Assembly (NCBI RefSeq): GCF_004339765.1
Contig: NZ_SMGO01000001.1
Coordinates: 1,116,001-1,180,000 of the forward strand
Source of the DNA: Albibacterium bauzanense
Lineage (GTDB): Bacteria; Bacteroidota; Bacteroidia; Sphingobacteriales; Sphingobacteriaceae
Direction of reading: 5' to 3'
DNA: 64,000 bases
Part shown: positions 1 to 64,000 of the stretch, one piece after another
Numbering within the stretch: position 1 is the first letter of the stretch
How the letters are laid out: each line of letters opens with the position of its first letter
Notes under the pieces: model-generated
What the model was told of the DNA's origin: nothing
Databases searched by the model: none
What the model saw: only the letters and a program-made list of their open reading frames with translations
Translations under genes and position numbers: made by a program

Positions 1-1049
1 TCTGCAATCTCCCATTCGTTGATAGCCGTTAAAACCTGAACTAATCCACCCACTTTAGCTCCCACTTCAATTTTCTTGGGAACAAAAACATCCCCTTCTT
101 TTACAAATACAACTGATTCCATTCCAAGATCTATTACAGATGATTGAGGGAGCCATAAACTGTTTTTAATAAAGATCGGCACCTTAGCTTGTAACATTTC
201 ACCGATAATAAATCCTTCTGATGGCACATAGATACGTACCAATGTAAAATTCTCTCCTTCTCTAAAAATCGGCTGAATCAGATCAACATTTTCCACAAAA
301 GAATCATCAGGGTTTCTAAGAGAAGAAAACAGAATACGTTGATCTTTCTTAATCAATGAGGCATTTCCCGGGTCTAAAGAAAACTCAGCTACTAAACCTG
401 AATTTCCATAAACAGTAAAAACACTTTCACCTGCATTTAAGTATTGACCTTCTCGAACCATAACAGCCGAAGCTTCCTGATCCATCGTAGTAGAAGATCC
501 GTTTTCTACAATAAATCCATTAACCGGACTATAAACCCCTACCCGATACTCAGGAGTTCCCGATTTTAATACTCTATCAATTTGAGACTGTGACATTCCC
601 AGATATAAAAGCTTCTTCATGGCCGAACTCTTCACATCCCCGGAGTCTCCATTTTGAAGAAAAAGAAGCTCTCGCTGAGCAGCAACTAAATCAGGAGAGT
701 AAACCTCCATAATCAGCTGTCCTTTTCTAACTGGCTGATAATTGTATTTTATATTCAACTTCTCAATCCGGCCTGCCACCCGACTACTTATCATTGTTTT
801 TTCACGCGTATCGTACACTATACGGCCTTGTATCTCCAACTCCAGAACCTTGCTGCCAGAATCAGCATAAATAACCGGAGCCTGAGAAACAATCCTGCCA
901 TTTACAAGCTGTATACTCTTCTTTATATCATCACTTAATTCTTCCCCACTATGTAATACCGTATGCTCAGTAACCTTCTGCTTACAAGAAGAAGCCAAGA
1001 AAATAATACATAGAAAGGTAAACAAGCTACCTAAATAGTTCTTTTTCAT
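1..1049 (-). CDS. CusB-type efflux RND periplasmic adaptor (3' end outside window)
   Basis: Membrane-fusion subunit expected to join a CusA-type inner-membrane pump to a CusC-type outer-membrane channel for Cu(I)/Ag(I) or related metal export. 349 codons are visible and the C-terminus lies beyond the left edge. The N-terminus is a lipoprotein-type signal ending in LASSC, with Cys22 as probable lipidation site. It is followed by the adaptor pattern GRIVYDTREKTMISSRVAGRIEKL and later YSPDLVAAQRELL, typical of CusB barrel-sandwich and hairpin parts. The ATG at 1049 overlaps the end of the upstream channel gene by 23 bp, so the two are probably translationally coupled. Family assignment is from recognised motifs. 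Metal specificity is inferred from the operon (DUF3347 and HYC_CC_PP neighbours). Confidence 0.85.
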   Translation of the reverse strand, partial: MKKNYLGSLFTFLCIIFLASSCKQKVTEHTVLHSGEELSDDIKKSIQLVNGRIVSQAPVIYADSGSKVLELEIQGRIVYDTREKTMISSRVAGRIEKLNIKYNYQPVRKGQLIMEVYSPDLVAAQRELLFLQNGDSGDVKSSAMKKLLYLGMSQSQIDRVLKSGTPEYRVGVYSPVNGFIVENGSSTTMDQEASAVMVREGQYLNAGESVFTVYGNSGLVAEFSLDPGNASLIKKDQRILFSSLRNPDDSFVENVDLIQPIFREGENFTLVRIYVPSEGFIIGEMLQAKVPIFIKNSLWLPQSSVIDLGMESVVFVKEGDVFVPKKIEVGAKVGGLVQVLTAINEWEIA

Positions 1050-2280
1050 AGTCTATTATTAATTGATAGAACGTTAACTTTTCATCTAATAAATTATTTT
1101 CCATCATATTCCATGCTTCCCAGTTATCAATAATAACCGGCAATTGAATTTTGTTCTCTTGATACGATTGAAAATTTGCATCCAATGCCCGCTTTAAAGA
1201 AGGGATAATCTTTGATTCAAGATTGTCCAATCGTTTCTGCACATTCAAAATCTCATACTGCATTCCGTAAACCATACCCTGCCTCTCTAAAAGCATACCT
1301 TGTCGTTCTTTTTGCATAGCATCAATTTCCAGGTTCATTGCAGAAACTTCATTTTTATACATTTTACTGCTCCACGGTGCTATCGGTATTGATATCATTC
1401 CCATAATGCTATAAGAGTTTGGCATCATACCTGCGCCAAGAGGTGACATATGATCAAATCGTATCTTAAGACCAGGGCGGCTTTCCTTTTTCATGACTTC
1501 CACTCCAAGCTTCATACTGGCAATCTCTCGTTCCATTTTAATGATGTCTGCTCGCTGGTCTGCTAAAGAAGCAGTATCTAAAACAGCCTGTGGAACAAAT
1601 ACCAACTGCTCTGATGTATCAATAGAAAAATAAGTATCTCCAGCCTGGTTCATCAAAGAATTAAGCCAAGCCCGAGATTTAGAAATCTCGCCTTCCTGCA
1701 TCAAAATCATATTCTGATTTTCTTCAATTTTAGCATCAATATTAAAAATGCTCCCTAACTGACTTTGGTTATATTTATACCTAATCTCTTCAACCTCTCG
1801 CATTGTTTGCATAATTTTTTCATTTTCACGCAAAACTTGTATCCGCTCTAAAGCAATCAACCAACCAAAATACAGGCTTTTAGCTTGAGCTTTTAACTCA
1901 TTTAATTTTACATCCCTACTTGCATATTCTATATCTCCAAGAGAGATAATGGCTTTTTGATTTGCTTTCTGCTGTGAAAAATTAGGAATATCCTGCTCTA
2001 CTTGAAACATAAGAGAGCCTTTGTCATCCGCCATCGGATTTTGTCCGGGATAAGGTGTCATATAAGTTCCGGCACCTACCATCGGAGCCATCCAGGAAGT
2101 CGCAGCTTCTGATTTATAATTATAACTCTTCGCCTTCAAATCATACGATTCAAGGGAAACATTCTGCTTCTCTATTCTTGTTAAAATATCATTAATCGAT
2201 AAAGACAATGAATCCTGTGCAAATACACTTACAGGCATCAGGAGAAGCAACAAACAAGTATATTTAATGTGGTGCATCAT
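1027..2280 (-). CDS. TolC-family outer-membrane channel, CusC-like
   Basis: Outer-membrane efflux channel of the metal pump encoded in this operon. The protein of 417 residues starts with a signal peptide (MMHHIKY, hydrophobic LLLLLMPVSVFA, cleavage before Q). The mature part has the long alternating helices of the TolC fold, for example LKAQAKSLYFGWLIALERIQVL and a second repeat with ERQGMLLERQGMVYGMQYEI. An in-frame ATG at 2313 exists, but starting there would put ten charged residues before the signal peptide, so the ATG at 2280 (or 2277) is preferred. That start lies inside the 3' end of the preceding pump ORF, a 17-bp overlap consistent with coupled translation. Assignment to the TolC family is firm. 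The CusC role is inferred from gene order. Confidence 0.85.
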   Translation of the reverse strand: MMHHIKYTCLLLLLMPVSVFAQDSLSLSINDILTRIEKQNVSLESYDLKAKSYNYKSEAATSWMAPMVGAGTYMTPYPGQNPMADDKGSLMFQVEQDIPNFSQQKANQKAIISLGDIEYASRDVKLNELKAQAKSLYFGWLIALERIQVLRENEKIMQTMREVEEIRYKYNQSQLGSIFNIDAKIEENQNMILMQEGEISKSRAWLNSLMNQAGDTYFSIDTSEQLVFVPQAVLDTASLADQRADIIKMEREIASMKLGVEVMKKESRPGLKIRFDHMSPLGAGMMPNSYSIMGMISIPIAPWSSKMYKNEVSAMNLEIDAMQKERQGMLLERQGMVYGMQYEILNVQKRLDNLESKIIPSLKRALDANFQSYQENKIQLPVIIDNWEAWNMMENNLLDEKLTFYQLIIDYEKELFR

Positions 2281-4198
2281 GGGTTTCAAGTTTTCCGAAT
2301 TTTCGTAGTTCATACTCTTTAGACATTAAAAATATAAGAGGTGTCACCAAAAGGATGTGAATAGAAGATGTAAAAACACCCCCAATCATTGGCAGTACAA
2401 TAGGTTTCATAATATCAGTACCAACACCAGTTGCCCATAGTATAGGTACCAGTCCAAATAACGAAACACAAACGGTCATAATTTTAGGCCGTAAGCGTTT
2501 GCTTGCTCCCCAAATCACATACTTTCTCAAATCCGCTTTACTAATGGTTTCTCTGCTATTGCCTTTTTCTTTGATCAATTGCTGCATGGCATCATTTAGA
2601 TAAATCACCATCACAATACCTGTTTCAACCGCAATTCCAAAAAGGGCGATAAAACCAACAGCGACTCCAATAGAAAGATTAGCACCCCAGAAATAAACCA
2701 TATATACACCTCCAATCAGTGCAAATGGTATTGTTATTAAGCTCAGGAAGGCTTCTCTAACAGAATGAAATGCAAAATAAAGTGAGAAGAAAATGATGAC
2801 CAAAACAACCGGTGCAATCCAAATTAATGTTTGTTGCCCACGGATCAGGTTTTCATATTGACCGCTCCATTCTAAGAAATAACCCCGTGGCAGAATACCA
2901 TCTGCAGCATTCAATTTCTCCATCGCTTCCTCAACTGTACTTCCTAAATCCCGATCACGAACATTAAACATAACCGCTCCGCGCAATAAAGCATTTTCTG
3001 AAGTGATCATAGGTGGTCCCTCTTCAAACTTAATAGTCGCCACAGCACTTAAAGGAACTTCGCCAAATACAGGACTCATTAAAGGGATCCGATTGAGTTG
3101 ATCAATGCTATTTCGATAGTCTTGCAACAAGCGAACATTAATACTAAAGCGCTGTCTTCCCTCAATGGTCTGTCCAACAGGAGCACCACCAATGGCAGAT
3201 TCAACAGTCTGGTTCACATCATCAACATTCAATCCATACCGAGCTAACGCATCCCTATTGATATCAACATTTAAATATTTTCCACCAGTTACCGGCTCCA
3301 CAAAAAGATCCTGAACTCCTGGCGTACCTTCCAAAGCATTCCTTACTTTTTCTGAAACATTGGCAATAGTATCCAGATTCTGACCATATACTTTAATTCC
3401 AACATCTGTACGAATACCCGTTGCAAGCATATTTATCCGATTAATAATCGGCTGCGTCCATCCATTCACTACTCCAGGAATCTGAAGCTTTGTGTCCAGC
3501 TCTTTAATAATATCGTCTTTAGTTATTCCTTCTCTCCATTGATTTTTTGGTTTAAGCATAATCATTGTTTCAATCATGCTTAAAGGAGAGTTATCTGTAG
3601 ATGTACTGGCTCTACCAGCTTTACCCAATACCTTATCTACCTCGGGCACCTGTTTAATGATCTTATCCTGAACCTGCAAAATTCTTCTGATCTCATCATT
3701 ACTTACATCAGGTAAGGTTACCGGCATAAACAATATACTCTGTTCATCCAGCGTCGGCATAAACTCAGATCCCATGTTCTTTAACACAGGAATAGTAATT
3801 AATAATGCAAGGATATTAATAGCCAGCGTAGTTTTCCGCCACTCTAAAACCCATTCTATTATAGGCTCATAGATCCGTTCTAAGAAACGATTCACCGGAT
3901 TTGAACTATCAGGTTTAAATTTACCTTTCATAAAAAAGGAAATCAATACCGGCGCCAATGTTAACACCAATAAAGCATCCACAATCATGATGAAAGTCTT
4001 GGTATAAGCAATGGGATGAAACATCTTTCCTTCCTGTCCTGTCAACATAAATACCGGAAGAAAAGAAGTGATAATAATTACAGTGGCAAAGAAAACACCA
4101 CGACTTACCTGCTTGCTGCTCTTTTCAATGATTTGAAGCCTCTCTTCTTCAGATATCCATTGAGGCGTCTTTTTAAATAATCTTTTAAACCAATTCAT
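2264..4198 (-). CDS. CusA-like heavy-metal RND pump, C-terminal part (split gene)
   Basis: 644 residues matching the part of a CusA/CzcA pump from just before TM5 to the C-terminus. It begins with a basic cytoplasmic stretch and ISEEERLQIIEKSSKQVSRG, then the TM5-6 region (VFFATVIIITSFLPVF, LTGQEGKMFHPIAYTKTF), the second periplasmic porter domain (GSEFMPTLDEQSILFMPVTLP, a typical HME-family signature), and TM8-12 ending in PMIGGVFTSSIHILLVTPLIFLM. The upstream ORF encodes the missing N-terminal part. Its stop and this ATG are arranged as TAG-C-ATG, so the two are in different frames one base apart. Together they give about 1075 residues, near the usual 1040-1050 of CusA. Either a frameshifted gene, a sequencing error, or a real two-chain pump with translational coupling. 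Confidence 0.85.
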   Translation of the reverse strand: MNWFKRLFKKTPQWISEEERLQIIEKSSKQVSRGVFFATVIIITSFLPVFMLTGQEGKMFHPIAYTKTFIMIVDALLVLTLAPVLISFFMKGKFKPDSSNPVNRFLERIYEPIIEWVLEWRKTTLAINILALLITIPVLKNMGSEFMPTLDEQSILFMPVTLPDVSNDEIRRILQVQDKIIKQVPEVDKVLGKAGRASTSTDNSPLSMIETMIMLKPKNQWREGITKDDIIKELDTKLQIPGVVNGWTQPIINRINMLATGIRTDVGIKVYGQNLDTIANVSEKVRNALEGTPGVQDLFVEPVTGGKYLNVDINRDALARYGLNVDDVNQTVESAIGGAPVGQTIEGRQRFSINVRLLQDYRNSIDQLNRIPLMSPVFGEVPLSAVATIKFEEGPPMITSENALLRGAVMFNVRDRDLGSTVEEAMEKLNAADGILPRGYFLEWSGQYENLIRGQQTLIWIAPVVLVIIFFSLYFAFHSVREAFLSLITIPFALIGGVYMVYFWGANLSIGVAVGFIALFGIAVETGIVMVIYLNDAMQQLIKEKGNSRETISKADLRKYVIWGASKRLRPKIMTVCVSLFGLVPILWATGVGTDIMKPIVLPMIGGVFTSSIHILLVTPLIFLMSKEYELRKFGKLETHDAPH

Positions 4199-4199
4199 G

Positions 4200-5495
4200 C
4201 TATTCAGATTTTGATTTTTGACTTAATTCCCACTCATGATATCGGTCAGATAAGTGTTTATATGAATTTTCACTCATAATAATTCCATTATCTACAATTA
4301 CTCCAATAGCTAAAGCAATACCTGTTAATGACATGATATTAGAAGAAACTCCAAAAGCATTCAATAAAATAAAGCTGGCAGCCACCGTAATTGGTATCTG
4401 AATAATAATACTTAATGCGCTACGCCAATGGAAAAGGAAGATGATAACAATAAGAGAAACGATTATCATTTCTTCAATTAAGGTATTTCTAATGGATGAG
4501 ATTGATTCCTTAATCAATTCTCCACGATCATAAACTATATCAAACTTCACATTTTCAGGAAGCCCTTTACTCACTTCAATCATTTTAGCTTTTACATCGT
4601 CAATAACCTGAGCTGCATTCTCTCCATAGCGCATAACCACAATACCTCCTACTCTTTCACCCTCACCATCTTGGTCAAATATGCCCAGTCTTGCCTCACC
4701 GGTCATTTGCACAGTTCCAACATCAGAAACATAGATGGGTACTCCATTTTGATTTCCAACCGGAATTTTCTGGATATCTTCTATAGATTCCAGATAGCCA
4801 TTGGTTTTAATGATATAACCGATATCACTCACTTCGTACTTTCTACCTCCACTTTCATTGTTATTAGCACGAACAGCAGTGATAACATCTGGAACCGAAA
4901 GCTTATAATATAAAAGTTTATTAGGATCTACTGTTACTTGGTATTGTTTTTGAAAGCCTCCAAAAGAAGCTATTTCACTCACACCAGGAACATTCTGTAA
5001 AGCGAATTTAACATACCAGTCTTGTATTGCTCTTTGCTCTCCCAGATCCAAATCTGGTGCGTCCAATGTATACCATAAAATATGTCCTACTCCTGTTCCA
5101 TCAGGTCCCAATTGAGGTGTTACATCTTGCGGTAGCGAACTAGTTATCGTACTCAACCTTTCCGATACGCGCTCTCGTGCCCAGTAAACATCCACATTAT
5201 CTTCAAAAACCACGTAGATAAAACTCATTCCAAACATAGAGGTAGCTCTTACATAGTTAACTTTAGGCAAACCCTGAAGATTGGTAACCAACGGATAAGT
5301 TATTTGATCTTCAACTAATTGTGGAGACCGACCCATCCATTCGGTAAAAACAATAACCTGGTTCTCCGATAGATCAGGAATAGCATCAATGGGGTTGTTC
5401 TTTATAGAGAATATCCCCCAGATAAAAATCCCAATGCTAAGGCTTAATACAATAAACCGATTCCGTAAAGACCATTCTATTAGGCGATGTACCAT
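4200..5495 (-). CDS. CusA-like heavy-metal RND pump, N-terminal part (split gene)
   Basis: 431 residues covering TM1, the first periplasmic porter domain and TM2-4 of a CusA/CzcA pump. The N-terminus MVHRLIEWSLRNRFIVLSLSI, the motif VIVFTEWMGRSPQLVEDQITYPL and the TM4 motif GVIVDNGIIMSENSYKHLS are characteristic. The Asp in VDNG corresponds to the proton-relay aspartate of this family. The ORF ends in a charged cytoplasmic linker (WELSQKSKSE) where intact homologues continue into TM5. The rest of the pump is in the next ORF. The start is 2 bp after the DUF3347 gene, so they form one operon. The break lies in a cytoplasmic loop, which could tolerate two polypeptides. The alternative is loss of one frame register near the A-rich stretch at 4211-4220. 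Confidence 0.85.
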   Translation of the reverse strand: MVHRLIEWSLRNRFIVLSLSIGIFIWGIFSIKNNPIDAIPDLSENQVIVFTEWMGRSPQLVEDQITYPLVTNLQGLPKVNYVRATSMFGMSFIYVVFEDNVDVYWARERVSERLSTITSSLPQDVTPQLGPDGTGVGHILWYTLDAPDLDLGEQRAIQDWYVKFALQNVPGVSEIASFGGFQKQYQVTVDPNKLLYYKLSVPDVITAVRANNNESGGRKYEVSDIGYIIKTNGYLESIEDIQKIPVGNQNGVPIYVSDVGTVQMTGEARLGIFDQDGEGERVGGIVVMRYGENAAQVIDDVKAKMIEVSKGLPENVKFDIVYDRGELIKESISSIRNTLIEEMIIVSLIVIIFLFHWRSALSIIIQIPITVAASFILLNAFGVSSNIMSLTGIALAIGVIVDNGIIMSENSYKHLSDRYHEWELSQKSKSE

Positions 5496-5497
5496 AA

Positions 5498-6115
5498 TTA
5501 CATTACAAGTTCATCGATTGAACCACAATTAAGCATACTCTCACCATAATAAGGGTTCTTAATTTCATTCTTTTCAGTTAACCAGTTAGCATCAACCATT
5601 GGACAATGGGCTTTATAAAGTTTCCTTCCAGCACCAAAAGTTTTCACCAATGCGTAAACATCTTCACTCATCTTCTCAAAAGATTCACGTTGAACTTCAA
5701 TATTATTTACATTGGTAGCAATAGCAGTAGCGTGTTCCTTAAGAGCATTCTCACTCTTTACATACATGTTTTTTTGCTCTTCGCTAAAAGCAGATTTATC
5801 TACATGATTAATAAGTTCTGAAAGTGCCATTCCTCCCGATGCAGCTGCCTTATTATCATCTTTACCTAAAGCAGTACTGACATTAATATAATAGTCAACA
5901 ATTTGTTTAATAGATGAGGAAACTTCAGGCGACAGATCAGAAAACAGTGGTGTTATTGCCTTAAGATCAGCATCCTTAACAGCAACGTGTTCTGTATGAT
6001 CAGACTCAACATGAGTTTCTGTAGCTGCTGTAGAGGTTGCATTTTGTGGAGTATTATTACAAGCCGAAATGCCAAGAGCAATTATTGCAATTGAACTTAA
6101 AAAGATAGTTTTCAT
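5498..6115 (-). CDS. DUF3347 copper-binding-type lipoprotein
   Basis: 205 residues with a lipoprotein signal (lipobox ending at Cys19, GISAC) and a His-rich segment (HVESDHTEHVAV, residues 35-46). The DUF3347 domain covers about residues 50-200. The C-terminal signature with C171-P-M173, NPYYG and M194-L-N-C197 is the conserved Cys/Met pattern found in this domain and fused to some CusB proteins, and is suited to soft-metal binding. It is probably a periplasmic or surface metal-binding partner of the Cus-type pump encoded immediately downstream. The gene lies 198 bp after the HYC_CC_PP gene and 2 bp before cusA. Domain assignment is from motif recognition. The metal is inferred. Confidence 0.8.
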   Translation of the reverse strand: MKTIFLSSIAIIALGISACNNTPQNATSTAATETHVESDHTEHVAVKDADLKAITPLFSDLSPEVSSSIKQIVDYYINVSTALGKDDNKAAASGGMALSELINHVDKSAFSEEQKNMYVKSENALKEHATAIATNVNNIEVQRESFEKMSEDVYALVKTFGAGRKLYKAHCPMVDANWLTEKNEIKNPYYGESMLNCGSIDELVM

Positions 6116-6312
6116 TGTTATATAATTTATTGTATGATGTGTTTTAAAGATTGTATCTCTATCAAATCATCCATCGCATTCAAACAGTTCAACAACCATT
6201 CAGAATGAAAGAATAATTTAATTATAAGCTAGAAAATAGCAGTTGAATAAAGCATTTAAGAAAATGCCGATCAGCAGAATTTAATAAGTTCTGTGACCTA
6301 TTAAGGAGGGTA

Positions 6313-6714
6313 TTATATTATAAATGTACAGTTACGAAGATAGACCGGAACACTCTGCACATTGGGTGGTGCATTACTTACTGGGTGTTCGCTTGCGTCT
6401 GTTGGTAGATTTAAAAAAGCAGGTTGTTCATGAATGCTTAAAGGCAAAGAAATTGCCCAAGTCTGCATTAACTTTAAAGATGGTTCAGCCTTTAACTGAT
6501 CTGTACTAACTTTGGTAATCTTTACTTCATCCTTACAGCAGTGGTCTTTCTCCATTTCAGGAGAATCAGGCATCCCACAGTCTTGCAACTCCTCAGCTCC
6601 ATAAAGAATAGAAGCTGAAGTCAGCTTATCCATGCAATAATGGAAATGCATAGCAAACCCTGTTGAATTACCCAGGTATACAAAAGCCAGAAGTACAAGA
6701 AGTAGCTTTTTCAT
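6313..6714 (-). CDS. HYC_CC_PP family small secreted protein
   Basis: 133 residues. A signal peptide (MKKLLLVLLAFVYLGNSTGFA) precedes the signature H-Y-C at residues 25-27, then Cys46, a Cys59-Cys60 pair and Pro-rich C-terminal segments. This matches the Bacteroidota family named for its HYC, CC and PP motifs, which is common next to heavy-metal efflux genes. No enzymatic motif is visible. The His/Cys/Met content (AMHFHYCM, DHCC) suggests metal binding, which is inference. The ATG at 6714 is chosen because it opens directly into the signal peptide; the reading frame extends three codons further only to a TTG. It is the first gene of the apparent metal-efflux operon, 198 bp before the DUF3347 gene. 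Confidence 0.7.
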   Translation of the reverse strand: MKKLLLVLLAFVYLGNSTGFAMHFHYCMDKLTSASILYGAEELQDCGMPDSPEMEKDHCCKDEVKITKVSTDQLKAEPSLKLMQTWAISLPLSIHEQPAFLNLPTDASEHPVSNAPPNVQSVPVYLRNCTFII

Positions 6715-6802
6715 TGAAAGCAAAGGTACAAAATGATTTAATGAGTTTTATAAAACTACCGTTACAAAGGAATAAATCTTTGAATCTATATTCTGCAACT
6801 AA

Positions 6803-7531
6803 CTACTCCAAATGCGGAGCCAGTGCCTTAGCCCAAACATCATAACCTGCCGGAGTCATATGTAGGCTGTCTGACAGAAAATAGGCTGGATTAGGTCTGC
6901 CATTTCCAAGCAACATAGGCTTAACGATATCTACATAACTTGAATTACTAACCGTCTCCAAATAATTTTCAACCAACGTATTTGTTTTCGTAAATTTATC
7001 CATCAAGGCCCAACGGCTCGGACTAGGTTTAATAGAAATGTAGGTAATCTTTGTTTTAGGTAGCTGATACCTGATATCTTCAAAGAAATCCTTTAAATCA
7101 CTAAAAACCTTCTCAGGAGATTTTCCTGCATTAACATCATTATCGCCTACGTATACTACTACCTGCTTAGGCTGATAAGGAAACAACATTCTGAAAGCAT
7201 AATAATGTACTTCGTCAGTCTGAGAGCCTCCAAAACCCCTGTTTATGATAAATTTGCCAGGAAAATAAGAATCCAAATCCTTCCACATAACCATAGAAGA
7301 GCTTCCAACAAAGAGAATAGATCCCTTCTTAGGTGGATTCTCTTTATCTTGCTGCTCAAATGCCGCAATTGACTTTTCCCATTTCTCAATGTCCTGAGGG
7401 ATATTCTGAACTGTATTAAACTTTGAGTTAGCTTTACTATTCTTAATCTGTGGACTGCATGCAAATACAAAAGCCAACAGTGCCAATAAGAAACTGCCAA
7501 CAATAGGTTTAATTAAGTTTAATCTTTTCAT
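6803..7531 (-). CDS. SGNH/GDSL-type hydrolase lipoprotein
   Basis: 242 residues, probably a lipid-anchored esterase or acetyl-esterase of the SGNH fold. The N-terminus is a signal peptide with lipobox Cys25 (FVFAC). Fold blocks are clear: block I FVGSSSMVMW with nucleophile Ser, block II INRGFGGS, block III YVGDNDVNAG and block V DSLHMTPAGYDVW with the Asp-His pair. The substrate cannot be told from sequence; relatives act on acylated sugars or lipids. The start at 7531 is chosen because upstream codons would add 14 residues ahead of an otherwise typical signal peptide. The gene is downstream of the cardiolipin synthase on the same strand, 54 bp away. Confidence 0.8.
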   Translation of the reverse strand: MKRLNLIKPIVGSFLLALLAFVFACSPQIKNSKANSKFNTVQNIPQDIEKWEKSIAAFEQQDKENPPKKGSILFVGSSSMVMWKDLDSYFPGKFIINRGFGGSQTDEVHYYAFRMLFPYQPKQVVVYVGDNDVNAGKSPEKVFSDLKDFFEDIRYQLPKTKITYISIKPSPSRWALMDKFTKTNTLVENYLETVSNSSYVDIVKPMLLGNGRPNPAYFLSDSLHMTPAGYDVWAKALAPHLE

Positions 7532-7585
7532 AGTATAGGTTGAAAATTCTAATTTATATAATTTATAACTCAAATCCTCTTTTTA

Positions 7586-9052
7586 TCATAATAAAGGTGC
7601 TAATAATCTGCAAACTGAATCTAACCCCCTTTTCAAAACCGATCGTTTTTTCCAGTACTTCATATCAATATGCTTACTATCTTTCTTATCAATTTCAAAT
7701 TGCTTCTGCATCTCTACACAAAGCTTCTTATCGTAAATTAAAGCTGCTATTTCGAAATTAATGTAAAAACTACGGATATCCATATTTACAGTACCCACAA
7801 AGGCAAGTTTTCCATCAACACAGATAGTTTTAGCATGCATAAAACCTTTTTTATACAAATATACGTGTACGCCTCTTTTTAACATTGGTTTTAAGAAAGA
7901 AAAAGAAGCATGACGAACAATATATGAATCTGGACGCATAGGCATAATCAATTCCACCTTTATTCCACTTGCTGCTGCAACTTGAAGTGCAGTACTAATT
8001 TGCTCACTCGGAATGAAGTAAGGCGTACAAATTTGAACCGATTCACTTGCACGGGCAATGGCTATTAAAATTGCCTCCATATTATAAGGTGAGGGCGAAC
8101 CAGGATCACTTAATGCAAAACTTACTGTTGCATCTCCATCAGAACCATCATCCAAATCCATATAATGTTCTGTTAACTCATAAGGAATGCCGTCAGAAAA
8201 ATGCCAGGTAAGCCAAAATTGAAATTGAAGAAGGAAAACTGACCTACCTTGTATTTTAACAGAAGTATCTCGCCAATATAAAGGGTTCTTTCCATCATTA
8301 ACGTAGCGTCCGGATATGTTAATTCCTCCAATAAATGCTGTAGAACCATCAATAATAGCAACCTTACGATGATTCCTAAAGTTGCTATCTGCCATAGAGG
8401 TAAATCTAACAGGCAAAAAGCGTATAAAATAAACCCCTGCTTCTTGCATCAGCGCTTCTTCTCTTTTCATTCTGGAAGAACCAAAATCATCTACCAAAAA
8501 ACGAACCTCTACACCTTCAAGAGCTTTTTCTATTAAGAGGTCAATAACCTGCCTCCCTAATTCATCAACCTCAAATATATAGTACTCGAAATGAATATGA
8601 TGCTTGGCATGTTTAATAGCTTCAATCAATTCAGGAAACTTCTGCTCGCCATTTATTAATAGCTTCACCTTATTATCCATAATAGGTGCAGAAACATTTT
8701 CATTATACAAAAAACGATAGGTGTTCGCCAAATCACCCAAAGAAATATCGAGTTTCTTTAAGTTCTCTTCTAACTGAGGCCTATGTTTTTGCCACCTGTC
8801 ATAAAAGATCTGATGTTCACCACTATTTTTCCGTTTAAAAACCTTCTTTTTCTTAAATCTCCGACCAAAGAAAAAATAGATACACAAACCAAGCCCTGGC
8901 AGAAAAACAATAACAAGCAGCCAGGCTAATGTCTTAGTAGGGTTTCTATTCTCAATAAGAATGGTGATAATTACTCCTGTATAAATCAGAGCTAAAGGAG
9001 CCCAATACCATTCTCTCGTAAAGTCTATTACTATTTTTAATAACTCCTCCAT
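7586..9052 (-). CDS. cls: Cardiolipin synthase (PLD superfamily)
   Basis: 488 residues, the usual size of bacterial cardiolipin synthase, which condenses two phosphatidylglycerol molecules into cardiolipin and glycerol at the inner membrane. There are two N-terminal membrane segments (about 15-33 and 43-63), a basic linker, and two phospholipase-D HKD motifs: H228-R-K230 with D235 (NHRKVAIIDG) and H406-A-K408 with D413 (MHAKTICVDG). Both motifs are intact, so the enzyme should be active. It may be cotranscribed with the SGNH hydrolase downstream. Related PLD-family lipid synthases cannot be fully excluded, but length and topology favour Cls. Confidence 0.92.
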   Translation of the reverse strand: MEELLKIVIDFTREWYWAPLALIYTGVIITILIENRNPTKTLAWLLVIVFLPGLGLCIYFFFGRRFKKKKVFKRKNSGEHQIFYDRWQKHRPQLEENLKKLDISLGDLANTYRFLYNENVSAPIMDNKVKLLINGEQKFPELIEAIKHAKHHIHFEYYIFEVDELGRQVIDLLIEKALEGVEVRFLVDDFGSSRMKREEALMQEAGVYFIRFLPVRFTSMADSNFRNHRKVAIIDGSTAFIGGINISGRYVNDGKNPLYWRDTSVKIQGRSVFLLQFQFWLTWHFSDGIPYELTEHYMDLDDGSDGDATVSFALSDPGSPSPYNMEAILIAIARASESVQICTPYFIPSEQISTALQVAAASGIKVELIMPMRPDSYIVRHASFSFLKPMLKRGVHVYLYKKGFMHAKTICVDGKLAFVGTVNMDIRSFYINFEIAALIYDKKLCVEMQKQFEIDKKDSKHIDMKYWKKRSVLKRGLDSVCRLLAPLL

Positions 9053-9180
9053 AAAACGAAATGAATGGTTTTATCTCTTAAGACCTCTAAGATAAAGATA
9101 TAATTTAAAAAAACTCAACAGATTATTTGGCCCCTTTTAGAGTATCTTTGTTTAATTAATGCGCATTAAACAACAACATA

Positions 9181-9957
9181 ATGGATTCTATCAAAGATTT
9201 ACGTTTAGCAGTACTAATTGATGCTGACAACGTTCCTTACAAAAAGGTAAAGCTAATGTTTGAAGAAATCGCGAAATATGGCACACCTACTTTTAAAAGA
9301 ATATATGCCGACTGGACGAAGCCCACTGTTTCAGGCTGGAAAACAGTTTTATTAGAAAATGCAATCACCCCCATTCAACAATATAGCTACTCAGTAGGTA
9401 AAAATGCAAGTGATAGTGCGATGATTATTGATGCCATGGATATTCTTTATTCAGGGAAAGTTGATGGTTTTTGCATCGTATCAAGCGATAGCGATTTTAC
9501 AAGATTAGCCACCCGACTACGAGAAGCTGGCATGCGGGTAATTGGTATTGGGGAAAAGAAAACCCTCACTCCTTTTATTACTGCTTGCGACAAATTTATT
9601 TACATTGAAATATTAGGTATAGATGAGCATACCGATGAGCAGGAAGGTGTAACCGATATCGATAAAAGCAAAGAACGACCTTCAAATAAAGCAAAAAACA
9701 GTCTTCAAAAAATAGATAAATCCTTAATCCGTGTATTAAGCAGCAGTATTTCCGATTTAGGCGATGAAGATGGCTGGACTTTCTTAGGCGACCTGGGTAA
9801 TTTCATCTTGAAAAAGCATCCTGATTTTGACCCCCGAAACTATGGCTTTCCAAAAATGCTTTCGCTCATAAAGAGCATAAACAAATTTGAAGTAGACGAA
9901 CGTGAAACCGGAAAGAAAAACATTAAACATGTCTTTGTCCGGGTTAAAGGTGGGTAA
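9181..9957 (+). CDS. NYN-domain protein with C-terminal OST-HTH/LOTUS-like domain
   Basis: 258 residues. The N-terminal NYN (PIN-like) nuclease domain spans about residues 8-150, with the acidic residues of the fold in LIDADN (D14, D16), NASDSAMIIDAMD (D78) and SSDSDF (D103, D105). The C-terminal part (about 178-256) has the pattern of an OST-HTH/LOTUS RNA-binding domain (GWTFLGDLGNFILKKHPDFDPRNYGFPKMLSLI). This combination is widespread and usually annotated as a LabA-like or NYN protein. A metal-dependent RNase role is likely, targets unknown. A TATCTTTG -7-like element lies at 9143-9150, 30 bp before the ATG. It is divergent from cls and ends at a bidirectional terminator. Confidence 0.85.
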   Translation: MDSIKDLRLAVLIDADNVPYKKVKLMFEEIAKYGTPTFKRIYADWTKPTVSGWKTVLLENAITPIQQYSYSVGKNASDSAMIIDAMDILYSGKVDGFCIVSSDSDFTRLATRLREAGMRVIGIGEKKTLTPFITACDKFIYIEILGIDEHTDEQEGVTDIDKSKERPSNKAKNSLQKIDKSLIRVLSSSISDLGDEDGWTFLGDLGNFILKKHPDFDPRNYGFPKMLSLIKSINKFEVDERETGKKNIKHVFVRVKGG

Positions 9958-10006
9958 GCGTTTCCACAAAGCGAGAATAAACTCAAAACAAAAAACAAAC
10001 TCTAAC

Positions 10007-10050
10007 AAAAGCGAGGCTTATCATAAATTATGATAAGCCTCGCTTCTTTT
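10007..10050. terminator. Bidirectional intrinsic terminator
   Basis: A 16-bp perfect stem (10011-10026 with 10028-10043, beginning GCGAGGCTTATC) is followed by TTCTTTT on the plus strand and flanked by AAAA on the other side. It lies between the NYN gene and the convergent gene at 10071-10583 and can serve both. Confidence 0.85.
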
Positions 10051-10070
10051 ATGAACAAACAATCTTTATA

Positions 10071-10583
10071 CTAAAACAAAGATATATTTACCTGAACCCT
10101 TGAATCTCTCGGATATCTATTAGCATACCTGCTATAATATTGTTCCGGTCGTCTATTTACTGGAATATCAGTGATTAAATTCATTCTGGCAGCTCCTAAA
10201 TTCACCCCTACTAAAAAGGTTGGAACACTTCTGGAAAACACCCATTTACTATTCCGACGATATACATACCCTTCTCTATAAGGATCGTAGAACGTTTGAT
10301 AATCACGGAAGTAAACATGATTCTTAGCCCGGTATCCATGTGCTGGTGCCCAGGCAGGCGGACCATTTCTCTTTCCTACATATGTATAGTTTCTACCGTT
10401 ATTCTTATATTGCTTCTCAACATATTTATTATAAGCTTTTCTTTCTTTCTCTTGCTGTTTATAATACTCTTTACGAGCTTTCTCAGCGTGCTTACTATTA
10501 CGATTCTGAGCTAGAACATCTGCACTGCCAAATAAAAAAAACGTTGCTGCTAATACAAGAGAGTAAATTTTAAATCTTTTCAT
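10071..10583 (-). CDS. Secreted basic protein of unknown function
   Basis: 170 residues beginning with a clear signal peptide (MKRFKIYSLVLAATFFLFGSADVLA, cleavage before Q). A lysine/glutamate-rich probable coiled coil follows at about 33-62 (KARKEYYKQQEKERKAYNKYVEKQY). The C-terminal half is tyrosine- and arginine-rich, with PPAWAPAHGYRAKNHVYF and YDPYREGYVYRRNSKWVFS. This pattern resembles short Bacteroidota periplasmic proteins of unknown function in which a central Pro-Pro-Ala-Trp-Ala motif and aromatic repeats recur. No catalytic residues are recognisable. The gene stands alone between two terminators. Envelope location is well supported; function is not. Confidence 0.65.
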   Translation of the reverse strand: MKRFKIYSLVLAATFFLFGSADVLAQNRNSKHAEKARKEYYKQQEKERKAYNKYVEKQYKNNGRNYTYVGKRNGPPAWAPAHGYRAKNHVYFRDYQTFYDPYREGYVYRRNSKWVFSRSVPTFLVGVNLGAARMNLITDIPVNRRPEQYYSRYANRYPRDSRVQVNISLF

Positions 10584-10677
10584 GGCTTTCCTTTTTTAAT
10601 TTCAATATCTATATATAGATAGATACGAAAAGTATGCCGAAGTTTAATTCACAAACACAATAACAATTTATATAAAC

Positions 10678-10700
10678 AAAAAAGCCGCTCAATAAGCGGC
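10678..10700 (-). terminator. Intrinsic terminator of the DUF1080 gene
   Basis: On the minus strand the stem GCCGCT/AGCGGC with a short AT-rich loop is followed by TTTTTTG, 28 bp after the stop of the DUF1080 gene at 10728. Confidence 0.85.
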
Positions 10701-10727
10701 TCTCCTGTTTATATTGATTGTTTTAAA

Positions 10728-11429
10728 CTATAATTCTTTTATCTGAATATTGCGGAACCAAACTTTATCATTATGGTCTTGCAATGCTATCTTACCTTTT
10801 TTATAGGTACCAAAACCAGGCCATTCAGCAAACTTACTTCCTGCAATCAATGCTTTCCACTCATCATTATACATGGTAGTAGTAACAATATTTACACCAT
10901 TTAAGAAGAACTGAAGCTTGCCATTATTACTAATAATCTCAGCCAGGTTCCATTCACCAACTGGCTTTGCCGGCTCAGAGCTCGAAGGAATTAAATCATA
11001 AAGATCACCAGCCCTGTGCTTAAATATCTTCCCATCAGGATGATTATCACTATCTAATACCTGCATTTCTGGTCCAGAGTTATACGTGTTAGCATATTTA
11101 TCTTTATCCTCGTGAATATTAAAAATAACACCGCTGTTACCGCCTTCAGATATTTTCCATTCTAATTTAAGATGATAATTCTCATACTCTTTATCAGTTA
11201 CCAAATCACCGCGATCATCTTGAGTTTTACCATCAATATTCAGATGCAAAGCACCATCACTTACCTCCCACGCCGCTCCTGCTTTAGCTTTTCCATAAGT
11301 ATGCCAGCCTTTGGTAGTTTTACCATCAAACAGAGATACCCATTCGCCTTCTTGTGCTGATACTTCATTAGCAGAGCTGCCAACAATCACAGCAAGCAAT
11401 GTAATAATTGTTGAAATTTTAAAAGTCAT
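10728..11429 (-). CDS. DUF1080 / 3-keto-disaccharide hydrolase-domain protein, secreted
   Basis: 233 residues: signal peptide (to about residue 25, NEVSAQ) and one DUF1080 (PF06439) domain, a concanavalin-like lectin/glucanase jelly roll. Family signatures are WVSLFDGKTTKGWHTY near the N-terminus, EGGNSGVIFNI in the middle and a final KGKIALQDHNDKVWFRNIQIKEL. Members described as 3-keto-disaccharide hydrolases cleave 3-keto-glycosides, and many are uncharacterised. A paralogue sits 1.4 kb upstream (12130-12867) and shares the EYENY-L-EWKISE-GNSGV core. The pair probably acts on sugars or glycosides in the periplasm. The substrate is unknown. Confidence 0.85.
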   Translation of the reverse strand: MTFKISTIITLLAVIVGSSANEVSAQEGEWVSLFDGKTTKGWHTYGKAKAGAAWEVSDGALHLNIDGKTQDDRGDLVTDKEYENYHLKLEWKISEGGNSGVIFNIHEDKDKYANTYNSGPEMQVLDSDNHPDGKIFKHRAGDLYDLIPSSSEPAKPVGEWNLAEIISNNGKLQFFLNGVNIVTTTMYNDEWKALIAGSKFAEWPGFGTYKKGKIALQDHNDKVWFRNIQIKEL

Positions 11430-11529
11430 TTTAAAAATAGATTTAATTTATTAATTCGATTAAGTATTCATATTTACCCTGTCAACAGATAAAATATGGA
11501 TGAAGATAATAAAATTAAAGAGAATTAAA

Positions 11530-11706
11530 CTAACGCTTTCCGATTCTGCTGACTAACCATATTATTAAAGCAATAACGATTACAACCAAGGCAATCCCGA
11601 AATACATTCCACCTTTAAAAATACCGGTGACTAACTCGCACGAACTTAATGAAGTCATCAAAATGAGGGCTGCGGAAGCCAATATAATCGATTTTCTACT
11701 ATTCAT
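11530..11706 (-). CDS. Small membrane lipoprotein, Bacteroidota-specific
   Basis: 58 residues starting MNSRKSIILAS. The first hydrophobic stretch ends in a lipobox-like TSLSSC, and a second hydrophobic segment (GMYFGIALVVIVIALIIWLVSRI) spans the membrane near the C-terminus. The ATG at 11706 is preferred over an in-frame ATG at 11733 because AAGGA lies at the right distance upstream. Short proteins of this shape are common in Bacteroidota and sometimes carry a doubtful database name (phosphatidate cytidylyltransferase). The sequence shows no such catalytic motif and the protein is far too short. Function unknown. Confidence 0.6.
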   Translation of the reverse strand: MNSRKSIILASAALILMTSLSSCELVTGIFKGGMYFGIALVVIVIALIIWLVSRIGKR

Positions 11707-11867
11707 AATTTTCCTTTTTAAAGATGTTTTCATTAATAAACCCAGAAAAAAGAAAAATGTTTTTAAATGAACAACTCCAGCCTATAACCGAGGTAACCTA
11801 ATTTTCAAATCAAATTTCCAGCGTCATATTTTGACTGTATAATAATGGTACGAAATTTATTTTAATC

Positions 11868-11972
11868 AAACAGAGGTTAAACAGTGGTCAAACAGTGGTT
11901 AAACAGTCCTTGAACAGTGGTAAAATGACTGTATAATCTCTGTACATTTACTGTTCAAATACTGGTTATTAT
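11868..11972. repeat. Array of 11-bp-phased ACAG repeats arranged as a dyad
   Basis: Five ACAG tetramers start at 11870, 11881, 11892, 11903 and 11914, exactly 11 bp apart; several units read nGGTnAAACAG. After a degenerate unit the orientation flips: CTGT starts at 11929, 11940 and 11951, with CTGG at 11962, again 11 bp apart. A 9-bp inverted repeat (TTGAACAGT at 11910-11918, ACTGTTCAA at 11950-11958) connects the halves. It lies in the 423-bp gap between the small lipoprotein gene and the second DUF1080 gene; nothing else in that gap looks coding. A related array is at 49504-49580. Confidence 0.8.
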
Positions 11973-12129
11973 ATTTATGGTGTAAACTATAATCTTTTAT
12001 AATAAGAGGATAAGATCTTTTTGATGCATTTTTAGCCCTAATACTGTTATTAACAGCCAGCTATAACAGTGAAAATGCTGAAAAAGCAGTACAAGGCTAT
12101 GAAGGGCTATGAGATCTTGGAAATGAATA

Positions 12130-12867
12130 CTATAGTTCTTTTATCTTTATATTACGAAAGGAAACGCCCTTCGACCAATCTTGTAAACCAATTCGCCCTT
12201 TAGTTGCCTTTCCATATTCAGGATAAACCTTAAATCCGCTGTTTGCTACCAACTCTCCCCATGCTTCTGTGTTTAAATCCTCTTCTGCAGTAAGTATATC
12301 ATTTAGATAAAATTCTATCTTCCCATTTTCCTGTTTTATCCTCGCTTGATTCCACTCACCTTGGGGCTTTGTTTTTGCTTCATTCTTTTGAGGATAAAAC
12401 CCATACAGACAACCTGCTCGTTTTTCGGGATTTGTTAAAAACTCAGGATTAGTATCTTCCAAAAGTTGATATTCCGGTCCAGAGGCCCAAGCCTTGGGAA
12501 TATCTTCCCTTTCTACAACATTGATAAAAACTCCGCTGTTTCCGGCTTCAGAAATCTTCCATTCAAATTTCAAATCATAGTTTTCATATTCTTTATTCGA
12601 AACCAGATCTCCATGCTCAACTCCCAATGATGAATCGGCAGGTAAACATTGAAGTTCACCATTTCGAACCACCCATGCAGATGGAACTTTTCCTCTATTG
12701 TATAAATGCCACTCATCGCTAGTTTTTCCGTCGAACAGAAGTGTCCAGCCATCTTTCTGTTCACTTTCTGACAATGCGTTTTCTGTTATTGCTTTTTCTG
12801 CACAGGAACACAAAAGAGTCATCCCTATAAAAAGACTAAAAATAGGCGTATAAAATGATTTCAGCAT
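12130..12867 (-). CDS. DUF1080 / 3-keto-disaccharide hydrolase-domain lipoprotein
   Basis: 245 residues with a lipoprotein signal peptide (lipobox around SLFIGMTLLCSC) and a single DUF1080 jelly-roll domain from about residue 38. Signatures are DGWTLLFDGKTSDEWHLY, YDLKFEWKISEAGNSGVFINV and the C-terminal GRIGLQDWSKGVSFRNIKIKEL. It is paralogous to the protein at 10728-11429 but has longer insertions (residues about 116-150, EREDIPKAWASGPEYQLLEDTN). It is likely a surface or periplasmic glycoside-processing protein. No strong terminator is visible; the downstream gap holds the 11-bp repeat array and a CTGTTA/TAACAG palindrome at 12044-12056. Confidence 0.85.
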   Translation of the reverse strand: MLKSFYTPIFSLFIGMTLLCSCAEKAITENALSESEQKDGWTLLFDGKTSDEWHLYNRGKVPSAWVVRNGELQCLPADSSLGVEHGDLVSNKEYENYDLKFEWKISEAGNSGVFINVVEREDIPKAWASGPEYQLLEDTNPEFLTNPEKRAGCLYGFYPQKNEAKTKPQGEWNQARIKQENGKIEFYLNDILTAEEDLNTEAWGELVANSGFKVYPEYGKATKGRIGLQDWSKGVSFRNIKIKEL

Positions 12868-12905
12868 TAGACTATAATTATTTAGTTATCAATTGGTTAG
12901 TTTAA

Positions 12906-13320
12906 ATCGGTGGTTTTTCCAGATACAAGAATAAACAATACAAATTGTATTTCAAAGCATTTAAGTATGGAGAGGATTATTACAGAAGAACTCGGATCCT
13001 AGGACAAACATTATTAAATCTAGTTGTTAAGACTCAAAACTTTGACGATAAAAAACACAACTAAGTAGCCAATAGCCTATTACAAAGAATGACTGGCGAA
13101 AACAAGGGAGTAATAACAAAAAGAAAGGGAGTAACTAGTTCAATGAAAGAATCATTCAATCTCTATGACCAAAAATCCATTACAGAGAAACAATTGGATC
13201 CGGATACAAGAACTTGACTTAATACTCAAAAAGCGTTTAGATAAGTCCTATTCAAGGGAGAACGAACTTATAAAGAAGATAGAAACCTTTGAAAAGAACT
13301 TTGAAAGGTCCTTGAAGTAA
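12906..13320 (+). pseudogene. Probable decayed coding fragments (no intact gene)
   Basis: The 534 bp between the DUF1080 and Abi genes hold no convincing intact gene. Three plus-strand open stretches follow one another: 12906-13064 (52 codons, no ATG, with GGFSRYKNKQYKLYFKAFKYG), 13085-13213 (MTGENKGVITKRKGVTSSMK) and 13165-13320 (51 codons, ending NELIKKIETFEKNFERSLK). The last two overlap in different frames around GGATCCGGATACAAGAACTTGA, as expected if a single frame was broken. The Lys/Glu-rich composition looks protein-like. This is inference from composition and frame continuity; no family is recognised. Confidence 0.3.
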
Positions 13321-13401
13321 ACAGTTAAGTAAAGCAATATAAGTTTGAGTGGCGATTGCTGCTCCATTTTCCTTAGTTATCTACAGATGATAAAGGTATA
13401 C

Positions 13402-14304
13402 TTATTGAATTCTCCACAAATCCTCATCTTCCCAATTTATAGGAAAGCCCATAGCATCAACATCGATATTCGGATAGTCAGACAAGAGGTCTTTGAAACG
13501 TCTAACGAACGAATTCTTTGGATTAATTGTTTGAAGCAGATATAAGAGCATAGAAATAACATAATAAGTTTTGCTATTTGATACATCTTGATTATGAAGC
13601 CAGGGTTTTTGTGTACGAATTGGCTTCATTGGCGTAATTTTTAGGTTACTATTCCAGAGTCTTGAATGATGAGCACACATATTTCTCAAATACACGATAC
13701 AATGCATCCAAGATTCTAAAACCCGTTCGTTTAATCCAAAATGGTGAGATACTTTTCTTTTTGGTATGCGATCTTCTAAATTGCTATATAAACTGGATAC
13801 CGATCCAAAAGAACTTACTTCTAATAATATCCAACATGGAGGAAGGTCATTATTATATTTTTCCTTGAATTTAATTATAAACTCCTCCTTGCTCCTAATA
13901 TATTCTTCTTTAAGTTTGGCTAGCGTATTTTCATGATTATCTTGCCTTTTAAACAATTGCTCATTAGTATACCAAAATGGGTCATATTCGTGAGATAATA
14001 TATATATCATTTTGGAACGTATTGATATTTCTATTTTTTCTAGTTCACGAATGATCATTACTCTTAATGCTCTGTCAAAAGAATACATCTTAAATGCATT
14101 ATCGAACTTTGCACCCTTTTTGAAAATATGTTGTTCTTTATCTTCTAATAATGGATACCAATACCCACTAAGCCTGTAATAACTAATACTTTCTAAAAGA
14201 TGAGTGGCTCTTCCTATATTCTCAATAATTAGACCTCTTTTAGAGAGTTGTTCAATCTGTTGTTGATAAGTGAGAGCAGGTTTATTAAATGGGATTTTTG
14301 CCAT
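13402..14304 (-). CDS. Abi_2 family (AbiD/AbiF-type) HEPN protein, copy A
   Basis: 300 residues covering the whole Abi_2 (PF07751) family, which includes lactococcal AbiD, AbiD1 and AbiF abortive-infection proteins and belongs to the HEPN RNase superfamily. Conserved features are ISYYRLSGYWYPL (residues 40-52), IEISIRSKMIYILSHEYDPF (91-110) and the HEPN Rx4-6H catalytic motif R207-N-M-C-A-H212 within LRNMCAHHSRLW. The gene would cleave RNA when activated, causing growth arrest in infected cells; that role is from the family. On the upstream side a hairpin plus U9 tract ends 8 nt before the ATG, and nothing resembling a protein antitoxin is adjacent. A second, diverged copy is at 53574-54500. 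It is surrounded by decayed ORFs, as expected of an accessory island. Confidence 0.88.
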   Translation of the reverse strand: MAKIPFNKPALTYQQQIEQLSKRGLIIENIGRATHLLESISYYRLSGYWYPLLEDKEQHIFKKGAKFDNAFKMYSFDRALRVMIIRELEKIEISIRSKMIYILSHEYDPFWYTNEQLFKRQDNHENTLAKLKEEYIRSKEEFIIKFKEKYNNDLPPCWILLEVSSFGSVSSLYSNLEDRIPKRKVSHHFGLNERVLESWMHCIVYLRNMCAHHSRLWNSNLKITPMKPIRTQKPWLHNQDVSNSKTYYVISMLLYLLQTINPKNSFVRRFKDLLSDYPNIDVDAMGFPINWEDEDLWRIQ

Positions 14305-14312
14305 TCTGGTAT

Positions 14313-14367
14313 AAAAAAAAAGCTTACCCTAAGCGCGCTGATCAATGGGAAGCGGGGTAAGCATGTT
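14313..14367 (-). ncRNA. Predicted small RNA / leader hairpin of Abi_2 copy A
   Basis: Minus-strand RNA predicted to start near 14367 and end at the U9 run (14321-14313). Outer stem GCTTACCC (14362-14355) pairs with GGGTAAGC (14329-14322). Inner stem CGCT (14354-14351) pairs with AGCG (14339-14336). The apical loop is TCCCATTGATC (14350-14340). This has the shape of an intrinsic terminator, yet lies between a promoter and the Abi start codon (14304). The second Abi locus has the same layout and a similar loop. It resembles the ncRNAs reported upstream of abiF-type genes; that link is from memory, and the RNA boundaries are inferred. Confidence 0.6.
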
Positions 14368-14371
14368 GCTA

Positions 14372-14402
14372 CAAGTATACGAACATTATTTTAAATGACA
14401 AT
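14372..14402 (-). promoter_or_regulatory. Promoter for the Abi leader RNA (copy A)
   Basis: On the minus strand, ATTG (14402-14399), 19 bp, then TATACTTG (14379-14372) matches the Bacteroidota TTTG-N19-TAnnTTTG pattern closely. The segment ATTGTCAT...TTCGTA is shared with the second Abi locus. Transcription would begin around 14367, just before the hairpin. Confidence 0.55.
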
Positions 14403-14771
14403 TTTTGATACAAAAAATTTACAAAACTGAGGTGTTTCTTTACTTCAATCAATTAAATATGCTCATAACTTGAAATTTGCTGACTAAAGTATGTTAGAAT
14501 TCATGCTTATGAAAACAAAAATCTACAGGAGGATTCGACCCAGCAACACCATCCAAATTGAAAGAAGATATTTGGCAAGGACCAAAGACGTTTCATCCGT
14601 ATTGCACGGATGAGGAATAAGAAGCCGACATAGCTATACTTCCACCGAAAGGCAACAAAAGAGAATACCTTTCATTCAGAAAAGTGCTATCATTCGATAC
14701 AATTATTATATGTTTATTGAGGCTTTAAAAGAATAAAAAAACAACGAATAAAATGATATAGTAAAGGATGT
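14403..14771. other. Gene-free AT-rich stretch
   Basis: No supportable gene. A 35-codon stop-bounded stretch at 14513-14620 (plus strand, containing GGFDPATPSKLKEDIW) lacks a start codon and may be a coding remnant. No tRNA or strong terminator was seen. Confidence 0.4.
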
Positions 14772-15138
14772 GTGCCGGTGAAGTCAACGATTTACTATGA
14801 GAATTGCGTATCGAAATCTACATTTGATATGAAAAATTTAAATAGAAATCAATTAATGGATCTGGACGATTCATTAGTTAAACTCTGGGAAAATCTTAGT
14901 ACTCATGATTACATGTATGGAAAGAATAAAAAAATCAGCGAGGAAGCAAGCAGAAATATTAAAAGCGCTATTATCTTTGATTGAAAGAGAAAGTTCAAAA
15001 GAGATAAAAGAATTATTTAAGTAACTACACTAACAATGAAGATCCTTATATTCTAGATGCATTTTATGGACCTATCTGGTTTGAAAGTGAATTACGAAAT
15101 TTTATACTGCACATAGGACAGCTCATTTATGAATTTAA
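14772..15138 (+). pseudogene. Probable frameshifted small gene
   Basis: Three protein-like stretches occur in successive frames. The first (14772-14984) includes MKNLNRNQLMDLDDSLVKLW and then loses sense. The second, one frame over, reads ARKQAEILKALLSLIERESS and stops at 15024. The third begins after a stop at 15005-15007 and reads NEDPYILDAFYGPIWFESEL, ending at a TGA near 15138. The hydrophobic/charged periodicity of each part suggests one former protein of about 120 residues broken by two frameshifts. No family recognised. Alternatively the first ORF (70 codons) is a real tiny gene. Downstream, to 15308, nothing is seen. Confidence 0.35.
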
Positions 15139-15308
15139 AGAATGAGGCAGCATAGTAGATTATCTTTACTGCTGAGCGTTTACTAATTTAGAATTCTTCA
15201 GAATGGAGCAATGATATAAATTAATGTCATCATTACTGCTATCAATGAACCTAGTGGATGTATTGAAAGAAAGTTAGTATATTTAGTTATATTGAACATT
15301 CATCAGAT

Positions 15309-15563
15309 ATGCCAGAATTTATAGCAAAGTTTAAATATTTAAATAACCAGTATGAAGGAGTAGTGTCTATGCCTGAAGATGGAGTTTATCAGTTTACTGA
15401 AGATGCGGGATTAAGTACTGTGTTCCGTTTATATCGAAGTGTTAGCAATGGTTGGCAGGAGAATAGAGAAAAAGTTTTAAATATACATAATACACCATTT
15501 GAAATAATAAATAATGTTGGTGTTTTGATCGATGAGCATATAAAATCTTCATATGACAGATAG
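15309..15563 (+). CDS. Hypothetical protein, first gene of an accessory cassette
   Basis: 84 residues, MPEFIAKFKYLNNQYEGVVSM..., soluble, with no signal peptide or membrane segment. The N-terminal half has alternating hydrophobic residues suggesting beta strands (FKYLNNQYEGVVSMPEDGVYQFTE). The C-terminal half is probably helical (FEIINNVGVLIDEHIKSSYD). No family recognised. The 3' end overlaps the next gene by 11 bp, which indicates translational coupling and supports both as real genes. No good ribosome-binding site is seen, which is common in Bacteroidota. The context next to an Abi gene makes a defence or mobile-element role possible but unproven. Confidence 0.55.
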   Translation: MPEFIAKFKYLNNQYEGVVSMPEDGVYQFTEDAGLSTVFRLYRSVSNGWQENREKVLNIHNTPFEIINNVGVLIDEHIKSSYDR

Positions 15564-16041
15564 TGCAGATGATATAAAGAAGCTTGAGTTTTTGGTAGAA
15601 AAATCAAGAGCTTTACTTAGAGAGCAATTGGTTTCTTATGAGAATTGCACAAGTAAATCAGGTATAATCATAACGGTAATTGCATTGTTTATTCCTTTGG
15701 CAGTTACTTTTATATCGAGCCAAGATCCATATTTTATTTTAAAATTAGCAACGATATTGCCGATTGGTTTAGCTGTTATGGCATTACATAAATTATTATC
15801 CGTGATGAAACCGAAAAGTCTAGGACATGGATTTAATTTCCAACAATTCTCTAAAAATCTCAGATCAGATTATTCTAAATTATTATCATATGAAATTGAA
15901 ACTAATAGAGGAACATTCAATTTAAATGCCCCAAAAGTAAAAAAGCAAATTGACGACTTTAAAGAGGGTATTAGCTATATCGTCTTTAGTTCTTCTTTAT
16001 TATTTTTAATTTTAATAATTAATTTATTTTTTCACCATTAA
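15553..16041 (+). CDS. Small membrane protein with three predicted TM segments, unknown
   Basis: 162 residues. An N-terminal helix (about 8-30, IKKLEFLVEKSRALLREQLV) precedes TM1 (about 36-54, IIITVIALFIPLAVTFISS) and TM2 (about 62-80, LKLATILPIGLAVMALHKLL). A cytoplasmic helical loop with KPKSLGHGFNFQQFSKNL follows, then TM3 at the C-terminus (YIVFSSSLLFLILIINLFF). The general plan, a helix followed by paired TMs, is reminiscent of SLATT-like or PycTM-like membrane effectors of defence systems, but no diagnostic motif is visible and I do not claim membership. Overlaps the preceding gene by 11 bp. Confidence 0.6.
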   Translation: MTDSADDIKKLEFLVEKSRALLREQLVSYENCTSKSGIIITVIALFIPLAVTFISSQDPYFILKLATILPIGLAVMALHKLLSVMKPKSLGHGFNFQQFSKNLRSDYSKLLSYEIETNRGTFNLNAPKVKKQIDDFKEGISYIVFSSSLLFLILIINLFFHH

Positions 16042-16053
16042 AACGTAACCATT

Positions 16054-16185
16054 ATGTATAATATAAATCCAGAAGACCAGGAAAATAATTTATCTAATGA
16101 TGATGATTTATTTCCACCAAATACAGACGAAAGTGAAATAGCTTATATCGAAAAGGGTGATGATAGAGAAATAGAAAAAAAATAA
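16054..16185 (+). CDS. Very short acidic protein, unknown
   Basis: 43 residues, strongly acidic (ENNLSNDDDLFPPNTDESE), no hydrophobic segment, ATG at 16054. It lies 12 bp after the membrane-protein gene and 5 bp before the next gene, so position argues for a real cistron. It may be disordered. No family recognised. Confidence 0.4.
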   Translation: MYNINPEDQENNLSNDDDLFPPNTDESEIAYIEKGDDREIEKK

Positions 16186-16190
16186 TTAAC

Positions 16191-16553
16191 ATGAAAAAAT
16201 TAATTTCAAGATTAGCTGGAGATATAAATACCGTCAAATTAAATAAATTCAATAACTCAGTTTTTCATATAAGTGACCTAAAGGACTCAATCAATTATTT
16301 ATTGCCTGAATTGTATGAAGGGAATGAAGAGGCGAATAAATTGGTGGAAGCTTATTTCAAGATAAATAATGATAGAGAGTTTGATTTACTTTTTAGAGCA
16401 TATATCTTAAGCTCTTCTGGAGATTTTGAATTTAAAACAAAGGTGAATTTAATTGCGACTAGAATCGCTTTTGAAGAGGCAATTAATGACAAGATTAAAA
16501 GCTACTTTGAAGAACCAGGTATTAGTCCAGATGTAATATCAGCTTTCCATTAA
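16191..16553 (+). CDS. Hypothetical soluble protein, last gene of the cassette
   Basis: 120 residues, predicted mostly helical, without signal or membrane segments: MKKLISRLAGDINTVKL, then LKDSINYLLPELYEGNEEANKL and a C-terminal helix IATRIAFEEAINDKIKSYF. The spacing of 5 bp from the preceding tiny gene places it in the same transcript as the three genes before it. No known domain is recognised. The cassette ends here; the next 185 bp contain only the tRNA-Ala terminator. Codon use is A/T-rich like the rest of the accessory stretch. Confidence 0.55.
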   Translation: MKKLISRLAGDINTVKLNKFNNSVFHISDLKDSINYLLPELYEGNEEANKLVEAYFKINNDREFDLLFRAYILSSSGDFEFKTKVNLIATRIAFEEAINDKIKSYFEEPGISPDVISAFH

Positions 16554-16680
16554 AATAACTTGTATAGATAAAACGATGATTGAGTTAAGTTCGACACGAT
16601 GTTGAGTAGTGATGACTATGAATAATATTTTCGATCTAACATGACTTTTAAAGCACGCTTGTGTGCAATTTGTGGGCAAA

Positions 16681-16717
16681 TAAAAAAGCACCTATTCGAG
16701 TTAACGCATAAGTGCTT
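16681..16717 (-). terminator. Terminator downstream of tRNA-Ala
   Basis: On the minus strand the arms AAGCAC (16717-16712) and GTGCTT (16691-16686) enclose further partial pairing (TAT/ATA, CG) and are followed by TTTTATTT. It lies 22 bp after the tRNA 3' end. Confidence 0.7.
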
Positions 16718-16738
16718 AATTATTAATAATTATGAATG

Positions 16739-16812
16739 TGGAGATTACCGGAGTCGAACCGGTGACCTCTTGCCTGCCAGGCAAGCGCTCTAGCCAGCTG
16801 AGCTAAACCCCC
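16739..16812 (-). tRNA. tRNA-Ala (GGC anticodon)
   Basis: A 74-nt cloverleaf reads on the minus strand: acceptor GGGGGTT with AATCTCC (two G-T wobbles), D-arm TAGCTCAGCTGG, anticodon stem-loop TTGCCTGGCAGGCAA with anticodon GGC, and T-arm CCGGTTCGACTCCGG. CCA is not encoded (A discriminator followed by CA). Confidence 0.95.
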
Positions 16813-16859
16813 CATTGCGACCGCAAATCTAATTAAAGATTTAAGATATGCAAAACCTA

Positions 16860-18380
16860 TTATATACTGATTTCCTCTTTCTCGTTTAACTCTAGAATTG
16901 CAGCACTACGTGCACGCATTTTAGCAGTTAAATCAGCATCTTCTGCCAATGAATGACCATATGAAGGAATCAGATCTTGCAGTTTCGCTTTCCAATCTTC
17001 TTGTTGCATTTGTTTAGGGAAACATTTTGAAAGAACATCTAACATAATGGATACGGCTGTTGATGCTCCCGGAGATGCGCCCAATAAAGCAGATAAAGAT
17101 CCTTCAGCATTGGTAACTACTTCAGTTCCAAACTCTAGTTTACCACCATGCTCTTCGTCCTTTTTAATTACCTGTACACGCTGACCAGCATATTCCAACT
17201 CCCAATCTTTCATCTTAGCGGTTGGCATATAGTATTGCAATGTTTTGATCCGGTCTTCTGGCGATTGTCTTACTTCGTTAATTAAATACCTTGTTAAGGC
17301 AATGTTATCCAAGCCGGCTGCCAACATTGGTCTTATATTTCCTATTTTAATTGAAGTCGCCAAATCCATGTATGAACCATTCTTCAGGAACTTAGTTGAA
17401 AAACCTGCGTAAGGCCCGAATAATAAAGCCTTTTTACCGTCAATGAATCGAGTATCTAAATGGGGAACCGACATAGGAGGTGCTCCAATTGCAGCTTTAC
17501 CATACACTTTTGCATGGTGTTTTTCTATCACTTCCAGATTAATACATTTCAACCATTGTCCGCTAACAGGGAAACCACCATAACCTTTAGCTTCAGGAAT
17601 ACCTGATTTCTCTAAAAGCAAAAGAGATCCACCACCAGCACCAATAAATACAAATTTTGCTGTTACTACTTTCTTTCTTCTGGTTGTCAGGTTTTTTACC
17701 TCTATCTCCCAACGCCCATTCTCATCTTGTTGAATGTCTTGAACCTCATGTGCCAAACGCATCTCAACGCCATTCTGTTCACTTAAATAATGAAGCATAG
17801 CACGAGTTAATGCACCGAAGTTAACATCAGTACCAATATCAATACGAGTAGCAGCAATTTTTTCCTTTTTATTCCTGCCATCCATAATTAATGGAACCCA
17901 ATCTTTAATCTGATCAAAGTTTTCAGAATAAGCCATTCCTTGAAACAGATGATTCTTTTGCATCGCATCGTAACGCTTCTTTAAAAAAGAAACATTGTTT
18001 TCGCCAACAACCAGACTCATGTGTGGGATGGAATGGATAAATTTATCAGGCATAGAAATAAGCCCCATTTCAACTAAAGATGCCCAGAATTGCTTAGAAA
18101 CCTCGAAAGACTCAGCAATGTGCAGTGCTTTATCAATTGAAATAGAACCATCAGGATTTTGTGGAGTATAATTCAATTCGCACAACGCAGAATGCCCTGT
18201 ACCGGCATTATTCCATGCTGCAGAACTTTCTGCTGCAACTTCATCTAAACGTTCTAATATTTGTATTTTAGCTCCCGGCATTAATTGTTTTAACAGAACG
18301 CCCAGAGTCGCGCTCATAATGCCAGCTCCTATCAATACGATATCTGTATTAACAGCAGTCTTCTTTTGTTTTTTAGTCAT
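16860..18380 (-). CDS. mqo: Malate:quinone oxidoreductase
   Basis: 506 residues, normal length for Mqo, the FAD-dependent membrane-associated enzyme that oxidises malate to oxaloacetate and reduces quinone. The N-terminus has the dinucleotide-binding motif DIVLIGAGIMSATLGVLL (residues about 14-31), followed by the family signature LERLDEVAAESSAAWNNAGTGHSA and TPQNPDGSI. The C-terminal GSLSALLGASPGASTAV is also typical. Together with the mitochondrial-type aconitase at 26427 it fits an oxidative TCA cycle. The gene is monocistronic, flanked by tRNA-Ala and a TerC gene on the same strand. Confidence 0.96.
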   Translation of the reverse strand: MTKKQKKTAVNTDIVLIGAGIMSATLGVLLKQLMPGAKIQILERLDEVAAESSAAWNNAGTGHSALCELNYTPQNPDGSISIDKALHIAESFEVSKQFWASLVEMGLISMPDKFIHSIPHMSLVVGENNVSFLKKRYDAMQKNHLFQGMAYSENFDQIKDWVPLIMDGRNKKEKIAATRIDIGTDVNFGALTRAMLHYLSEQNGVEMRLAHEVQDIQQDENGRWEIEVKNLTTRRKKVVTAKFVFIGAGGGSLLLLEKSGIPEAKGYGGFPVSGQWLKCINLEVIEKHHAKVYGKAAIGAPPMSVPHLDTRFIDGKKALLFGPYAGFSTKFLKNGSYMDLATSIKIGNIRPMLAAGLDNIALTRYLINEVRQSPEDRIKTLQYYMPTAKMKDWELEYAGQRVQVIKKDEEHGGKLEFGTEVVTNAEGSLSALLGASPGASTAVSIMLDVLSKCFPKQMQQEDWKAKLQDLIPSYGHSLAEDADLTAKMRARSAAILELNEKEEISI

Positions 18381-18472
18381 TTCTTATCAGAAAAATCGTG
18401 CAAAAGTACGATGTTTATCTTAATTCTAAAACTATGCTAAACAAATAACTAACAAAATGTATAATAGTTTGC

Positions 18473-19255
18473 CTATTTTTCTTTTGTTTTTGGTTGCGTA
18501 GTTGGGGCTATCGTACGCGTCTTTTTAGATTTCAGGTTCAGAACCTCTACTAAAACTGAGAATGCCATCGCAAAGTAAATATATCCTTTAGGAATATGTT
18601 GTTCAAATGCTTCGGCGGTTAGTGAAACCCCTATCAGTAGGAGAAATGAAAGTGCTAACATCTTAACAGATGGATGCTTGTTTACGAAGTCACTAATGGA
18701 GCCTGCGGATATCATCATTACAAAAACTGCTATAATTACAGCAGCAATCATGACTTCAATATGTTCGGCCATACCCACAGCGGTAATAACAGAGTCTAAA
18801 GAGAAAACAACATCTAATATCAGTATTTGGAAAATTACATTCCCAAATGTTACCTTATTTTTTGGCACTAATTCATCATGCTCCTCGCCTTCCATCCTAC
18901 CATGGATTTCAACTGTACTTTTATAGATCAAAAATAATCCACCGAGAAGAAGAATAACATCTCTACCCGAGAAATCGAGCTTATCAAACCAGAAACCTGT
19001 ATCCTGTCCGAAAATTTCAGCAACATTAAACCAAGGCTTGGTTAAAGACATGATCCAGCTTATAGATAATAGCAATAAGACGCGTGTAATCATCGCCAGG
19101 GCTAATCCCAATTGACGGGCTTTCTTTTGTTTATCTTCAGGGAGTTTATTGCTTAGAATAGATATGAAAACGATGTTGTCAATACCTAATACAATTTCTA
19201 ATACTGTTAATGTTGCAAGGGAAACCCATATTTCCGGATTAGAAATCCACTCCAT
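18473..19255 (-). CDS. TerC-family integral membrane protein
   Basis: 260 residues with about seven membrane segments. TerC signatures are EIVLGIDNIVFISIL (residues 20-34) and the second acidic membrane motif ILDVVFSLDSVITAVGM. The conserved Asp residues in GIDN and SLDS are thought to coordinate a metal; family members export manganese (for example YceF/MeeF types) or are linked to tellurite resistance. Length and the absence of CBS domains match the shorter YoaE/YkoY-like proteins. It stands upstream of mqo on the same strand, 92 bp away, probably a separate function. Confidence 0.9.
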   Translation of the reverse strand: MEWISNPEIWVSLATLTVLEIVLGIDNIVFISILSNKLPEDKQKKARQLGLALAMITRVLLLLSISWIMSLTKPWFNVAEIFGQDTGFWFDKLDFSGRDVILLLGGLFLIYKSTVEIHGRMEGEEHDELVPKNKVTFGNVIFQILILDVVFSLDSVITAVGMAEHIEVMIAAVIIAVFVMMISAGSISDFVNKHPSVKMLALSFLLLIGVSLTAEAFEQHIPKGYIYFAMAFSVLVEVLNLKSKKTRTIAPTTQPKTKEK

Positions 19256-19395
19256 AAGCTATTTTTTTACAAAAGTATTAAAATAACTTATTCTGCGTTA
19301 AATTGTTTTCTGTTTGCATTAAAATTCACGGAAATATTACAAATTATGGTATCATCAAAACCTCTGCATAGTACTCATAAATGGAATGGCATTGT

Positions 19396-19425
19396 TTTGG
19401 CTTAACCAAAAGAAAAATATACTTT
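19396..19425 (+). promoter_or_regulatory. Bacteroidota-type promoter
   Basis: TTTG (19396-19399), 18 bp, TATACTTT (19418-19425), 22 bp before the ATG of the gene at 19448. It matches TTTG-N19-TAnnTTTG with one base of spacing difference and one mismatch. Confidence 0.5.
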
Positions 19426-19447
19426 TACACAAAATTCTAAGCACTTT

Positions 19448-20305
19448 ATGAAATTCGTTATCGTTGTTGCTTTACTGCTTTCCTTTAGCTCTAACAACTT
19501 ATTAGCTCAAGATATTGACAGCCCTAAACTAGATTTACATCTTAATTTAACACCTGGCGACTCTTATCTATACTCGGTTTCTATCAATCAAAAAATGGTT
19601 CAAGAAATTATAGGAGAGCAGTTAGAGATGAATCAGAAGTTAAATACCGATTATAAGTATACGGTAGAAAGTAACGATGGCGAATCTATAAAAATTAAAG
19701 CGAGCTGTGAAAAAATGCAACTAACTGTTGATTATCCGGGAGATCAGATTGAATATAATTCTGAATTAAAAGGTAGTGATAGCCGTTTTTCCGGACTTGA
19801 TAATCTGATTGGAAAACCATTTTATATTTTCATGGATACCAAGGGGAATATTTATAAAACAGAGGGGTTCAAAGAACTTGGAGATGGTTTACAATCAAAC
19901 GAGTTCGTAAAGCAATTATTTACAGATTCAGCTTTAATTAATTCATTAAATATGAACATTTACCCAACTGAACCTATTTCTGTAGGTACAAGTTGGAATA
20001 AAGTAGCTTATATTGACCTGATGAATGTTAAGCTGCAAAACAACCTTAGCTATACACTGGAAGGCACAAGTGAAGATCTTGCATGGATTAATGTAAATGG
20101 AGACATTAACGGGCTTGCTAACAACTCTGATCTTAAACTAAATTTAAAAGGAATTCAAACAGGAACAATAGAAACTGACTTGGAAAGCGGCTTAATCTCT
20201 AATGGAAATATACAGATGGAAATTGAAGCCAATATACAATCGCTTGACCTGGTTAGCCCTATGAAGCTTTCTTCTGAGACTAATATATCTAGCAGGAAAC
20301 TTTAA
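19448..20305 (+). CDS. Secreted protein, DUF6263-like
   Basis: 285 residues. A signal peptide (MKFVIVVALLLSFSSNNLLA, cleavage before Q) is followed by an all-beta pattern: LDLHLNLTPGDSYLYSVSIN, then QMVQEIIGEQ-like and DYKYTVES, and repeated amphipathic strands to the C-terminus (SSETNISSRKL). The opening motif of a leading strand, Leu-x-Pro-Gly-(Asp/Glu)-x-Tyr and a following Gln/Met-rich strand resembles DUF6263 proteins of Bacteroidota, for which no function is known. The export signal is clear; the family call is moderate. The gene is monocistronic with its own promoter and convergent with apt. Confidence 0.6.
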   Translation: MKFVIVVALLLSFSSNNLLAQDIDSPKLDLHLNLTPGDSYLYSVSINQKMVQEIIGEQLEMNQKLNTDYKYTVESNDGESIKIKASCEKMQLTVDYPGDQIEYNSELKGSDSRFSGLDNLIGKPFYIFMDTKGNIYKTEGFKELGDGLQSNEFVKQLFTDSALINSLNMNIYPTEPISVGTSWNKVAYIDLMNVKLQNNLSYTLEGTSEDLAWINVNGDINGLANNSDLKLNLKGIQTGTIETDLESGLISNGNIQMEIEANIQSLDLVSPMKLSSETNISSRKL

Positions 20306-20344
20306 ATGAACCTAGTAAATAACGGAGTTTATTCCCTTGTAATT

Positions 20345-20872
20345 CTAATAAGTTACTAAGGAAAAGATTTTATCACAAAAAGGCTTAATCTTTTCTGTAC
20401 CATTTAGAAATTCTAAATTAATTACAAAGGCAAAAGCAGCAATTTCACCACCCATCTGTTGAATAAGCTTGCTGGTTGCCACAACAGTTCCTCCTGTTGC
20501 CAGCAAATCATCATGAACCAGTAAACGCGCTCCGGGCTTAAATGCATCCCGATGAATTTCTATGGACGCAGAACCGTACTCCAGATCATAGTGTTGTTCA
20601 AAAGTATCGGCAGGTAATCTTCCTTGTTTACGAATTGGAATAAAAGGTAAACCTAATTGATTTGCCAGCAAGAAACCAAATAAGAAACCCCGACTTTCAA
20701 TTCCTACAACAGCATCTAGTTCCAAACCTTTACACTGATCTGCAAACTTGTTTACAATATCTGAACATAGCTGATGATCTTTTAAAATGGGGGTAATATC
20801 TTTGAAGATTATACCTGGTTTTGGAAAATCGTGTATATCACGGATGGTCTCTTTGAGTCTGTGTTCAATCAT
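20345..20872 (-). CDS. apt: Adenine phosphoribosyltransferase
   Basis: 175 residues, the normal size of Apt, which salvages adenine with PRPP to AMP in the cytoplasm. Signatures are the N-terminal IRDIHDFPKPGIIFKDITPIL, the substrate-binding VVGIESRGFLFG, and the PRPP loop LLVHDDLLATGGTVVAT with two acidic residues followed by Ala-Thr-Gly-Gly-Thr. All key residues are present. The start overlaps the preceding helix-hairpin-helix gene by 8 bp, so the two are likely cotranscribed although their functions differ. Confidence 0.97.
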   Translation of the reverse strand: MIEHRLKETIRDIHDFPKPGIIFKDITPILKDHQLCSDIVNKFADQCKGLELDAVVGIESRGFLFGFLLANQLGLPFIPIRKQGRLPADTFEQHYDLEYGSASIEIHRDAFKPGARLLVHDDLLATGGTVVATSKLIQQMGGEIAAFAFVINLEFLNGTEKIKPFCDKIFSLVTY

Positions 20873-21776
20873 TTGTGAAGCTTAAATATGGAGCAATTTT
20901 ACGCAAAAATTCTTCATTTAGGATTTCAATATTCAATAAATCGGTGTGTTCAAGATAGTTTCCATGCTGGTTTCGATATTGAACAATCACATTGGCTTGT
21001 TTCGGACTGATATAAGGATGCCTGGAGAGCTCTTGATAGCTAACGGCATTGATGTTGATCTTCTTCACTTTTGTTGAATCTGTGTAGATGTTTGCTTGCA
21101 AATTGCTGTATCTTTCTTCGTCCATTCCATATACTTCCAACAGCTGAGAACTGGCATAAAACCCACCGATAAGATCTCTGAAACGAATGATCCGTGATGC
21201 AAATACAGGTCCTATTCCTCGAAGCTCTTGCAGCTCCAGGGAATCTGTTGAATTAAGTTCAATTAATAATTGCAGATTTGGTTTAGTAAAGAGAGACTCG
21301 CTTATAATGGGCTTCGGTACACTTTCTTTCACACTTATAGCTGCTTCTAAATTAATATAGGGTGAGAGTCGTTGAAAATCTTGTTCGCTGATTGCATAGA
21401 TTTTTGCAAAGTCGCTTTTGGTATAAAACCTTCCTCCTTTTGCAACGTAGTTATGGATCATTCTTATTTGATAATCTGATAAGCCTAAACGTTTTGCCTC
21501 CTCTGCAGTTAGCTTATTTGGATTAAACGTGAAATATTCCAATTCAGGTTGAATACTTTCTGTTACAGAATCCTCATCTATTGATCCGGATTGCTTCGCT
21601 AAAAAGCGACGAATCTCTTGCTCTCGCAAAGCAAAAGCAGGATCGTGTTTAATCGGTTTTAGGATGCGATAAAGATCAGGCAAAAACCAAAGAAAGATAA
21701 CAAGAACGGTTAAAAACGAAAGCCCCTGCAGCTCCTTTCTATTCATAGAAAAGTGCTTATCAAACCATTTTCCCAT
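20865..21776 (-). CDS. Helix-hairpin-helix (ComEA-like) protein with N-terminal membrane anchor
   Basis: 303 residues: a single membrane segment near the N-terminus (about 18-35, GLSFLTVLVIFLWFLPDLY) and then three copies of helix-hairpin-helix-type elements. They are residues about 80-130 (LTAEEAKRLGLSDYQIRMIHNYV), 170-230 (IELNSTDSLELQELRGIGPVFASRII) and 235-300 (ININAVSYQELSRHPYISPKQANVIVQYRNQHG). The middle one with LRGIGPVFASRII is a canonical ComEA-type HhH for non-specific DNA binding. It may take part in DNA uptake or surface DNA binding, inferred from ComEA. Overlap of 8 bp with apt. Confidence 0.8.
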   Translation of the reverse strand: MGKWFDKHFSMNRKELQGLSFLTVLVIFLWFLPDLYRILKPIKHDPAFALREQEIRRFLAKQSGSIDEDSVTESIQPELEYFTFNPNKLTAEEAKRLGLSDYQIRMIHNYVAKGGRFYTKSDFAKIYAISEQDFQRLSPYINLEAAISVKESVPKPIISESLFTKPNLQLLIELNSTDSLELQELRGIGPVFASRIIRFRDLIGGFYASSQLLEVYGMDEERYSNLQANIYTDSTKVKKININAVSYQELSRHPYISPKQANVIVQYRNQHGNYLEHTDLLNIEILNEEFLRKIAPYLSFTND

Positions 21777-21823
21777 AATACAAGGTTAATCACGAATATA
21801 TAAGAATAAAGAGTGAAAGCAAA

Positions 21824-21847
21824 AAAGTCTGCGCAAGCGCAGACTTT
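21824..21847 (-). terminator. Intrinsic terminator downstream of the beta-helix lipoprotein
   Basis: Arms AAAGTCTGCGC (21824-21834) and GCGCAGACTTT (21837-21847) form an 11-bp perfect stem with a 2-nt gap. On the minus strand it is followed by TTTTTTGC, consistent with termination of the gene ending at 21901. Confidence 0.85.
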
Positions 21848-21900
21848 ATATTCCCCGAATCTAAAGGATGAATTTTAAATAGGGAAGTCTTTTATATGAA

Positions 21901-23223
21901 TTAGTCAACTTTAGCCCAGCTTCCAACAGCAACCCAGTTGTCGCTTGCAGAAACTGCTCCTTGGTATTTAGCAGAAGTAAACCATGCGTCAAGAGTTTTA
22001 GGATCCAAAGCATTTGTTTCAGTTGTTCCTATATATTTACCAGTAATGAAGATAGGTTTGATAAGTGCATCAGCAGTATTGCTAACCTCAGCGCTGAATA
22101 ATTTATCTCCTGTAAACGCTGCTCCTGCAGTATTTTTAAAGCTCCATGATTTTGGTCCGTAAACTGAAGAGTTTGCGAAGATCAATGAACCAGCTTCCAT
22201 ATTAGCCAAAGTTTCATCGTGTTCAACTTCTACTCCGCTTGAGAAACCATAAGTTACAAAGTTGTATAATTTACCTTTTGTACCTTCACGTAATTTTATA
22301 GCTCTTGTTTTTCCTGACTCAGGATTGCTTTCTAAATCATCACCAGTTTGAGCGATTAATGAACCTACTAACGTTACGTTAGAAAGAGTTGGCTCTGAAT
22401 TAGGTGTTGCACTTCTATTACTGCCATTATTATCAGCTTCAATACCACGATCTGCTAAGATATCACCTTGTACAGCAACCCAGAACTGGCCTTTACCTTT
22501 CCATCCGTATGTCCAGTCAAAAGAATCATCTTGTGCACCGTAAACTACAGCATATTTAACGTTAACAGTTCCACCAAAGAACTCAATACCGTCATCTCCA
22601 CCATGGTAAACAGCAATGTGCTCAACCGTAGTACCAGCACCTACGCCTTCAAAAGTAAAGCCATTGTGTTCTTTTTCTGAAGTAGATTTTTTACCAGTAT
22701 ATTCTGCACGTACATATTTCAATGTACCAGAACTATGATTATCATCTTCTCCTCCATAAGAAATACCTTGTCCCATTTCAGAAAGTGCAGTACCTCCTGT
22801 AACGTTGATACGAGCTTTACCAGTTAAGATAATACCACCCCAATCTTGTGCTTGTGGACTAGCTTTTCCTGATGTAAATATAATAGGTGCTTCTGCAGTA
22901 CCAACAGCCTCAATCTTTGAAGTAGGATCGATTAATAAATAAGCTGCTGAACCGTCAACAGGATCAGATTTTACTGTTACACCTTCTTCAATGGTTAAAA
23001 CTGCACCTCCTACAACGTGAACACCACCTTTTAAGAAGTAAGTATTACCTTTTGCTAAAGTTGTATTTGTACTGATATCACCTGTAAGTGTTGCATTGTT
23101 TTCTAATACTCCATCCTCATCCGGAGGTGTTACTATTGGGTTGTCGTCTTTTGAACAAGAGGCAAACAACACACATGCGCTTAGCGCTATTGCCACCGAT
23201 TTTGTAATTCTAACTCTTTTCAT
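21901..23223 (-). CDS. Surface lipoprotein with parallel beta-helix-like repeats
   Basis: 440 residues. A lipoprotein signal has the lipobox ending at Cys23 (VLFASC) followed by SKDDNPIVTPPDEDG, a typical Bacteroidota lipoprotein start. The rest is a glycine- and asparagine-rich chain with right-handed beta-helix character: FLKGGVHVVGGAVLTIEEGV, then APIIFTSGKA, WGGIILTGKARINVTGG and VKYAVVYGAQDDSFDWTYGW. Proteins of this type commonly sit beside a TonB-dependent receptor in Bacteroidota; here the receptor gene is directly upstream (23347-26130), 123 bp away on the same strand. A role as surface partner of the receptor is inferred; the ligand is unknown. Confidence 0.75.
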   Translation of the reverse strand: MKRVRITKSVAIALSACVLFASCSKDDNPIVTPPDEDGVLENNATLTGDISTNTTLAKGNTYFLKGGVHVVGGAVLTIEEGVTVKSDPVDGSAAYLLIDPTSKIEAVGTAEAPIIFTSGKASPQAQDWGGIILTGKARINVTGGTALSEMGQGISYGGEDDNHSSGTLKYVRAEYTGKKSTSEKEHNGFTFEGVGAGTTVEHIAVYHGGDDGIEFFGGTVNVKYAVVYGAQDDSFDWTYGWKGKGQFWVAVQGDILADRGIEADNNGSNRSATPNSEPTLSNVTLVGSLIAQTGDDLESNPESGKTRAIKLREGTKGKLYNFVTYGFSSGVEVEHDETLANMEAGSLIFANSSVYGPKSWSFKNTAGAAFTGDKLFSAEVSNTADALIKPIFITGKYIGTTETNALDPKTLDAWFTSAKYQGAVSASDNWVAVGSWAKVD

Positions 23224-23346
23224 TTTCTTCTATTTTTATTTTACTTATTTATTCTTTTCTAAAATTCTATCGCAAAGAAACTATTCAATTATTAACTAAT
23301 TATTAAGAAATCTTAAACCTTTGAATCGGTTTGAAGATTGTTTTTT

Positions 23347-26130
23347 TTAGAAATTATAACTCAATGATGCTCCAAATGTTACCCCTTTCTTAAACTCTGA
23401 AAAGCTTAAGTTTTGGGTAGTAAATTCTTGCTCATACTTTATTGCAGGGTTTAAGATATTGGAGATCGAGAGATCAAAACCAAGGTGCTGATTAAACGAA
23501 GTGTTGATCTGCAGATCCAGGGAGTTAAATGGCATCTCAAAAATATCTCCGGCACCTTGTGAACCAGCAACGAATAATCGTTTACCAAATGTACTATAGG
23601 CCATGGTGAACATTGTATTGGTTGTTTTAGTCCAATCTGCCTTATAAGATAAATCCAAATTGATAAGATAAGGAGAAGCTCCATACAATGATCTTGACCT
23701 ATTAGTAGGTGCAACCGGACTACCTTGTTGGCTCAATTCTAGGATACGTTCATCCTTAAATTGGATTTTATTATACATATAAGAACCATTAAAGCCGATA
23801 GATGCATTCGTTAAAGTTTTAGATTCTGATTTAAGCAGGCTTCCCAAATTCCTATTAAACTCTAATTCTACTCCGGCAATTGTTGCTTCATTAGAATTCA
23901 CGTATGAGAAGATTGCCTCTGATGAAGCTAATTGCATCATCTCAATGGGATCCTTAATATACTTTCCGAATAAAGAAACAGCCATTAATTCTCCGCGTGA
24001 AGGATAGAACTCATATTTTAAATCGAGGTTATAGTTTGAACTGTTCTTTAAATGCGGATTCCCTTGTTGCTCTGCTGTAGCAGCGGCATTATTTAAACGG
24101 AAAGGTGCAACTTCTACAAACAAAGGTCTTGACATTGTACGACTACCTGCCAATAGAATATTAGATTTCTCATTAAACAGATACTTCAATGTAGCGCCTG
24201 GCAAGATATCAACCTGTGAAATTGTATTATTTCTAAAAGGAGCATCTTCCGGGTCTCTACCTGTTTTATAATCAAGTGATTGATTGGAAATTTCTGCACG
24301 AACACCGGCAACCAAATTCCACTTATCATTCCAGTTAAAATTAAAATTAACGTATGGTGCTGCAATTCCTAAGTTTGCATTGTATTTATTAGCAGCATAA
24401 TAAGTTTCTCTATATTCCCAGGTTCCTGTTCCTAAGTCAGATTCATTCAATTCTGCATCCACATCATTTAAATCAACTACACCTTGACTTATGATTCGTG
24501 TATCAATTTGACGTGCTGAAAAATCACGAAACTTATACTTTGCATTTACCCCTAATTGATAGCTCTTTAAGATAGAAGTTTCATTCTTTGGTTTGAAATC
24601 CATTTCCACTTTTCCAGAAACCTCGTCATCATTCAATTCAGAAAAAAAGCGATGGTTATCAGCATTATTACGATTCGATAAAACATAACCTTGTGAGCCT
24701 TCTTCAAAAGTATTTTGAACACGGTCAGGAATTGAACCAATCGTTTTTGTATAACCTACTGCCCATGTTAACTTTAATCTATCAGAAAAATCATAATTAC
24801 TATTTAGCTGTCCGGCGAAAAGGTCATTCTGAACTAAGGTATTTCTTCTACCCATTATGCTGTTATCGATATCAGCATATGTACCCATATTCTCAAAAAC
24901 ATTATCGTTGGATTGATTAACTACTAAACCTGTAAACGTATAGTTAGAACGATCATTTGGTCCGTAGGTTAAAGACATCAAGGCTGTAGAATTCGTTTTA
25001 TATCCGTAATTCTGTGTCTCGTAATGATATCTGGGTGAAGCTTGTGCATTATACAATGCGCTTGTTCCATCTTCATATGAATAACCTACTTTATGTCCAA
25101 TGTTAAATAAATAACCAATTCGTTTATCGTTCTTTAAAAAGATTTGATTTCCGGCAGAAATAGATATCCCTCTATTTATTGGTGCTGTAGTTGAATAAGG
25201 TGTCCAATCTGTATTAAAACCTGGAGCACTTCCTGCAGAAGAATTATAACTGTTTGTTTGAGCAACAACTGTTGGCATCTCTCTTCTTCCTTTATCAAAA
25301 CCAAAGAATCCGCGCGTAGCTCTTGGAGACATTAGGAAATCACTTTTTCCTGTAACAATTGAATTGTAACCTGATGATAAGGATACTTTAAAATAAGGTC
25401 TTGCAGGATATCCTTTAGTTACGATATCAACCGTTCCACCTGAAAAGTCACCATAAAATGGAGCTGTATATGATTTTACTACCGCGATATTCTCCACGAT
25501 TGAACTTGGGAAAATATCTAGTGGGATCAATTTCATATCTGGATTGGTAGATGGAATTGGCAAGCCGTTTAATGTTGCATTGTTATAACGATCGCCCAGA
25601 CCTCTTACAAATAATGCTTTATTATTACCCATTGAAACTCCTGAAACTTGAGCCAGACCTTCGCCAACATCACTAAGTCCTTTTCTGTCCATTTCCTGGG
25701 CACCAATTTTCTGAACAACTGTAGTAGCATTTTTTCGCTCTGCTATTAAAGCAGTAGCATTTTGCATATTAGCACGAGCAGTAATAGTTACACTTTCCAT
25801 TTGAGTAGCTTCAGACTTTAATGCAACAGCTACTTCAAGTGTTTTTCCATTCTCAATAACAACAGGAACTGTTTGAGGTTGGTAACCTATATAGGTTACG
25901 ATTAAATTATAGGATCCAGCTGCTACATCAGCAAGTTGAAATTTCCCATCTAAATCAGTAGCCGCCCGAGAAAGCGTTCCTTGCAAACTGATATTTCCAC
26001 CAATAATTGTTTCTTTAGTTGTGGCATCGGTCACTATTCCGGTTACCGAACCCTTCTGCGCATAAACACTATGAGTTGCGAGAAGAAAAATTGCAAGAGC
26101 TGCAATTCTGTTAAAAATTTGTACGTTCAT
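23347..26130 (-). CDS. TonB-dependent outer-membrane receptor
   Basis: 927 residues. A signal peptide (to about residue 24, HSVYAQ) is followed by a carboxypeptidase-regulatory-like domain (about 27-110, GSVTGIVTDATTKETIIGG), a TonB plug domain (about 140-250, SQLLIAERKNATTVVQKIGAQ-like and VSMGNNKALFVRGLGDRYNNA) and a beta-barrel to the terminal aromatic residue (FGASLSYNF). This is the standard architecture for energised import of large or scarce ligands in Bacteroidota. The companion beta-helix lipoprotein is downstream. No SusD gene is present, so it is not a classic SusCD pair. The substrate is not indicated by sequence. Confidence 0.93.
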   Translation of the reverse strand: MNVQIFNRIAALAIFLLATHSVYAQKGSVTGIVTDATTKETIIGGNISLQGTLSRAATDLDGKFQLADVAAGSYNLIVTYIGYQPQTVPVVIENGKTLEVAVALKSEATQMESVTITARANMQNATALIAERKNATTVVQKIGAQEMDRKGLSDVGEGLAQVSGVSMGNNKALFVRGLGDRYNNATLNGLPIPSTNPDMKLIPLDIFPSSIVENIAVVKSYTAPFYGDFSGGTVDIVTKGYPARPYFKVSLSSGYNSIVTGKSDFLMSPRATRGFFGFDKGRREMPTVVAQTNSYNSSAGSAPGFNTDWTPYSTTAPINRGISISAGNQIFLKNDKRIGYLFNIGHKVGYSYEDGTSALYNAQASPRYHYETQNYGYKTNSTALMSLTYGPNDRSNYTFTGLVVNQSNDNVFENMGTYADIDNSIMGRRNTLVQNDLFAGQLNSNYDFSDRLKLTWAVGYTKTIGSIPDRVQNTFEEGSQGYVLSNRNNADNHRFFSELNDDEVSGKVEMDFKPKNETSILKSYQLGVNAKYKFRDFSARQIDTRIISQGVVDLNDVDAELNESDLGTGTWEYRETYYAANKYNANLGIAAPYVNFNFNWNDKWNLVAGVRAEISNQSLDYKTGRDPEDAPFRNNTISQVDILPGATLKYLFNEKSNILLAGSRTMSRPLFVEVAPFRLNNAAATAEQQGNPHLKNSSNYNLDLKYEFYPSRGELMAVSLFGKYIKDPIEMMQLASSEAIFSYVNSNEATIAGVELEFNRNLGSLLKSESKTLTNASIGFNGSYMYNKIQFKDERILELSQQGSPVAPTNRSRSLYGASPYLINLDLSYKADWTKTTNTMFTMAYSTFGKRLFVAGSQGAGDIFEMPFNSLDLQINTSFNQHLGFDLSISNILNPAIKYEQEFTTQNLSFSEFKKGVTFGASLSYNF

Positions 26131-26426
26131 CCTTTGTTTAAATTCTGGTACAAAGAAATGGCTGTACTATGAACTAAACATTACCAAAGAATTAAGTTAC
26201 CTTAACGTTTAGGTTAATTTAATGTAAACAGTTTACATATAAACAAGGATGAGATTCTAATCCTTCCCGGAGCTTGGTTATAATATTGTAATTATAATAC
26301 AAAGGGACTTTATATTATAAGATTTTTTGTAAATTCGCAGCAATTTTGGCTGATTTAGTGCCTTATAAGTACGAATTTCAGTTCCAATCACCGAACAATA
26401 TACATTTAAATAAACAATAATAAATT

Positions 26427-28694
26427 ATGGCATTTGATATCGAAATGATAAAAAGTGTTTACCAACGATTTGAAAGCCGCATTGATGCAGCTAGAAAATC
26501 AGTTGGCAAACCGCTTACCCTTACTGAAAAAATATTGTATGCTCACCTATGGAGTGGTGAAACAAATACTGCCTATGAAAGAGGCCAGGATTATGTAGAC
26601 TTTGCGCCAGATCGCGTAGCAATGCAAGATGCAACCGCTCAAATGGCTTTATTGCAATTCATGCAGGCGGGTCGTCCACAAGTAGCAGTTCCTTCAACTG
26701 TTCATTGTGACCACTTAATACAAGCAAAAATAGGTGCAGATGCAGATTTAGCAATTGCTAATGAGCAGAATCGTGAGGTGTATGACTTTTTAGCGTCGGT
26801 TTCAAATAAATATGGTATTGGTTTCTGGAAACCAGGTGCTGGAATTATTCACCAGGTAGTTCTAGAAAACTATGCATTCCCTGGTGGAATGATGATTGGT
26901 ACAGATTCTCATACTCCAAATGCAGGTGGATTAGGAATGATCGCTATTGGAGTTGGTGGAGCTGATGCTTGCGATGTAATGGCTGGCTTACCATGGGAGC
27001 TTAAATTTCCAAAATTAATTGGCGTTAAATTAACTGGAAAACTTTCCGGATGGACTTCTGCTAAAGACGTTATCCTTAAAGTTGCAGGTATATTAACTGT
27101 AAAAGGTGGAACCGGTGCTATTGTAGAATATTTTGGGGAAGGTGCTCGTACACTTTCTGCAACAGGAAAAGGAACCATCTGTAATATGGGTGCTGAAATT
27201 GGCGCTACCACTTCTATCTTTGGCTATGATGAAAAATCAGAAGCTTACTTAAGAGGAACTGAGCGTGGTGATATTGCTGATTTAGCAAACCAAATTAAAC
27301 AACATTTAACAGGCGATGATGAAGTATATCAAAGTCCGGAATTATACTTTGATCAGGTTATTGAAATTAACCTTTCTGAATTAGAGCCTCATGTTAACGG
27401 ACCATTTACTCCGGATTTAGCTTGGCCTATTTCTAAATTTGCAGCAGCAGTTAAAGAAAACAATTGGCCAGATAAATTAGAAGTTGGATTAATTGGTTCA
27501 TGTACTAACTCTTCTTACGAAGATATCAGCAGAGCTGCCTCATTAGCACAACAAGCTTTAGAAAAAAACCTGGTAGTTCAATCTGAATATACAGTTACTC
27601 CTGGATCTGAGCTTGTACGCTATACCATTGAGCGCGACGGTTTCTTAGATACTTTCGAAAAGATTGGCGGATCTGTTCTTGCCAATGCTTGCGGACCATG
27701 TATTGGTCAATGGGCTCGTCATGGTGCTGATAAAAAAGAAAGAAACTCAATCGTTACTTCTTTTAACAGAAACTTTGCAAAACGTAATGACGGAAACCCA
27801 AACACACATGCGTTTGTTGCTTCTCCGGAAATCACAACAGCTTTAGCAATTGCTGGAAAACTATCATTCAATCCATTGACTGATACATTAACAAATTCAA
27901 AAGGTGAGCAGGTTAAACTTGATGAACCTTCTGGATTAGAAATGCCAACTAAAGGCTTCGCAGTAGAAGATGCCGGATACCAGGCACCAGCTGAAAATGG
28001 TGAAAATGTACAAGTAATTGTAAGCCCTACTTCTGACCGTTTGCAGCTTTTAGATCCTTTCAAACCTTGGAACGGACAAGACTTAATTGGCTTAAGATTG
28101 TTGATTAAAGCTGAAGGTAAATGTACTACAGATCATATTTCAATGGCCGGACCTTGGTTAAAATACCGCGGTCACATAGATAACATTTCCAATAACATGC
28201 TTATCGGGGCTATTAACTTTGTAAATGGCAAAGCTGATAGTGTTAAAAATCAACTTACCGGAGAATATGGTGCTGTACCTGCAACTCAACGTGCTTATAA
28301 AGCAGCTGGTATTGATACCATTGTTATTGGTGATGAAAACTACGGTGAAGGTTCATCTCGTGAACATGCGGCTATGGAGCCTCGTCATTTAGGTGTTCGT
28401 GTAATATTGGTGAAATCTTTCGCTCGTATCCACGAAACTAACCTTAAGAAACAAGGTATGTTGGGTATCACGTTTGAAAATCCAAATGATTATGACCTGG
28501 TTCAAGAAGATGACCGTATCGATATTATAGGACTAACTGAATTTGCTGTCGGACAACAATTAACAGTAGTTCTTCATCATGCTGACGGAACAACAGATTC
28601 TTTCAAGGTTAATCATACGTATAATGAACCTCAAATTGAATGGTTTAAAGCAGGTGGTGCACTAAACATCATTCGCCAAAATCAACTTATTTAA
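26427..28694 (+). CDS. Aconitate hydratase, mitochondrial type
   Basis: 755 residues, the size of mitochondrial-type aconitase, which interconverts citrate and isocitrate in the TCA cycle. The 4Fe-4S ligands are visible as Cys359 ([13 protein letters not shown]), Cys422 and Cys425 ([10 protein letters not shown]). Other markers are [18 protein letters not shown] and [19 protein letters not shown] in the C-terminal swivel domain. A 296-bp upstream gap separates it from the divergent TonB receptor and must contain its promoter (a TAAATTCG element ends just before GCAGCAATTTTGG). A strong terminator follows. Intact, so active enzyme expected. Confidence 0.96.
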
Positions 28695-28714
28695 TTTATT
28701 ATATTTATATAAGG

Positions 28715-28745
28715 AAAGGCTTTCTCTTTTGAGGAAGCCTTTTTT
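28715..28745 (+). terminator. Intrinsic terminator of the aconitase gene
   Basis: Arms AAAGGCTT and AAGCCTTT enclose a pyrimidine-rich loop and are followed by a T tract (TTTTTTG), 21 bp after the aconitase stop. Confidence 0.85.
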
Positions 28746-28822
28746 GTTACACCCGATTTAACAATAAGTTAATATATACTTTATACTAACATCTTAACTT
28801 TGAAACAATTAAATAATAAGTT

Positions 28823-29035
28823 ATGAGTAGTTTAAATTTAGAGATCTCAGAAAGAGAGTATATAATCAAACTGGATAGGAGTAACTATTCCCTATCAACT
28901 TTAGAAAAAGTAATAAAAAGGATTCAAAACGACTCCAATAATATCGTTTTTATTGAGCAAGACTTCGGTGGAGATGTTCGTAGTCACATAAACGACCAAT
29001 ATTTCGACAATTACGATCACCTATCTGAAAAGTAA
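28823..29035 (+). CDS. Hypothetical small protein
   Basis: 70 residues, MSSLNLEISEREYIIKLDRSNYS..., soluble and acidic, with no signal or membrane segment. A TAACTTTG -7-like element lies at 28795-28802, and the next gene follows at 29163 on the same strand. The beta-alpha pattern (REYIIKLDRSNYSLSTLEKVIKRIQND) suggests a folded small protein. No family is recognised. Coding is supported by the promoter-like element, length and lack of competing frames. Confidence 0.5.
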   Translation: MSSLNLEISEREYIIKLDRSNYSLSTLEKVIKRIQNDSNNIVFIEQDFGGDVRSHINDQYFDNYDHLSEK

Positions 29036-29162
29036 TGTTAGAAAAACCAAATTATATCTTTTATTAATGAATTTTTCCTTATTTCATTAAGTATTATTTG
29101 CATCTTTTCAAATTAATCATTTATATTTATAGCAAAAATTAAAACTTTATAAATATTTTCAA

Positions 29163-29489
29163 ATGGGAGATTTTGACAAGAGAGATCGTGAAGAGGTTTT
29201 TTCTAAAAAAGTGAGAGCAGGGAAACGCACCTATTTTTTCGATGTAAAAGCTACTAGAGCAAACGATTATTACTTAACAATTACGGAAAGTAAGAAAAGA
29301 CTAGAAGACGGTGTGTTTATTAAACATAAAATATTTTTATATAAAGAAGATTTCGAAAAGTTTGTTGAAGGATTGAACGAAACGGTAGAATATATTAAAG
29401 ACAACCAAGAAGTTGTTGAAAAACGTTATGAATTCTCTGAAAACGGATTTTCAAGTTCTGAAGATAAAAGCGACGACTTTAGTTATTAA
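29163..29489 (+). CDS. DUF3276 / Bpur (PUR-alpha-like) nucleic-acid-binding protein
   Basis: 108 residues, MGDFDKRDREEVFSKKVRAGKRTYFFDVKATRANDYYLTITESKKR..., matching DUF3276. This family, found in Bacteroidota and spirochaetes, has the PUR-alpha fold; the Borrelia member binds RNA and single-stranded DNA. Conserved elements are the KRTYFFDVKATR strand and the KHKIFLYKEDFEKFVEGLNE strand-helix repeat. The C-terminal tail is acidic and disordered (NGFSSSEDKSDDFSY). It probably regulates transcripts or DNA, target unknown. It ends 4 bp before a long perfect hairpin. Confidence 0.88.
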   Translation: MGDFDKRDREEVFSKKVRAGKRTYFFDVKATRANDYYLTITESKKRLEDGVFIKHKIFLYKEDFEKFVEGLNETVEYIKDNQEVVEKRYEFSENGFSSSEDKSDDFSY

Positions 29490-29493
29490 AAAA

Positions 29494-29556
29494 TAACATT
29501 ATAAAAATGAGAGCTGGCATGTTCAGAACATGCCAGCTCTCATTTTTATAATGTTA
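29494..29556. terminator. Perfect 30-bp inverted repeat between convergent genes, bidirectional terminator
   Basis: The 30-nt left arm (29494-29523) and right arm (29527-29556) are exact reverse complements around a 3-nt loop (CAG). The core is GAGCTGGCATGTT, with A-rich and T-rich ends giving U-rich tails on both strands. The right arm contains the stop codon of the minus-strand gene (29554-29556), and the left arm starts 5 bp after the plus-strand stop. It probably terminates both the Bpur gene and the DUF5670-like gene. Confidence 0.9.
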
Positions 29557-29733
29557 AAAATCATTTCTTCCCTGGTCTATTCGCTTATTTTTACCCTTAA
29601 TAAGGCTAAGCACAATTAAGAATAAACCTATTACGAGTAAAGCATTAATAGCTACTCCAATTACTTTAAAGATTAATCCGATTCCCCAGAAAATCAATAA
29701 GATTATTCCAATTACGATTAAGGTATTTCTCAT
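29554..29733 (-). CDS. Small two-segment membrane protein, lmo0937/DUF5670-like
   Basis: 59 residues starting MRNTLIVIGIILLIFWGIGL, with two hydrophobic stretches (about 3-25 and 29-45) and a short basic tail (KGKNKRIDQGRND). Such proteins, named lmo0937 family or DUF5670, are common small membrane proteins of unknown function, often stress-related. The ATG at 29733 is used; the preceding in-frame GTG is less likely. The stop codon is part of the long inverted repeat downstream. Confidence 0.65.
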   Translation of the reverse strand: MRNTLIVIGIILLIFWGIGLIFKVIGVAINALLVIGLFLIVLSLIKGKNKRIDQGRNDF

Positions 29734-29799
29734 CACTTTCTTTTTTAAATTGTTTTAAAATCATTAATAGCAAATAGACGTCCAAACATTGCTAATTCT

Positions 29800-30399
29800 A
29801 TGATGATTCTAAAAAAAATTACTATTTTTGACCAAATAACACCTCTGATGCAAAATTCAATTCTGTTAAGCGGCTCCAAATTCCAAATCACCATACAACG
29901 TCTTTGTCACCAATTGATTGAAAATCATCAAGATTTTTCCAATTCGGTTATCATAGGAATCCAACCGCGTGGAGGTTATTTAGCGAATAGGATTGTTCAG
30001 GAATTGAAAAAGATCCTATCTGTGGATAACATTCCTTCAGGAGATTTAGATATTACCTTCTTTCGCGATGATTTTCGAATGAAAGGAAGTCTGCCTTTAT
30101 CTGCAAGCAGCACCAATATGAACTTCATAGTAGAAAACAAGAAGGTAATTCTGGTAGATGATGTATTATGGACAGGCAGAACGATTAGAGCTGCCCTGGA
30201 TGCTATTCAGTCTTTTGGAAGACCGCAAAAGGTAGAGCTTCTGGTTCTCGTAGACCGCCGTTTTGCAAGACATTTACCGATCGAGCCCGACTATGTAGGC
30301 TTACCGATTGACTCTATTAACTCTCAAAAGGTAATCGTTAGCTGGAAAGAAACGGATAAAATGGATCAGGTATTATTATTGAATGAGGAAAATAATTAA
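29800..30399 (+). CDS. pyrR: PyrR-like bifunctional pyr operon regulator / uracil phosphoribosyltransferase
   Basis: 199 residues with a phosphoribosyltransferase type I fold: N-terminal QITIQRLCHQLIENHQDF, substrate loop VIIGIQPRGGYLA, the flexible hood with DITFFRDDFR, and the PRPP-binding VILVDDVLWTGRTIRAALDAI. This matches PyrR, which in Gram-positive bacteria attenuates pyr mRNA and in others is mainly a UPRT. It is directly followed (29 bp) by pyrB. No attenuator hairpin is obvious upstream within the 63-bp gap to the divergent gene. Regulation of pyrB by this protein is inference. Confidence 0.9.
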   Translation: MMILKKITIFDQITPLMQNSILLSGSKFQITIQRLCHQLIENHQDFSNSVIIGIQPRGGYLANRIVQELKKILSVDNIPSGDLDITFFRDDFRMKGSLPLSASSTNMNFIVENKKVILVDDVLWTGRTIRAALDAIQSFGRPQKVELLVLVDRRFARHLPIEPDYVGLPIDSINSQKVIVSWKETDKMDQVLLLNEENN

Positions 30400-30428
30400 T
30401 ATAAATAATCTTAATTCAAACACAAGGC

Positions 30429-31367
30429 ATGAAAGAAGCAATAGAGCAACTTAGCACCCGCCACTTATTGGGAATTAAGGATTTGAATGCAAACGACATT
30501 CAGCTTATCTTTGAAACTGCTCAAACATTTAAAGATGTTCTAAACAGACCAATTAAGAAGGTGCCGTCTCTACGCGATATAACCATTGCCAATATTTTTT
30601 TTGAAAACTCAACTCGCACCCGACTTTCTTTTGAACTTGCTGAGAAAAGGCTTTCTGCTGATACAATTAACTTCGCGGCTTCCTCTTCTTCTGTAAGTAA
30701 AGGAGAAACCCTGATAGACACCGTAAATAATATTTTAGCAATGAAGGTGGATATGGTTGTGCTTCGTCACCCCTATCCAGGCGCAGGTGTATTCTTGAAA
30801 AATCATATTGGAGCACAAATTATCAATGCCGGTGATGGAGCACATGAGCACCCTACCCAAGCATTGCTTGACGCTTTCTCAATTATTGAACGATTAGGAG
30901 AAATAAAAGGTAAGAAGATTGCTATTATCGGCGACATTCTTCATTCAAGGGTAGCATTATCCAATATTCTATGTCTTAAAAAATTAGGTGCAGAAGTAAT
31001 GGTATGCGGGCCAACCACTTTAATTCCCAAATACATTAAATCATTGGGCGTAAAAGTGGAACACAATTTATTAAATGCACTAAATTGGTGCGATGTGGCA
31101 AATATGCTGCGTATACAATTAGAAAGACAAGATATTTCTTACTTCCCTTCATTGAGGGAATATTCAATGCTTTATGGCCTGAATAAACAAATTCTAGATT
31201 CATTGAAAAAGGAAATTATCATTATGCACCCCGGGCCAATTAATAGAGGAGTAGAAATTACAAGTGATGTGGCAGATAGCAAACATTCAATTATATTGGA
31301 TCAGGTTGAAAATGGTGTAGCAGTAAGAATGGCGGTTTTATATTTGCTGGCAGCACAACGTGGTTAA
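30429..31367 (+). CDS. pyrB: Aspartate carbamoyltransferase catalytic chain
   Basis: 312 residues, the normal size of the ATCase catalytic subunit, second step of de novo pyrimidine synthesis (carbamoyl phosphate plus aspartate). Signatures are the carbamoyl-phosphate loop FFENSTRTRLSFELAEKRL, the domain with DGAHEHPTQALLDAF and the C-terminal IIMHPGPINRGVE. All active-site motifs are present. It is paired with pyrR (29 bp apart). No regulatory chain pyrI is seen in the window. A 138-bp gap separates it from the next gene, the large TPR protein. Confidence 0.97.
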   Translation: MKEAIEQLSTRHLLGIKDLNANDIQLIFETAQTFKDVLNRPIKKVPSLRDITIANIFFENSTRTRLSFELAEKRLSADTINFAASSSSVSKGETLIDTVNNILAMKVDMVVLRHPYPGAGVFLKNHIGAQIINAGDGAHEHPTQALLDAFSIIERLGEIKGKKIAIIGDILHSRVALSNILCLKKLGAEVMVCGPTTLIPKYIKSLGVKVEHNLLNALNWCDVANMLRIQLERQDISYFPSLREYSMLYGLNKQILDSLKKEIIIMHPGPINRGVEITSDVADSKHSIILDQVENGVAVRMAVLYLLAAQRG

Positions 31368-31505
31368 TTAGCCATATCTCGCAAAATTAAATTACAATTA
31401 TATTTTTTAAGACTTATTACCGTTATCTTAATGGTCTTACTTTATTAAAATACTAACAAAAGATTAATAATCATCTTATCTTAGCACAAAACAATATTGA
31501 ATAAT

Positions 31506-34500
31506 ATGTTTAAAAAGTTTACTCAAATTACTCTCGCACTTAGCTTAATTGCAGGAGGAGTTTATGCTCAACAAAGTGCCTGGCAAGAAATTGACAAGGC
31601 ATACAAAAGTGGGATGGAACTCTATGAACGAGGAAAATACGTAGCCGCAGCCAAGCAATTTGATAAAGTTGAAACCACCAGAATAAGGTCAGTTATTCAA
31701 GAAGATGAACAAGCACAAGTAAGCCTTCTAAAAGAGAAAGCCCGCTTCTATCAAGCAGTATGTGCTCTTGAAGTAGGGAACAGGGATGCTGAAGACTTGT
31801 TCATGAAGTATATAAAAGACTATCCAACAAGTTCTAATACAAAAGCAGCTTACTATCAGGTAGGCCGTTCTTATTTCGCACAGAAAAACTACGACAAAAC
31901 CATTGAGTGGTTTGAGAAACTAGATGGAAGTGCTTTAACTGGTTCAGAAAGCTCCGAATATCGTTTTAAACTAGCTTACTCTTACTTTAAAAAGGATAGA
32001 AATAGCGAAGCAAAACCAATGTTCGAACGTTTAAAAAATGAACGTTCTGCTTATAACGAATCGGCTATCTATTATTATGCTTACCTGGCTTATCTGGATG
32101 GCGAATATAAAACAGCCTTGTCTGAGTTTGAACGACTAAAAGGATCTAAGCAATTCGAAAACAGCTACCCTTATTATATAGCTTCTTTATACTATTTAGA
32201 TGGCCGCTATGATGATGTATTGGCTTATGCTATTCCTATTTTAGAAACCACAAAACAAGAAAGTGAAACCGACTTATTTAGAATTGTTGGAGCAACTTAC
32301 TTCTCAAAAGGCGACCTGGTAAACTCAAAGATCTATTACGATAAATACCAAGCAGCTGATCAAGGTCAAACTCAAAGCAATCAAGACACTTATAATATTG
32401 GATACATTGCTTTCAAAAATGGTAATAACGAAAAAGCAATTGCAGAACTAGAAAAACTAGATCAACCTGAAGCCTATTATCAAGCAGGTATGATTACCTT
32501 AGGAGACGCATTCCTTAAAGCAAACAATAAGGAAAGTGCTCGTAATGCTTTTTTCAGAGCCTCTAAATTAGATTTCGACCCTCAACTAAAAGAAGAAGGT
32601 GCATTAAATTATGCTAAGCTTTCTTATGAGCTTGAGTTTCACCAAGTAGCATTAGAAGCTACTCAGGAATTCCTGACTACCTATCCAAGGTCAGCGAAGA
32701 TAAATGAAGCTAAGACCTTATTAGCAGAAATACTCTTAAGCACAAAGAACTATAATGATGCAGTAAACATCCTGGAAACCATTGATAACAGAAGTCCGGA
32801 AGCCAATGCAGCTTACCAAAAGGTTACTTATTTCCGTGGATTAGAACATTATAATGAACGCGCTTTCGAGAACTCTATCTCTTTATTTATGCGTTCAGAG
32901 AGCTATCCTATAGACCCTGAAATACAAGCATTATCTACCTACTGGAAAGCCGAAGCAATGTATGAAGTTCGTAAATACGGAGAAGCAGTAGTAAACTTTG
33001 ACCGTTTTTTACGCTATCCGGCAGCTAAATCAACTTCAGTTTACAACTATGCAAATTACGCATTAGCTTATGCCGCTTACCGGAACTCATCTTTCAGCAC
33101 AGCAGCCAACTATTTTGAACGCTTTCTCGCCTCAGGAGATGTTGATGGCAACACAAGAAACGATGCTATTGCACGATTAGGCGATTCATACTTCTCATTA
33201 AGAAGCTACGATCGCGCATTGACGCAATACAATAAACTGATTGCGAGTAAAGCAAGTAGTGAAGATTATGCTCTTTATCAACGAGGAATTATTCAAGGTT
33301 TACAAGGACAGGTTGACACAAAAATTGCTACTCTATTAGATCTACAACAGCAATTTCCAAACTCAAACTACTCAGACGATGCGGCATTTGAGATCCCATA
33401 CTCACATTTCTTAAGAGGTGATTATGATGTAGCAATAGCTGGCCTGCAAAAAATGGTTGAAGATTATCCAAGAAGCAGCTATGTTCCCCGGGCCCTTGTT
33501 ACCATAGGTTTGGTACATTACAATAATAAGGAAAACGATGAGGCAATCAATATATTTAAACGTGTAGTAGGTGAGTACTCTACAACCGACGAAGCAAAAT
33601 TAGCGTTGAAATCTATTCAGAATATTTACATCGACAACGGAGATGCTCAAGGGTATTTAAACTACGCGCTAAGCACAAATATTGGTAATTTAACAACTGC
33701 AGAGCAGGATAATATTACCTTCCAGGCTGCAAATGGTTTATTTGTTCGTGGAGAATTTGCAGCAGCCATAGAAGCTATTAACGCCTATTTCGATAAATTT
33801 CCAAAACCAATCCAAGAGAAATACGCACGATTCATTAGAGCGGAAAGCTTATGGAGAACAGGTAAGCCAAACGAAGCGCTTCACGATTATAACATCATCC
33901 TAAACGACTGGACAAGCCCTTATTCCGAACGTACACTAATAAGTGTATCTGAATTACACCTTCAGCTTAAACAATATAACGAAGCTGTCGCTACACTTAA
34001 AAAGCTTGAATTAACTGCAGATTATAAAGCGAACTACGGTTTTGCAATAAACAATCTGATGCTGTGTTATTTCATGATGGGTGATATGGATGAAGCTTTA
34101 AAATATGCAAACTTCGTTATCGGTTATGATAAATCTTCTCAGGAAGAAATTGCAAAAGCACACTTATTCGCAGGAAAAGTTTACTTAGCAAAAAATGATA
34201 AGGCATCGGCTAAAAAGGAATTTGACCTGGCAGCTAAAGGCAGTCAGACTATCGTTGGAGCTGAAGCCAAATACAATTACGGACAGCTTCAATTTGATGA
34301 GAAAGGTATTCTTGCAGCTCAAACAACCGCTTTCGATTTAATTAAAAACATGCCTTCGTATGACTATTGGGTAGCAAAAAGCTTTATTTTATTAGCAGAC
34401 ACCTATGTTGCTTTGAAAGATGATTTTCAAGCAAAAAGTACATTAGAAAGTATCATTGAAAACTACGACAAGAAAGACGATGATATCATTTCAGAGGCAA

Positions 34501-34535
34501 CAAAACGTTTAGATCAAATTAACAATAAGAAATAA
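31506..34535 (+). CDS. Large exported tetratricopeptide-repeat protein
   Basis: 1009 residues. A signal peptide (MFKKFTQITLALSLIAGGVYA) is followed by many TPR-like helical repeats across the entire chain, for example YKSGMELYERGKYVAAAKQFDKV, AAYYQVGRSYFAQKNYDKTIEW and ALVTIGLVHYNNKENDEAINIFKRVV. TPRs mediate protein contacts, probably in the periplasm or at the outer membrane. The ATG at 31506 is chosen; the frame reaches upstream only to a TTG. It is followed 3 bp later by the beta-barrel gene, and then by HU-SPOR, ExbB/ExbD and TonB-like genes, so it is likely part of an envelope module. Confidence 0.85.
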   Translation: MFKKFTQITLALSLIAGGVYAQQSAWQEIDKAYKSGMELYERGKYVAAAKQFDKVETTRIRSVIQEDEQAQVSLLKEKARFYQAVCALEVGNRDAEDLFMKYIKDYPTSSNTKAAYYQVGRSYFAQKNYDKTIEWFEKLDGSALTGSESSEYRFKLAYSYFKKDRNSEAKPMFERLKNERSAYNESAIYYYAYLAYLDGEYKTALSEFERLKGSKQFENSYPYYIASLYYLDGRYDDVLAYAIPILETTKQESETDLFRIVGATYFSKGDLVNSKIYYDKYQAADQGQTQSNQDTYNIGYIAFKNGNNEKAIAELEKLDQPEAYYQAGMITLGDAFLKANNKESARNAFFRASKLDFDPQLKEEGALNYAKLSYELEFHQVALEATQEFLTTYPRSAKINEAKTLLAEILLSTKNYNDAVNILETIDNRSPEANAAYQKVTYFRGLEHYNERAFENSISLFMRSESYPIDPEIQALSTYWKAEAMYEVRKYGEAVVNFDRFLRYPAAKSTSVYNYANYALAYAAYRNSSFSTAANYFERFLASGDVDGNTRNDAIARLGDSYFSLRSYDRALTQYNKLIASKASSEDYALYQRGIIQGLQGQVDTKIATLLDLQQQFPNSNYSDDAAFEIPYSHFLRGDYDVAIAGLQKMVEDYPRSSYVPRALVTIGLVHYNNKENDEAINIFKRVVGEYSTTDEAKLALKSIQNIYIDNGDAQGYLNYALSTNIGNLTTAEQDNITFQAANGLFVRGEFAAAIEAINAYFDKFPKPIQEKYARFIRAESLWRTGKPNEALHDYNIILNDWTSPYSERTLISVSELHLQLKQYNEAVATLKKLELTADYKANYGFAINNLMLCYFMMGDMDEALKYANFVIGYDKSSQEEIAKAHLFAGKVYLAKNDKASAKKEFDLAAKGSQTIVGAEAKYNYGQLQFDEKGILAAQTTAFDLIKNMPSYDYWVAKSFILLADTYVALKDDFQAKSTLESIIENYDKKDDDIISEATKRLDQINNKK

Positions 34536-34538
34536 GCC

Positions 34539-36260
34539 ATGATATTGAAAAGTTCAATACTTAAACATACATTCATTCTAGGCTTTTGTGCTTTTTCATT
34601 CAATGCATATTCGCAGGTGGATACAACGAAAACACAAGAACCAGCAACCATTGAAGAAGTTGAAGTAGTCCGCGATTATCGTCCGGTTTTGGCTGATGCA
34701 GTGAAAATAAGACGCAGTCCGGATTTAAATAATGTCAGAACCCAACAGCCTGCCCTACGATATAATGTGTTAGACAAAAGACTAAATTTCCCTTCAGGAA
34801 TGGGTCAGTTAACACTGCAGGAGATGCAATCTTCACGGCCAGGAATTATGACTAATAACTATGCTAAATTAGGGATAGGGAATTTTAATTCAATCCTGGG
34901 TGAAATATATATCAATTCAGGAACAGACGAAAATTATCAAACTGGTTTTTATGCCAAGCACCTTAACCAAAAGGGAGACCTTGAAAACCAGAAATTCTCA
35001 GAACAAAGAATTGGAATATTTGGTCGCAGCATCTTAGAAAAGATCACACTTAGCGGAGAGCTTGGCTTCAATCGTTATGGAACAGCTTTTTATGGTGTTG
35101 TTCCGGGAGCTGAAGACAATCCAATCATTACTTCAGATGCGCAGAATCAACATTTTAATGATATATTCTTTGTTGGAGAATTGTTAAAGAATTACGATCC
35201 ACAGGATACTGATTTAAGCTACTCTTTGAAAACAGATGTCTATCTGTTCAGTGATGCCTTTAATGCAAAAGAAAATTCATTTGCAATCAGCGGCTATCTT
35301 AATAAGGCAATCAATGTATTCAATATAGGTGCAAATGTTTCGGCTGATATGGCTAGTGTAAAGGCTGCTGATTATTCCATTTCGAACAACCTTATTCGCT
35401 TAAATCCTTATATCCGCTTTCAAGGAAATAACTACAAAATCACTTTAGGAGCCAACTTCATTTCTGAATCAGGAGAAACCAGCCGTTCTAATTTATTCCC
35501 ATTGGCTAACCTGGAACTCGATGTTGTACCAGAATTTGTAAGTATTTTCGGAAGTGTAAAGGGAGATGTAAACAGAACTTCATTGCGTTCTTTAGCACAA
35601 AGCAATCCTTATTTAAATGAGAATATCGCCATTCGTAATACAATAGACAGGTTAAACATTACTGCAGGAGTAAAAGGAAATGTAGGAGCTACTTTCGGTT
35701 ATAAAGCAAGTGTCTTTTATCGCAAGGTTGAAGACCTTCCCTTATTTGTTAATAGTCCGAATGAGCCGAAAAAGTTTGACTTGATTTACGATGCAGGAAT
35801 CGATAAAGCAACCAGTATCTCAGGCCTCGAAGGTGAAATAAATGTGAGAGTATCTGAAACTGTAAATATCGGTGGGAAATTGAACATCAGCGATTATAAA
35901 CTATCAACCGAAAGAGAAGCCTGGTTTATGCCTAAAGTTCAAATCTCTTCGAACGCACGGATAAACATCAGCGAAAAGGTATTCCTAAACGCAGAAGTAT
36001 TATTTGCCGGAGAAACCTCTGCGAAAACATACGACTATAGCCTTGCTGCTATTCCTGTTACTGATTACACAACAGCTGATCCAATTATTAAAAGAGTACC
36101 AGCATTTGCTGACTTTAGTGCAGGTGCAGAATATAGAGTAAATCAACAGTTTGGTATTTTTATTCAAGCTAATAACTTGTTAAATTCCAATTACGAAAAA
36201 TACTTATATTACCCTCGTTTAGGATTCAATGTTTTTGGAGGTCTTAATTATTCATTTTAA
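34539..36260 (+). CDS. TonB-dependent-receptor-like outer-membrane beta-barrel protein
   Basis: 573 residues with a signal peptide (CAFSFNAYSQ). The short N-terminal segment after it (PATIEEVEVVRDYRPVLADAVKIRR) contains no plug domain of usual size. The rest alternates beta-strand patterns with turns and ends in an aromatic residue (VFGGLNYSF), as in TonB-receptor barrels. It is shorter than a full receptor (usually 700-1000 residues) and resembles barrel proteins encoded after the large TPR gene in Bacteroidota. The 3-bp spacing to that gene suggests the two work together. Outer-membrane localisation is likely; transport function is not shown. Confidence 0.75.
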   Translation: MILKSSILKHTFILGFCAFSFNAYSQVDTTKTQEPATIEEVEVVRDYRPVLADAVKIRRSPDLNNVRTQQPALRYNVLDKRLNFPSGMGQLTLQEMQSSRPGIMTNNYAKLGIGNFNSILGEIYINSGTDENYQTGFYAKHLNQKGDLENQKFSEQRIGIFGRSILEKITLSGELGFNRYGTAFYGVVPGAEDNPIITSDAQNQHFNDIFFVGELLKNYDPQDTDLSYSLKTDVYLFSDAFNAKENSFAISGYLNKAINVFNIGANVSADMASVKAADYSISNNLIRLNPYIRFQGNNYKITLGANFISESGETSRSNLFPLANLELDVVPEFVSIFGSVKGDVNRTSLRSLAQSNPYLNENIAIRNTIDRLNITAGVKGNVGATFGYKASVFYRKVEDLPLFVNSPNEPKKFDLIYDAGIDKATSISGLEGEINVRVSETVNIGGKLNISDYKLSTEREAWFMPKVQISSNARINISEKVFLNAEVLFAGETSAKTYDYSLAAIPVTDYTTADPIIKRVPAFADFSAGAEYRVNQQFGIFIQANNLLNSNYEKYLYYPRLGFNVFGGLNYSF

Positions 36261-36284
36261 TTAAATAACTTTGCTAGGATAGCA

Positions 36285-37340
36285 ATGAACACATTAGGAT
36301 TATACATAAAAGAAGCACTGCAGGATAAGAGAGAGATCTACTTACCCGGAATCGGTACGTTCAAAAAAGAACGTATTCCCGCTTTTTTTAACGATCTGAA
36401 ACAGTGTTTTATGCCGCCCTTTCAAAGCATCGTTCTTACAGACAAGCAACCGGTATCAGATCAGTCATTGATTCAATTCATTGCTGAAAAAGAAAACATT
36501 GATTTAGAAGAAAGTCGTTTAAAAATTGAACAAACTATCTCGGAGCTTGAAACTGAGCTTCAGGAAAAGGAAGAAATCATTTTAGAAGGCTTCGGTAAAT
36601 TAAAGAGAATAGAAACTCGCTATGAGTTCACTCATTTTCAACCTGTTCTTGAAGGAGCTTTTAATGATTATGAGCCTGTCGCCGAAGCGGAAATTATACT
36701 CCCTATTGAGAAAAAGGCAGGTATTACGAATCCTTCGATCGATTTAAACACAGATGAAGCCCTTTTACCGGTTGAGGAATCAACAATTAACGAAGAGTAT
36801 CTGGAGCAAGAGAGCAATTCTAAAAAATGGTTATGGCCTGTATTAGCGCTGGTTATCTGTGTGGTTGCTGCCGCGTTCTGGTTCTTAAATCCGAATTTCA
36901 ATTTTGCTAATCTTACAAATACGGCAGAAAGCGGATCAAACAAACAAGTTATCGAGCAACCAGTTACTGAAGCACCTGCAACAGCAGCTACTCAGTCTAC
37001 CGACTTAAGCACACAAGCACCGCTTTCTGAATCTACAGAGCAAGTTACGCCAGATCCTGTAAACAATAACCCATCAGCCTCTTTGGTTAAAGAAGCTCAG
37101 GGACGCTTTGAAGTAATCATCGCTGCATTCAATACAATGGAAGAAGCAGAGGCTTATGTAAATAGAACCAATGCTAAAGGCTATAACGTATATATCATAA
37201 AGAATAACAACCCGGGTAATCTCAATAAAATTAGCTATGGCCCATTTCAAACTGCAGAAGAAGCAGACCAGGCCCTAATTAAAGTTAGAGAAGAATTAAC
37301 AAAAGAAGCCTGGGTATTTGAAAATAAAAGTAAAAAATAA
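36285..37340 (+). CDS. CCDC81-type HU-domain and SPOR-domain membrane protein
   Basis: 351 residues. The N-terminal part (about 1-140) has two prokaryotic HU/CCDC81-type domains: LGLYIKEALQDKREIYLPGIGTF, then LIQFIAEKENIDLEESRLK and EIILEGFGKLKR. A single membrane segment follows at about 184-200 (WPVLALVICVVAAAFWFL), then a Pro/Thr/Ser-rich linker and a C-terminal SPOR domain (about 270-345, RFEVIIAAFNTMEEAEAYVN), which binds denuded peptidoglycan. The protein would link a cytoplasmic HU-like part with the septal cell wall. It stands between the beta-barrel gene and exbB. Confidence 0.88.
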   Translation: MNTLGLYIKEALQDKREIYLPGIGTFKKERIPAFFNDLKQCFMPPFQSIVLTDKQPVSDQSLIQFIAEKENIDLEESRLKIEQTISELETELQEKEEIILEGFGKLKRIETRYEFTHFQPVLEGAFNDYEPVAEAEIILPIEKKAGITNPSIDLNTDEALLPVEESTINEEYLEQESNSKKWLWPVLALVICVVAAAFWFLNPNFNFANLTNTAESGSNKQVIEQPVTEAPATAATQSTDLSTQAPLSESTEQVTPDPVNNNPSASLVKEAQGRFEVIIAAFNTMEEAEAYVNRTNAKGYNVYIIKNNNPGNLNKISYGPFQTAEEADQALIKVREELTKEAWVFENKSKK

Positions 37341-37371
37341 GAATCAAGAACTAAATAAAAGATAAAACCTC

Positions 37372-38067
37372 ATGCTATTACAGATCGACAGCACAATTCA
37401 GTTAGACACCATGATGACGGCCGCACAGCAGGCCGTTCCACCAGTAGAAGATCTACGATTTATTGATATACTCATCAAGGGTGGTTGGGTAATGATACCC
37501 TTAGCATTTTTACTTTTAGCGGGTTTGGTAATCTTCATTGAGCGCTATTTAACTATTCGCAAAGCAAACAGGCACGAAAAAAACCTAACAGCACAGGTCA
37601 AACAAAGCATTCTATCAGGTAAGCTTGAATCAGCAATTGCAGTTTGCCGCAGTAACAACAGCCCACTTAGCCGTATGTTACAAAAGGGTCTGTTAAGAAT
37701 AGGAAGACCGATCAAAGACATCGAAGGTGCTATTGAAAATGTTGGTAAACTAGAAGTTGCAAAGCTTGAAAAGAACATCAATATTCTTGGTATCATTGCT
37801 GGTATTGCTCCCATGCTTGGTTTCGTAGGAACAATCATTGGTGTAATTTCTATCTTCCATGAGGTTGAGTTAGAAGGAGTTATTAATATAGGTACAGTTT
37901 CAGGAGGTCTTTATGTGAAAATGGTATCTTCAGCAACAGGTTTAATCATAGGTATTATTGCTTATATTGGTTATCATATTCTAAATGAAATGGTAGATCG
38001 CATCATTCTGCGTATGGAAACAGATGCCATTGAGTTTATTGATTTGCTGGAAGAGCCAATCTCTTAA
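37372..38067 (+). CDS. MotA/TolQ/ExbB proton-channel protein
   Basis: 231 residues with three membrane segments (about 32-53, 132-155 and 175-197). Typical motifs are PLAFLLLAGLVIFIERYLTI and the conserved GIIAGIAPMLGFVGTIIGVISIFHEVE, plus the final TM with MVSSATGLIIGIIAYIGYHILNE. Together with the ExbD/TolR protein next door it forms the energised inner-membrane motor that uses the proton gradient. Within this operon the probable client is the TonB-like protein at 38529. Start ATG 31 bp after the HU-SPOR gene. Confidence 0.92.
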   Translation: MLLQIDSTIQLDTMMTAAQQAVPPVEDLRFIDILIKGGWVMIPLAFLLLAGLVIFIERYLTIRKANRHEKNLTAQVKQSILSGKLESAIAVCRSNNSPLSRMLQKGLLRIGRPIKDIEGAIENVGKLEVAKLEKNINILGIIAGIAPMLGFVGTIIGVISIFHEVELEGVINIGTVSGGLYVKMVSSATGLIIGIIAYIGYHILNEMVDRIILRMETDAIEFIDLLEEPIS

Positions 38068-38112
38068 GTTGAGAAGATTTAAACAGAAGGAATAAATTGA
38101 CATATATATTAA

Positions 38113-38517
38113 ATGAATTTTAAAAGAAGACGTGAACGCCCAAAGGCAGAAGTAAACACGACAGCACTCAATGATATCATGTTTTTCTTGATGTTGTTTT
38201 TTCTTCTGGCATCTGCGGTAGCCAATCCACAAGTTGTTAAACTGTTATTGCCCAGATCTAGTTCAGGAGAACAATCTTTAGCAAAAAAGACAATAACAGT
38301 TTCAATAACTCAAAACTTGGAGTACTTTATAGACGATGTACAGGTTCCCGTAGACAACTTATTACCTGCTTTACAAGCATATCAACAACCTGGGCAAGAA
38401 ATAACAATCATGCTTTATGTTGATAGAAGTGTTGCTATTAAAGACGTTATTGAAGTAATGGATGTTGCGAATCAATTACGATTAAAACTGGTTTTAGCTA
38501 CAGAGCCAAAACCATAA
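38113..38517 (+). CDS. ExbD/TolR-family protein
   Basis: 134 residues: a short basic N-terminus, one membrane segment (about 22-38, DIMFFLMLFFLLASAVA) and a periplasmic ExbD/TolR domain ending LRLKLVLATEPKP. The N-terminal EVNTTALNDIMFFLMLFF carries the conserved Asp of the family (D22) that takes part in proton translocation. It lies 45 bp after the ExbB gene and 11 bp before the TonB-like gene. Confidence 0.92.
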   Translation: MNFKRRRERPKAEVNTTALNDIMFFLMLFFLLASAVANPQVVKLLLPRSSSGEQSLAKKTITVSITQNLEYFIDDVQVPVDNLLPALQAYQQPGQEITIMLYVDRSVAIKDVIEVMDVANQLRLKLVLATEPKP

Positions 38518-38528
38518 TAAATATTGCT

Positions 38529-39347
38529 ATGAGCCTTTATCAGGAAGAGGAAAATAATTATCCAAAAGCGGTGTTGATATCAACAGCAATCATGCTGATT
38601 TTATTTGCGTTAAGCTATTTTATTATCCTTGGAAACCCTATGCCACAGTTCGGCACAGGAGGAATTATTGTTAATTATGGTACTTCACCAGAAGGAATGG
38701 GCGACAATTATATGAGCGTTGATGAACCCTCTATGGATCCAAACGCCAATAATGCATTGCCTGATCGGGTTGTTCCAAATGAAACACCACAACCGGTTGC
38801 TTCTCAGCAAGCAAGCGATAAAGCCATTGTTACACAAGACATGGAGGATGCTCCGGCAGTTGTTACAAAAACAAATAAACCAAGCACCACACCTACCGTA
38901 ACACCAGAAAAACCGGTAAGCAAACCAACCGTTAATCCGAATGCATTATACACAGGTAATAAAAATAATGCTTCAGGTACTGGTGATGGGACTGGAACAA
39001 CTCCTGGCAACCAAGGTTCAGTTAATGGAGATCCATTAGCGGCAAACTATGGTGAAGGTGGATCAGGTTTTGGTGATGCCAGCTTAAGTCTTGAAAACAG
39101 ACGCTTCGTTAGATCTCCTCAAATTGAAGATGATGGACAACAATCGGGAAGAGTTGCAGTAGAAGTTCGCGTAGATAGAGATGGAAATATTATTTCTGCA
39201 CGTGCAGGAGTACGAGGGACAACCCTTACCAATCAAACCCTATGGGACAAATGTGAGCGGGCGGCTCTTAGTGCACAGTTAAATCGTCTAGAAAAAGCTC
39301 CTCCTTCTCAAACAGGAGTGATCGTTTTCAATTTCAAACTTCGATAG
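38529..39347 (+). CDS. TonB/TolA-like energy transducer
   Basis: 272 residues: a short N-terminal cytoplasmic part, a single membrane segment (about 14-33, AVLISTAIMLILFALSYFIIL), a long Pro/Thr/Asn-rich periplasmic linker and a C-terminal TonB-like domain (about 190-272). The latter includes GRVAVEVRVDRDGNIISARAGV, which matches the C-terminal fold that contacts outer-membrane partners. The linker is rich in repeats such as PSTTPTVTPEKPV. It probably receives energy from the ExbB/ExbD pair encoded just upstream. Which outer-membrane protein it drives is unknown; the barrel at 34539 is a candidate. Confidence 0.88.
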   Translation: MSLYQEEENNYPKAVLISTAIMLILFALSYFIILGNPMPQFGTGGIIVNYGTSPEGMGDNYMSVDEPSMDPNANNALPDRVVPNETPQPVASQQASDKAIVTQDMEDAPAVVTKTNKPSTTPTVTPEKPVSKPTVNPNALYTGNKNNASGTGDGTGTTPGNQGSVNGDPLAANYGEGGSGFGDASLSLENRRFVRSPQIEDDGQQSGRVAVEVRVDRDGNIISARAGVRGTTLTNQTLWDKCERAALSAQLNRLEKAPPSQTGVIVFNFKLR

Positions 39348-39364
39348 TTTTATCTCAGACAACC

Positions 39365-40693
39365 ATGTCTTATTCTGAAACCCTTGCCTATCTTTATAGC
39401 AGACTTCCTATGTTCAGTAAAATAGGAAACTCTGCCATTAAAAAAGACCTGACAAACACCTTAAAACTCTGTGAATTTCTTGGAAATCCACAAGATCAAT
39501 TCAAGTCTATTCACATTGCCGGAACCAATGGGAAAGGCTCATCATCCAACATGCTGGCTGCTATTTTGCAGACATCTGGCTATAAAACAGGACTCTACAC
39601 CTCCCCTCACCTATTAGATTTTCGTGAGCGTATTCGCATAAACGGCGATATGATTCCTGAAGATAAGGTAGTCGAGTTTGTAAAGAGAAACAAGGACTTT
39701 ATCGAAGATCTAAAGCCTTCCTTTTTTGAGGTAACGGTAGCGATGGCATTCTTACACTTTGCAGAAGAGAATGTAGATATTGCAATCATAGAAACTGGCT
39801 TAGGCGGTCGACTGGATTCTACAAATGTTGTTCATCCCATTCTATCTCTTATTACAAATATCAGTCTGGATCATACTTCTTTACTTGGTAATACTCTTGA
39901 AGCTATTGCCTATGAAAAAGCAGGCATCATAAAACATAATACACCAGTAGTAATCAGCGAGAAAGCAGAAGCTACCAGTTCCGTTTTCCTAGACAAAGCA
40001 GCATCTACCCAAAGCAAAATTACTTTTGCAAGCGATCAATGGAAAATTGAAACATTAAACAAGGCAGAAGAAAGCTTGCTTCTACAAGTCAGCAAACTAT
40101 CAAGCGAAAACAATTCAGTAGCATTAAATACTCTTGATTCTCCATTAAAAATAGAACTTGATTTATCTGGAAACTACCAAACCAAGAATATTAAAGGGGT
40201 TCTTTCAAGCGTAGAAGAACTACGTCTGCAAGGCTTCATAATCCCTGAGCGTGATCTATTATACGCATTAAATCATGTTAAAGAATTAACCGGTTTAAGA
40301 GCCCGCTGGCAAACACTATCCCACAACCCATTAATCATCTGCGATACTGGTCACAATGAAGCTGGATGGGAAGAAGTTTTGTTAAATATCAATCAAACAC
40401 CGTTTAAGAACCTTCACATGGTTGTCGGTATTATGCGCGATAAAAACAGCGATAAACTATTGAGCATTTTCCCAAGCGAAGCAACCTACTATTTCTGCAA
40501 TGCTGATTTTGAAAGAGCACTTCCTGCTAAAGAGTTGCAAGAGGAGGCAAAAATTAAAAATCTTCAAGGAAAATCATATCCTGATGTTCTTTCTGCCTTG
40601 GATGCTGCAATAAAAAATGCCCAGCCAGAAGACCTGATCTTCATCGGGGGCAGTACTTTTATTGTTGCCGAAGCTCTTAAGCGCTTTGTTTAA
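39365..40693 (+). CDS. folC: Bifunctional dihydrofolate / folylpolyglutamate synthase
   Basis: 442 residues, the normal size of FolC, which makes dihydrofolate and adds glutamates to folates. The P-loop-type motif IAGTNGKGSSSNMLAAIL (about 51-67), GLYTSPHLLDFRERI and the ETGLGGRLDSTN loop are all present, as is the C-terminal domain (ICDTGHNEAGWEEV). It follows the TonB-like gene by 17 bp, so it may be read from the same transcript although its role is unrelated. Confidence 0.96.
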   Translation: MSYSETLAYLYSRLPMFSKIGNSAIKKDLTNTLKLCEFLGNPQDQFKSIHIAGTNGKGSSSNMLAAILQTSGYKTGLYTSPHLLDFRERIRINGDMIPEDKVVEFVKRNKDFIEDLKPSFFEVTVAMAFLHFAEENVDIAIIETGLGGRLDSTNVVHPILSLITNISLDHTSLLGNTLEAIAYEKAGIIKHNTPVVISEKAEATSSVFLDKAASTQSKITFASDQWKIETLNKAEESLLLQVSKLSSENNSVALNTLDSPLKIELDLSGNYQTKNIKGVLSSVEELRLQGFIIPERDLLYALNHVKELTGLRARWQTLSHNPLIICDTGHNEAGWEEVLLNINQTPFKNLHMVVGIMRDKNSDKLLSIFPSEATYYFCNADFERALPAKELQEEAKIKNLQGKSYPDVLSALDAAIKNAQPEDLIFIGGSTFIVAEALKRFV

Positions 40694-40701
40694 TTGAAAT
40701 C

Positions 40702-41418
40702 CTATTCGTCGGCTGTTGTTGCCTCAAGACTTATTGCATCTCGTTCTTCCGGAGATAGCTCTTTATATTTCTTATAAGAATCCATTATATACAAACGGAT
40801 CTGCTCCTCATCAGATTTTGTAATAAAAGCATAACTAGGCTTATACTTAACAATAAACTGATCCAGATCCTTACCCTGCAACGGCGTAAGCGATGTAATC
40901 AATTCCGAAGTAAACTTAGCCATAATAGCACGATTTTCACGCTCAGCAATTAACAATGGATACCTGGCACGGGCTGCGCGAGCCTTGCTGCCAAACAAAC
41001 GAGAAGGTGAAATAGAAATATTATTGTTAAACTGAACTGTTTCTCCTTCCTGTTGCGCTACCTGAATCTGCTGCTCTAACTGAGCATCAGATAACTCAGT
41101 AATCTCTACATCTTCTAATATATTAAAACCAGGAATTGGGGTGAGATAGATTCGCTTATATTCATAATCAGTTACCAATAAAGTATCTACTCTAAACCCC
41201 GGATAACTAAAAGAAAGCAATTCATTTAGCTTAACCTCAATAGAAAACTCTCCCTGCAAATTAGTTTCTACGCTTTCATGCGTACTTAAATTACTTACTT
41301 CTACCTGAGCAATTGGCTTAGAACTATCCAGCTCCATTACAACGCCTTTATAGCTTTGAGCTTGCACTAAAAGCACCGAAGTAAGCAATACCGAAACTAA
41401 AAGAAAGAGTTTTTTCAT
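40702..41418 (-). CDS. Exported protein with carboxypeptidase-regulatory-like domain
   Basis: 238 residues. A signal peptide (MKKLFLLVSVLLTSVLLVQA) is followed by a carboxypeptidase-regulatory-like (CarboxypepD_reg-like) domain, about 22-95, with SYKGVVMELDSSKPIAQVEV. This is the beta-sandwich seen at the N-terminus of TonB receptors, here alone. The remaining 140 residues are predicted helical and charged (QLEQQIQVAQQEGETVQFNN; ARAARARYPLLIAERENRAIM). Function unknown. It lies 40 bp after the M1 peptidase gene on the same strand, and ends convergent with folC with only 8 bp between. Confidence 0.75.
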   Translation of the reverse strand: MKKLFLLVSVLLTSVLLVQAQSYKGVVMELDSSKPIAQVEVSNLSTHESVETNLQGEFSIEVKLNELLSFSYPGFRVDTLLVTDYEYKRIYLTPIPGFNILEDVEITELSDAQLEQQIQVAQQEGETVQFNNNISISPSRLFGSKARAARARYPLLIAERENRAIMAKFTSELITSLTPLQGKDLDQFIVKYKPSYAFITKSDEEQIRLYIMDSYKKYKELSPEERDAISLEATTADE

Positions 41419-41457
41419 ACCATATCTACTACAAATATTATACCTCTAATTCCAACA

Positions 41458-43395
41458 TCATTTTGTCCAGCGATTATTACCCGGGTTAAAATCAGGAAGT
41501 ACCTTATCCGGGTCTAGCTGTACTTTTATGATCTCTTCATCCGCATCAAACTGAAAAGTCCAGCTTTTATTTCTTTCCCATATCTCAACCGGCAACGTCA
41601 GCCTGTCAGTCTTCCCGCTTCGTGTAGTCACTTCTACAATAACAGGCATAGGCAGCTGTTCTAAATTATCAATCGTAATGATAGCCCCACTCCCGTTATT
41701 AATAACCCTTGTTACAGCTTGATCCAGTCGCCAGTTATTCTGAAACCAACCTCTCCAAAACCAAGCTAAATTATCACCGGATACATTTTCAATCGTATGA
41801 AAAAAGTCATCTGGCGTTGGATGCTTATAAGCCCAATTATTAATATAAGTTTTCAGTGCCAGATCAAAACGTTCCGGACCTAATATCACTTCTCTTAATA
41901 ATTTCAAACCAAAAGCAGGTTTATAATAAGCCAACACACCAATATTACGCTCATTCATACCACTGGGAGCAGTCATAACAGGTTCTAATATTGGATTAGT
42001 TAAAGACAATGCCAGGTTATTTGCATCCTGTGGTCCCTCATAATATTCTCCATTATTAAAATCCTGAGTTGATAGATCATTAAGGAACATATTAAAGCCT
42101 TCATCCATCCAGGCGTGTAAACGCTCATTGCTTCCTACAATCATCGGAAACCAAATATGCCCAAACTCATGATCGGTTACATCCCAAAGGGCTTGTCCCC
42201 TCGAACGTGCATTACAAAAAACTATTGCCGGATATTCCATTCCTCCTACATTCGAAGCCACATTAACAGCAACCGGATATGGATAATTAAACCATCTCTT
42301 TGAATAATTCTCGATAGATGCCTTTACATATTCTGTAGAACGCTCCCAAGCATTACCGCCACTGCTTTCCTGCGGATAAGCAGACATCGCTAAAGCAGTT
42401 TTGCCACCTTGTAAATTAATGCGTGCACCGTCAATAATAAAAGAAGAAGATGTAGCCCAAGCAACATCACGTGTATTCTCCAATCTATATTTCCAGGTTA
42501 CATACTTTCCATCTTTGTTTGCAAAAGCCTGAGCAGCTTCCTGTGCCGTACGGATAATAACAGTTTGATCACTCGTTTTAGCTTCCTTCCAACGTTCTTG
42601 CTGAGCGGGGCTCAATACTTCTTCAGGGTTTAATAACTCACCACCAAGAACAACAAAATGATTACTTGGCACCGTAATATCTACATCAATATCTCCATAC
42701 TCTAAATAAAACTCACCCGGACCGGTATAAGGAACCGTATTCCATCCCATTACATCATCATAAACAGCTACACGAGGATACCATTGTGCAATTGCAAATA
42801 TTTTACCATTCCGGGCATCAAGAATACCTGTCCGATCAGAACCATATTGAGGAACGATATAGCTATACTCAATGGTCATCTGTAATCTGCCACCATTCGG
42901 ATTCAATACTTCAGGCAGATAAACCTGCATACGGGCATCAGTTATCAAATATTTAACATCAACACCAGCTACTTTAACTGATTTTATCTTATATCCTCCA
43001 TCAAATTCTTCACCTTTTGCACCATACCGGCTATTTGTTAAAGGGATAATAGCATTACCTATTGAATTATCCTTGAACATATTCTGCTCCAATTGCATCC
43101 AAAGAAAATCAAGTTTATTCGGACTATTATTGGTATAATCCATCTTTACAGTAGCAGTAATCTCCCTGGTATCATCATTCAATCGCGCAGAAATACGATA
43201 ACTAGCCTTATTTTGCCAATACTTAGGTCCGGGTTCGCCACTTGCTGAACGATATTCTGTTCCATTCTTCTGATAAAAAGCAGGATCAAAGGCTTTCACA
43301 TAATCGTAATTACTGGTATTTTGGCCAAAGGCCGTCCCAAAAAATCCTACCAATAGAAATAAAACGTTTATTGCTAATATATTCAGTCTTTTCAT
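41458..43395 (-). CDS. M1-family (aminopeptidase N-like) metallopeptidase, exported
   Basis: 645 residues with signal peptide (MKRLNILAINVLFLLVGFFGTAFG). The catalytic zinc site of the M1/gluzincin family is present: H409-E410-F-G-H413 and a second Glu at 432 (WMDEGFN), 18 residues after the second His. The GGMEYP exopeptidase-like motif lies 20-25 residues before the zinc site. The start at 43395 is chosen because an earlier ATG would add 21 residues ahead of the signal; the chosen ATG is 1 bp after the stop of the Spx-like gene. Probably trims peptides in the periplasm or at the cell surface. Confidence 0.88.
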   Translation of the reverse strand: MKRLNILAINVLFLLVGFFGTAFGQNTSNYDYVKAFDPAFYQKNGTEYRSASGEPGPKYWQNKASYRISARLNDDTREITATVKMDYTNNSPNKLDFLWMQLEQNMFKDNSIGNAIIPLTNSRYGAKGEEFDGGYKIKSVKVAGVDVKYLITDARMQVYLPEVLNPNGGRLQMTIEYSYIVPQYGSDRTGILDARNGKIFAIAQWYPRVAVYDDVMGWNTVPYTGPGEFYLEYGDIDVDITVPSNHFVVLGGELLNPEEVLSPAQQERWKEAKTSDQTVIIRTAQEAAQAFANKDGKYVTWKYRLENTRDVAWATSSSFIIDGARINLQGGKTALAMSAYPQESSGGNAWERSTEYVKASIENYSKRWFNYPYPVAVNVASNVGGMEYPAIVFCNARSRGQALWDVTDHEFGHIWFPMIVGSNERLHAWMDEGFNMFLNDLSTQDFNNGEYYEGPQDANNLALSLTNPILEPVMTAPSGMNERNIGVLAYYKPAFGLKLLREVILGPERFDLALKTYINNWAYKHPTPDDFFHTIENVSGDNLAWFWRGWFQNNWRLDQAVTRVINNGSGAIITIDNLEQLPMPVIVEVTTRSGKTDRLTLPVEIWERNKSWTFQFDADEEIIKVQLDPDKVLPDFNPGNNRWTK

Positions 43396-43396
43396 C

Positions 43397-43744
43397 TTAT
43401 AAGCTTTTATCGTATTCTTCTTCATTAAAACCAAGTAAGTATATTCCATTCCCATCAATTATAGGTCGTTTTATCAAACTGGTATGTTCTTGCATCAATT
43501 TACTGGCCGATTTTTGGTCAGTAACCGCCTCCTGTTCTATACTATCTAATTTTCTCCAGGTGGTTCCTCTTTTATTGATCAATGGCTCCCAGCCAAATAC
43601 TTTTTGCCATTCCTTTATTTTATCTTCTGAGATACCCAACTTCTTATAATCATGAAACGTATAATCAACTCCATGTTCAGTAAGCCAATCAAGTGCCTTT
43701 TTAACTGTACTACAGTTCTTTATTCCATATACCTGTACCATCAT
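43397..43744 (-). CDS. ArsC/Spx-family thioredoxin-fold protein
   Basis: 115 residues (MMVQVYGIKNCSTVKKALDWL...). One cysteine in the N-terminal NCSTVKKA motif places it with Spx/MgsR/YffB-type proteins of the ArsC-like thioredoxin fold; the usual ArsC pattern with additional basic residues is not obvious. Members act as redox or transcription regulators, or remain uncharacterised. It sits between pth and the M1 peptidase gene, 7 bp from the former and 1 bp from the latter, so it is probably cotranscribed with both. Confidence 0.8.
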   Translation of the reverse strand: MMVQVYGIKNCSTVKKALDWLTEHGVDYTFHDYKKLGISEDKIKEWQKVFGWEPLINKRGTTWRKLDSIEQEAVTDQKSASKLMQEHTSLIKRPIIDGNGIYLLGFNEEEYDKSL

Positions 43745-43751
43745 TAAATCT

Positions 43752-44312
43752 TTATTTGTTATACCTGGTCATCGTTAGTTCCAAACCAGTTGCTATAAAA
43801 CTTTGTGCCATTTCTACCGATTGCTCAATAAGAGCAGGAAGCTCCATCAATTCGTCCTTATCAAAGCCACTAAGCACATAATCAACCTGCCGACCTTTTG
43901 CGAAATTATCACCTACTCCAAAACGCAGGCGCGGATAATTCTGTCCTCCGCATAAAGCCTCAATACTTTTCAATCCATTATGTCCGGCACTGCTTCCTTT
44001 TGGCCTTAAGCGAATCTTTCCAAATGGAATGGCAATATCATCTACAATAACCAATACATTCTCCAAAGGAATCTTGAGCTCATTCATCCAGTAATTTACA
44101 GCTTTTCCGCTTAAGTTCATATAGGTAGTGGGTTTAATAACATGTACCACCCTGCTTCTATGTTTAAATTCAGAATAATAGGCATAACGTAAGGTAGAGT
44201 AAGTAGCACCTGCCTTCTTTATCAACTCATCGGCCACCATAAAACCAATATTATGACGTGTATCTGCATATTCCGCTCCTATATTACCCAAACCAACAAC
44301 AAGATATTTCAT
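43752..44312 (-). CDS. pth: Peptidyl-tRNA hydrolase
   Basis: 186 residues, the normal size of Pth, which releases tRNA from stalled peptidyl-tRNA. The N-terminus MKYLVVGLGNIGAEYADTRHN carries the catalytic His20 and Asn10. Other markers are YMNLSGKAVNYWM and the loop VIVDDIAIPFGKIRLRPKGSSAGHNGLKS. It follows rplY (110 bp) on the same strand, a common pairing in bacteria, although a strong terminator lies between them. Confidence 0.96.
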   Translation of the reverse strand: MKYLVVGLGNIGAEYADTRHNIGFMVADELIKKAGATYSTLRYAYYSEFKHRSRVVHVIKPTTYMNLSGKAVNYWMNELKIPLENVLVIVDDIAIPFGKIRLRPKGSSAGHNGLKSIEALCGGQNYPRLRFGVGDNFAKGRQVDYVLSGFDKDELMELPALIEQSVEMAQSFIATGLELTMTRYNK

Positions 44313-44369
44313 GAACTAAATTTTGTTTCGTTTCAAAAATAAGAAATATTAGATAAGCTTAAGGAAAAA

Positions 44370-44399
44370 CAAAAAAAGCAGCGATATCTCGCTGCTTTT
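44370..44399 (-). terminator. Intrinsic terminator of rplY
   Basis: Stem AAAAGCAGCGA (44374-44384) with TCGCTGCTTTT (44389-44399), 4-nt loop, and a minus-strand tail of seven T. It lies 23 bp after the rplY stop and 58 bp before pth. Confidence 0.9.
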
Positions 44400-44421
44400 C
44401 ATCTGTAAAAAGTATCTTAAA

Positions 44422-45006
44422 TTATTTACCTGTTTTCGCAGCTTCTTGTTCTGCCTGACGAAGTGCACGAGACATACCAACTGAAACGATGGTATCATCA
44501 GCATTGTTCAAAACTCTGGCATTTTTAAGCTTAATCTCTTCAACGCGAACAGATTTACCTACCTCTAAAGCATTTAAGCTTACTTCAATTTGTTGAGGAA
44601 TATCGTTAGGTAAAGCTTTAACACGTAGCTTACGAAGCTTCTGAATTAATTTACCCCCACTACGTACACCTGGAGATGTTCCTGTTAAAGCAACAGGAAT
44701 ATTCATAACAACCTCTTTCTTGTCATCTAATTCCAAGAAATCGATGTGACGAATAAGATCATTCAATGGGTGAAACTGCATTTCCTGAATAATAGCTTTA
44801 AATTTTTGACCATCAAGATCTAAATCTACGAAATGAACATCGGGTGTGTAAACCAACGATTTCAAATCAGCTGCGGACACTGCAAAGTGGTATTGTTTTT
44901 TTCCACCATAAAGAACTGCAGGCACTTTGCCTTCATAACGCAATTCTTTAGCGTCTCTTTTCCCTACGTTCTCTCTTAGAGAACCGCTAATAGCAATTGA
45001 TTTCAT
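44422..45006 (-). CDS. rplY: 50S ribosomal protein L25 / general stress protein Ctc
   Basis: 194 residues, the longer Ctc-type L25 that binds 5S rRNA: an N-terminal L25 domain (ISGSLRENVGKRDAKELRYEGKVPAVLYGG) and a C-terminal TL5-type beta domain (about 95-180, VVMNIPVALTGTSPGVRSGG). It lies 29 bp after prs on the same strand, an arrangement seen in many Bacteroidota and other bacteria. Confidence 0.95.
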   Translation of the reverse strand: MKSIAISGSLRENVGKRDAKELRYEGKVPAVLYGGKKQYHFAVSAADLKSLVYTPDVHFVDLDLDGQKFKAIIQEMQFHPLNDLIRHIDFLELDDKKEVVMNIPVALTGTSPGVRSGGKLIQKLRKLRVKALPNDIPQQIEVSLNALEVGKSVRVEEIKLKNARVLNNADDTIVSVGMSRALRQAEQEAAKTGK

Positions 45007-45035
45007 TTTTATTTATTTATTTGTTTAATTATTAA

Positions 45036-45980
45036 CTATTTATATTGAAACAGATCACTAATAGATCCGTGTTCATTTACATTTGTAATTGCATGTGCAA
45101 ACAAATCTGCAGTAGATAAAACCTTAATCTTATCACTTTTATGCTTCAATTGAATGGTATCTGTTACAATTAATTCAGTCAATGCCGATTTCTCAATGGT
45201 TTCATAGGCATTGCCCGATAAAACAGGATGAGTACATACAGCACGAACACTGCTAGCTCCATTATCCATGATCAACTGAGCAGCTTTTGATAAAGTTCCG
45301 GCTGTATCGCAAATATCATCAATCAAAACAATATCTTGTCCGGTAACATCACCAATAATTGACATAGACTCAATTTCATTGGCACGTTTACGTTGCTTAT
45401 CACAAATTACAACCTCAGCATTAAAGTACTTAGCAAAAGTTCTGGCCCGGTAAGAACCACCCATATCTGGCGATGCAATTGTTAAATTTGGAAGATTTAA
45501 CGATTTAATATGTGGAACAAAAATTACGGAAGCATCTAAATGATCAACCGGAATATCAAAAAAGCCCTGAATCTGCGCTGCATGCAAATCCATGGTCATA
45601 ATACGGTGAGCACCTGCTGCTGTAATCAAATTTGCAATCAGTTTAGCTCCAATAGCCACTCTTGGTTTATCCTTACGATCCTGACGAGCATAGCCGAAGT
45701 AAGGAACTACCGCCGTTATATAATGAGCAGAGGCACGTTTAGCAGCATCTATCATTAACAATAGCTCCAAAATGTTATCGCCCGGAGTATTAGTAGATTG
45801 AATAATAAAAACGTCACTCCCTCTTACAGATTCATTATAAAATGGTTGGATTTCACCATCACTGAAACGTGATAATGTCTTTTTTCCCAGAGCTTTGCCG
45901 TAAGATTTAGCAACCTTTTCAGCCAGGTGCAGATTACTGGTTCCTGCGAAAAGCTGTACTTTATTAAACTGTAGAGGCAT
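45036..45980 (-). CDS. prs: Ribose-phosphate pyrophosphokinase
   Basis: 314 residues, the usual length of PRPP synthase. The N-terminus MPLQFNKVQLFAGTSNLHLA matches Bacteroidota homologues, and this supports the ATG at 45980 over an in-frame ATG six codons upstream (45998). Key motifs are RFSDGEIQPFYNESVRGSDV, YFGYARQDRKDKPRV and the PRPP loop IVLIDDICDTAGTL. It supplies PRPP to the apt and pyr genes elsewhere in this window. It is the first gene of the prs-rplY pair. Confidence 0.96.
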   Translation of the reverse strand: MPLQFNKVQLFAGTSNLHLAEKVAKSYGKALGKKTLSRFSDGEIQPFYNESVRGSDVFIIQSTNTPGDNILELLLMIDAAKRASAHYITAVVPYFGYARQDRKDKPRVAIGAKLIANLITAAGAHRIMTMDLHAAQIQGFFDIPVDHLDASVIFVPHIKSLNLPNLTIASPDMGGSYRARTFAKYFNAEVVICDKQRKRANEIESMSIIGDVTGQDIVLIDDICDTAGTLSKAAQLIMDNGASSVRAVCTHPVLSGNAYETIEKSALTELIVTDTIQLKHKSDKIKVLSTADLFAHAITNVNEHGSISDLFQYK

Positions 45981-46005
45981 GGCGTTATACTGTTGCATAT
46001 AATAC

Positions 46006-46049
46006 GAACTCGGATTGTAATAAACTAAACAATCCGAGTTCTCTTTTTT
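46006..46049 (+). terminator. Hairpin with a U tract on the plus strand, in the prs leader
   Basis: A 13-bp perfect stem, 46006-46018 with 46029-46041, is followed by a plus-strand run TCTTTTTT. The adjacent genes on both sides (tRNA-Gln, prs) are on the minus strand, on which no U tract follows the stem. It might end antisense transcription or act in the prs leader or tRNA 3' processing. Confidence 0.5.
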
Positions 46050-46050
46050 G

Positions 46051-46121
46051 TTGCCCGACCAGGGTTCGAACCTAGACTATCTGAACCAAAATCAGATGTA
46101 CTACCATTATACTATCGGGCA
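46051..46121 (-). tRNA. tRNA-Gln (TTG anticodon)
   Basis: A 71-nt cloverleaf: acceptor TGCCCGA with TCGGGCA, D-arm TAGTATAATGGTAGTA, anticodon stem-loop TCTGATTTTGGTTCAGA with anticodon TTG, and T-arm CTAGGTTCGAACCCTGG. CCA is not encoded. Confidence 0.95.
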
Positions 46122-46301
46122 ATCTTTGCCGTTTTTGAGGCATCTCCGTTATCGGACTGCAAATATAGAGCGATATTCTATATGTTGCAAAAATATTTCA
46201 CTTTTTTATTTCTTTAATTGTTAAAATGCCATCTGAATTGCCAAAACGTATCAGTATTTCATTTCAAATACTTAATTTCGGAGCGTAAACGAATTTGGAT
46301 T

Positions 46302-49300
46302 ATGAATTACAGCAAAATCAATAACATCTTAGGATGGTTGAGTTTCCTTATAGCAACACTCTCCTATATCTTAACACTGGAGCCAACCGCAAGCTTCTGG
46401 GACTGCGGCGAATTTATTGCTGCAGCCTACAAAATGCAGATTGTACATCAACCTGGAGCCCCTCTGTTCTTAATGTTACAAAACCTATTCTCAAACTTTG
46501 CAATGGGAAGACCAGAGCTGATAGCCTACTGGATGAACGTAGGATCAGCAGTTTCAAGCGGATCAACAATTCTGTTTTTATTCTGGACCATCACTGCACT
46601 TGCTAAAAAGGTAGTAAATCTAAAGGATGTAGAAATAACCCAGGCTCAATTAATCCAAATCATGGGCGCTGGCCTTGTCGGTGCATTGGCTTATGCTTTC
46701 TCAGATACTTTCTGGTTCTCTGCTGTAGAATCTGAAGTTTATGCCATGGCATCATTATGTACCGCAGTAGTTTTCTGGGCTATTTTAAAATGGGACTCCC
46801 ATGCAGACGAGCCTTACTCAGAACGCTGGTTAATTCTAATAGCCTATGTAATGGGACTATCCATTGGTGTCCATTTACTTAACTTATTGACCATTCCGGC
46901 ATTGGCCCTGGTTGTTTATTTCCGTAAAAATCAAAATCCAACAAGCAAAGGTGCATTAAAAGCCATGCTGATTGGTGTTATTATATTAGGCTTAATATTA
47001 TGGGGAATCATTCAATACTCCATCAAATTCGCTGCCTATTTTGATCTTTTCTTTGTAAATACATTAGGACTAGGCTTCGGATCAGGCGTATTCGTTTTTG
47101 CAGTTTTACTGATAGGCGGATTAACCTATGGCATCATTTACTCTATTAAACATCATAAAAAAACCTTAAATATCGTTCTGCTCTGTACTTCATTTATCTT
47201 TTTTGGATACAGCTCATTTACCATGATTACGATTCGTGCTAAAGCGAATCCTACCTTAAATAACAACGATCCGGATAATACCTTTGCGTTATTAGGTTAT
47301 CTGAATCGCGAACAATATGGAGATGATCCTCTATTTAATGGCCCTTATTTCGATTCAAAACCAATCGAATATGTGGAAGGTTCTGCCATGTATAGAAAAG
47401 GGGACGATAAATATGTAAAAATCGGGAACAAACCCAGCTATAAATACGATCGTGAAACATTGCTCCCACGTATCTACAGCTCAACTCCTGATCATATAAA
47501 CGTATACCGCAGCTGGCTTAATTTGGGAGAAAACGAACAGCCTCAATTCAGCGATAACTTAAAATTCTTGTTCTCCTATCAAATCGGACACATGTATGCC
47601 CGTTACTTTATGTGGAACTTCGTAGGCCGTCAAAACGATCAACAAGGCCAGGGGAACTTTACCGATGGAAACTGGATCAGCGGAATTAAGTTTATCGATC
47701 AGATGCGATTGGGCGGACAAAATGCTTTACCTGATTCACAGAAAAATAACCCTTCAAGAAATACTTACTTCTTCTTACCATTAATTTTAGGACTTTTAGG
47801 TGCTTTCTGGCACTTTAAACGCAATCAAAAAGATGCAGGTATCGTAGGTTTATTATTTTTCTTCACCGGTATAGCCATCGTACTTTATTTAAATCAAAGT
47901 CCGCTACAACCTCGTGAACGAGATTATGCCTTCGCCGGTTCCTTCTACGCATTTGCAATTTGGGTGGGATTTGGGGTTCTGGCGATCAGCGACTTCATTA
48001 AGAAAAAAGCAAATCATAAAACAGCTGCCATTGCAGCCACAGTCATCGGCCTTTTAGCCGCTCCGGTATTAATGGCTTCTCAAAACTGGGACGATCATAA
48101 CCGCTCTAATAAAAGCACCGCCAGAGATTTAGCTATAGACTATCTTGAAAGCTGCGCACCCAATGCCATCTTATTTACATACGGCGATAACGATACATAC
48201 CCGCTTTGGTATGCACAAGAAGTTGAAAACATCCGTCCGGATGTTCGCGTAGTAAACTTAAGCTTACTGAGTGCAGATTGGTATGTAAGACAAATGAAAG
48301 AAAAAGTGAACGAAGCTGATGCCCTTCCTATTTCAATGAAAGACAGCCAGTTTGTTCAAGGTACCCGTGATTTCATCCGCTATACCGACTATAAAATACC
48401 AGGCAATGTTGAACTTGAGAACGTTATGGGTATCTTACTGTCAGATAACCCGCAAGATCAGCAGCAAATGCAAGATGGATCTTACAATAATTTCCTACCA
48501 ACAAAGAACTTCAAACTAACTATAAACAAACAAGCTGTTGTAGAAAACAATGTTGTTCTTAAAGGCTGGCAAGATCAGATTGTAGACTCCATAGTATGGA
48601 CTTACAACAAAGACTATGTATCGAAAGCTGAATTATCAATTCTTGATATCTTAGTTAATAATAATTGGGAAAGACCTATTTATTTTGCACGCACTGTTCC
48701 TAGCGACAATTACTTAGGACTGGATAATTACCTGGTAACAGAGGGCTTTGCTTACCGCCTGATGCCTATACTTGCTTATACTCCGGAAGACGATCCAAGC
48801 CAGCAATCGGAAAAAATCAATACAGAAGCGATGTATGATAATACCATGAATAAGTTTGTATGGGGAAATCTTAAAACTGAGAAGTACTTAGATCCTGAAT
48901 CGTACGGAATGTTAAACCTGATCATGAATAACTTCAACAGCTTAAGCAATGCGCTGGTTGCTGAAGGAAAAATGGAAGAGGCAAAAGCCGTAATGAAACG
49001 CAGCCTGGAAGTTGTTCCTGATAAGATTTATGCAATGCGTGAAACCTTGCAAAAACAATCAATGGCAGAAAGCTTATACAAGGTAGGCGACATCGAAAAT
49101 GCGAATCGTATTGTTACCAATACCACCGATTACCTGGAACAGAACTTGAATTACTTCTTCACTATTGCAGACACTAAACCCAACCTGGAAATGAACAACA
49201 TGCAATTGGGAATGTATATCTTGCATGCAATGGATCAATTAACGGCACAGTATAAACAAACGAAAGAAAACGAACGCATCAAGAAAATATTTGCGGATTT

Positions 49301-49334
49301 CGAGAAGCGTTATGAAGTATCTGGTTTAAATTAA
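46302..49334 (+). CDS. DUF2723 multi-spanning membrane protein (GT-C-type glycosyltransferase-like)
   Basis: 1010 residues. The N-terminal half holds about 11-12 membrane segments and the DUF2723 signature EPTASFWDCGEFIAAAYKMQ with an Asp/Glu-rich first loop as in GT-C enzymes that use lipid-linked sugars. Further markers are QSPLQPRERDYAFAGSFYAF and TYGDNDTYPLWYAQE in the later luminal part. The C-terminal third is soluble. The ATG at 46302 gives a natural start MNYSKINNILGWLSFLIATL; an upstream in-frame ATG is 28 codons earlier and less likely. Related proteins are annotated as protein O-mannosyltransferase-like; that activity is family knowledge, not shown here. Confidence 0.88.
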   Translation: MNYSKINNILGWLSFLIATLSYILTLEPTASFWDCGEFIAAAYKMQIVHQPGAPLFLMLQNLFSNFAMGRPELIAYWMNVGSAVSSGSTILFLFWTITALAKKVVNLKDVEITQAQLIQIMGAGLVGALAYAFSDTFWFSAVESEVYAMASLCTAVVFWAILKWDSHADEPYSERWLILIAYVMGLSIGVHLLNLLTIPALALVVYFRKNQNPTSKGALKAMLIGVIILGLILWGIIQYSIKFAAYFDLFFVNTLGLGFGSGVFVFAVLLIGGLTYGIIYSIKHHKKTLNIVLLCTSFIFFGYSSFTMITIRAKANPTLNNNDPDNTFALLGYLNREQYGDDPLFNGPYFDSKPIEYVEGSAMYRKGDDKYVKIGNKPSYKYDRETLLPRIYSSTPDHINVYRSWLNLGENEQPQFSDNLKFLFSYQIGHMYARYFMWNFVGRQNDQQGQGNFTDGNWISGIKFIDQMRLGGQNALPDSQKNNPSRNTYFFLPLILGLLGAFWHFKRNQKDAGIVGLLFFFTGIAIVLYLNQSPLQPRERDYAFAGSFYAFAIWVGFGVLAISDFIKKKANHKTAAIAATVIGLLAAPVLMASQNWDDHNRSNKSTARDLAIDYLESCAPNAILFTYGDNDTYPLWYAQEVENIRPDVRVVNLSLLSADWYVRQMKEKVNEADALPISMKDSQFVQGTRDFIRYTDYKIPGNVELENVMGILLSDNPQDQQQMQDGSYNNFLPTKNFKLTINKQAVVENNVVLKGWQDQIVDSIVWTYNKDYVSKAELSILDILVNNNWERPIYFARTVPSDNYLGLDNYLVTEGFAYRLMPILAYTPEDDPSQQSEKINTEAMYDNTMNKFVWGNLKTEKYLDPESYGMLNLIMNNFNSLSNALVAEGKMEEAKAVMKRSLEVVPDKIYAMRETLQKQSMAESLYKVGDIENANRIVTNTTDYLEQNLNYFFTIADTKPNLEMNNMQLGMYILHAMDQLTAQYKQTKENERIKKIFADFEKRYEVSGLN

Positions 49335-49420
49335 GCCATAAAAGCTCTCTTCAATAACTAGTAGGTTGTAAAACCTCTTAGAATAGAAAGTACTTTAAGA
49401 AAATAAAGCTCAATTAAAAA

Positions 49421-49470
49421 ATGCTTGCAGAACAGGAATAAAACCCTGTTTCCTGCAAGCATTTTCTTTT
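49421..49470 (+). terminator. Intrinsic terminator of the DUF2723 gene
   Basis: Arms ATGCTTGCAG (49421-49430) and CTGCAAGCAT (49453-49462) with inner AACAGG/CCTGTT pairing, followed by TTTTCTTTT. Upstream A-run also permits function on the minus strand. Confidence 0.85.
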
Positions 49471-49503
49471 ATATCAAATTTGTAATTTCATTTAATTAAA
49501 GAA

Positions 49504-49580
49504 GGATCAACCAAGGGTTAAACAGGGGTCAAACAGGGACAATTTGCCTGTTTGGTCCTTGGTTCGTCCTTGGTTGAATC
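49504..49580. repeat. Second array of 11-bp-phased repeats with inverted halves
   Basis: Left half in 11-bp units: GGATCAACCAA (49504), GGGTTAAACAG (49515), GGGTCAAACAG (49526). After a 7-bp centre the right half is the inverted form: CTGTTTGGTCC (49548), TTGGTTCGTCC (49559), TTGGTTGAATC (49570). Units are similar to those at 11868-11972 (GGTTAAACAG and GGTCAAACAG occur in both). The 385-bp gap between the DUF2723 gene and accA holds this array and two terminators, no gene. Confidence 0.8.
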
Positions 49581-49641
49581 TTATTTGTCTTTTATTTATG
49601 TAACGAGAAACCAATCTTAATCACATTTAATATTCGAGCAT

Positions 49642-49672
49642 AAAAAAGCCGGTATATTGGATATACCGGCTT
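49642..49672 (-). terminator. Intrinsic terminator of accA
   Basis: 12-bp stem AAGCCGGTATAT (49646-49657) with ATATACCGGCTT (49661-49672), 3-nt loop, followed by TTTTATG on the minus strand. Position fits termination of accA, whose stop is at 49720. Confidence 0.85.
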
Positions 49673-49719
49673 CTCTATTTTAAAAAAATTATACTTTATT
49701 TATGCTTGAGTTTAAATTA

Positions 49720-50676
49720 TTATCCTTCAACCACAACACCCATCTTACAGAATTTATCAATTCGTTCTGCAATCAAGCTTTCTGTGGTTTTCAATCGCAA
49801 GGCTGCGATATCTTCTAATAGTTGATTTTTAATTGTATTAGCAGTTTCTTCAGGATTTTGGTGAGCTCCTCCTAATGGTTCTCTAATAATTCCATCGATT
49901 AAGCCATTGGCAAACATGTTTTCTGAGGTTAACTTCAAGCATTCGGCAGCTTTCTCCTTATAATCCCAGCTCCTCCATAAAATAGAAGAACAAGATTCAG
50001 GAGAAATTACAGAGTACCAGGTATGTTCAAGCATGTAAACTTTATCGCCAATACCAATTCCCAATGCACCACCCGAAGCACCTTCACCAATAATAACACA
50101 AATGATAGGAACTTCAAGAACAGACATTTCTAACAGGTTACGAGCAATAGCCTCCCCTTGTCCGCGTTCTTCTGCTTCTATACCTGGGTAAGCACCCATG
50201 GTGTCTATAAAAGTGACAACAGGCTTGTTAAACTTCTCAGCCAATTTCATTAAGCGCAAAGCCTTCCGATAACCTTCAGGATTTGCCATTCCAAAGTTTC
50301 TAAATTGGCGTTCTTTGGTATTTTTTCCTTTTTGATGTCCTATTACCATAACAGAAACACCACCGATGGTTGCAAAGCCCCCGATTATAGCTTTATCATC
50401 TTTTACGGTTCTATCGCCATGAAGTTCTATAAAGTCTTCGCAAATAAGGGAAATATAATCCAATGTTTGCGGGCGATCTGGGTGTCGCGACATTTGTACA
50501 TTCTGCCAACCCGTTAAGTTCGTATAAACCTTATTACGGGTTTTTTCAAGCTCAGCCTCAAGCTCACGAACGGTAGCTGACATATCGACCTTTGTTTTTT
50601 CAGCAACTTGTTTAACCTTTTCTAGCTGAACAAGCAGATCTTCTATTGGCTTTTCAAAATCGAATGTTGTTTCCAT
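49720..50676 (-). CDS. accA: Acetyl-CoA carboxylase carboxyltransferase subunit alpha
   Basis: 318 residues, the normal size of AccA, which with AccD transfers carboxyl from carboxybiotin to acetyl-CoA in the first step of fatty-acid synthesis. Markers are the N-terminal helical part ([18 protein letters not shown]), [34 protein letters not shown], and the crotonase-like active-site stretches [19 protein letters not shown] and [16 protein letters not shown]. Monocistronic. Confidence 0.97.
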
Positions 50677-50853
50677 TTCTTATAATTTGTCGTGCTATCT
50701 TATCTAAACAATTAAAAAGATAACCGGGCGGCTAAATTAGTCATTTTGATTTCTAATATAAAATATCATTATCAAGAAATACTCAATCTTAGGTATTTCT
50801 TATCAACAAGTTTTAGGTTTAATTTGTGTGATACTAAGTTTTATTCGCACTAT

Positions 50854-52479
50854 ATGAAAACAATCAAACTATTCTTCATCGCATTTCTACTGTTACAAAG
50901 TGCTGCTATTTTTGGACAGGAACAGGAATCAATTCCTGAAGTGCATCCTGACCTGGATAACCCCAAAGTGCAGGAGGCAATCAGATTAATAGAAGCAGAG
51001 GATTACAATGGTGCACAAGCGCATTATAAAAAGGTATTCCAAAGTAATAACCGGAAGGATATAAAAGATTTATTTATATACGATTTGTCTAGGATAGGTA
51101 CGGGGCGAATCATGGATCTGTTGTTTAATGCTGAATTTGAAGATGAGATTAAAATTGCAGTCGAGGATATTATGAAATCGGGGGATTCGCCTTCTGAAAA
51201 GTTTCAGAAAGCCCTTGTTTATACCTACGCTGGGTTTAACACTTATAAAGACCCGCAACAGACAAAGGAATATTTGAACAGCCCTTTTCATGTCTTTTTG
51301 CAACTTGCTACGCAGCAAGACTGGATTCGGCCGATACCTCTTCTGAGACGGACAGCAACTGAATTATATAAAATAGGCTTTGAAGATGAGCATCTGGATA
51401 TGGATGTTCTCTTAGCAACATTTGACTACGAAGTTAACAACAATGGTTATACACCTTCTGTAATTGGCGAACTGGCTGATGGTTTTTATTACGAAAACAG
51501 CTTCGGATTGCCTCTGACAGCTGATGAGGAAAAAGCAAACGAAAACTATCTCGAAATAAGTCAAGCAGTTACATATTCTTTTTTAGCGAATAATCCTGAG
51601 AATACTCAGCCATTAATGATTGAACTTTGGGAAAGAAGTTTAAGCAGGTCTTCTTTTGACACTCGATTTTATAAATTCAGATCTGGGTATGCTGAAAGTC
51701 TATCTGACTTTATTTCTGAGCTTGATGGTGATGAAGATATTAAATATGATGATATCAAGATTGTAGAAATCTTATACAATTCTTTCTTTAATGAAGATTC
51801 TGAATACACGGTTGATGACCTGATAGAGTTAACCGCAGATAAGGAAACTGCTTATAATATTCTTATCGGCTTCCTAAATTATAAGAAAGATCACTTCAAT
51901 ATGGATTTAATGGGAGTTAGCCCGAAATGGGTGAATACCTTTAAAGATTTTATTGTTAAAAATCCTGAATATTTGTCTTTAGCTATTCGATATGGAGATG
52001 AAATAGATGTTCTATTGGCTGACAATAGAGTTAATATAGAATCGTTAGAAAAAAGTCTGGATTTTGTACCTGAAACCCTCAATGTAATGAGCGTAATAGT
52101 ACAAGATGATAAAATGAATGAAAACGGCTTAGGACTGTATACACTCTATGGCCTTGCTCGTAAAATGGATAAAATCAGAGAGCATGGATCATTCAAGAAG
52201 AACAGAAACATCAAGCATCTTCAGGCAAAGGCAAGGATGACCTTTGAGTTGACATACTTAAGAGACCGAGGAATTCACTCTCCTTCTATTATAGGCCTTT
52301 CAGACATATTCGACGATTGGAATCAGGGAGATATGGACTTTTCTTCTGAAGAGGTAGAAATCTTCTTATCTGAGTATTTAGATATCTATACAGAAAGTCC
52401 ATTGGCTGATGCTTCAATGGAAAAAGTAATTATTATAGATATATTGAAAGACGTTGCTACAAAATTCGAATTAATTTAA
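50854..52479 (+). CDS. Exported protein of unknown function with an N-terminal TPR-like region
   Basis: 541 residues starting MKTIKLFFIAFLLLQSAAIF, a signal peptide cleaved before GQEQE. Residues about 30-60 (PKVQEAIRLIEAEDYNGAQAHYKKVF) look like a single TPR-like helix pair, and the rest is helical and acidic without recognisable domains. The ATG at 50854 is chosen because the frame upstream has no signal-like sequence. It is followed 32 bp later by a zinc-ribbon-type gene on the same strand. I do not recognise a family. Confidence 0.65.
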   Translation: MKTIKLFFIAFLLLQSAAIFGQEQESIPEVHPDLDNPKVQEAIRLIEAEDYNGAQAHYKKVFQSNNRKDIKDLFIYDLSRIGTGRIMDLLFNAEFEDEIKIAVEDIMKSGDSPSEKFQKALVYTYAGFNTYKDPQQTKEYLNSPFHVFLQLATQQDWIRPIPLLRRTATELYKIGFEDEHLDMDVLLATFDYEVNNNGYTPSVIGELADGFYYENSFGLPLTADEEKANENYLEISQAVTYSFLANNPENTQPLMIELWERSLSRSSFDTRFYKFRSGYAESLSDFISELDGDEDIKYDDIKIVEILYNSFFNEDSEYTVDDLIELTADKETAYNILIGFLNYKKDHFNMDLMGVSPKWVNTFKDFIVKNPEYLSLAIRYGDEIDVLLADNRVNIESLEKSLDFVPETLNVMSVIVQDDKMNENGLGLYTLYGLARKMDKIREHGSFKKNRNIKHLQAKARMTFELTYLRDRGIHSPSIIGLSDIFDDWNQGDMDFSSEEVEIFLSEYLDIYTESPLADASMEKVIIIDILKDVATKFELI

Positions 52480-52511
52480 TGTTAACTAGAATCTTAAAAA
52501 TCTGATCTTAT

Positions 52512-53021
52512 ATGGACGATAATATAAAGATGAACGCGTATGCTTTACGTAATGAAAACTTTATTGATACAGTTGATGTTAGTTGTCCGAAATGTGGGAC
52601 AAGAGCCTTGGTTATGGGCGGCCAACCCTTTGGTATAATTAAAGAATATGAAGATCAGGTTCGATTCTCCTGTATATCTTGCGGTTATGCTGTAAAATAT
52701 AGCAATACACCCGAATCTACATTTTACACCAATAGTAGTGGTGTAAAAAAGAGTGGTCGTATATTGATTATGAATGCTCCTTGCGATCCCTTCTTTGGAT
52801 TTGGTGTATGGTATTATATCGAAACTAGGTATGGTTCCTTGTGGGCCTATAATGAGCTCCATTTATCGGTAATAGAAAACTACATTGCCAATCCGCAACG
52901 TAGTAGAAATGGATTACCCAATCAAAATAATAGTATTGCCAGCCGGCTCCCTCAATGGGCAAAAGATGCTAAGAATAGAGAATATCTGTTAAAAATGATA
53001 AACAGATTTAAGTCAAAGTAA
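52512..53021 (+). CDS. Zinc-ribbon-like protein of unknown function
   Basis: 169 residues, no signal or membrane segment. Two CxxC pairs, C25/C28 (SCPKCGTRA) and C54/C57 (SCISCGYAVK), form a classic zinc ribbon at the N-terminus. The remainder includes PCDPFFGFGVWYYIETRYGS and a C-terminal helix SRLPQWAKDAKNREYLLKMI. Such ribbons often bind nucleic acids, but the C-terminal part matches no domain I know. It is 32 bp after the unknown exported protein, so the two may be cotranscribed. Confidence 0.7.
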   Translation: MDDNIKMNAYALRNENFIDTVDVSCPKCGTRALVMGGQPFGIIKEYEDQVRFSCISCGYAVKYSNTPESTFYTNSSGVKKSGRILIMNAPCDPFFGFGVWYYIETRYGSLWAYNELHLSVIENYIANPQRSRNGLPNQNNSIASRLPQWAKDAKNREYLLKMINRFKSK

Positions 53022-53205
53022 AACCATTTAAACACCATTTGTTATTAGTTTCTAACCTTTCGGTTGTCTAAAACCCGGCCAGCATTTGCTACTGAAAATT
53101 TATTAATCTTTTTTTTTGCTAATTAGAAACATAATACCGAATATTGCAGTCCCAAAAACAGGGAATAATAATGCGGGAAACCGCCTTACCCAAGGGATAA
53201 AACAC

Positions 53206-53279
53206 TCCTGAATAGCTCAGTTGGTTAGAGCATCTGACTGTTAATCAGAGGGTCGCTGGTTCGAGCCCAGCTTCAGGAG
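53206..53279 (+). tRNA. tRNA-Asn (GTT anticodon), copy 1
   Basis: 74-nt cloverleaf: acceptor TCCTGAA with TTCAGGA, D-arm TAGCTCAGTTGGTTAGA, anticodon stem-loop TCTGACTGTTAATCAGA with anticodon GTT, T-arm CTGGTTCGAGCCCAG. No CCA encoded. Identical to the copy 140 bp downstream. Confidence 0.95.
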
Positions 53280-53345
53280 CAAAAGAGTACAAAAGGGCCT
53301 AAAGAGGTTCACGTTATTATTGAAGTATTTTAACCAAGATTAAAT

Positions 53346-53419
53346 TCCTGAATAGCTCAGTTGGTTAGAGCATCTGACTGTTAATCAGAGGGTCGCTGGT
53401 TCGAGCCCAGCTTCAGGAG
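53346..53419 (+). tRNA. tRNA-Asn (GTT anticodon), copy 2
   Basis: Identical in all 74 bases to the copy at 53206-53279. A terminator hairpin follows immediately (53427-53448), and that hairpin is one of the two 32-bp direct repeats flanking the Abi_2 segment. Confidence 0.95.
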
Positions 53420-53424
53420 CAAAG

Positions 53425-53456
53425 AACCGGCAGATAGCCGGTTTTTTTGTTTAAAG
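53425..53456 (+). repeat. 32-bp direct repeat, left copy (tRNA-Asn terminator)
   Basis: AACCGGCAGATAGCCGG followed by TTTTTTTG and TTTAAAG. Stem CCGGC/GCCGG with loop AGATA and T7, the terminator of tRNA-Asn. An exact copy of the whole 32 bp is at 54706-54737. The two frame a 1249-bp segment containing the Abi_2 gene. Confidence 0.9.
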
Positions 53457-53486
53457 AGAGCTTTTTCCATGCTCCTTTTTAAGAAA

Positions 53487-53517
53487 TTTACATTGTCATA
53501 TTAATTTCGTACATTCG
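53487..53517 (+). promoter_or_regulatory. Promoter for the Abi leader RNA (copy B)
   Basis: TTTA (53487-53490), 19 bp, TACATTCG (53510-53517), resembling TTTG-N19-TAnnTTTG. The segment with ATTGTCAT (53492) and TTCGTA (53506) aligns with the leader of the first Abi gene, where the equivalent -7 element is TATACTTG. Confidence 0.45.
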
Positions 53518-53522
53518 TATTA

Positions 53523-53571
53523 ACAGAACCCGTCTGCATACCATTAGAACTGCATTCGGGTCATTTTTTTT
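53523..53571 (+). ncRNA. Predicted small RNA / leader hairpin of Abi_2 copy B
   Basis: Outer stem ACCCG (53528-53532) with CGGGT (53557-53561), a 2-nt/2-nt internal loop, inner stem TGCA (53535-53538) with TGCA (53551-53554), apical loop TACCATTAGAAC (53539-53550), then CA and a run of eight T (53564-53571) ending 2 nt before the start codon at 53574. The layout and loop (CCATT) match the leader of copy A. RNA boundaries are inferred. Confidence 0.6.
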
Positions 53572-53573
53572 AA

Positions 53574-54500
53574 ATGGCTAACAATAAACCTGCATTTAGC
53601 ATTACTGATCAGATCGATTTGCTCAAACAGCGAGGAATGCTCTTTCGAGATGAATCTACTGCTCATCATTTTTTTGCCAATATTAGTTACTATCGCCTAA
53701 AAGGATATTGGTGGGATATGCAGGATGATTTGCATACTCATATCTTTAAAACTAATACATATTTCGAAGATATATTAGACAGATATAATTTTGATAGACG
53801 CCTAAGACTTATCCTTTTCGATGCAATTGAACGCATTGAAATTGCACTTAGAACAAAGATGATTTATATCTTGTCCATGAATTTTGGTGGTTTGTGGTAT
53901 TTAGATACTTCAATTTTCCAGACTACCGTTCTTGAAATTAATGGAGTTTCCAAAACTCTTCACATGCACACTGTAAATGAGTTGAAAAAAGAATTCAACC
54001 GCAGTCAGGAAATCTTTATTAAAGATCAAAAAACTAGATTTCCAGGACAGGATGCTGATGCATGGAAAATATTAGAGGTAGCCTCATTAGGTACTTTATC
54101 AAAACTTTATAAGAGTTTAAGTCATCAGCTACCCGAAAAGGCCAAAATTGCTAATGGAATGGGGCTTAACTTACATAACGAGTTATCTAGTTGGTTAGAA
54201 GGAATCACATATCTAAGAAACATAATAGCGCATCATTCCAGGCTTTGGAGTAGAAGTATGGTTAAGACTCCATTAAGGTTAAACAACCCATCTGGCATAT
54301 GGTTCACCAGTAACTTAATGGCTGTTCAAATCAAAAAACCCTTCCTTTTGATTTCTTGCTTGGTTTACCTATGTAACGAAGTTACACCTGGACACCAAAT
54401 CAAAAATAAAATCTTATCACTTTTTGCAGATTTTCCCAACGTTCAGATTTACAAGCTTGGTTTTATAAACAACTGGAAAAATACACCTGTTTGGAGCTAA
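53574..54500 (+). CDS. Abi_2 family (AbiD/AbiF-type) HEPN protein, copy B
   Basis: 308 residues of the Abi_2 (PF07751) family. Conserved parts are ISYYRLKGYWWDM (37-49), IEIALRTKMIYILSMNFGG (88-106) and the HEPN Rx4-6H motif R215-N-I-I-A-H220 in YLRNIIAHHSRLWS. It is diverged from copy A at 13402-14304 but shares all the same blocks, so the two are paralogues or independent acquisitions. It is preceded by a terminator-like hairpin and U tract just before the start codon. It lies on the segment bounded by 32-bp direct repeats next to tRNA-Asn, consistent with horizontal acquisition. Predicted RNase activity and growth arrest are from the family. Confidence 0.88.
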   Translation: MANNKPAFSITDQIDLLKQRGMLFRDESTAHHFFANISYYRLKGYWWDMQDDLHTHIFKTNTYFEDILDRYNFDRRLRLILFDAIERIEIALRTKMIYILSMNFGGLWYLDTSIFQTTVLEINGVSKTLHMHTVNELKKEFNRSQEIFIKDQKTRFPGQDADAWKILEVASLGTLSKLYKSLSHQLPEKAKIANGMGLNLHNELSSWLEGITYLRNIIAHHSRLWSRSMVKTPLRLNNPSGIWFTSNLMAVQIKKPFLLISCLVYLCNEVTPGHQIKNKILSLFADFPNVQIYKLGFINNWKNTPVWS

Positions 54501-54502
54501 AG

Positions 54503-54689
54503 CTTACTAATGAAGACAAAAGATATGAAACAGTTTTCTCTAAACTAAAAAAGATAATAGTTGCAGTGAAGCTTCCCTGGTGACTTTAATAAAAAGGCTC
54601 AATTAAGAGCGTATTTTGAAAAGAAACACTTAAAAAAACCGAACCAAATATCTCAAGGTAAATTTTCCAATTTCAAAAATAATGGTTAA
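54503..54689 (+). pseudogene. Possible frameshifted coding remnant after Abi_2 copy B
   Basis: Two protein-like stretches follow each other in different frames: one with LTNEDKRYETVFSKLKKIIV, stopping near 54580, and one with GDFNKKAQLRAYFEKKHLKK, ending at a TAA at 54687-54689. Joined by a one-base shift they would make a basic C-terminal region of about 60 residues. No family recognised. Low confidence; the stretch may be non-coding. Confidence 0.25.
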
Positions 54690-54705
54690 TATTGTACTCG
54701 TAATT

Positions 54706-54737
54706 AACCGGCAGATAGCCGGTTTTTTTGTTTAAAG
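54706..54737 (+). repeat. 32-bp direct repeat, right copy (duplicated terminator)
   Basis: Exact copy of 53425-53456, including the hairpin CCGGC-AGATA-GCCGG and the T7 tract. It lies 8 bp before the PfkB-kinase start codon. Outside the repeat the flanking bases differ, as expected of recombination or insertion boundaries. Confidence 0.9.
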
Positions 54738-54745
54738 CAATTGTT

Positions 54746-55666
54746 ATGAGTTTAGTAATTATTGGTTCGGTTGCATTTGATGCGATAGAGACTCCTTTTG
54801 GAAAAACAGATAAAATTGTTGGTGGCGCAGCTACCTACGCTTCTATTTCTGCATCTTATTTATTTGATAACATTAAAATTGTAGGTGTTATCGGTGAAGA
54901 TTTTGGGAAAGAGAATCTGAATAAAATAACCTCCAAAGGAATTGATATCGAGGGTTTGCAGATGAAGGAAGGAGAGAAATCTTTCTTCTGGTCTGGAAAA
55001 TATCACAACGATATGAACAGCAGGGATACGCTTGTTACTGAGTTGAATGTATTAGCTGATTTTAATCCTCTGATTCCTGATTCGTATCAAGATTGTCAAT
55101 ACCTATTGCTTGGCAACCTGACCCCACAGGTTCAGTTACAAACGCTGGAACGTTTTAAAAAGAAACCCAAACTAGTTGTGCTTGACACGATGAATTTCTG
55201 GATGGATATTGCTTTGGATGATTTACTAAGTGTACTCAAAAAGGTAGATGTCTTAACCATTAATGATGAAGAGGCACGTCAGCTCTCAGGAGAATATTCT
55301 TTGGTAAAAGCTGCTAATAAGATTCTGACAATGGGCCCTAAATACCTAATTATTAAAAAGGGAGAACATGGTGCTCTTCTATTTGGCGAGGATCAAATAT
55401 TTTCTGCTCCTGCCCTTCCTCTTGCCGATGTGTTTGATCCTACTGGTGCCGGTGATACTTTTGCCGGTGGCTTTATTGGCTATTTAGCAAAGGTGGGCAG
55501 TATCACCTTTAATAACATGAAGAATGCTGTTGTATTTGGTTCTGCCTTGGCATCTTTTTGTGTTGAGAAATTTGGCACAGAACGGATTGAAGATTTAAGC
55601 GAGGAAGATATCTCCAAACGCATTAATAGCTTTGTTTCTTTAAGTCAATTTAATATAAAAAGATAA
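54746..55666 (+). CDS. PfkB-family carbohydrate/nucleoside kinase
   Basis: 306 residues of the PfkB/ribokinase family. The N-terminus MSLVIIGSVAFDAIETPFGK leads into the substrate region GGAATYASISASYL. The second signature with the catalytic Asp is DVFDPTGAGDTFAGGFIGYL. Substrate is not determinable; relatives phosphorylate ribose, fructose derivatives or adenosine. The ATG at 54746 is used; the frame extends upstream to a TTG in the terminator repeat. The repeat with its T tract sits directly before the start, leaving little room for a promoter, so expression may depend on readthrough or a promoter inside the Abi segment. Confidence 0.88.
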   Translation: MSLVIIGSVAFDAIETPFGKTDKIVGGAATYASISASYLFDNIKIVGVIGEDFGKENLNKITSKGIDIEGLQMKEGEKSFFWSGKYHNDMNSRDTLVTELNVLADFNPLIPDSYQDCQYLLLGNLTPQVQLQTLERFKKKPKLVVLDTMNFWMDIALDDLLSVLKKVDVLTINDEEARQLSGEYSLVKAANKILTMGPKYLIIKKGEHGALLFGEDQIFSAPALPLADVFDPTGAGDTFAGGFIGYLAKVGSITFNNMKNAVVFGSALASFCVEKFGTERIEDLSEEDISKRINSFVSLSQFNIKR

Positions 55667-55691
55667 CGGGTAAGCTTTTATTGCCTACCCG
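55667..55691. terminator. Weak bidirectional terminator
   Basis: CGGGTA (55667-55672) pairs with TACCCG (55686-55691), followed by CTACATTTTT on the plus strand and TTATCTTTTT on the minus strand. It separates the convergent PfkB and sigma-factor genes. Confidence 0.55.
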
Positions 55692-55715
55692 CTACATTTT
55701 TACTTATTAATCTCA

Positions 55716-56258
55716 CTAGTAATCCATACTGACAAACTCAGATGTTTGAATGCCATAGGCGTATGTTTTCAAAGATTTCTTAAGAGATTTACGTGCTACG
55801 TGTATTCTTGTTTTAACAGTTCCGATTGGGATAGATAGATGCTCAGCAATTTCATGGTATTTATAACCTTCGAAATACATGGTAAAAGGGACATAATATT
55901 CTTCCGATAATTTAGCCATTGCTTCACGAATATCATCCATTACGAATTGATTTTCGCCTTTATTTTTGGTTGAGCTGTATACTAAGTTTGAGGATGATAT
56001 TTCTTCAGATTTGGTAACCATTCCACTGATTTTAACAAATCTTCTATAATTATTAATAAAGGTATTTTTCATGATGGTATATAACCACCCTTTAAGATTA
56101 GTACCTTCTTTGAATTTTTCATGGTAAGTAATTGCCTTCAGCACCGTATCTTGAACTAAGTCATTTGCATCTTCATCATCATGTGTAAAATGTAAGGCGT
56201 ACATTTTGAGCGATTCGGCATGGCTCGAAACCATTGATTTAAATTCGATCTTAGTCAT
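55716..56258 (-). CDS. ECF-type RNA polymerase sigma factor
   Basis: 180 residues with both sigma regions. Region 2 spans about 10-75 (HAESLKMYALHFTHDDEDANDLVQDTVLKAI, GWLYTIMKNTFINNYRR). Region 4 spans about 105-165 (LSEEYYVPFTMYFEGYKYHEIAEHLSIPIGTVKTRIHVARKSLKKSL) with the helix-turn-helix. No anti-sigma gene is adjacent. This is the common ECF group of Bacteroidota whose targets are usually envelope or stress genes. Convergent with the PfkB gene. Confidence 0.93.
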   Translation of the reverse strand: MTKIEFKSMVSSHAESLKMYALHFTHDDEDANDLVQDTVLKAITYHEKFKEGTNLKGWLYTIMKNTFINNYRRFVKISGMVTKSEEISSSNLVYSSTKNKGENQFVMDDIREAMAKLSEEYYVPFTMYFEGYKYHEIAEHLSIPIGTVKTRIHVARKSLKKSLKTYAYGIQTSEFVSMDY

Positions 56259-56431
56259 CTTTCATAGGGTTTAGGAGAGCATAGGTTACCAACTAGGTCT
56301 TCTAGCTCTGAATTTCAAAAAATCATATTTGTATAAAAGTATTTGACTAGGTATTTGCAACAACCGTGCTACAGTTGTGATCTCTTATAACTTTTGATAT
56401 TCAAAAAACAATTTTGGTTTGTTTTTTTCTC

Positions 56432-57451
56432 CTAAATAATATTCACCTCACGTTCTATTCGTACTCCGAATTTCTTATAAACACTTTCTATAATTGCCTC
56501 TGAGAATTCGTAAACCTCTAATCCATTGGCATTTCCATAATTAACAAGTACCAAAGCCTGATTCTTCCAGGTTCCTGTATTGCCAACTTTCACACCCTTC
56601 CAACCGCATTGTTCAATGAGCCAACCTGCTGCTAATTTTACTTTATCAGATTGTATAGGGTAGTGTACGATGTCCATAAAAATAGACTGTAATTTCTGAA
56701 AATCCACACTTTCTATGATAGGATTTTTAAAGAAACTTCCTGAGTTACCAATAGTTAAAGGATCGGGAAGCTTACTGACCCGGATCTCTGAGATAACCTT
56801 TGATACATCTTTTATGCTTGGGTTGCTAATTTTTCTGCTCTGCAACTCTGCTAACACAGCACCATAGTCCAATACTAAATGAGGCACAGTAGATAGCTTT
56901 AAAGTAACCGATGTTATAATGTACCGGTCCTTTCCTTCTCTTTTAAAGATGCTATCCCGATAAGAAAATTTACAGGCTGCCTTATCAAACTCAACCCAGG
57001 TTTTAAGGATGCGATCATAAGCTCTGCAAGATTCGAATACATCCATCAATTCTACTCCGTAGGCCCCGATATTCTGCACAGGAGCTGCACCAACCGTTCC
57101 GGGAATTAAGCTTAAGTTTTCAATTCCGGCATAACCGTGGTTTACACAATACTGAACCAGGTCATTCCAAACTACCCCTCCTCCTGCTGTTATATACCTA
57201 TCGGAACCCTGTTCTCTGATTTCGATCCCTCCTATTTTGATATGCAAAACAAGGCCGTTAAAGTTCTGTGTAAATAACATATTGCTACCACCTCCCAATA
57301 CCAACAAAGGAAGGTCGTTTACTCGTTCATCTTCAAAAATATCAGATAGTTCCTGCTCACTATTAACCTCGATAAAATACTTTGCAACAGCTTGTACTCC
57401 AAAGGTATTCAATTCTTTTAATGATTTATTTTCTTGAAATACGACGCTCAT
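56432..57451 (-). CDS. murB: UDP-N-acetylenolpyruvoylglucosamine reductase
   Basis: 339 residues, the size of E. coli-type (type I) MurB, which uses FAD and NADPH to reduce the enolpyruvyl group in peptidoglycan precursor synthesis. Markers are the FAD-binding LLVLGGGSNMLFT (about 50-62), SLIPGTVGAAPVQNIGAYGVE, YRDSIFKRE, the GNSGSFFKNPII loop with the catalytic Ser, and the C-terminal GVRIEREVNII carrying the conserved Glu. Monocistronic; 207 bp upstream the TolC gene starts divergently. Confidence 0.96.
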   Translation of the reverse strand: MSVVFQENKSLKELNTFGVQAVAKYFIEVNSEQELSDIFEDERVNDLPLLVLGGGSNMLFTQNFNGLVLHIKIGGIEIREQGSDRYITAGGGVVWNDLVQYCVNHGYAGIENLSLIPGTVGAAPVQNIGAYGVELMDVFESCRAYDRILKTWVEFDKAACKFSYRDSIFKREGKDRYIITSVTLKLSTVPHLVLDYGAVLAELQSRKISNPSIKDVSKVISEIRVSKLPDPLTIGNSGSFFKNPIIESVDFQKLQSIFMDIVHYPIQSDKVKLAAGWLIEQCGWKGVKVGNTGTWKNQALVLVNYGNANGLEVYEFSEAIIESVYKKFGVRIEREVNII

Positions 57452-57658
57452 AAGAGATATAAAATGAAAGATGTAGCATCAAAGATAATGGAAACTAATG
57501 AATTCAATAAAATTAAAGAATCAATCGAATAATGTACTTTTGAAAAGATTTATAAACATGTTTCATTTTTATGTAACATTAACGCTGGTTTAATATCTAA
57601 TCATTTTGTGATTACGTTTTCTTTTTTAAATAAAAAGAGAAACATCGTGTAAAGAACT

Positions 57659-59017
57659 ATGAATATAAAAAAGCATTTAATTTTTCTTCTTTTATCAATT
57701 TGTTTTAGCTCTCAAATCACTTTCGCACAAACAACCCTTAGCTTAGAAGATGCATTAACCTATGCATTAAGCAATGGCGAAGCTGTAAGAAAAGCTAAAC
57801 TTGATATCCTGCAAGGAGCCTTTAAGGTAAAAGAAGTTAGAGCCGGTGCGCTACCACAAATTGATGGTACCGTTACGCTGAATAATAACATACTATCGCA
57901 GCAATTTTTGCTGCCAGCTGCCATTATGGGAGGAGAACCTGGTGAATTTGTAGCTGTAAAGGCTGGAACAACCTGGAGCTCTTTAGCACAGGTGCAGCTT
58001 AATCAACAGATTTTCAATCAACAGGTATTTGCCGGATTAAGAGCAGCAAGAGCTTCTGAAGAGTATTATCGTTTGGCAGCACAGTTGGCTGAAGAGAATA
58101 TTATTCAACAGGTTGCTACTAATTATTATCAGGTTATAATAACTCGTCAGCAATTAGCGGTAATTGACGCTAACATTGACCGGGTTCTTAAGCTAGAAAA
58201 GATTGTTAGCAGTCAGTATGAAGTTGGTTTGGCTAAGAAGATTGACTTAGACCGCGTAAAGGTTAATAGCAGTAATCTTAAAACACAACGTCAAGAATTG
58301 TTAAACTCTGTTTCACAACAAGAGAATCTGCTTAAATATTATATGGGCATGCCGGTTACGGAGCAAATAGTGATTCCTGAGGCAAGCTTAAAAGCATTAG
58401 AAGAAACTGTTCAAGGTCGTATAAGCGATGCTAATTTCAATGTAAATAATTTAAGTTCTTATTTAGTATTGAAAAAACAAGAGGAGTTGTTGAACTTCCA
58501 AAGGAAAGCTTTTCTTGCTGAGTTCTATCCTAAACTTTCTCTGGGAGCAAATTATATGTACAATACCCAAAGTAATAAGTTTAATCTTTATACCAACAAT
58601 GCACTGAATTACGACATGTCGGCCGTTACGTTAACTTTAAAGTTTCCAATCTTTGATGGCGGTGCAAAAAGGGCTAAGCTTCGACAGGCAGATATTGATA
58701 TTGAGAAGACTCAAGTAGATATAGAAGATTCTTCGAATGCTTTGCAAATGGCCTATGAGAATGCTAAAATGCAAATCAAAAACAGCCTGTCTACTATTGA
58801 AACTCAAAACGACAATAAGATACTTGCCGAAGAAGTATACCATAGTACAGAGAATAATTACCATAATGGCTTAGCAAGTTTAACTGATTTGTTAGATGCT
58901 GAAACAGAATTGGTAAGTGCTCAAAATAGCTACAATCAGGCTTTACTGAATTATAAGGTCGCTGAAATTGAATTAATAAAATCACAAGGAAACATCAAAT
59001 CTTTAATAAACGAGTAA
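57659..59017 (+). CDS. TolC-family outer-membrane efflux channel
   Basis: 452 residues with signal peptide (SICFSSQITFA, cleavage before Q) and two repeats of the long TolC helices, for example LAQVQLNQQIFNQQVFAGLRAA and YHNGLASLTDLLDAETELVSAQ, the latter a characteristic TolC-family motif. It is first in an operon with the adaptor and RND pump genes that follow; the stop and next start share an A (TAATG), indicating translational coupling. It differs from the CusC-like protein at 1027-2280, so the window holds two complete sets of tripartite efflux genes. Confidence 0.93.
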   Translation: MNIKKHLIFLLLSICFSSQITFAQTTLSLEDALTYALSNGEAVRKAKLDILQGAFKVKEVRAGALPQIDGTVTLNNNILSQQFLLPAAIMGGEPGEFVAVKAGTTWSSLAQVQLNQQIFNQQVFAGLRAARASEEYYRLAAQLAEENIIQQVATNYYQVIITRQQLAVIDANIDRVLKLEKIVSSQYEVGLAKKIDLDRVKVNSSNLKTQRQELLNSVSQQENLLKYYMGMPVTEQIVIPEASLKALEETVQGRISDANFNVNNLSSYLVLKKQEELLNFQRKAFLAEFYPKLSLGANYMYNTQSNKFNLYTNNALNYDMSAVTLTLKFPIFDGGAKRAKLRQADIDIEKTQVDIEDSSNALQMAYENAKMQIKNSLSTIETQNDNKILAEEVYHSTENNYHNGLASLTDLLDAETELVSAQNSYNQALLNYKVAEIELIKSQGNIKSLINE

Positions 59018-60078
59018 TGAAAAGAGGAATAATAACTGGAATTATTGTCATTATTGTTATAGCAGTAATTGCCTGGGTACTCACATCGAACAAAAAAGAA
59101 AATGAAGCTAAAACAGCCATTGTTGCTGAAGATATAGGTACTGTTATTGTAAAAACTGTTGTTGCAAAAAAAGAAAGCATTGACCTGGACTTTAGTTTGA
59201 ATGGAAACTTTGCTGCTAAACAGGATTTGGATTTATTAGCTGAGACAAGCGGCAGGGTAACTCAGATTATGGTAAAAGAAGGCGCTAAGGTTTCTAAAGG
59301 TCAGGTTTTGGTAAAAATTGATCCGGAGTATGCTTCTTTAGATTTACAAAATGCGGAGGTAGCTTATCAAAAGTTAAAAACGGATATGGCCCGTTATCAA
59401 AGTTCTTTTGAAACAGGAGGAGTTACTCGTGCACAATTAGACGAAATTACTTTCAATTTGCAAAATGCTGAAAACCGGGTACAACAAGCTCGACGCAGAG
59501 TACAAGATACATACATAAATGCTCCGATAGCGGGTGTAGTAAACAAACGTGCTATTGAATTAGGGGCTTATGTTTCTCCAGGAACGCTTTTATTCAATCT
59601 TGTCGATATTTCAACATTGAAACTACAAGTTACAGCAAACGAATCGCAAGTGGTAAATATCCACATTGGTGATCCGGTTGCGATTTCAACATCGGTTTTT
59701 CCTGATAAGGAATTTGCAGGTAAGGTTACTTTTATCGCTTCTAAAGCTGATAATACATTGAACTACCCGCTAGAGATTGAAGTTTCTAATCCAGAACCTA
59801 ATACAATACGTGCTGGCATGTATGCAACAGCTACCTTTAAGTTTCCAAAACAAGAAGCTCAAATAACTGTACCTCGCTCTGCTTTTGTAGGAGGTGTAAG
59901 TAGCAATCAGCTGTTTGTTTTGGAGAATGGCAATACTGCTAAACTCAAAACTGTTGTTGCAGGAAGAGTTGTAGGTGAGCACGTTGAGATAGTTAGTGGC
60001 TTAAATGAGGGGGAAGTTGTAATTACAAGTGGTCAGATTAATTTAGTGGATGGTACTCAGGTTTCTCCTCAACAATAA
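59017..60078 (+). CDS. Efflux RND periplasmic adaptor subunit
   Basis: 353 residues: an N-terminal membrane anchor (about 4-23, GIITGIIVIIVIAVIAWVL) and HlyD/AcrA-type domains. The lipoyl half-motifs are GRVTQIMVKEGAKVSKGQVL and INAPIAGVVNKRAIELGAYV, joined by a short helical hairpin (about 107-160, NAEVAYQKLKTDMARYQ), with the beta-barrel following (LKLQVTANESQVVNIHIGD). It connects the TolC-like channel to the RND pump encoded 126 bp downstream. The lack of a Cys in the signal suggests a transmembrane rather than lipid anchor. Confidence 0.93.
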   Translation: MKRGIITGIIVIIVIAVIAWVLTSNKKENEAKTAIVAEDIGTVIVKTVVAKKESIDLDFSLNGNFAAKQDLDLLAETSGRVTQIMVKEGAKVSKGQVLVKIDPEYASLDLQNAEVAYQKLKTDMARYQSSFETGGVTRAQLDEITFNLQNAENRVQQARRRVQDTYINAPIAGVVNKRAIELGAYVSPGTLLFNLVDISTLKLQVTANESQVVNIHIGDPVAISTSVFPDKEFAGKVTFIASKADNTLNYPLEIEVSNPEPNTIRAGMYATATFKFPKQEAQITVPRSAFVGGVSSNQLFVLENGNTAKLKTVVAGRVVGEHVEIVSGLNEGEVVITSGQINLVDGTQVSPQQ

Positions 60079-60204
60079 AACATCTGCACGTTTAAAAATT
60101 TAATTATCTACAGATGAAACCATCATGAGTTTGCTAAATTCACAAACCGAAATAAATAGGTCAATCATGATAGCTTCATCACCTCTTAAAAACAATTTAT
60201 TCCG

Positions 60205-63200
60205 ATGAAAATTTCTGATATTTCTATAAAAAGGCCTTCACTGGTTATTGTTGTATTCACTGCTCTCAGTTTACTGGGTCTGTTGAGTTACTTTTCATTG
60301 AACTATGAAATGTTACCCAAATTTACTCCGGCAGTAGTATCTGTTTCTACTATTTATCCTGGAGCATCGCCCAATGAAGTAGAAAATACAGTTACAAAGA
60401 AGCTGGAAGATGCCGTTTCCTCTCTTGAGAATGTAAAAAAGATAGATGCGGTTTCTTTTGAAAGCCTTTCCTTAATTACCATCACTTTAAATAGCGGTGC
60501 TGATGTAGATTTGGCATTAAATGAAGCTCAACGGAAGATCAATGCAATTTTAGCTGATTTACCGGATGATGTTAGAACGCCATCTCTTGCTAAGTTCTCA
60601 CTGGATGATTTGCCTATTATCACACTTGCGGCTACAGCCACGATGACTGAGTCGGAGTTCTATGATCTTCTTGACAAAAGAATACAACCGCTCTTCTCAC
60701 AAATTCCTGGTGTTGCGCAGGTTAACTTAGTGGGTGGACAGGAGCGTGAGATTCAGGTTAACTTAAGTGCTCCTAAATTGGAAGCTTATGGTTTATCGCC
60801 CTTAGATGTACAGCAAGTTATTTTGACTTCAAACTTAGACTTTCCTACTGGTAGTATAAAGACTCAGGAGCAAGATATATTGGTTCGTTTGTCTGGAAAA
60901 TATAAATCGGTAGAAGAGCTGCGTAATTTAGTAGTTAAAACTACCGATGATGGCTCACAGATCCGGATGCAAGATATTGCAGATGTACAAGACACGCAAA
61001 AAGATGTAGAAAAACTATCACGTTTTAATAGAAAAAGCTCTGTAGCGATACAGGTTCTTAAAACATCTGATGCCAACGCAGTTACTATCAGTAAAAGTGT
61101 TGCAGAGGCTTTGCCTGAAATTGAAGCTGAATATGCGGCTAATAACCTGTCATTACAAATTGCAAATGATGGTTCGGTATATACATTAGAATCTGCAAAT
61201 GCGGTTGTTTTCGACTTAATTCTTGCGATTATATTGGTTGCCTTTATTATGCTATTGTTCTTACATAGTTTTAGAAATGCGATTATCGTAATGATAGCCA
61301 TTCCGGTTTCTTTGATTTCAACTTTCATAGGCATGGAATTGCTGGGCTTTACCTTAAACCTGATGTCATTATTAGGCCTGTCATTGGTGGTGGGAATTCT
61401 GGTGGATGATGCAATTGTAGTTATCGAGAATATCTACCGGCATATGGAAATGGGGAAGAATAAGGTTAGGGCATCTGTTGACGGAGCGAAAGAAATTGGT
61501 TTTACCGTTGTTTCTATCACCTTTGTTATTGTGGTGGTTTTCTTACCGATATCATTGAGTACAGGTATGGTATCAGATATTCTACGTGAGTTTTGTGTGG
61601 TAGTTATTATTGCAACACTTTTGAGTTTACTGGTATCATTTACCATTGTCCCTCTGGTTACATCCAGATTCGGGAAATTGGAGAAGATTACAAGAGATAA
61701 GCCATCTGGTCGTTTTATATTATGGTTTGAAAAACAACTTCATCGTTTTACCAGATGGATCACAGGAATTCTTGAATGGGCTTTGGATCATAAAGCGATA
61801 ACTTTAGTGAGTGTAACCTTGCTATTGGTATCTTCATGCGGACTAGTTGCCGGAGGATTTATTGGAACAGAGTTCTTCGCTCAGAGTGACCGTGGAGAGT
61901 TTTTGGTACAATTAGAATTGCCAAAGGATGTTTCTATTGAACAAACAAATCAAGCTGCCTTTAAAACTGAAGAATACTTATCTTCCAAACCAGAGATAGT
62001 TTCTTTGATAACCATGGTAGGCCAATCAAGTGAAGGTTCAAGCGGAACTTTAGCAACACCTTATAAAGCAGAAATAACTGTTAAATTGATTGACAAGAGT
62101 AAGCGGGAATCTTCTGATATCTATGCTGCCAGAATAAGACAAGAGCTTTCACAATTATTAGTGGGCGTAAAGGTTAAAACTGTTCCGGTAAGTATTCTCG
62201 GAACGGCTCAGCAAGCACCGATAGAACTCGTGGTTACAGGCTCGGATCTGGATAGTATTATGTCTTATGCTGATAAAGCGTTAGATGCCCTGGCGAGTGT
62301 TCCAGGGGCTACAGGTACCAAACTATCTGTTGAAGGTGGAAATCCGGAGGTTGAAGTTGAGGTTGATCGGGATAAAATGGCATCTTTAGGACTGAGTTTA
62401 CAGACAGTTGGTGCCACCATGCAAACTGCATTTAACGGAAATACAGATGGTAAATTCAGACAAGGAGAATATGAATATGATATCAATATCCGATTTGATA
62501 ATTACGATAGACGAAATGTAAACGATGTTAGAAACCTGTACTTTGCTAATAAAGATGGTGATCTTATTCAACTATCACAGTTTGCAAATGTTAAAGAAGG
62601 TTCTGGCCCAAGCAGATTAGAGCGAAGGGATAAATCAACTTCTGTTAAAGTACAAGGACAACCTGTAGGGCGGACAACCGGTAGTATTGTTGATGACTTT
62701 CAGGCTAAGCTTGACAACATTCCTAAACCTTTGGGTGTAAACTATATTTGGAGTGGAGATGTGGAAAGCCAGGCTGAGGGTTTTGGTTCCCTGGCAACTG
62801 CATTAATAATTGCAATTGTAATGGTATATTTCATTATGGTTGCATTATATGATAGTTTCGTTTATCCTTTTGTTGTCATGTTTTCAATTCCATTGTCTGT
62901 GATCGGATCTTTACTGGCATTGGCATTAACCAATAATAGTTTGAATATTTTCACCATTCTGGGATTGATCATGTTGATTGGATTGGTTGCAAAGAATGCG
63001 ATTCTATTAGTCGACTTTACAAATCAGATGAAAGCTCTGGGGCAATCAACCAGGCAGGCCTTAATTAATGCCAACCACGCTCGTTTAAGACCCATTTTAA
63101 TGACAACCATTGCCATGGTATTTGGTATGCTTCCTATCGCTTTAGCGGCAGGTGCCGGATCAGAATGGAAGAATGGATTAGCCTGGGTAATTATTGGTGG

Positions 63201-63363
63201 TTTATTAAGTTCTTTGTTTCTTACCTTAATTATAGTTCCGGTTGTTTATCAAACATTCGACAGTATCTTGCATAGATTAGGTATGGATAAACCAGGATTA
63301 CCTATTGAGGAAATGTTGGAAGAGGAATATGAACACAAAGAGATAAAGCCTGAATACGAATAA
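60205..63363 (+). CDS. Efflux RND transporter permease, HAE1/AcrB-like
   Basis: 1052 residues, the normal size of an AcrB-type pump with 12 TM segments and two large periplasmic domains. Markers are MKISDISIKRPSLVIVVFT, the porter motif YPGASPNEVENTVTKKLEDA, the TM4 proton-relay motif LVVGILVDDAIVVIENIYRH with its Asp pair, and RLRPILMTTIAMVFGMLPIAL near TM11. The hydrophobic-amphiphilic class is inferred from the Asp-Asp in TM4; heavy-metal pumps have a single Asp in VDN/VDA here. It is the third gene of the efflux operon. Confidence 0.93.
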   Translation: MKISDISIKRPSLVIVVFTALSLLGLLSYFSLNYEMLPKFTPAVVSVSTIYPGASPNEVENTVTKKLEDAVSSLENVKKIDAVSFESLSLITITLNSGADVDLALNEAQRKINAILADLPDDVRTPSLAKFSLDDLPIITLAATATMTESEFYDLLDKRIQPLFSQIPGVAQVNLVGGQEREIQVNLSAPKLEAYGLSPLDVQQVILTSNLDFPTGSIKTQEQDILVRLSGKYKSVEELRNLVVKTTDDGSQIRMQDIADVQDTQKDVEKLSRFNRKSSVAIQVLKTSDANAVTISKSVAEALPEIEAEYAANNLSLQIANDGSVYTLESANAVVFDLILAIILVAFIMLLFLHSFRNAIIVMIAIPVSLISTFIGMELLGFTLNLMSLLGLSLVVGILVDDAIVVIENIYRHMEMGKNKVRASVDGAKEIGFTVVSITFVIVVVFLPISLSTGMVSDILREFCVVVIIATLLSLLVSFTIVPLVTSRFGKLEKITRDKPSGRFILWFEKQLHRFTRWITGILEWALDHKAITLVSVTLLLVSSCGLVAGGFIGTEFFAQSDRGEFLVQLELPKDVSIEQTNQAAFKTEEYLSSKPEIVSLITMVGQSSEGSSGTLATPYKAEITVKLIDKSKRESSDIYAARIRQELSQLLVGVKVKTVPVSILGTAQQAPIELVVTGSDLDSIMSYADKALDALASVPGATGTKLSVEGGNPEVEVEVDRDKMASLGLSLQTVGATMQTAFNGNTDGKFRQGEYEYDINIRFDNYDRRNVNDVRNLYFANKDGDLIQLSQFANVKEGSGPSRLERRDKSTSVKVQGQPVGRTTGSIVDDFQAKLDNIPKPLGVNYIWSGDVESQAEGFGSLATALIIAIVMVYFIMVALYDSFVYPFVVMFSIPLSVIGSLLALALTNNSLNIFTILGLIMLIGLVAKNAILLVDFTNQMKALGQSTRQALINANHARLRPILMTTIAMVFGMLPIALAAGAGSEWKNGLAWVIIGGLLSSLFLTLIIVPVVYQTFDSILHRLGMDKPGLPIEEMLEEEYEHKEIKPEYE

Positions 63364-63381
63364 ATTACTATGTTTGCCTAA

Positions 63382-63696
63382 ATGAAAAATCTTACATTAA
63401 TTCGCTTTACGCAAATCGCATTTATAGAAGGAGTATCCACTGTGATACTCTTCTTTATTGCTATGCCTTTAAAATACTTAGCAGACTGGCCACTAGGTGT
63501 GAAATATGTTGGCTGGGCACACGGCTTATTATTTATTACCTACCTGATTTTACTGATTAGCTGTTGGTTTATCTATAAATGGAGCTTTAAAAGATTGGCT
63601 TTGTTCTTTGGTGCTTCCTTGATTCCTTTCGCTCCGTTTTTTGTTGAGAGAGAATTAAAAAAGGAAATGAAGGATAATTCATTTACAAATCGATAA
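63382..63696 (+). CDS. DUF3817-family membrane protein
   Basis: 104 residues with three membrane segments (about 11-30, 43-62 and 75-90): AFIEGVSTVILFFIAMPLKYL and VGWAHGLLFITYLILLISC are the DUF3817 signature, with conserved Gly and His (WAHG). Function unknown; small integral membrane protein. It lies 18 bp after the RND pump gene, so it is probably in the same transcript. Confidence 0.85.
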   Translation: MKNLTLIRFTQIAFIEGVSTVILFFIAMPLKYLADWPLGVKYVGWAHGLLFITYLILLISCWFIYKWSFKRLALFFGASLIPFAPFFVERELKKEMKDNSFTNR

Positions 63697-63700
63697 TAGC

Positions 63701-64000
63701 TTATTTAACCGTTAATTCGTTATTTATCATGCGGTTATTATACTGCTGGATAAATGCTTTTAAATGGTTTTCCATTCCCTCTTGAATGTCTGGTAAGGTA
63801 TTTACTATGTTATTCTTCAATAAGACATCGGTCTTTACATTAAATAAAGCACTGCTTTTATTTCCATCGCTTAATAATAAGTAATTACCTTGATGCAAAC
63901 TAAAAGAGGTTCCATTATTATTGACTACGAAATTCGTTGAATCGGTAGCAAAAGCATCAAATCCAAAAGCGACATAAGGCTTATCGTAATTTAAGAAGTT
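63701..64000 (-). CDS. Sulfatase / LTA-synthase-like protein, C-terminus only (5' end outside window)
   Basis: 99 codons of a minus-strand gene whose start lies beyond the right edge; the reading frame is open to base 64000. The visible sequence (NYDKPYVAFGFDAFATDSTNF, then LHQGNYLLLSDGNKSSALFNV and a helical tail QEGMENHLKAFIQQYNNRMI) looks like the C-terminal end of membrane-anchored alkaline-phosphatase-superfamily sulfatases (LTA synthase type) of Bacteroidota, where a GNYLL strand and a final helix are typical. The catalytic part is not in the window, so the call is moderate. Confidence 0.55.
   Translation of the reverse strand, partial: NFLNYDKPYVAFGFDAFATDSTNFVVNNNGTSFSLHQGNYLLLSDGNKSSALFNVKTDVLLKNNIVNTLPDIQEGMENHLKAFIQQYNNRMINNELTVK

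Follow-up and report, generated by a model that had tools for sequence, protein, structure and literature searches.

Exactly phased short blocks at one intergenic locus of Albibacterium bauzanense raise the question of what partner they have: a protein, a transcript or a copying machinery. In the window, i.e., the whole 64,000-nt stretch of contig NZ_SMGO01000001.1 that was analysed, ACAG starts at 11870, 11881, 11892, 11903 and 11914, in exact 11-bp steps. An inverted second half follows, with CTGT at 11929, 11940 and 11951 and then CTGG at 11962, in the phase of the ACAG half. This is the arrangement that an earlier, sequence-only reading had described, and its 12-bp string TGACTGTATAAT was indeed present in the window at 11832 and 11926 alone, with both strands checked. 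TRF called the left arm at 11868–11925 (period 11, 5.3 copies, score 74). Among 200 simulated first-order Markov windows, scanned at every period from 5 to 40, the longest phased ACAG/CTGT run was 2 in 178 and 3 in 22, and never 4 or 5.

Table 1 Array elements in the window and neighbouring features.
Feature	Position	Strand	Basis or remark
Left (clean) arm, five 11-bp units, flavour A (AACAGTGGTYN)	11868..11923	+	TRF and motif positions
Central motif ACAGTGGTAAAATGACTGTA	11914..11933	+	Anchored listing of 16 flavour-A elements, including the window copy
Right (degenerate) arm, inverted units CTGT x3 and CTGG, 11-bp phase kept	11929..11972	-	
Second TGACTGTATAAT copy (centre/right-arm start), outside the array	11832..11843	+	
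Second element, flavour B (AAACAGGGGTC / inverted TTTGGTCCTTGG)	about 49506-49585	.	Between convergent ORFs
3-keto-disaccharide hydrolase gene, PF06439	12130..12867	-	Pfam match

The neighbour that had been named as DUF1080 matched the Pfam family PF06439, which we take to be the same. Two PF06439 genes on the same strand stand on either side of the array region (10728–11429 and 12130–12867). The neighbours are probably incidental to the role of the array. The results below suggest that its meaningful partner is a DUF6266 protein, encoded elsewhere in the genome.

Phased dyads dispersed through the genome

In the 3.08-Mb genome (G000) the pattern ACAG(N7ACAG)2 had 56 matches (36 forward, 20 reverse), and the reversed pattern had none. 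Counted by hand, the matches fell into 24 distinct loci. Together with the second element of the window, which lies between the ORFs 46218–49334 (+) and 49720–50676 (−), and an array before a DUF6266 gene (L164), there are at least 26 elements. The sequence-only reading had staked itself on phased ACAG being commoner genome-wide than in shuffled sequence; since the counts go beyond both the reversed control and the simulation, it stands on this point.

The units come in two flavours, A (AACAGTGGTYN) and B (AACAGGGACCA / AACAGGGTTCA). Each element is an imperfect dyad of ~110 bp with a central motif between two arms, one clean, with nearly identical units, and the other inverted and degenerate yet still in phase. 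The central motif has the common variants CAGTGGTAAAAKGACTGT in the flavour-A elements, and is GGGAAAATATGACTGTT in flavour B. A related centre (at most four changes) was found at unrelated sites in 24 of the 26 elements tried, namely 16/16 in A and 8/10 in B; the two others, L044 and L048, were left out of the anchored listing. By eye, the clean arm was mostly on the left in A, but on the right in L036, L049 and L053, and mostly on the right in B.

Almost all dispersed arrays from three genomes (39/41) were outside every ORF of at least 80 codons. Gene orientation, counted without the DUF6266 loci and one coding chance match (L086), was 10 convergent, 10 codirectional, 3 divergent and one without call around the 24 arrays of G000; 4 codirectional, 5 divergent and one without call around the 10 arrays of the congeneric G001; and 3 codirectional, one divergent and 3 without call around the 7 arrays of G018. 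The suggestion that the arrays are intergenic thus holds, and the orientation counts give no consistent placement at convergent or operon ends. A placement at gene 3' ends, suggested by G000, was contradicted by G001. Promoters are not a consistent location of the dispersed arrays either, which counts against reading them as DUF6266 sites.

The ACAG pattern was matched in 15 of 41 genomes, with 56 matches in G000, 26 in G001 and 16 in G018; the reversed control gave 6 in G001 and none in G018. The other 12 genomes had one to four matches each, which look like chance. A four-unit pattern was matched in 21 of 400 genomes of the order, and its reversed control in 3 genomes (5 matches). We judged the single four-unit matches in G065 and G413 to be chance. 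In the 17 genomes remaining beyond these two, G000 and G001, the units start with AACAGG, in most cases AACAGGG with letters specific to the genome after it. In one coincidence, the congeneric loci L041 (G000:C2) and L082 (G001:C1) had arrays of different flavours in the same intergenic gap, between lipid-kinase-like and metK-like genes (named by eye).

DUF6266 genes and the arrays upstream of them

The genes directly downstream of arrays in six genomes have one N-terminal motif in common, and two of them were identified as DUF6266 (PF19781). This family was present in 23 of the 26 chosen genomes searched. G000 has three DUF6266 genes: flavour A stands upstream of the gene at L165 and flavour B upstream of that at L164, whereas no 11-bp array precedes the third (L150). 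Other DUF6266 genes were preceded by other units, e.g., TCGGACATTGT (L149), TAACTATATRC (L153) and TTCGGGAAGNG (L148).

To have a set of named genomes picked by protein alone, we scanned with a DUF6266 alignment and, of 276 relatives, kept the 80 best, which by record title belong to Sphingobacteriales, Chitinophagales, Flavobacteriales and Bacteroidales. Genes with less than 200 bp upstream, or whose last 90 bp were nearly identical to those of another gene in either set, were dropped, leaving 49. A lag-11 self-match of at least 14 within 350 bp upstream was found for 21 of these 49 non-redundant genes, versus 7 of 173 other ORFs of at least 200 codons from the same loci. Of the seven positive control ORFs, four pick up the same DUF6266 array in the reverse reading direction, and a stretch of N accounts for one more. 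At a self-match of at least 20 the counts were 11/49 versus 3/173. The arrays lie upstream only: in a set biased by including genes fetched for their arrays, a lag-11 score of at least 16 was reached in the 300 bp upstream of 19/66 DUF6266 genes and downstream of 0/64. We regard the pairing of DUF6266 genes with 11-bp phased dyad arrays as well supported. The 28 of 49 named genes without a clear 11-bp array count against the DUF6266 reading, and so does the third gene of G000.

Periods of 10 and 21 bp were striking at single loci (10 bp at L275; 21 bp at L268, L262 and L263) and were rejected as evidence, being not clearly enriched: at a self-match of at least 14, lag 21 gave 4/49 versus 4/173 controls, and lag 10 gave 1/49 versus 3/173. 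The case for one unit in each helical turn hence depends on the 11-bp period. A long array with the 21-bp period, of a CATACCATTTGAAGTACTACC type, lies upstream of the DUF6266 gene at 345 in a Proteiniphilum MAG (L268), and L262 and L263 are similar.

Some genomes have expanded DUF6266 sets (35 genes in G165, 25 in G141, 23 each in G256 and G351), partly clustered, and an 11-bp array was absent from many of the genes read. No recurrent neighbour gene was seen by eye in 10 DUF6266 neighbourhoods. A Bacteroidota-type promoter consensus was present within 140 bp upstream of the start codon in only 3 of 51 DUF6266 genes, which is not informative.

Could the array instead serve as an operator for a classical regulator from another locus, such as an OmpR/PhoB-type response regulator, with the DUF6266 genes as its targets? 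PhoB/OmpR-type operators are 11-bp direct repeats, and the spacing here and the upstream position in the DUF6266 case would suit such a regulator. We nevertheless hold this to be very improbable. Such a regulator would have one unit per genome at its target promoters, whereas the DUF6266 paralogues of one genome differ in unit (A and B in G000; ACAG and TTCGGA in G001), so one regulator would not explain them. In addition, the dispersed arrays are copied ~110-bp dyads with related, asymmetric centres, they occur in all gene orientations, and one genome can have different units.

The DUF6266 protein was modelled by AlphaFold2 with 61 sequences (pLDDT 85, pTM 0.76). Residues 1–42 were uncertain, followed by helices at 43–69 and 79–90 and then a beta sandwich. 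The C-terminal sandwich was FnIII-like (Foldseek best E 4.9e-4; VIA-align Z 9.6 over 90 residues, 2.5 A). The N-terminal 108 residues alone (pLDDT 83, pTM 0.53) had no PDB match below E 4.9. The fold-search lists contained no DNA-binding or nuclease fold, which counts against DNA binding by DUF6266 and does not exclude it. In 80 DUF6266 proteins, a set that includes near-copies, the mean net charge was +5.0 for residues 1–45, +4.5 for 46–95 and −6.9 for 96 to the end, and residues 1–45 were net positive in all 80. This would suit a basic nucleic-acid-binding half joined to a protein–protein half. PHROGs gave two weak matches of no known function (E 0.093 and 0.29), and NCBIfam gave none. A tblastn search with one query found no DUF6266 in phage and plasmid records, and of 45 stretches of viral contigs that matched a pattern none was confirmed.

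Cooperative protein binding, proposed earlier from the phasing on one DNA face and the imperfect dyad, remains the best explanation. We think it somewhat probable that the window array is one of the dispersed sites cognate to a DUF6266 protein, and that one copy binds per helical turn. DUF6266 would recognise the 11-bp unit of its own flavour; its copies would bind along one face of the DNA, one each turn, and may oligomerise across the dyad. The array linked to the gene could give DUF6266 self-regulation. The dispersed arrays, including the window copy, would then be further binding sites, for chromosome organisation or local regulation, and would have arisen through copying of the element.

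Matching, conservation and spread of the unit

Unit type and DUF6266 protein travel together. When unit class was mapped on a tree of 44 array-linked DUF6266 proteins, 12 changes were needed, versus a mean of 25.6 after shuffling (0/200 as low). These 44 had a unit class recognisable by eye, seven as 'other', and came from 113 genes, a set biased by genes fetched for their arrays; part of the clustering follows from gene–array linkage alone. In one clade (SH-aLRT 100) the TAAC frame is constant and the core of TAAC-nnnnn varies: AGGGT in L119 and L109, and in G018, TCGGT in L152 and TATAT in L153 (G021). The dispersed sites of G021 also have the new TATAT core.

If DUF6266 sets the specificity, the unit of a DUF6266 promoter should recur in its own genome and be absent where another unit is expected. 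Units derived from promoters recurred elsewhere in their own genome in 6 of 8 genomes (G001, G021, G419, G420, G421 and G423), and all 27 genome–pattern pairs with another unit expected gave zero. In G021, where one DUF6266 gene was found, TAACTATATRC occurred at 12 further loci, with none in G000 and none for the reversed control. The TTCGGA unit of G001 had one further locus, a dyad, and none in G000. The CCCAGAC unit was confined to the two of ten genomes that have it in a DUF6266 array, Niastella populi (four further loci, one a variant) and Pedobacter quisquiliarum (one), with zero in the other eight. As expected, ACAGGGACCT was found in Niastella caeni alone (three further loci; zero in the other nine genomes). 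The GTACCAAGTCC unit had two further loci in G423 at 3 mismatches, with a pattern that missed the genome's own array, and zero in eight other genomes. For the same unit, G426 had the gene-linked array and no further locus, and in G424 nothing matched at 3 mismatches, not even the array before its own gene. Like the single further locus of G001, these two genomes count against the DUF6266 reading. Among the further loci that were fetched, five of the 12 in the case of G021, none had DUF6266 within about 3 kb.

Conservation was compared at six loci common to two or three species of one genus, one of them a DUF6266-linked array, in 14 pairwise comparisons. Identity was 93.7% in the left arm (624/666) and 78.3% in the 58-bp left flank (625/798); it was 83.9% in the centre plus right arm (817/974) and 69.9% in the stretch downstream (949/1357), some flank values being depressed by rearranged, non-homologous flanks (e.g., L171/L173). 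The left arm exceeded its flank in 11 of the 14 comparisons, and the three exceptions, with the arm slightly lower, are one locus (L299/L304/L310). Such arm conservation fits purifying selection or concerted evolution.

The number of units differed by whole units at 4 of the 6 orthologous loci, as it would in a tandem repeat without function that had expanded by slippage close to a few genes. This explanation is nonetheless hardly credible, given the same unit with a related centre at unrelated sites, the flavour match to DUF6266 genes, and arms mostly above their flanks in conservation.

An element acting at the RNA level, in which the dyad is a long transcript hairpin (terminator, attenuator or protein-binding RNA), would explain why several folds beat their shuffles: z was −3.0 (+ strand) and −2.3 (− strand) for 11866–11975 of the window, −4.0 for a DUF6266-linked copy and −2.6 for L209. 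L328 reached just −1.3, however, and no Rfam family was at its gathering score (seven matches at E ≤ 10 in window positions 11400–12200, each below its own family's threshold). The right arm is also less conserved than the left while the phase is retained, and the exact 11-bp period is held by units of unrelated sequence. We consider a hairpin role improbable, if slightly less so now that the 10- and 21-bp periods do not count as evidence.

With arms and a related centre at 24 of 26 unrelated sites, the elements must have been copied. One half of the earlier proposal, of a non-autonomous repeat that spreads, is thereby upheld; the other half, transposition, was shown by neither of the two flanks used for the empty-site search. 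The fuller version would be a selfish element like REP/REPIN-RAYT, in which DUF6266 and its array are autonomous and the dispersed arrays are non-autonomous copies, mobilised by DUF6266 or through a process that it recruits. We rate it as unlikely, and it is compatible with DUF6266 binding as the preferred explanation. About 26 copies with related centres at unrelated sites and flavours that match the linked DUF6266 genes speak for it. So do the presence or absence of an array at one locus between close species (L302 vs L351) and breakpoints at or near array edges, seen at the DUF6266 locus of G239 (L171 vs L173) and where a second flank used for the empty-site search was rearranged (L301 vs L344). 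Yet the L302/L351 difference is 430 bp, exceeds the element and could be a deletion, and no duplication was recognised there. Neither fixed ends nor a target-site duplication was recognised by eye among the 16 + 8 elements that could be anchored, no catalytic fold was found for DUF6266, and six arrays are common to orthologous loci and kept between species. The elements resemble bacterial MITEs in being short, dispersed, intergenic and non-coding and in having inverted arms; fixed terminal inverted repeats, target duplications and a transposase, by contrast, were not recognised here.

Several other repeats and insertions were seen around these loci. In L173 (G239:C25:148000-154600, reversed 3600–5151), a 357-aa gene, which from its N-terminus we take to be RhuM-like, comes right after the array-linked DUF6266 gene. 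Direct copies of the DUF6266 3' end (123 bp, 97.6%) enclose it on both sides, and the colinear loci of G018 and G200 are without it; it looks like an insertion at the DUF6266 3' end. A ~2.7-kb unit (about 83–96% identical; L247 2145–4870 and equivalents in L233–L261) carries DUF6266 and short GTACCAAGTCC repeats. It was found in many flavobacterial genera (Mesonia, Tenacibaculum, Winogradskyella and others) with mostly different flanks, which we read as horizontal spread. Another short dispersed repeat adjoins the array in L302 (about 2893–2936), with copies in G018, G200 and G239.

Known systems and what the pairing would mean

The closest logic is that of RAYT, in which a stand-alone gene has cognate dispersed palindromes and repeat and protein co-vary (PMC2817692). 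As in REP/BIME/REPIN-RAYT systems, the repeats are dispersed, intergenic and palindromic, with one cognate stand-alone gene per repeat type; there the repeat type co-varies with the cognate protein and is found where the cognate gene is present (PMC2817692), and co-variation with the protein was found here as well. The differences lie in the protein and the layout. DUF6266 (PF19781) is by family not a Y1/HUH transposase. Y1_Tnp (PF01797) was present in 4 of the 7 array-bearing genomes searched and had zero matches in G000, G001 and G420; with no Y1 transposase in this genome, the system is not REP/RAYT. The DUF6266 array is upstream only, whereas RAYT repeats lie on both sides, inverted, and the elements here are ~110 bp long and composed of 11-bp units.

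The plasmid centromere system ParR–parC offers a second comparison. Direct repeats of parC lie upstream of the system's own gene and are spaced by roughly one or two turns of the helix, with 11 bp in R1, 10 bp in pB171 and 20 bp in pSK41, and specificity varies between families (PMC9426499). Helically phased direct repeats upstream of the own gene were also found here, at the 11-bp period before 21 of the 49 named DUF6266 genes. Our arrays differ in being chromosomal and dispersed, and the predicted C-terminal fold of DUF6266 is FnIII-like. ParR is a ribbon-helix-helix adaptor with a ParM partner gene; no ParM/ParR pair was seen by eye in 10 DUF6266 neighbourhoods, and the fold search with the N-terminal half of DUF6266 gave nothing.

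The pairing of DUF6266 with phased dyad arrays in Bacteroidota is apparently undescribed. We hold it to be new because defining features of REP/RAYT were looked for and not found and the open-access literature searched gave no description of DUF6266 or of such arrays. If any cognate gene with dispersed palindromes were counted as one kind, the pairing would belong with REP/RAYT.

A broader reading, which we put forward tentatively, is that DUF6266 may be a large undescribed Bacteroidota family of sequence-specific DNA-binders with a re-codable unit, where each paralogue has its own array, with one unit to a helical turn, and seeds or maintains matching dyad sites across its genome. It would form a new class of system that joins a cognate gene to dispersed sites, independent of known transposase and partition systems. 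With the same reserve, a changed specificity, such as AGGGT to TATAT within the fixed TAAC frame, would shift the dispersed site set too.

The link to the arrays is the first functional lead for DUF6266 and provides a partner that can be tested directly. Should DUF6266 bind the arrays, the many natural pairs of protein and unit would be a ready-made set for a DNA-recognition code, and a class of Bacteroidota intergenic repeats would be explained. More generally, the pairing poses the question of how site networks evolve: here, how as many as about 25 matching sites and a gene with no transposase fold recognised keep pace with each other, even through a change of unit.
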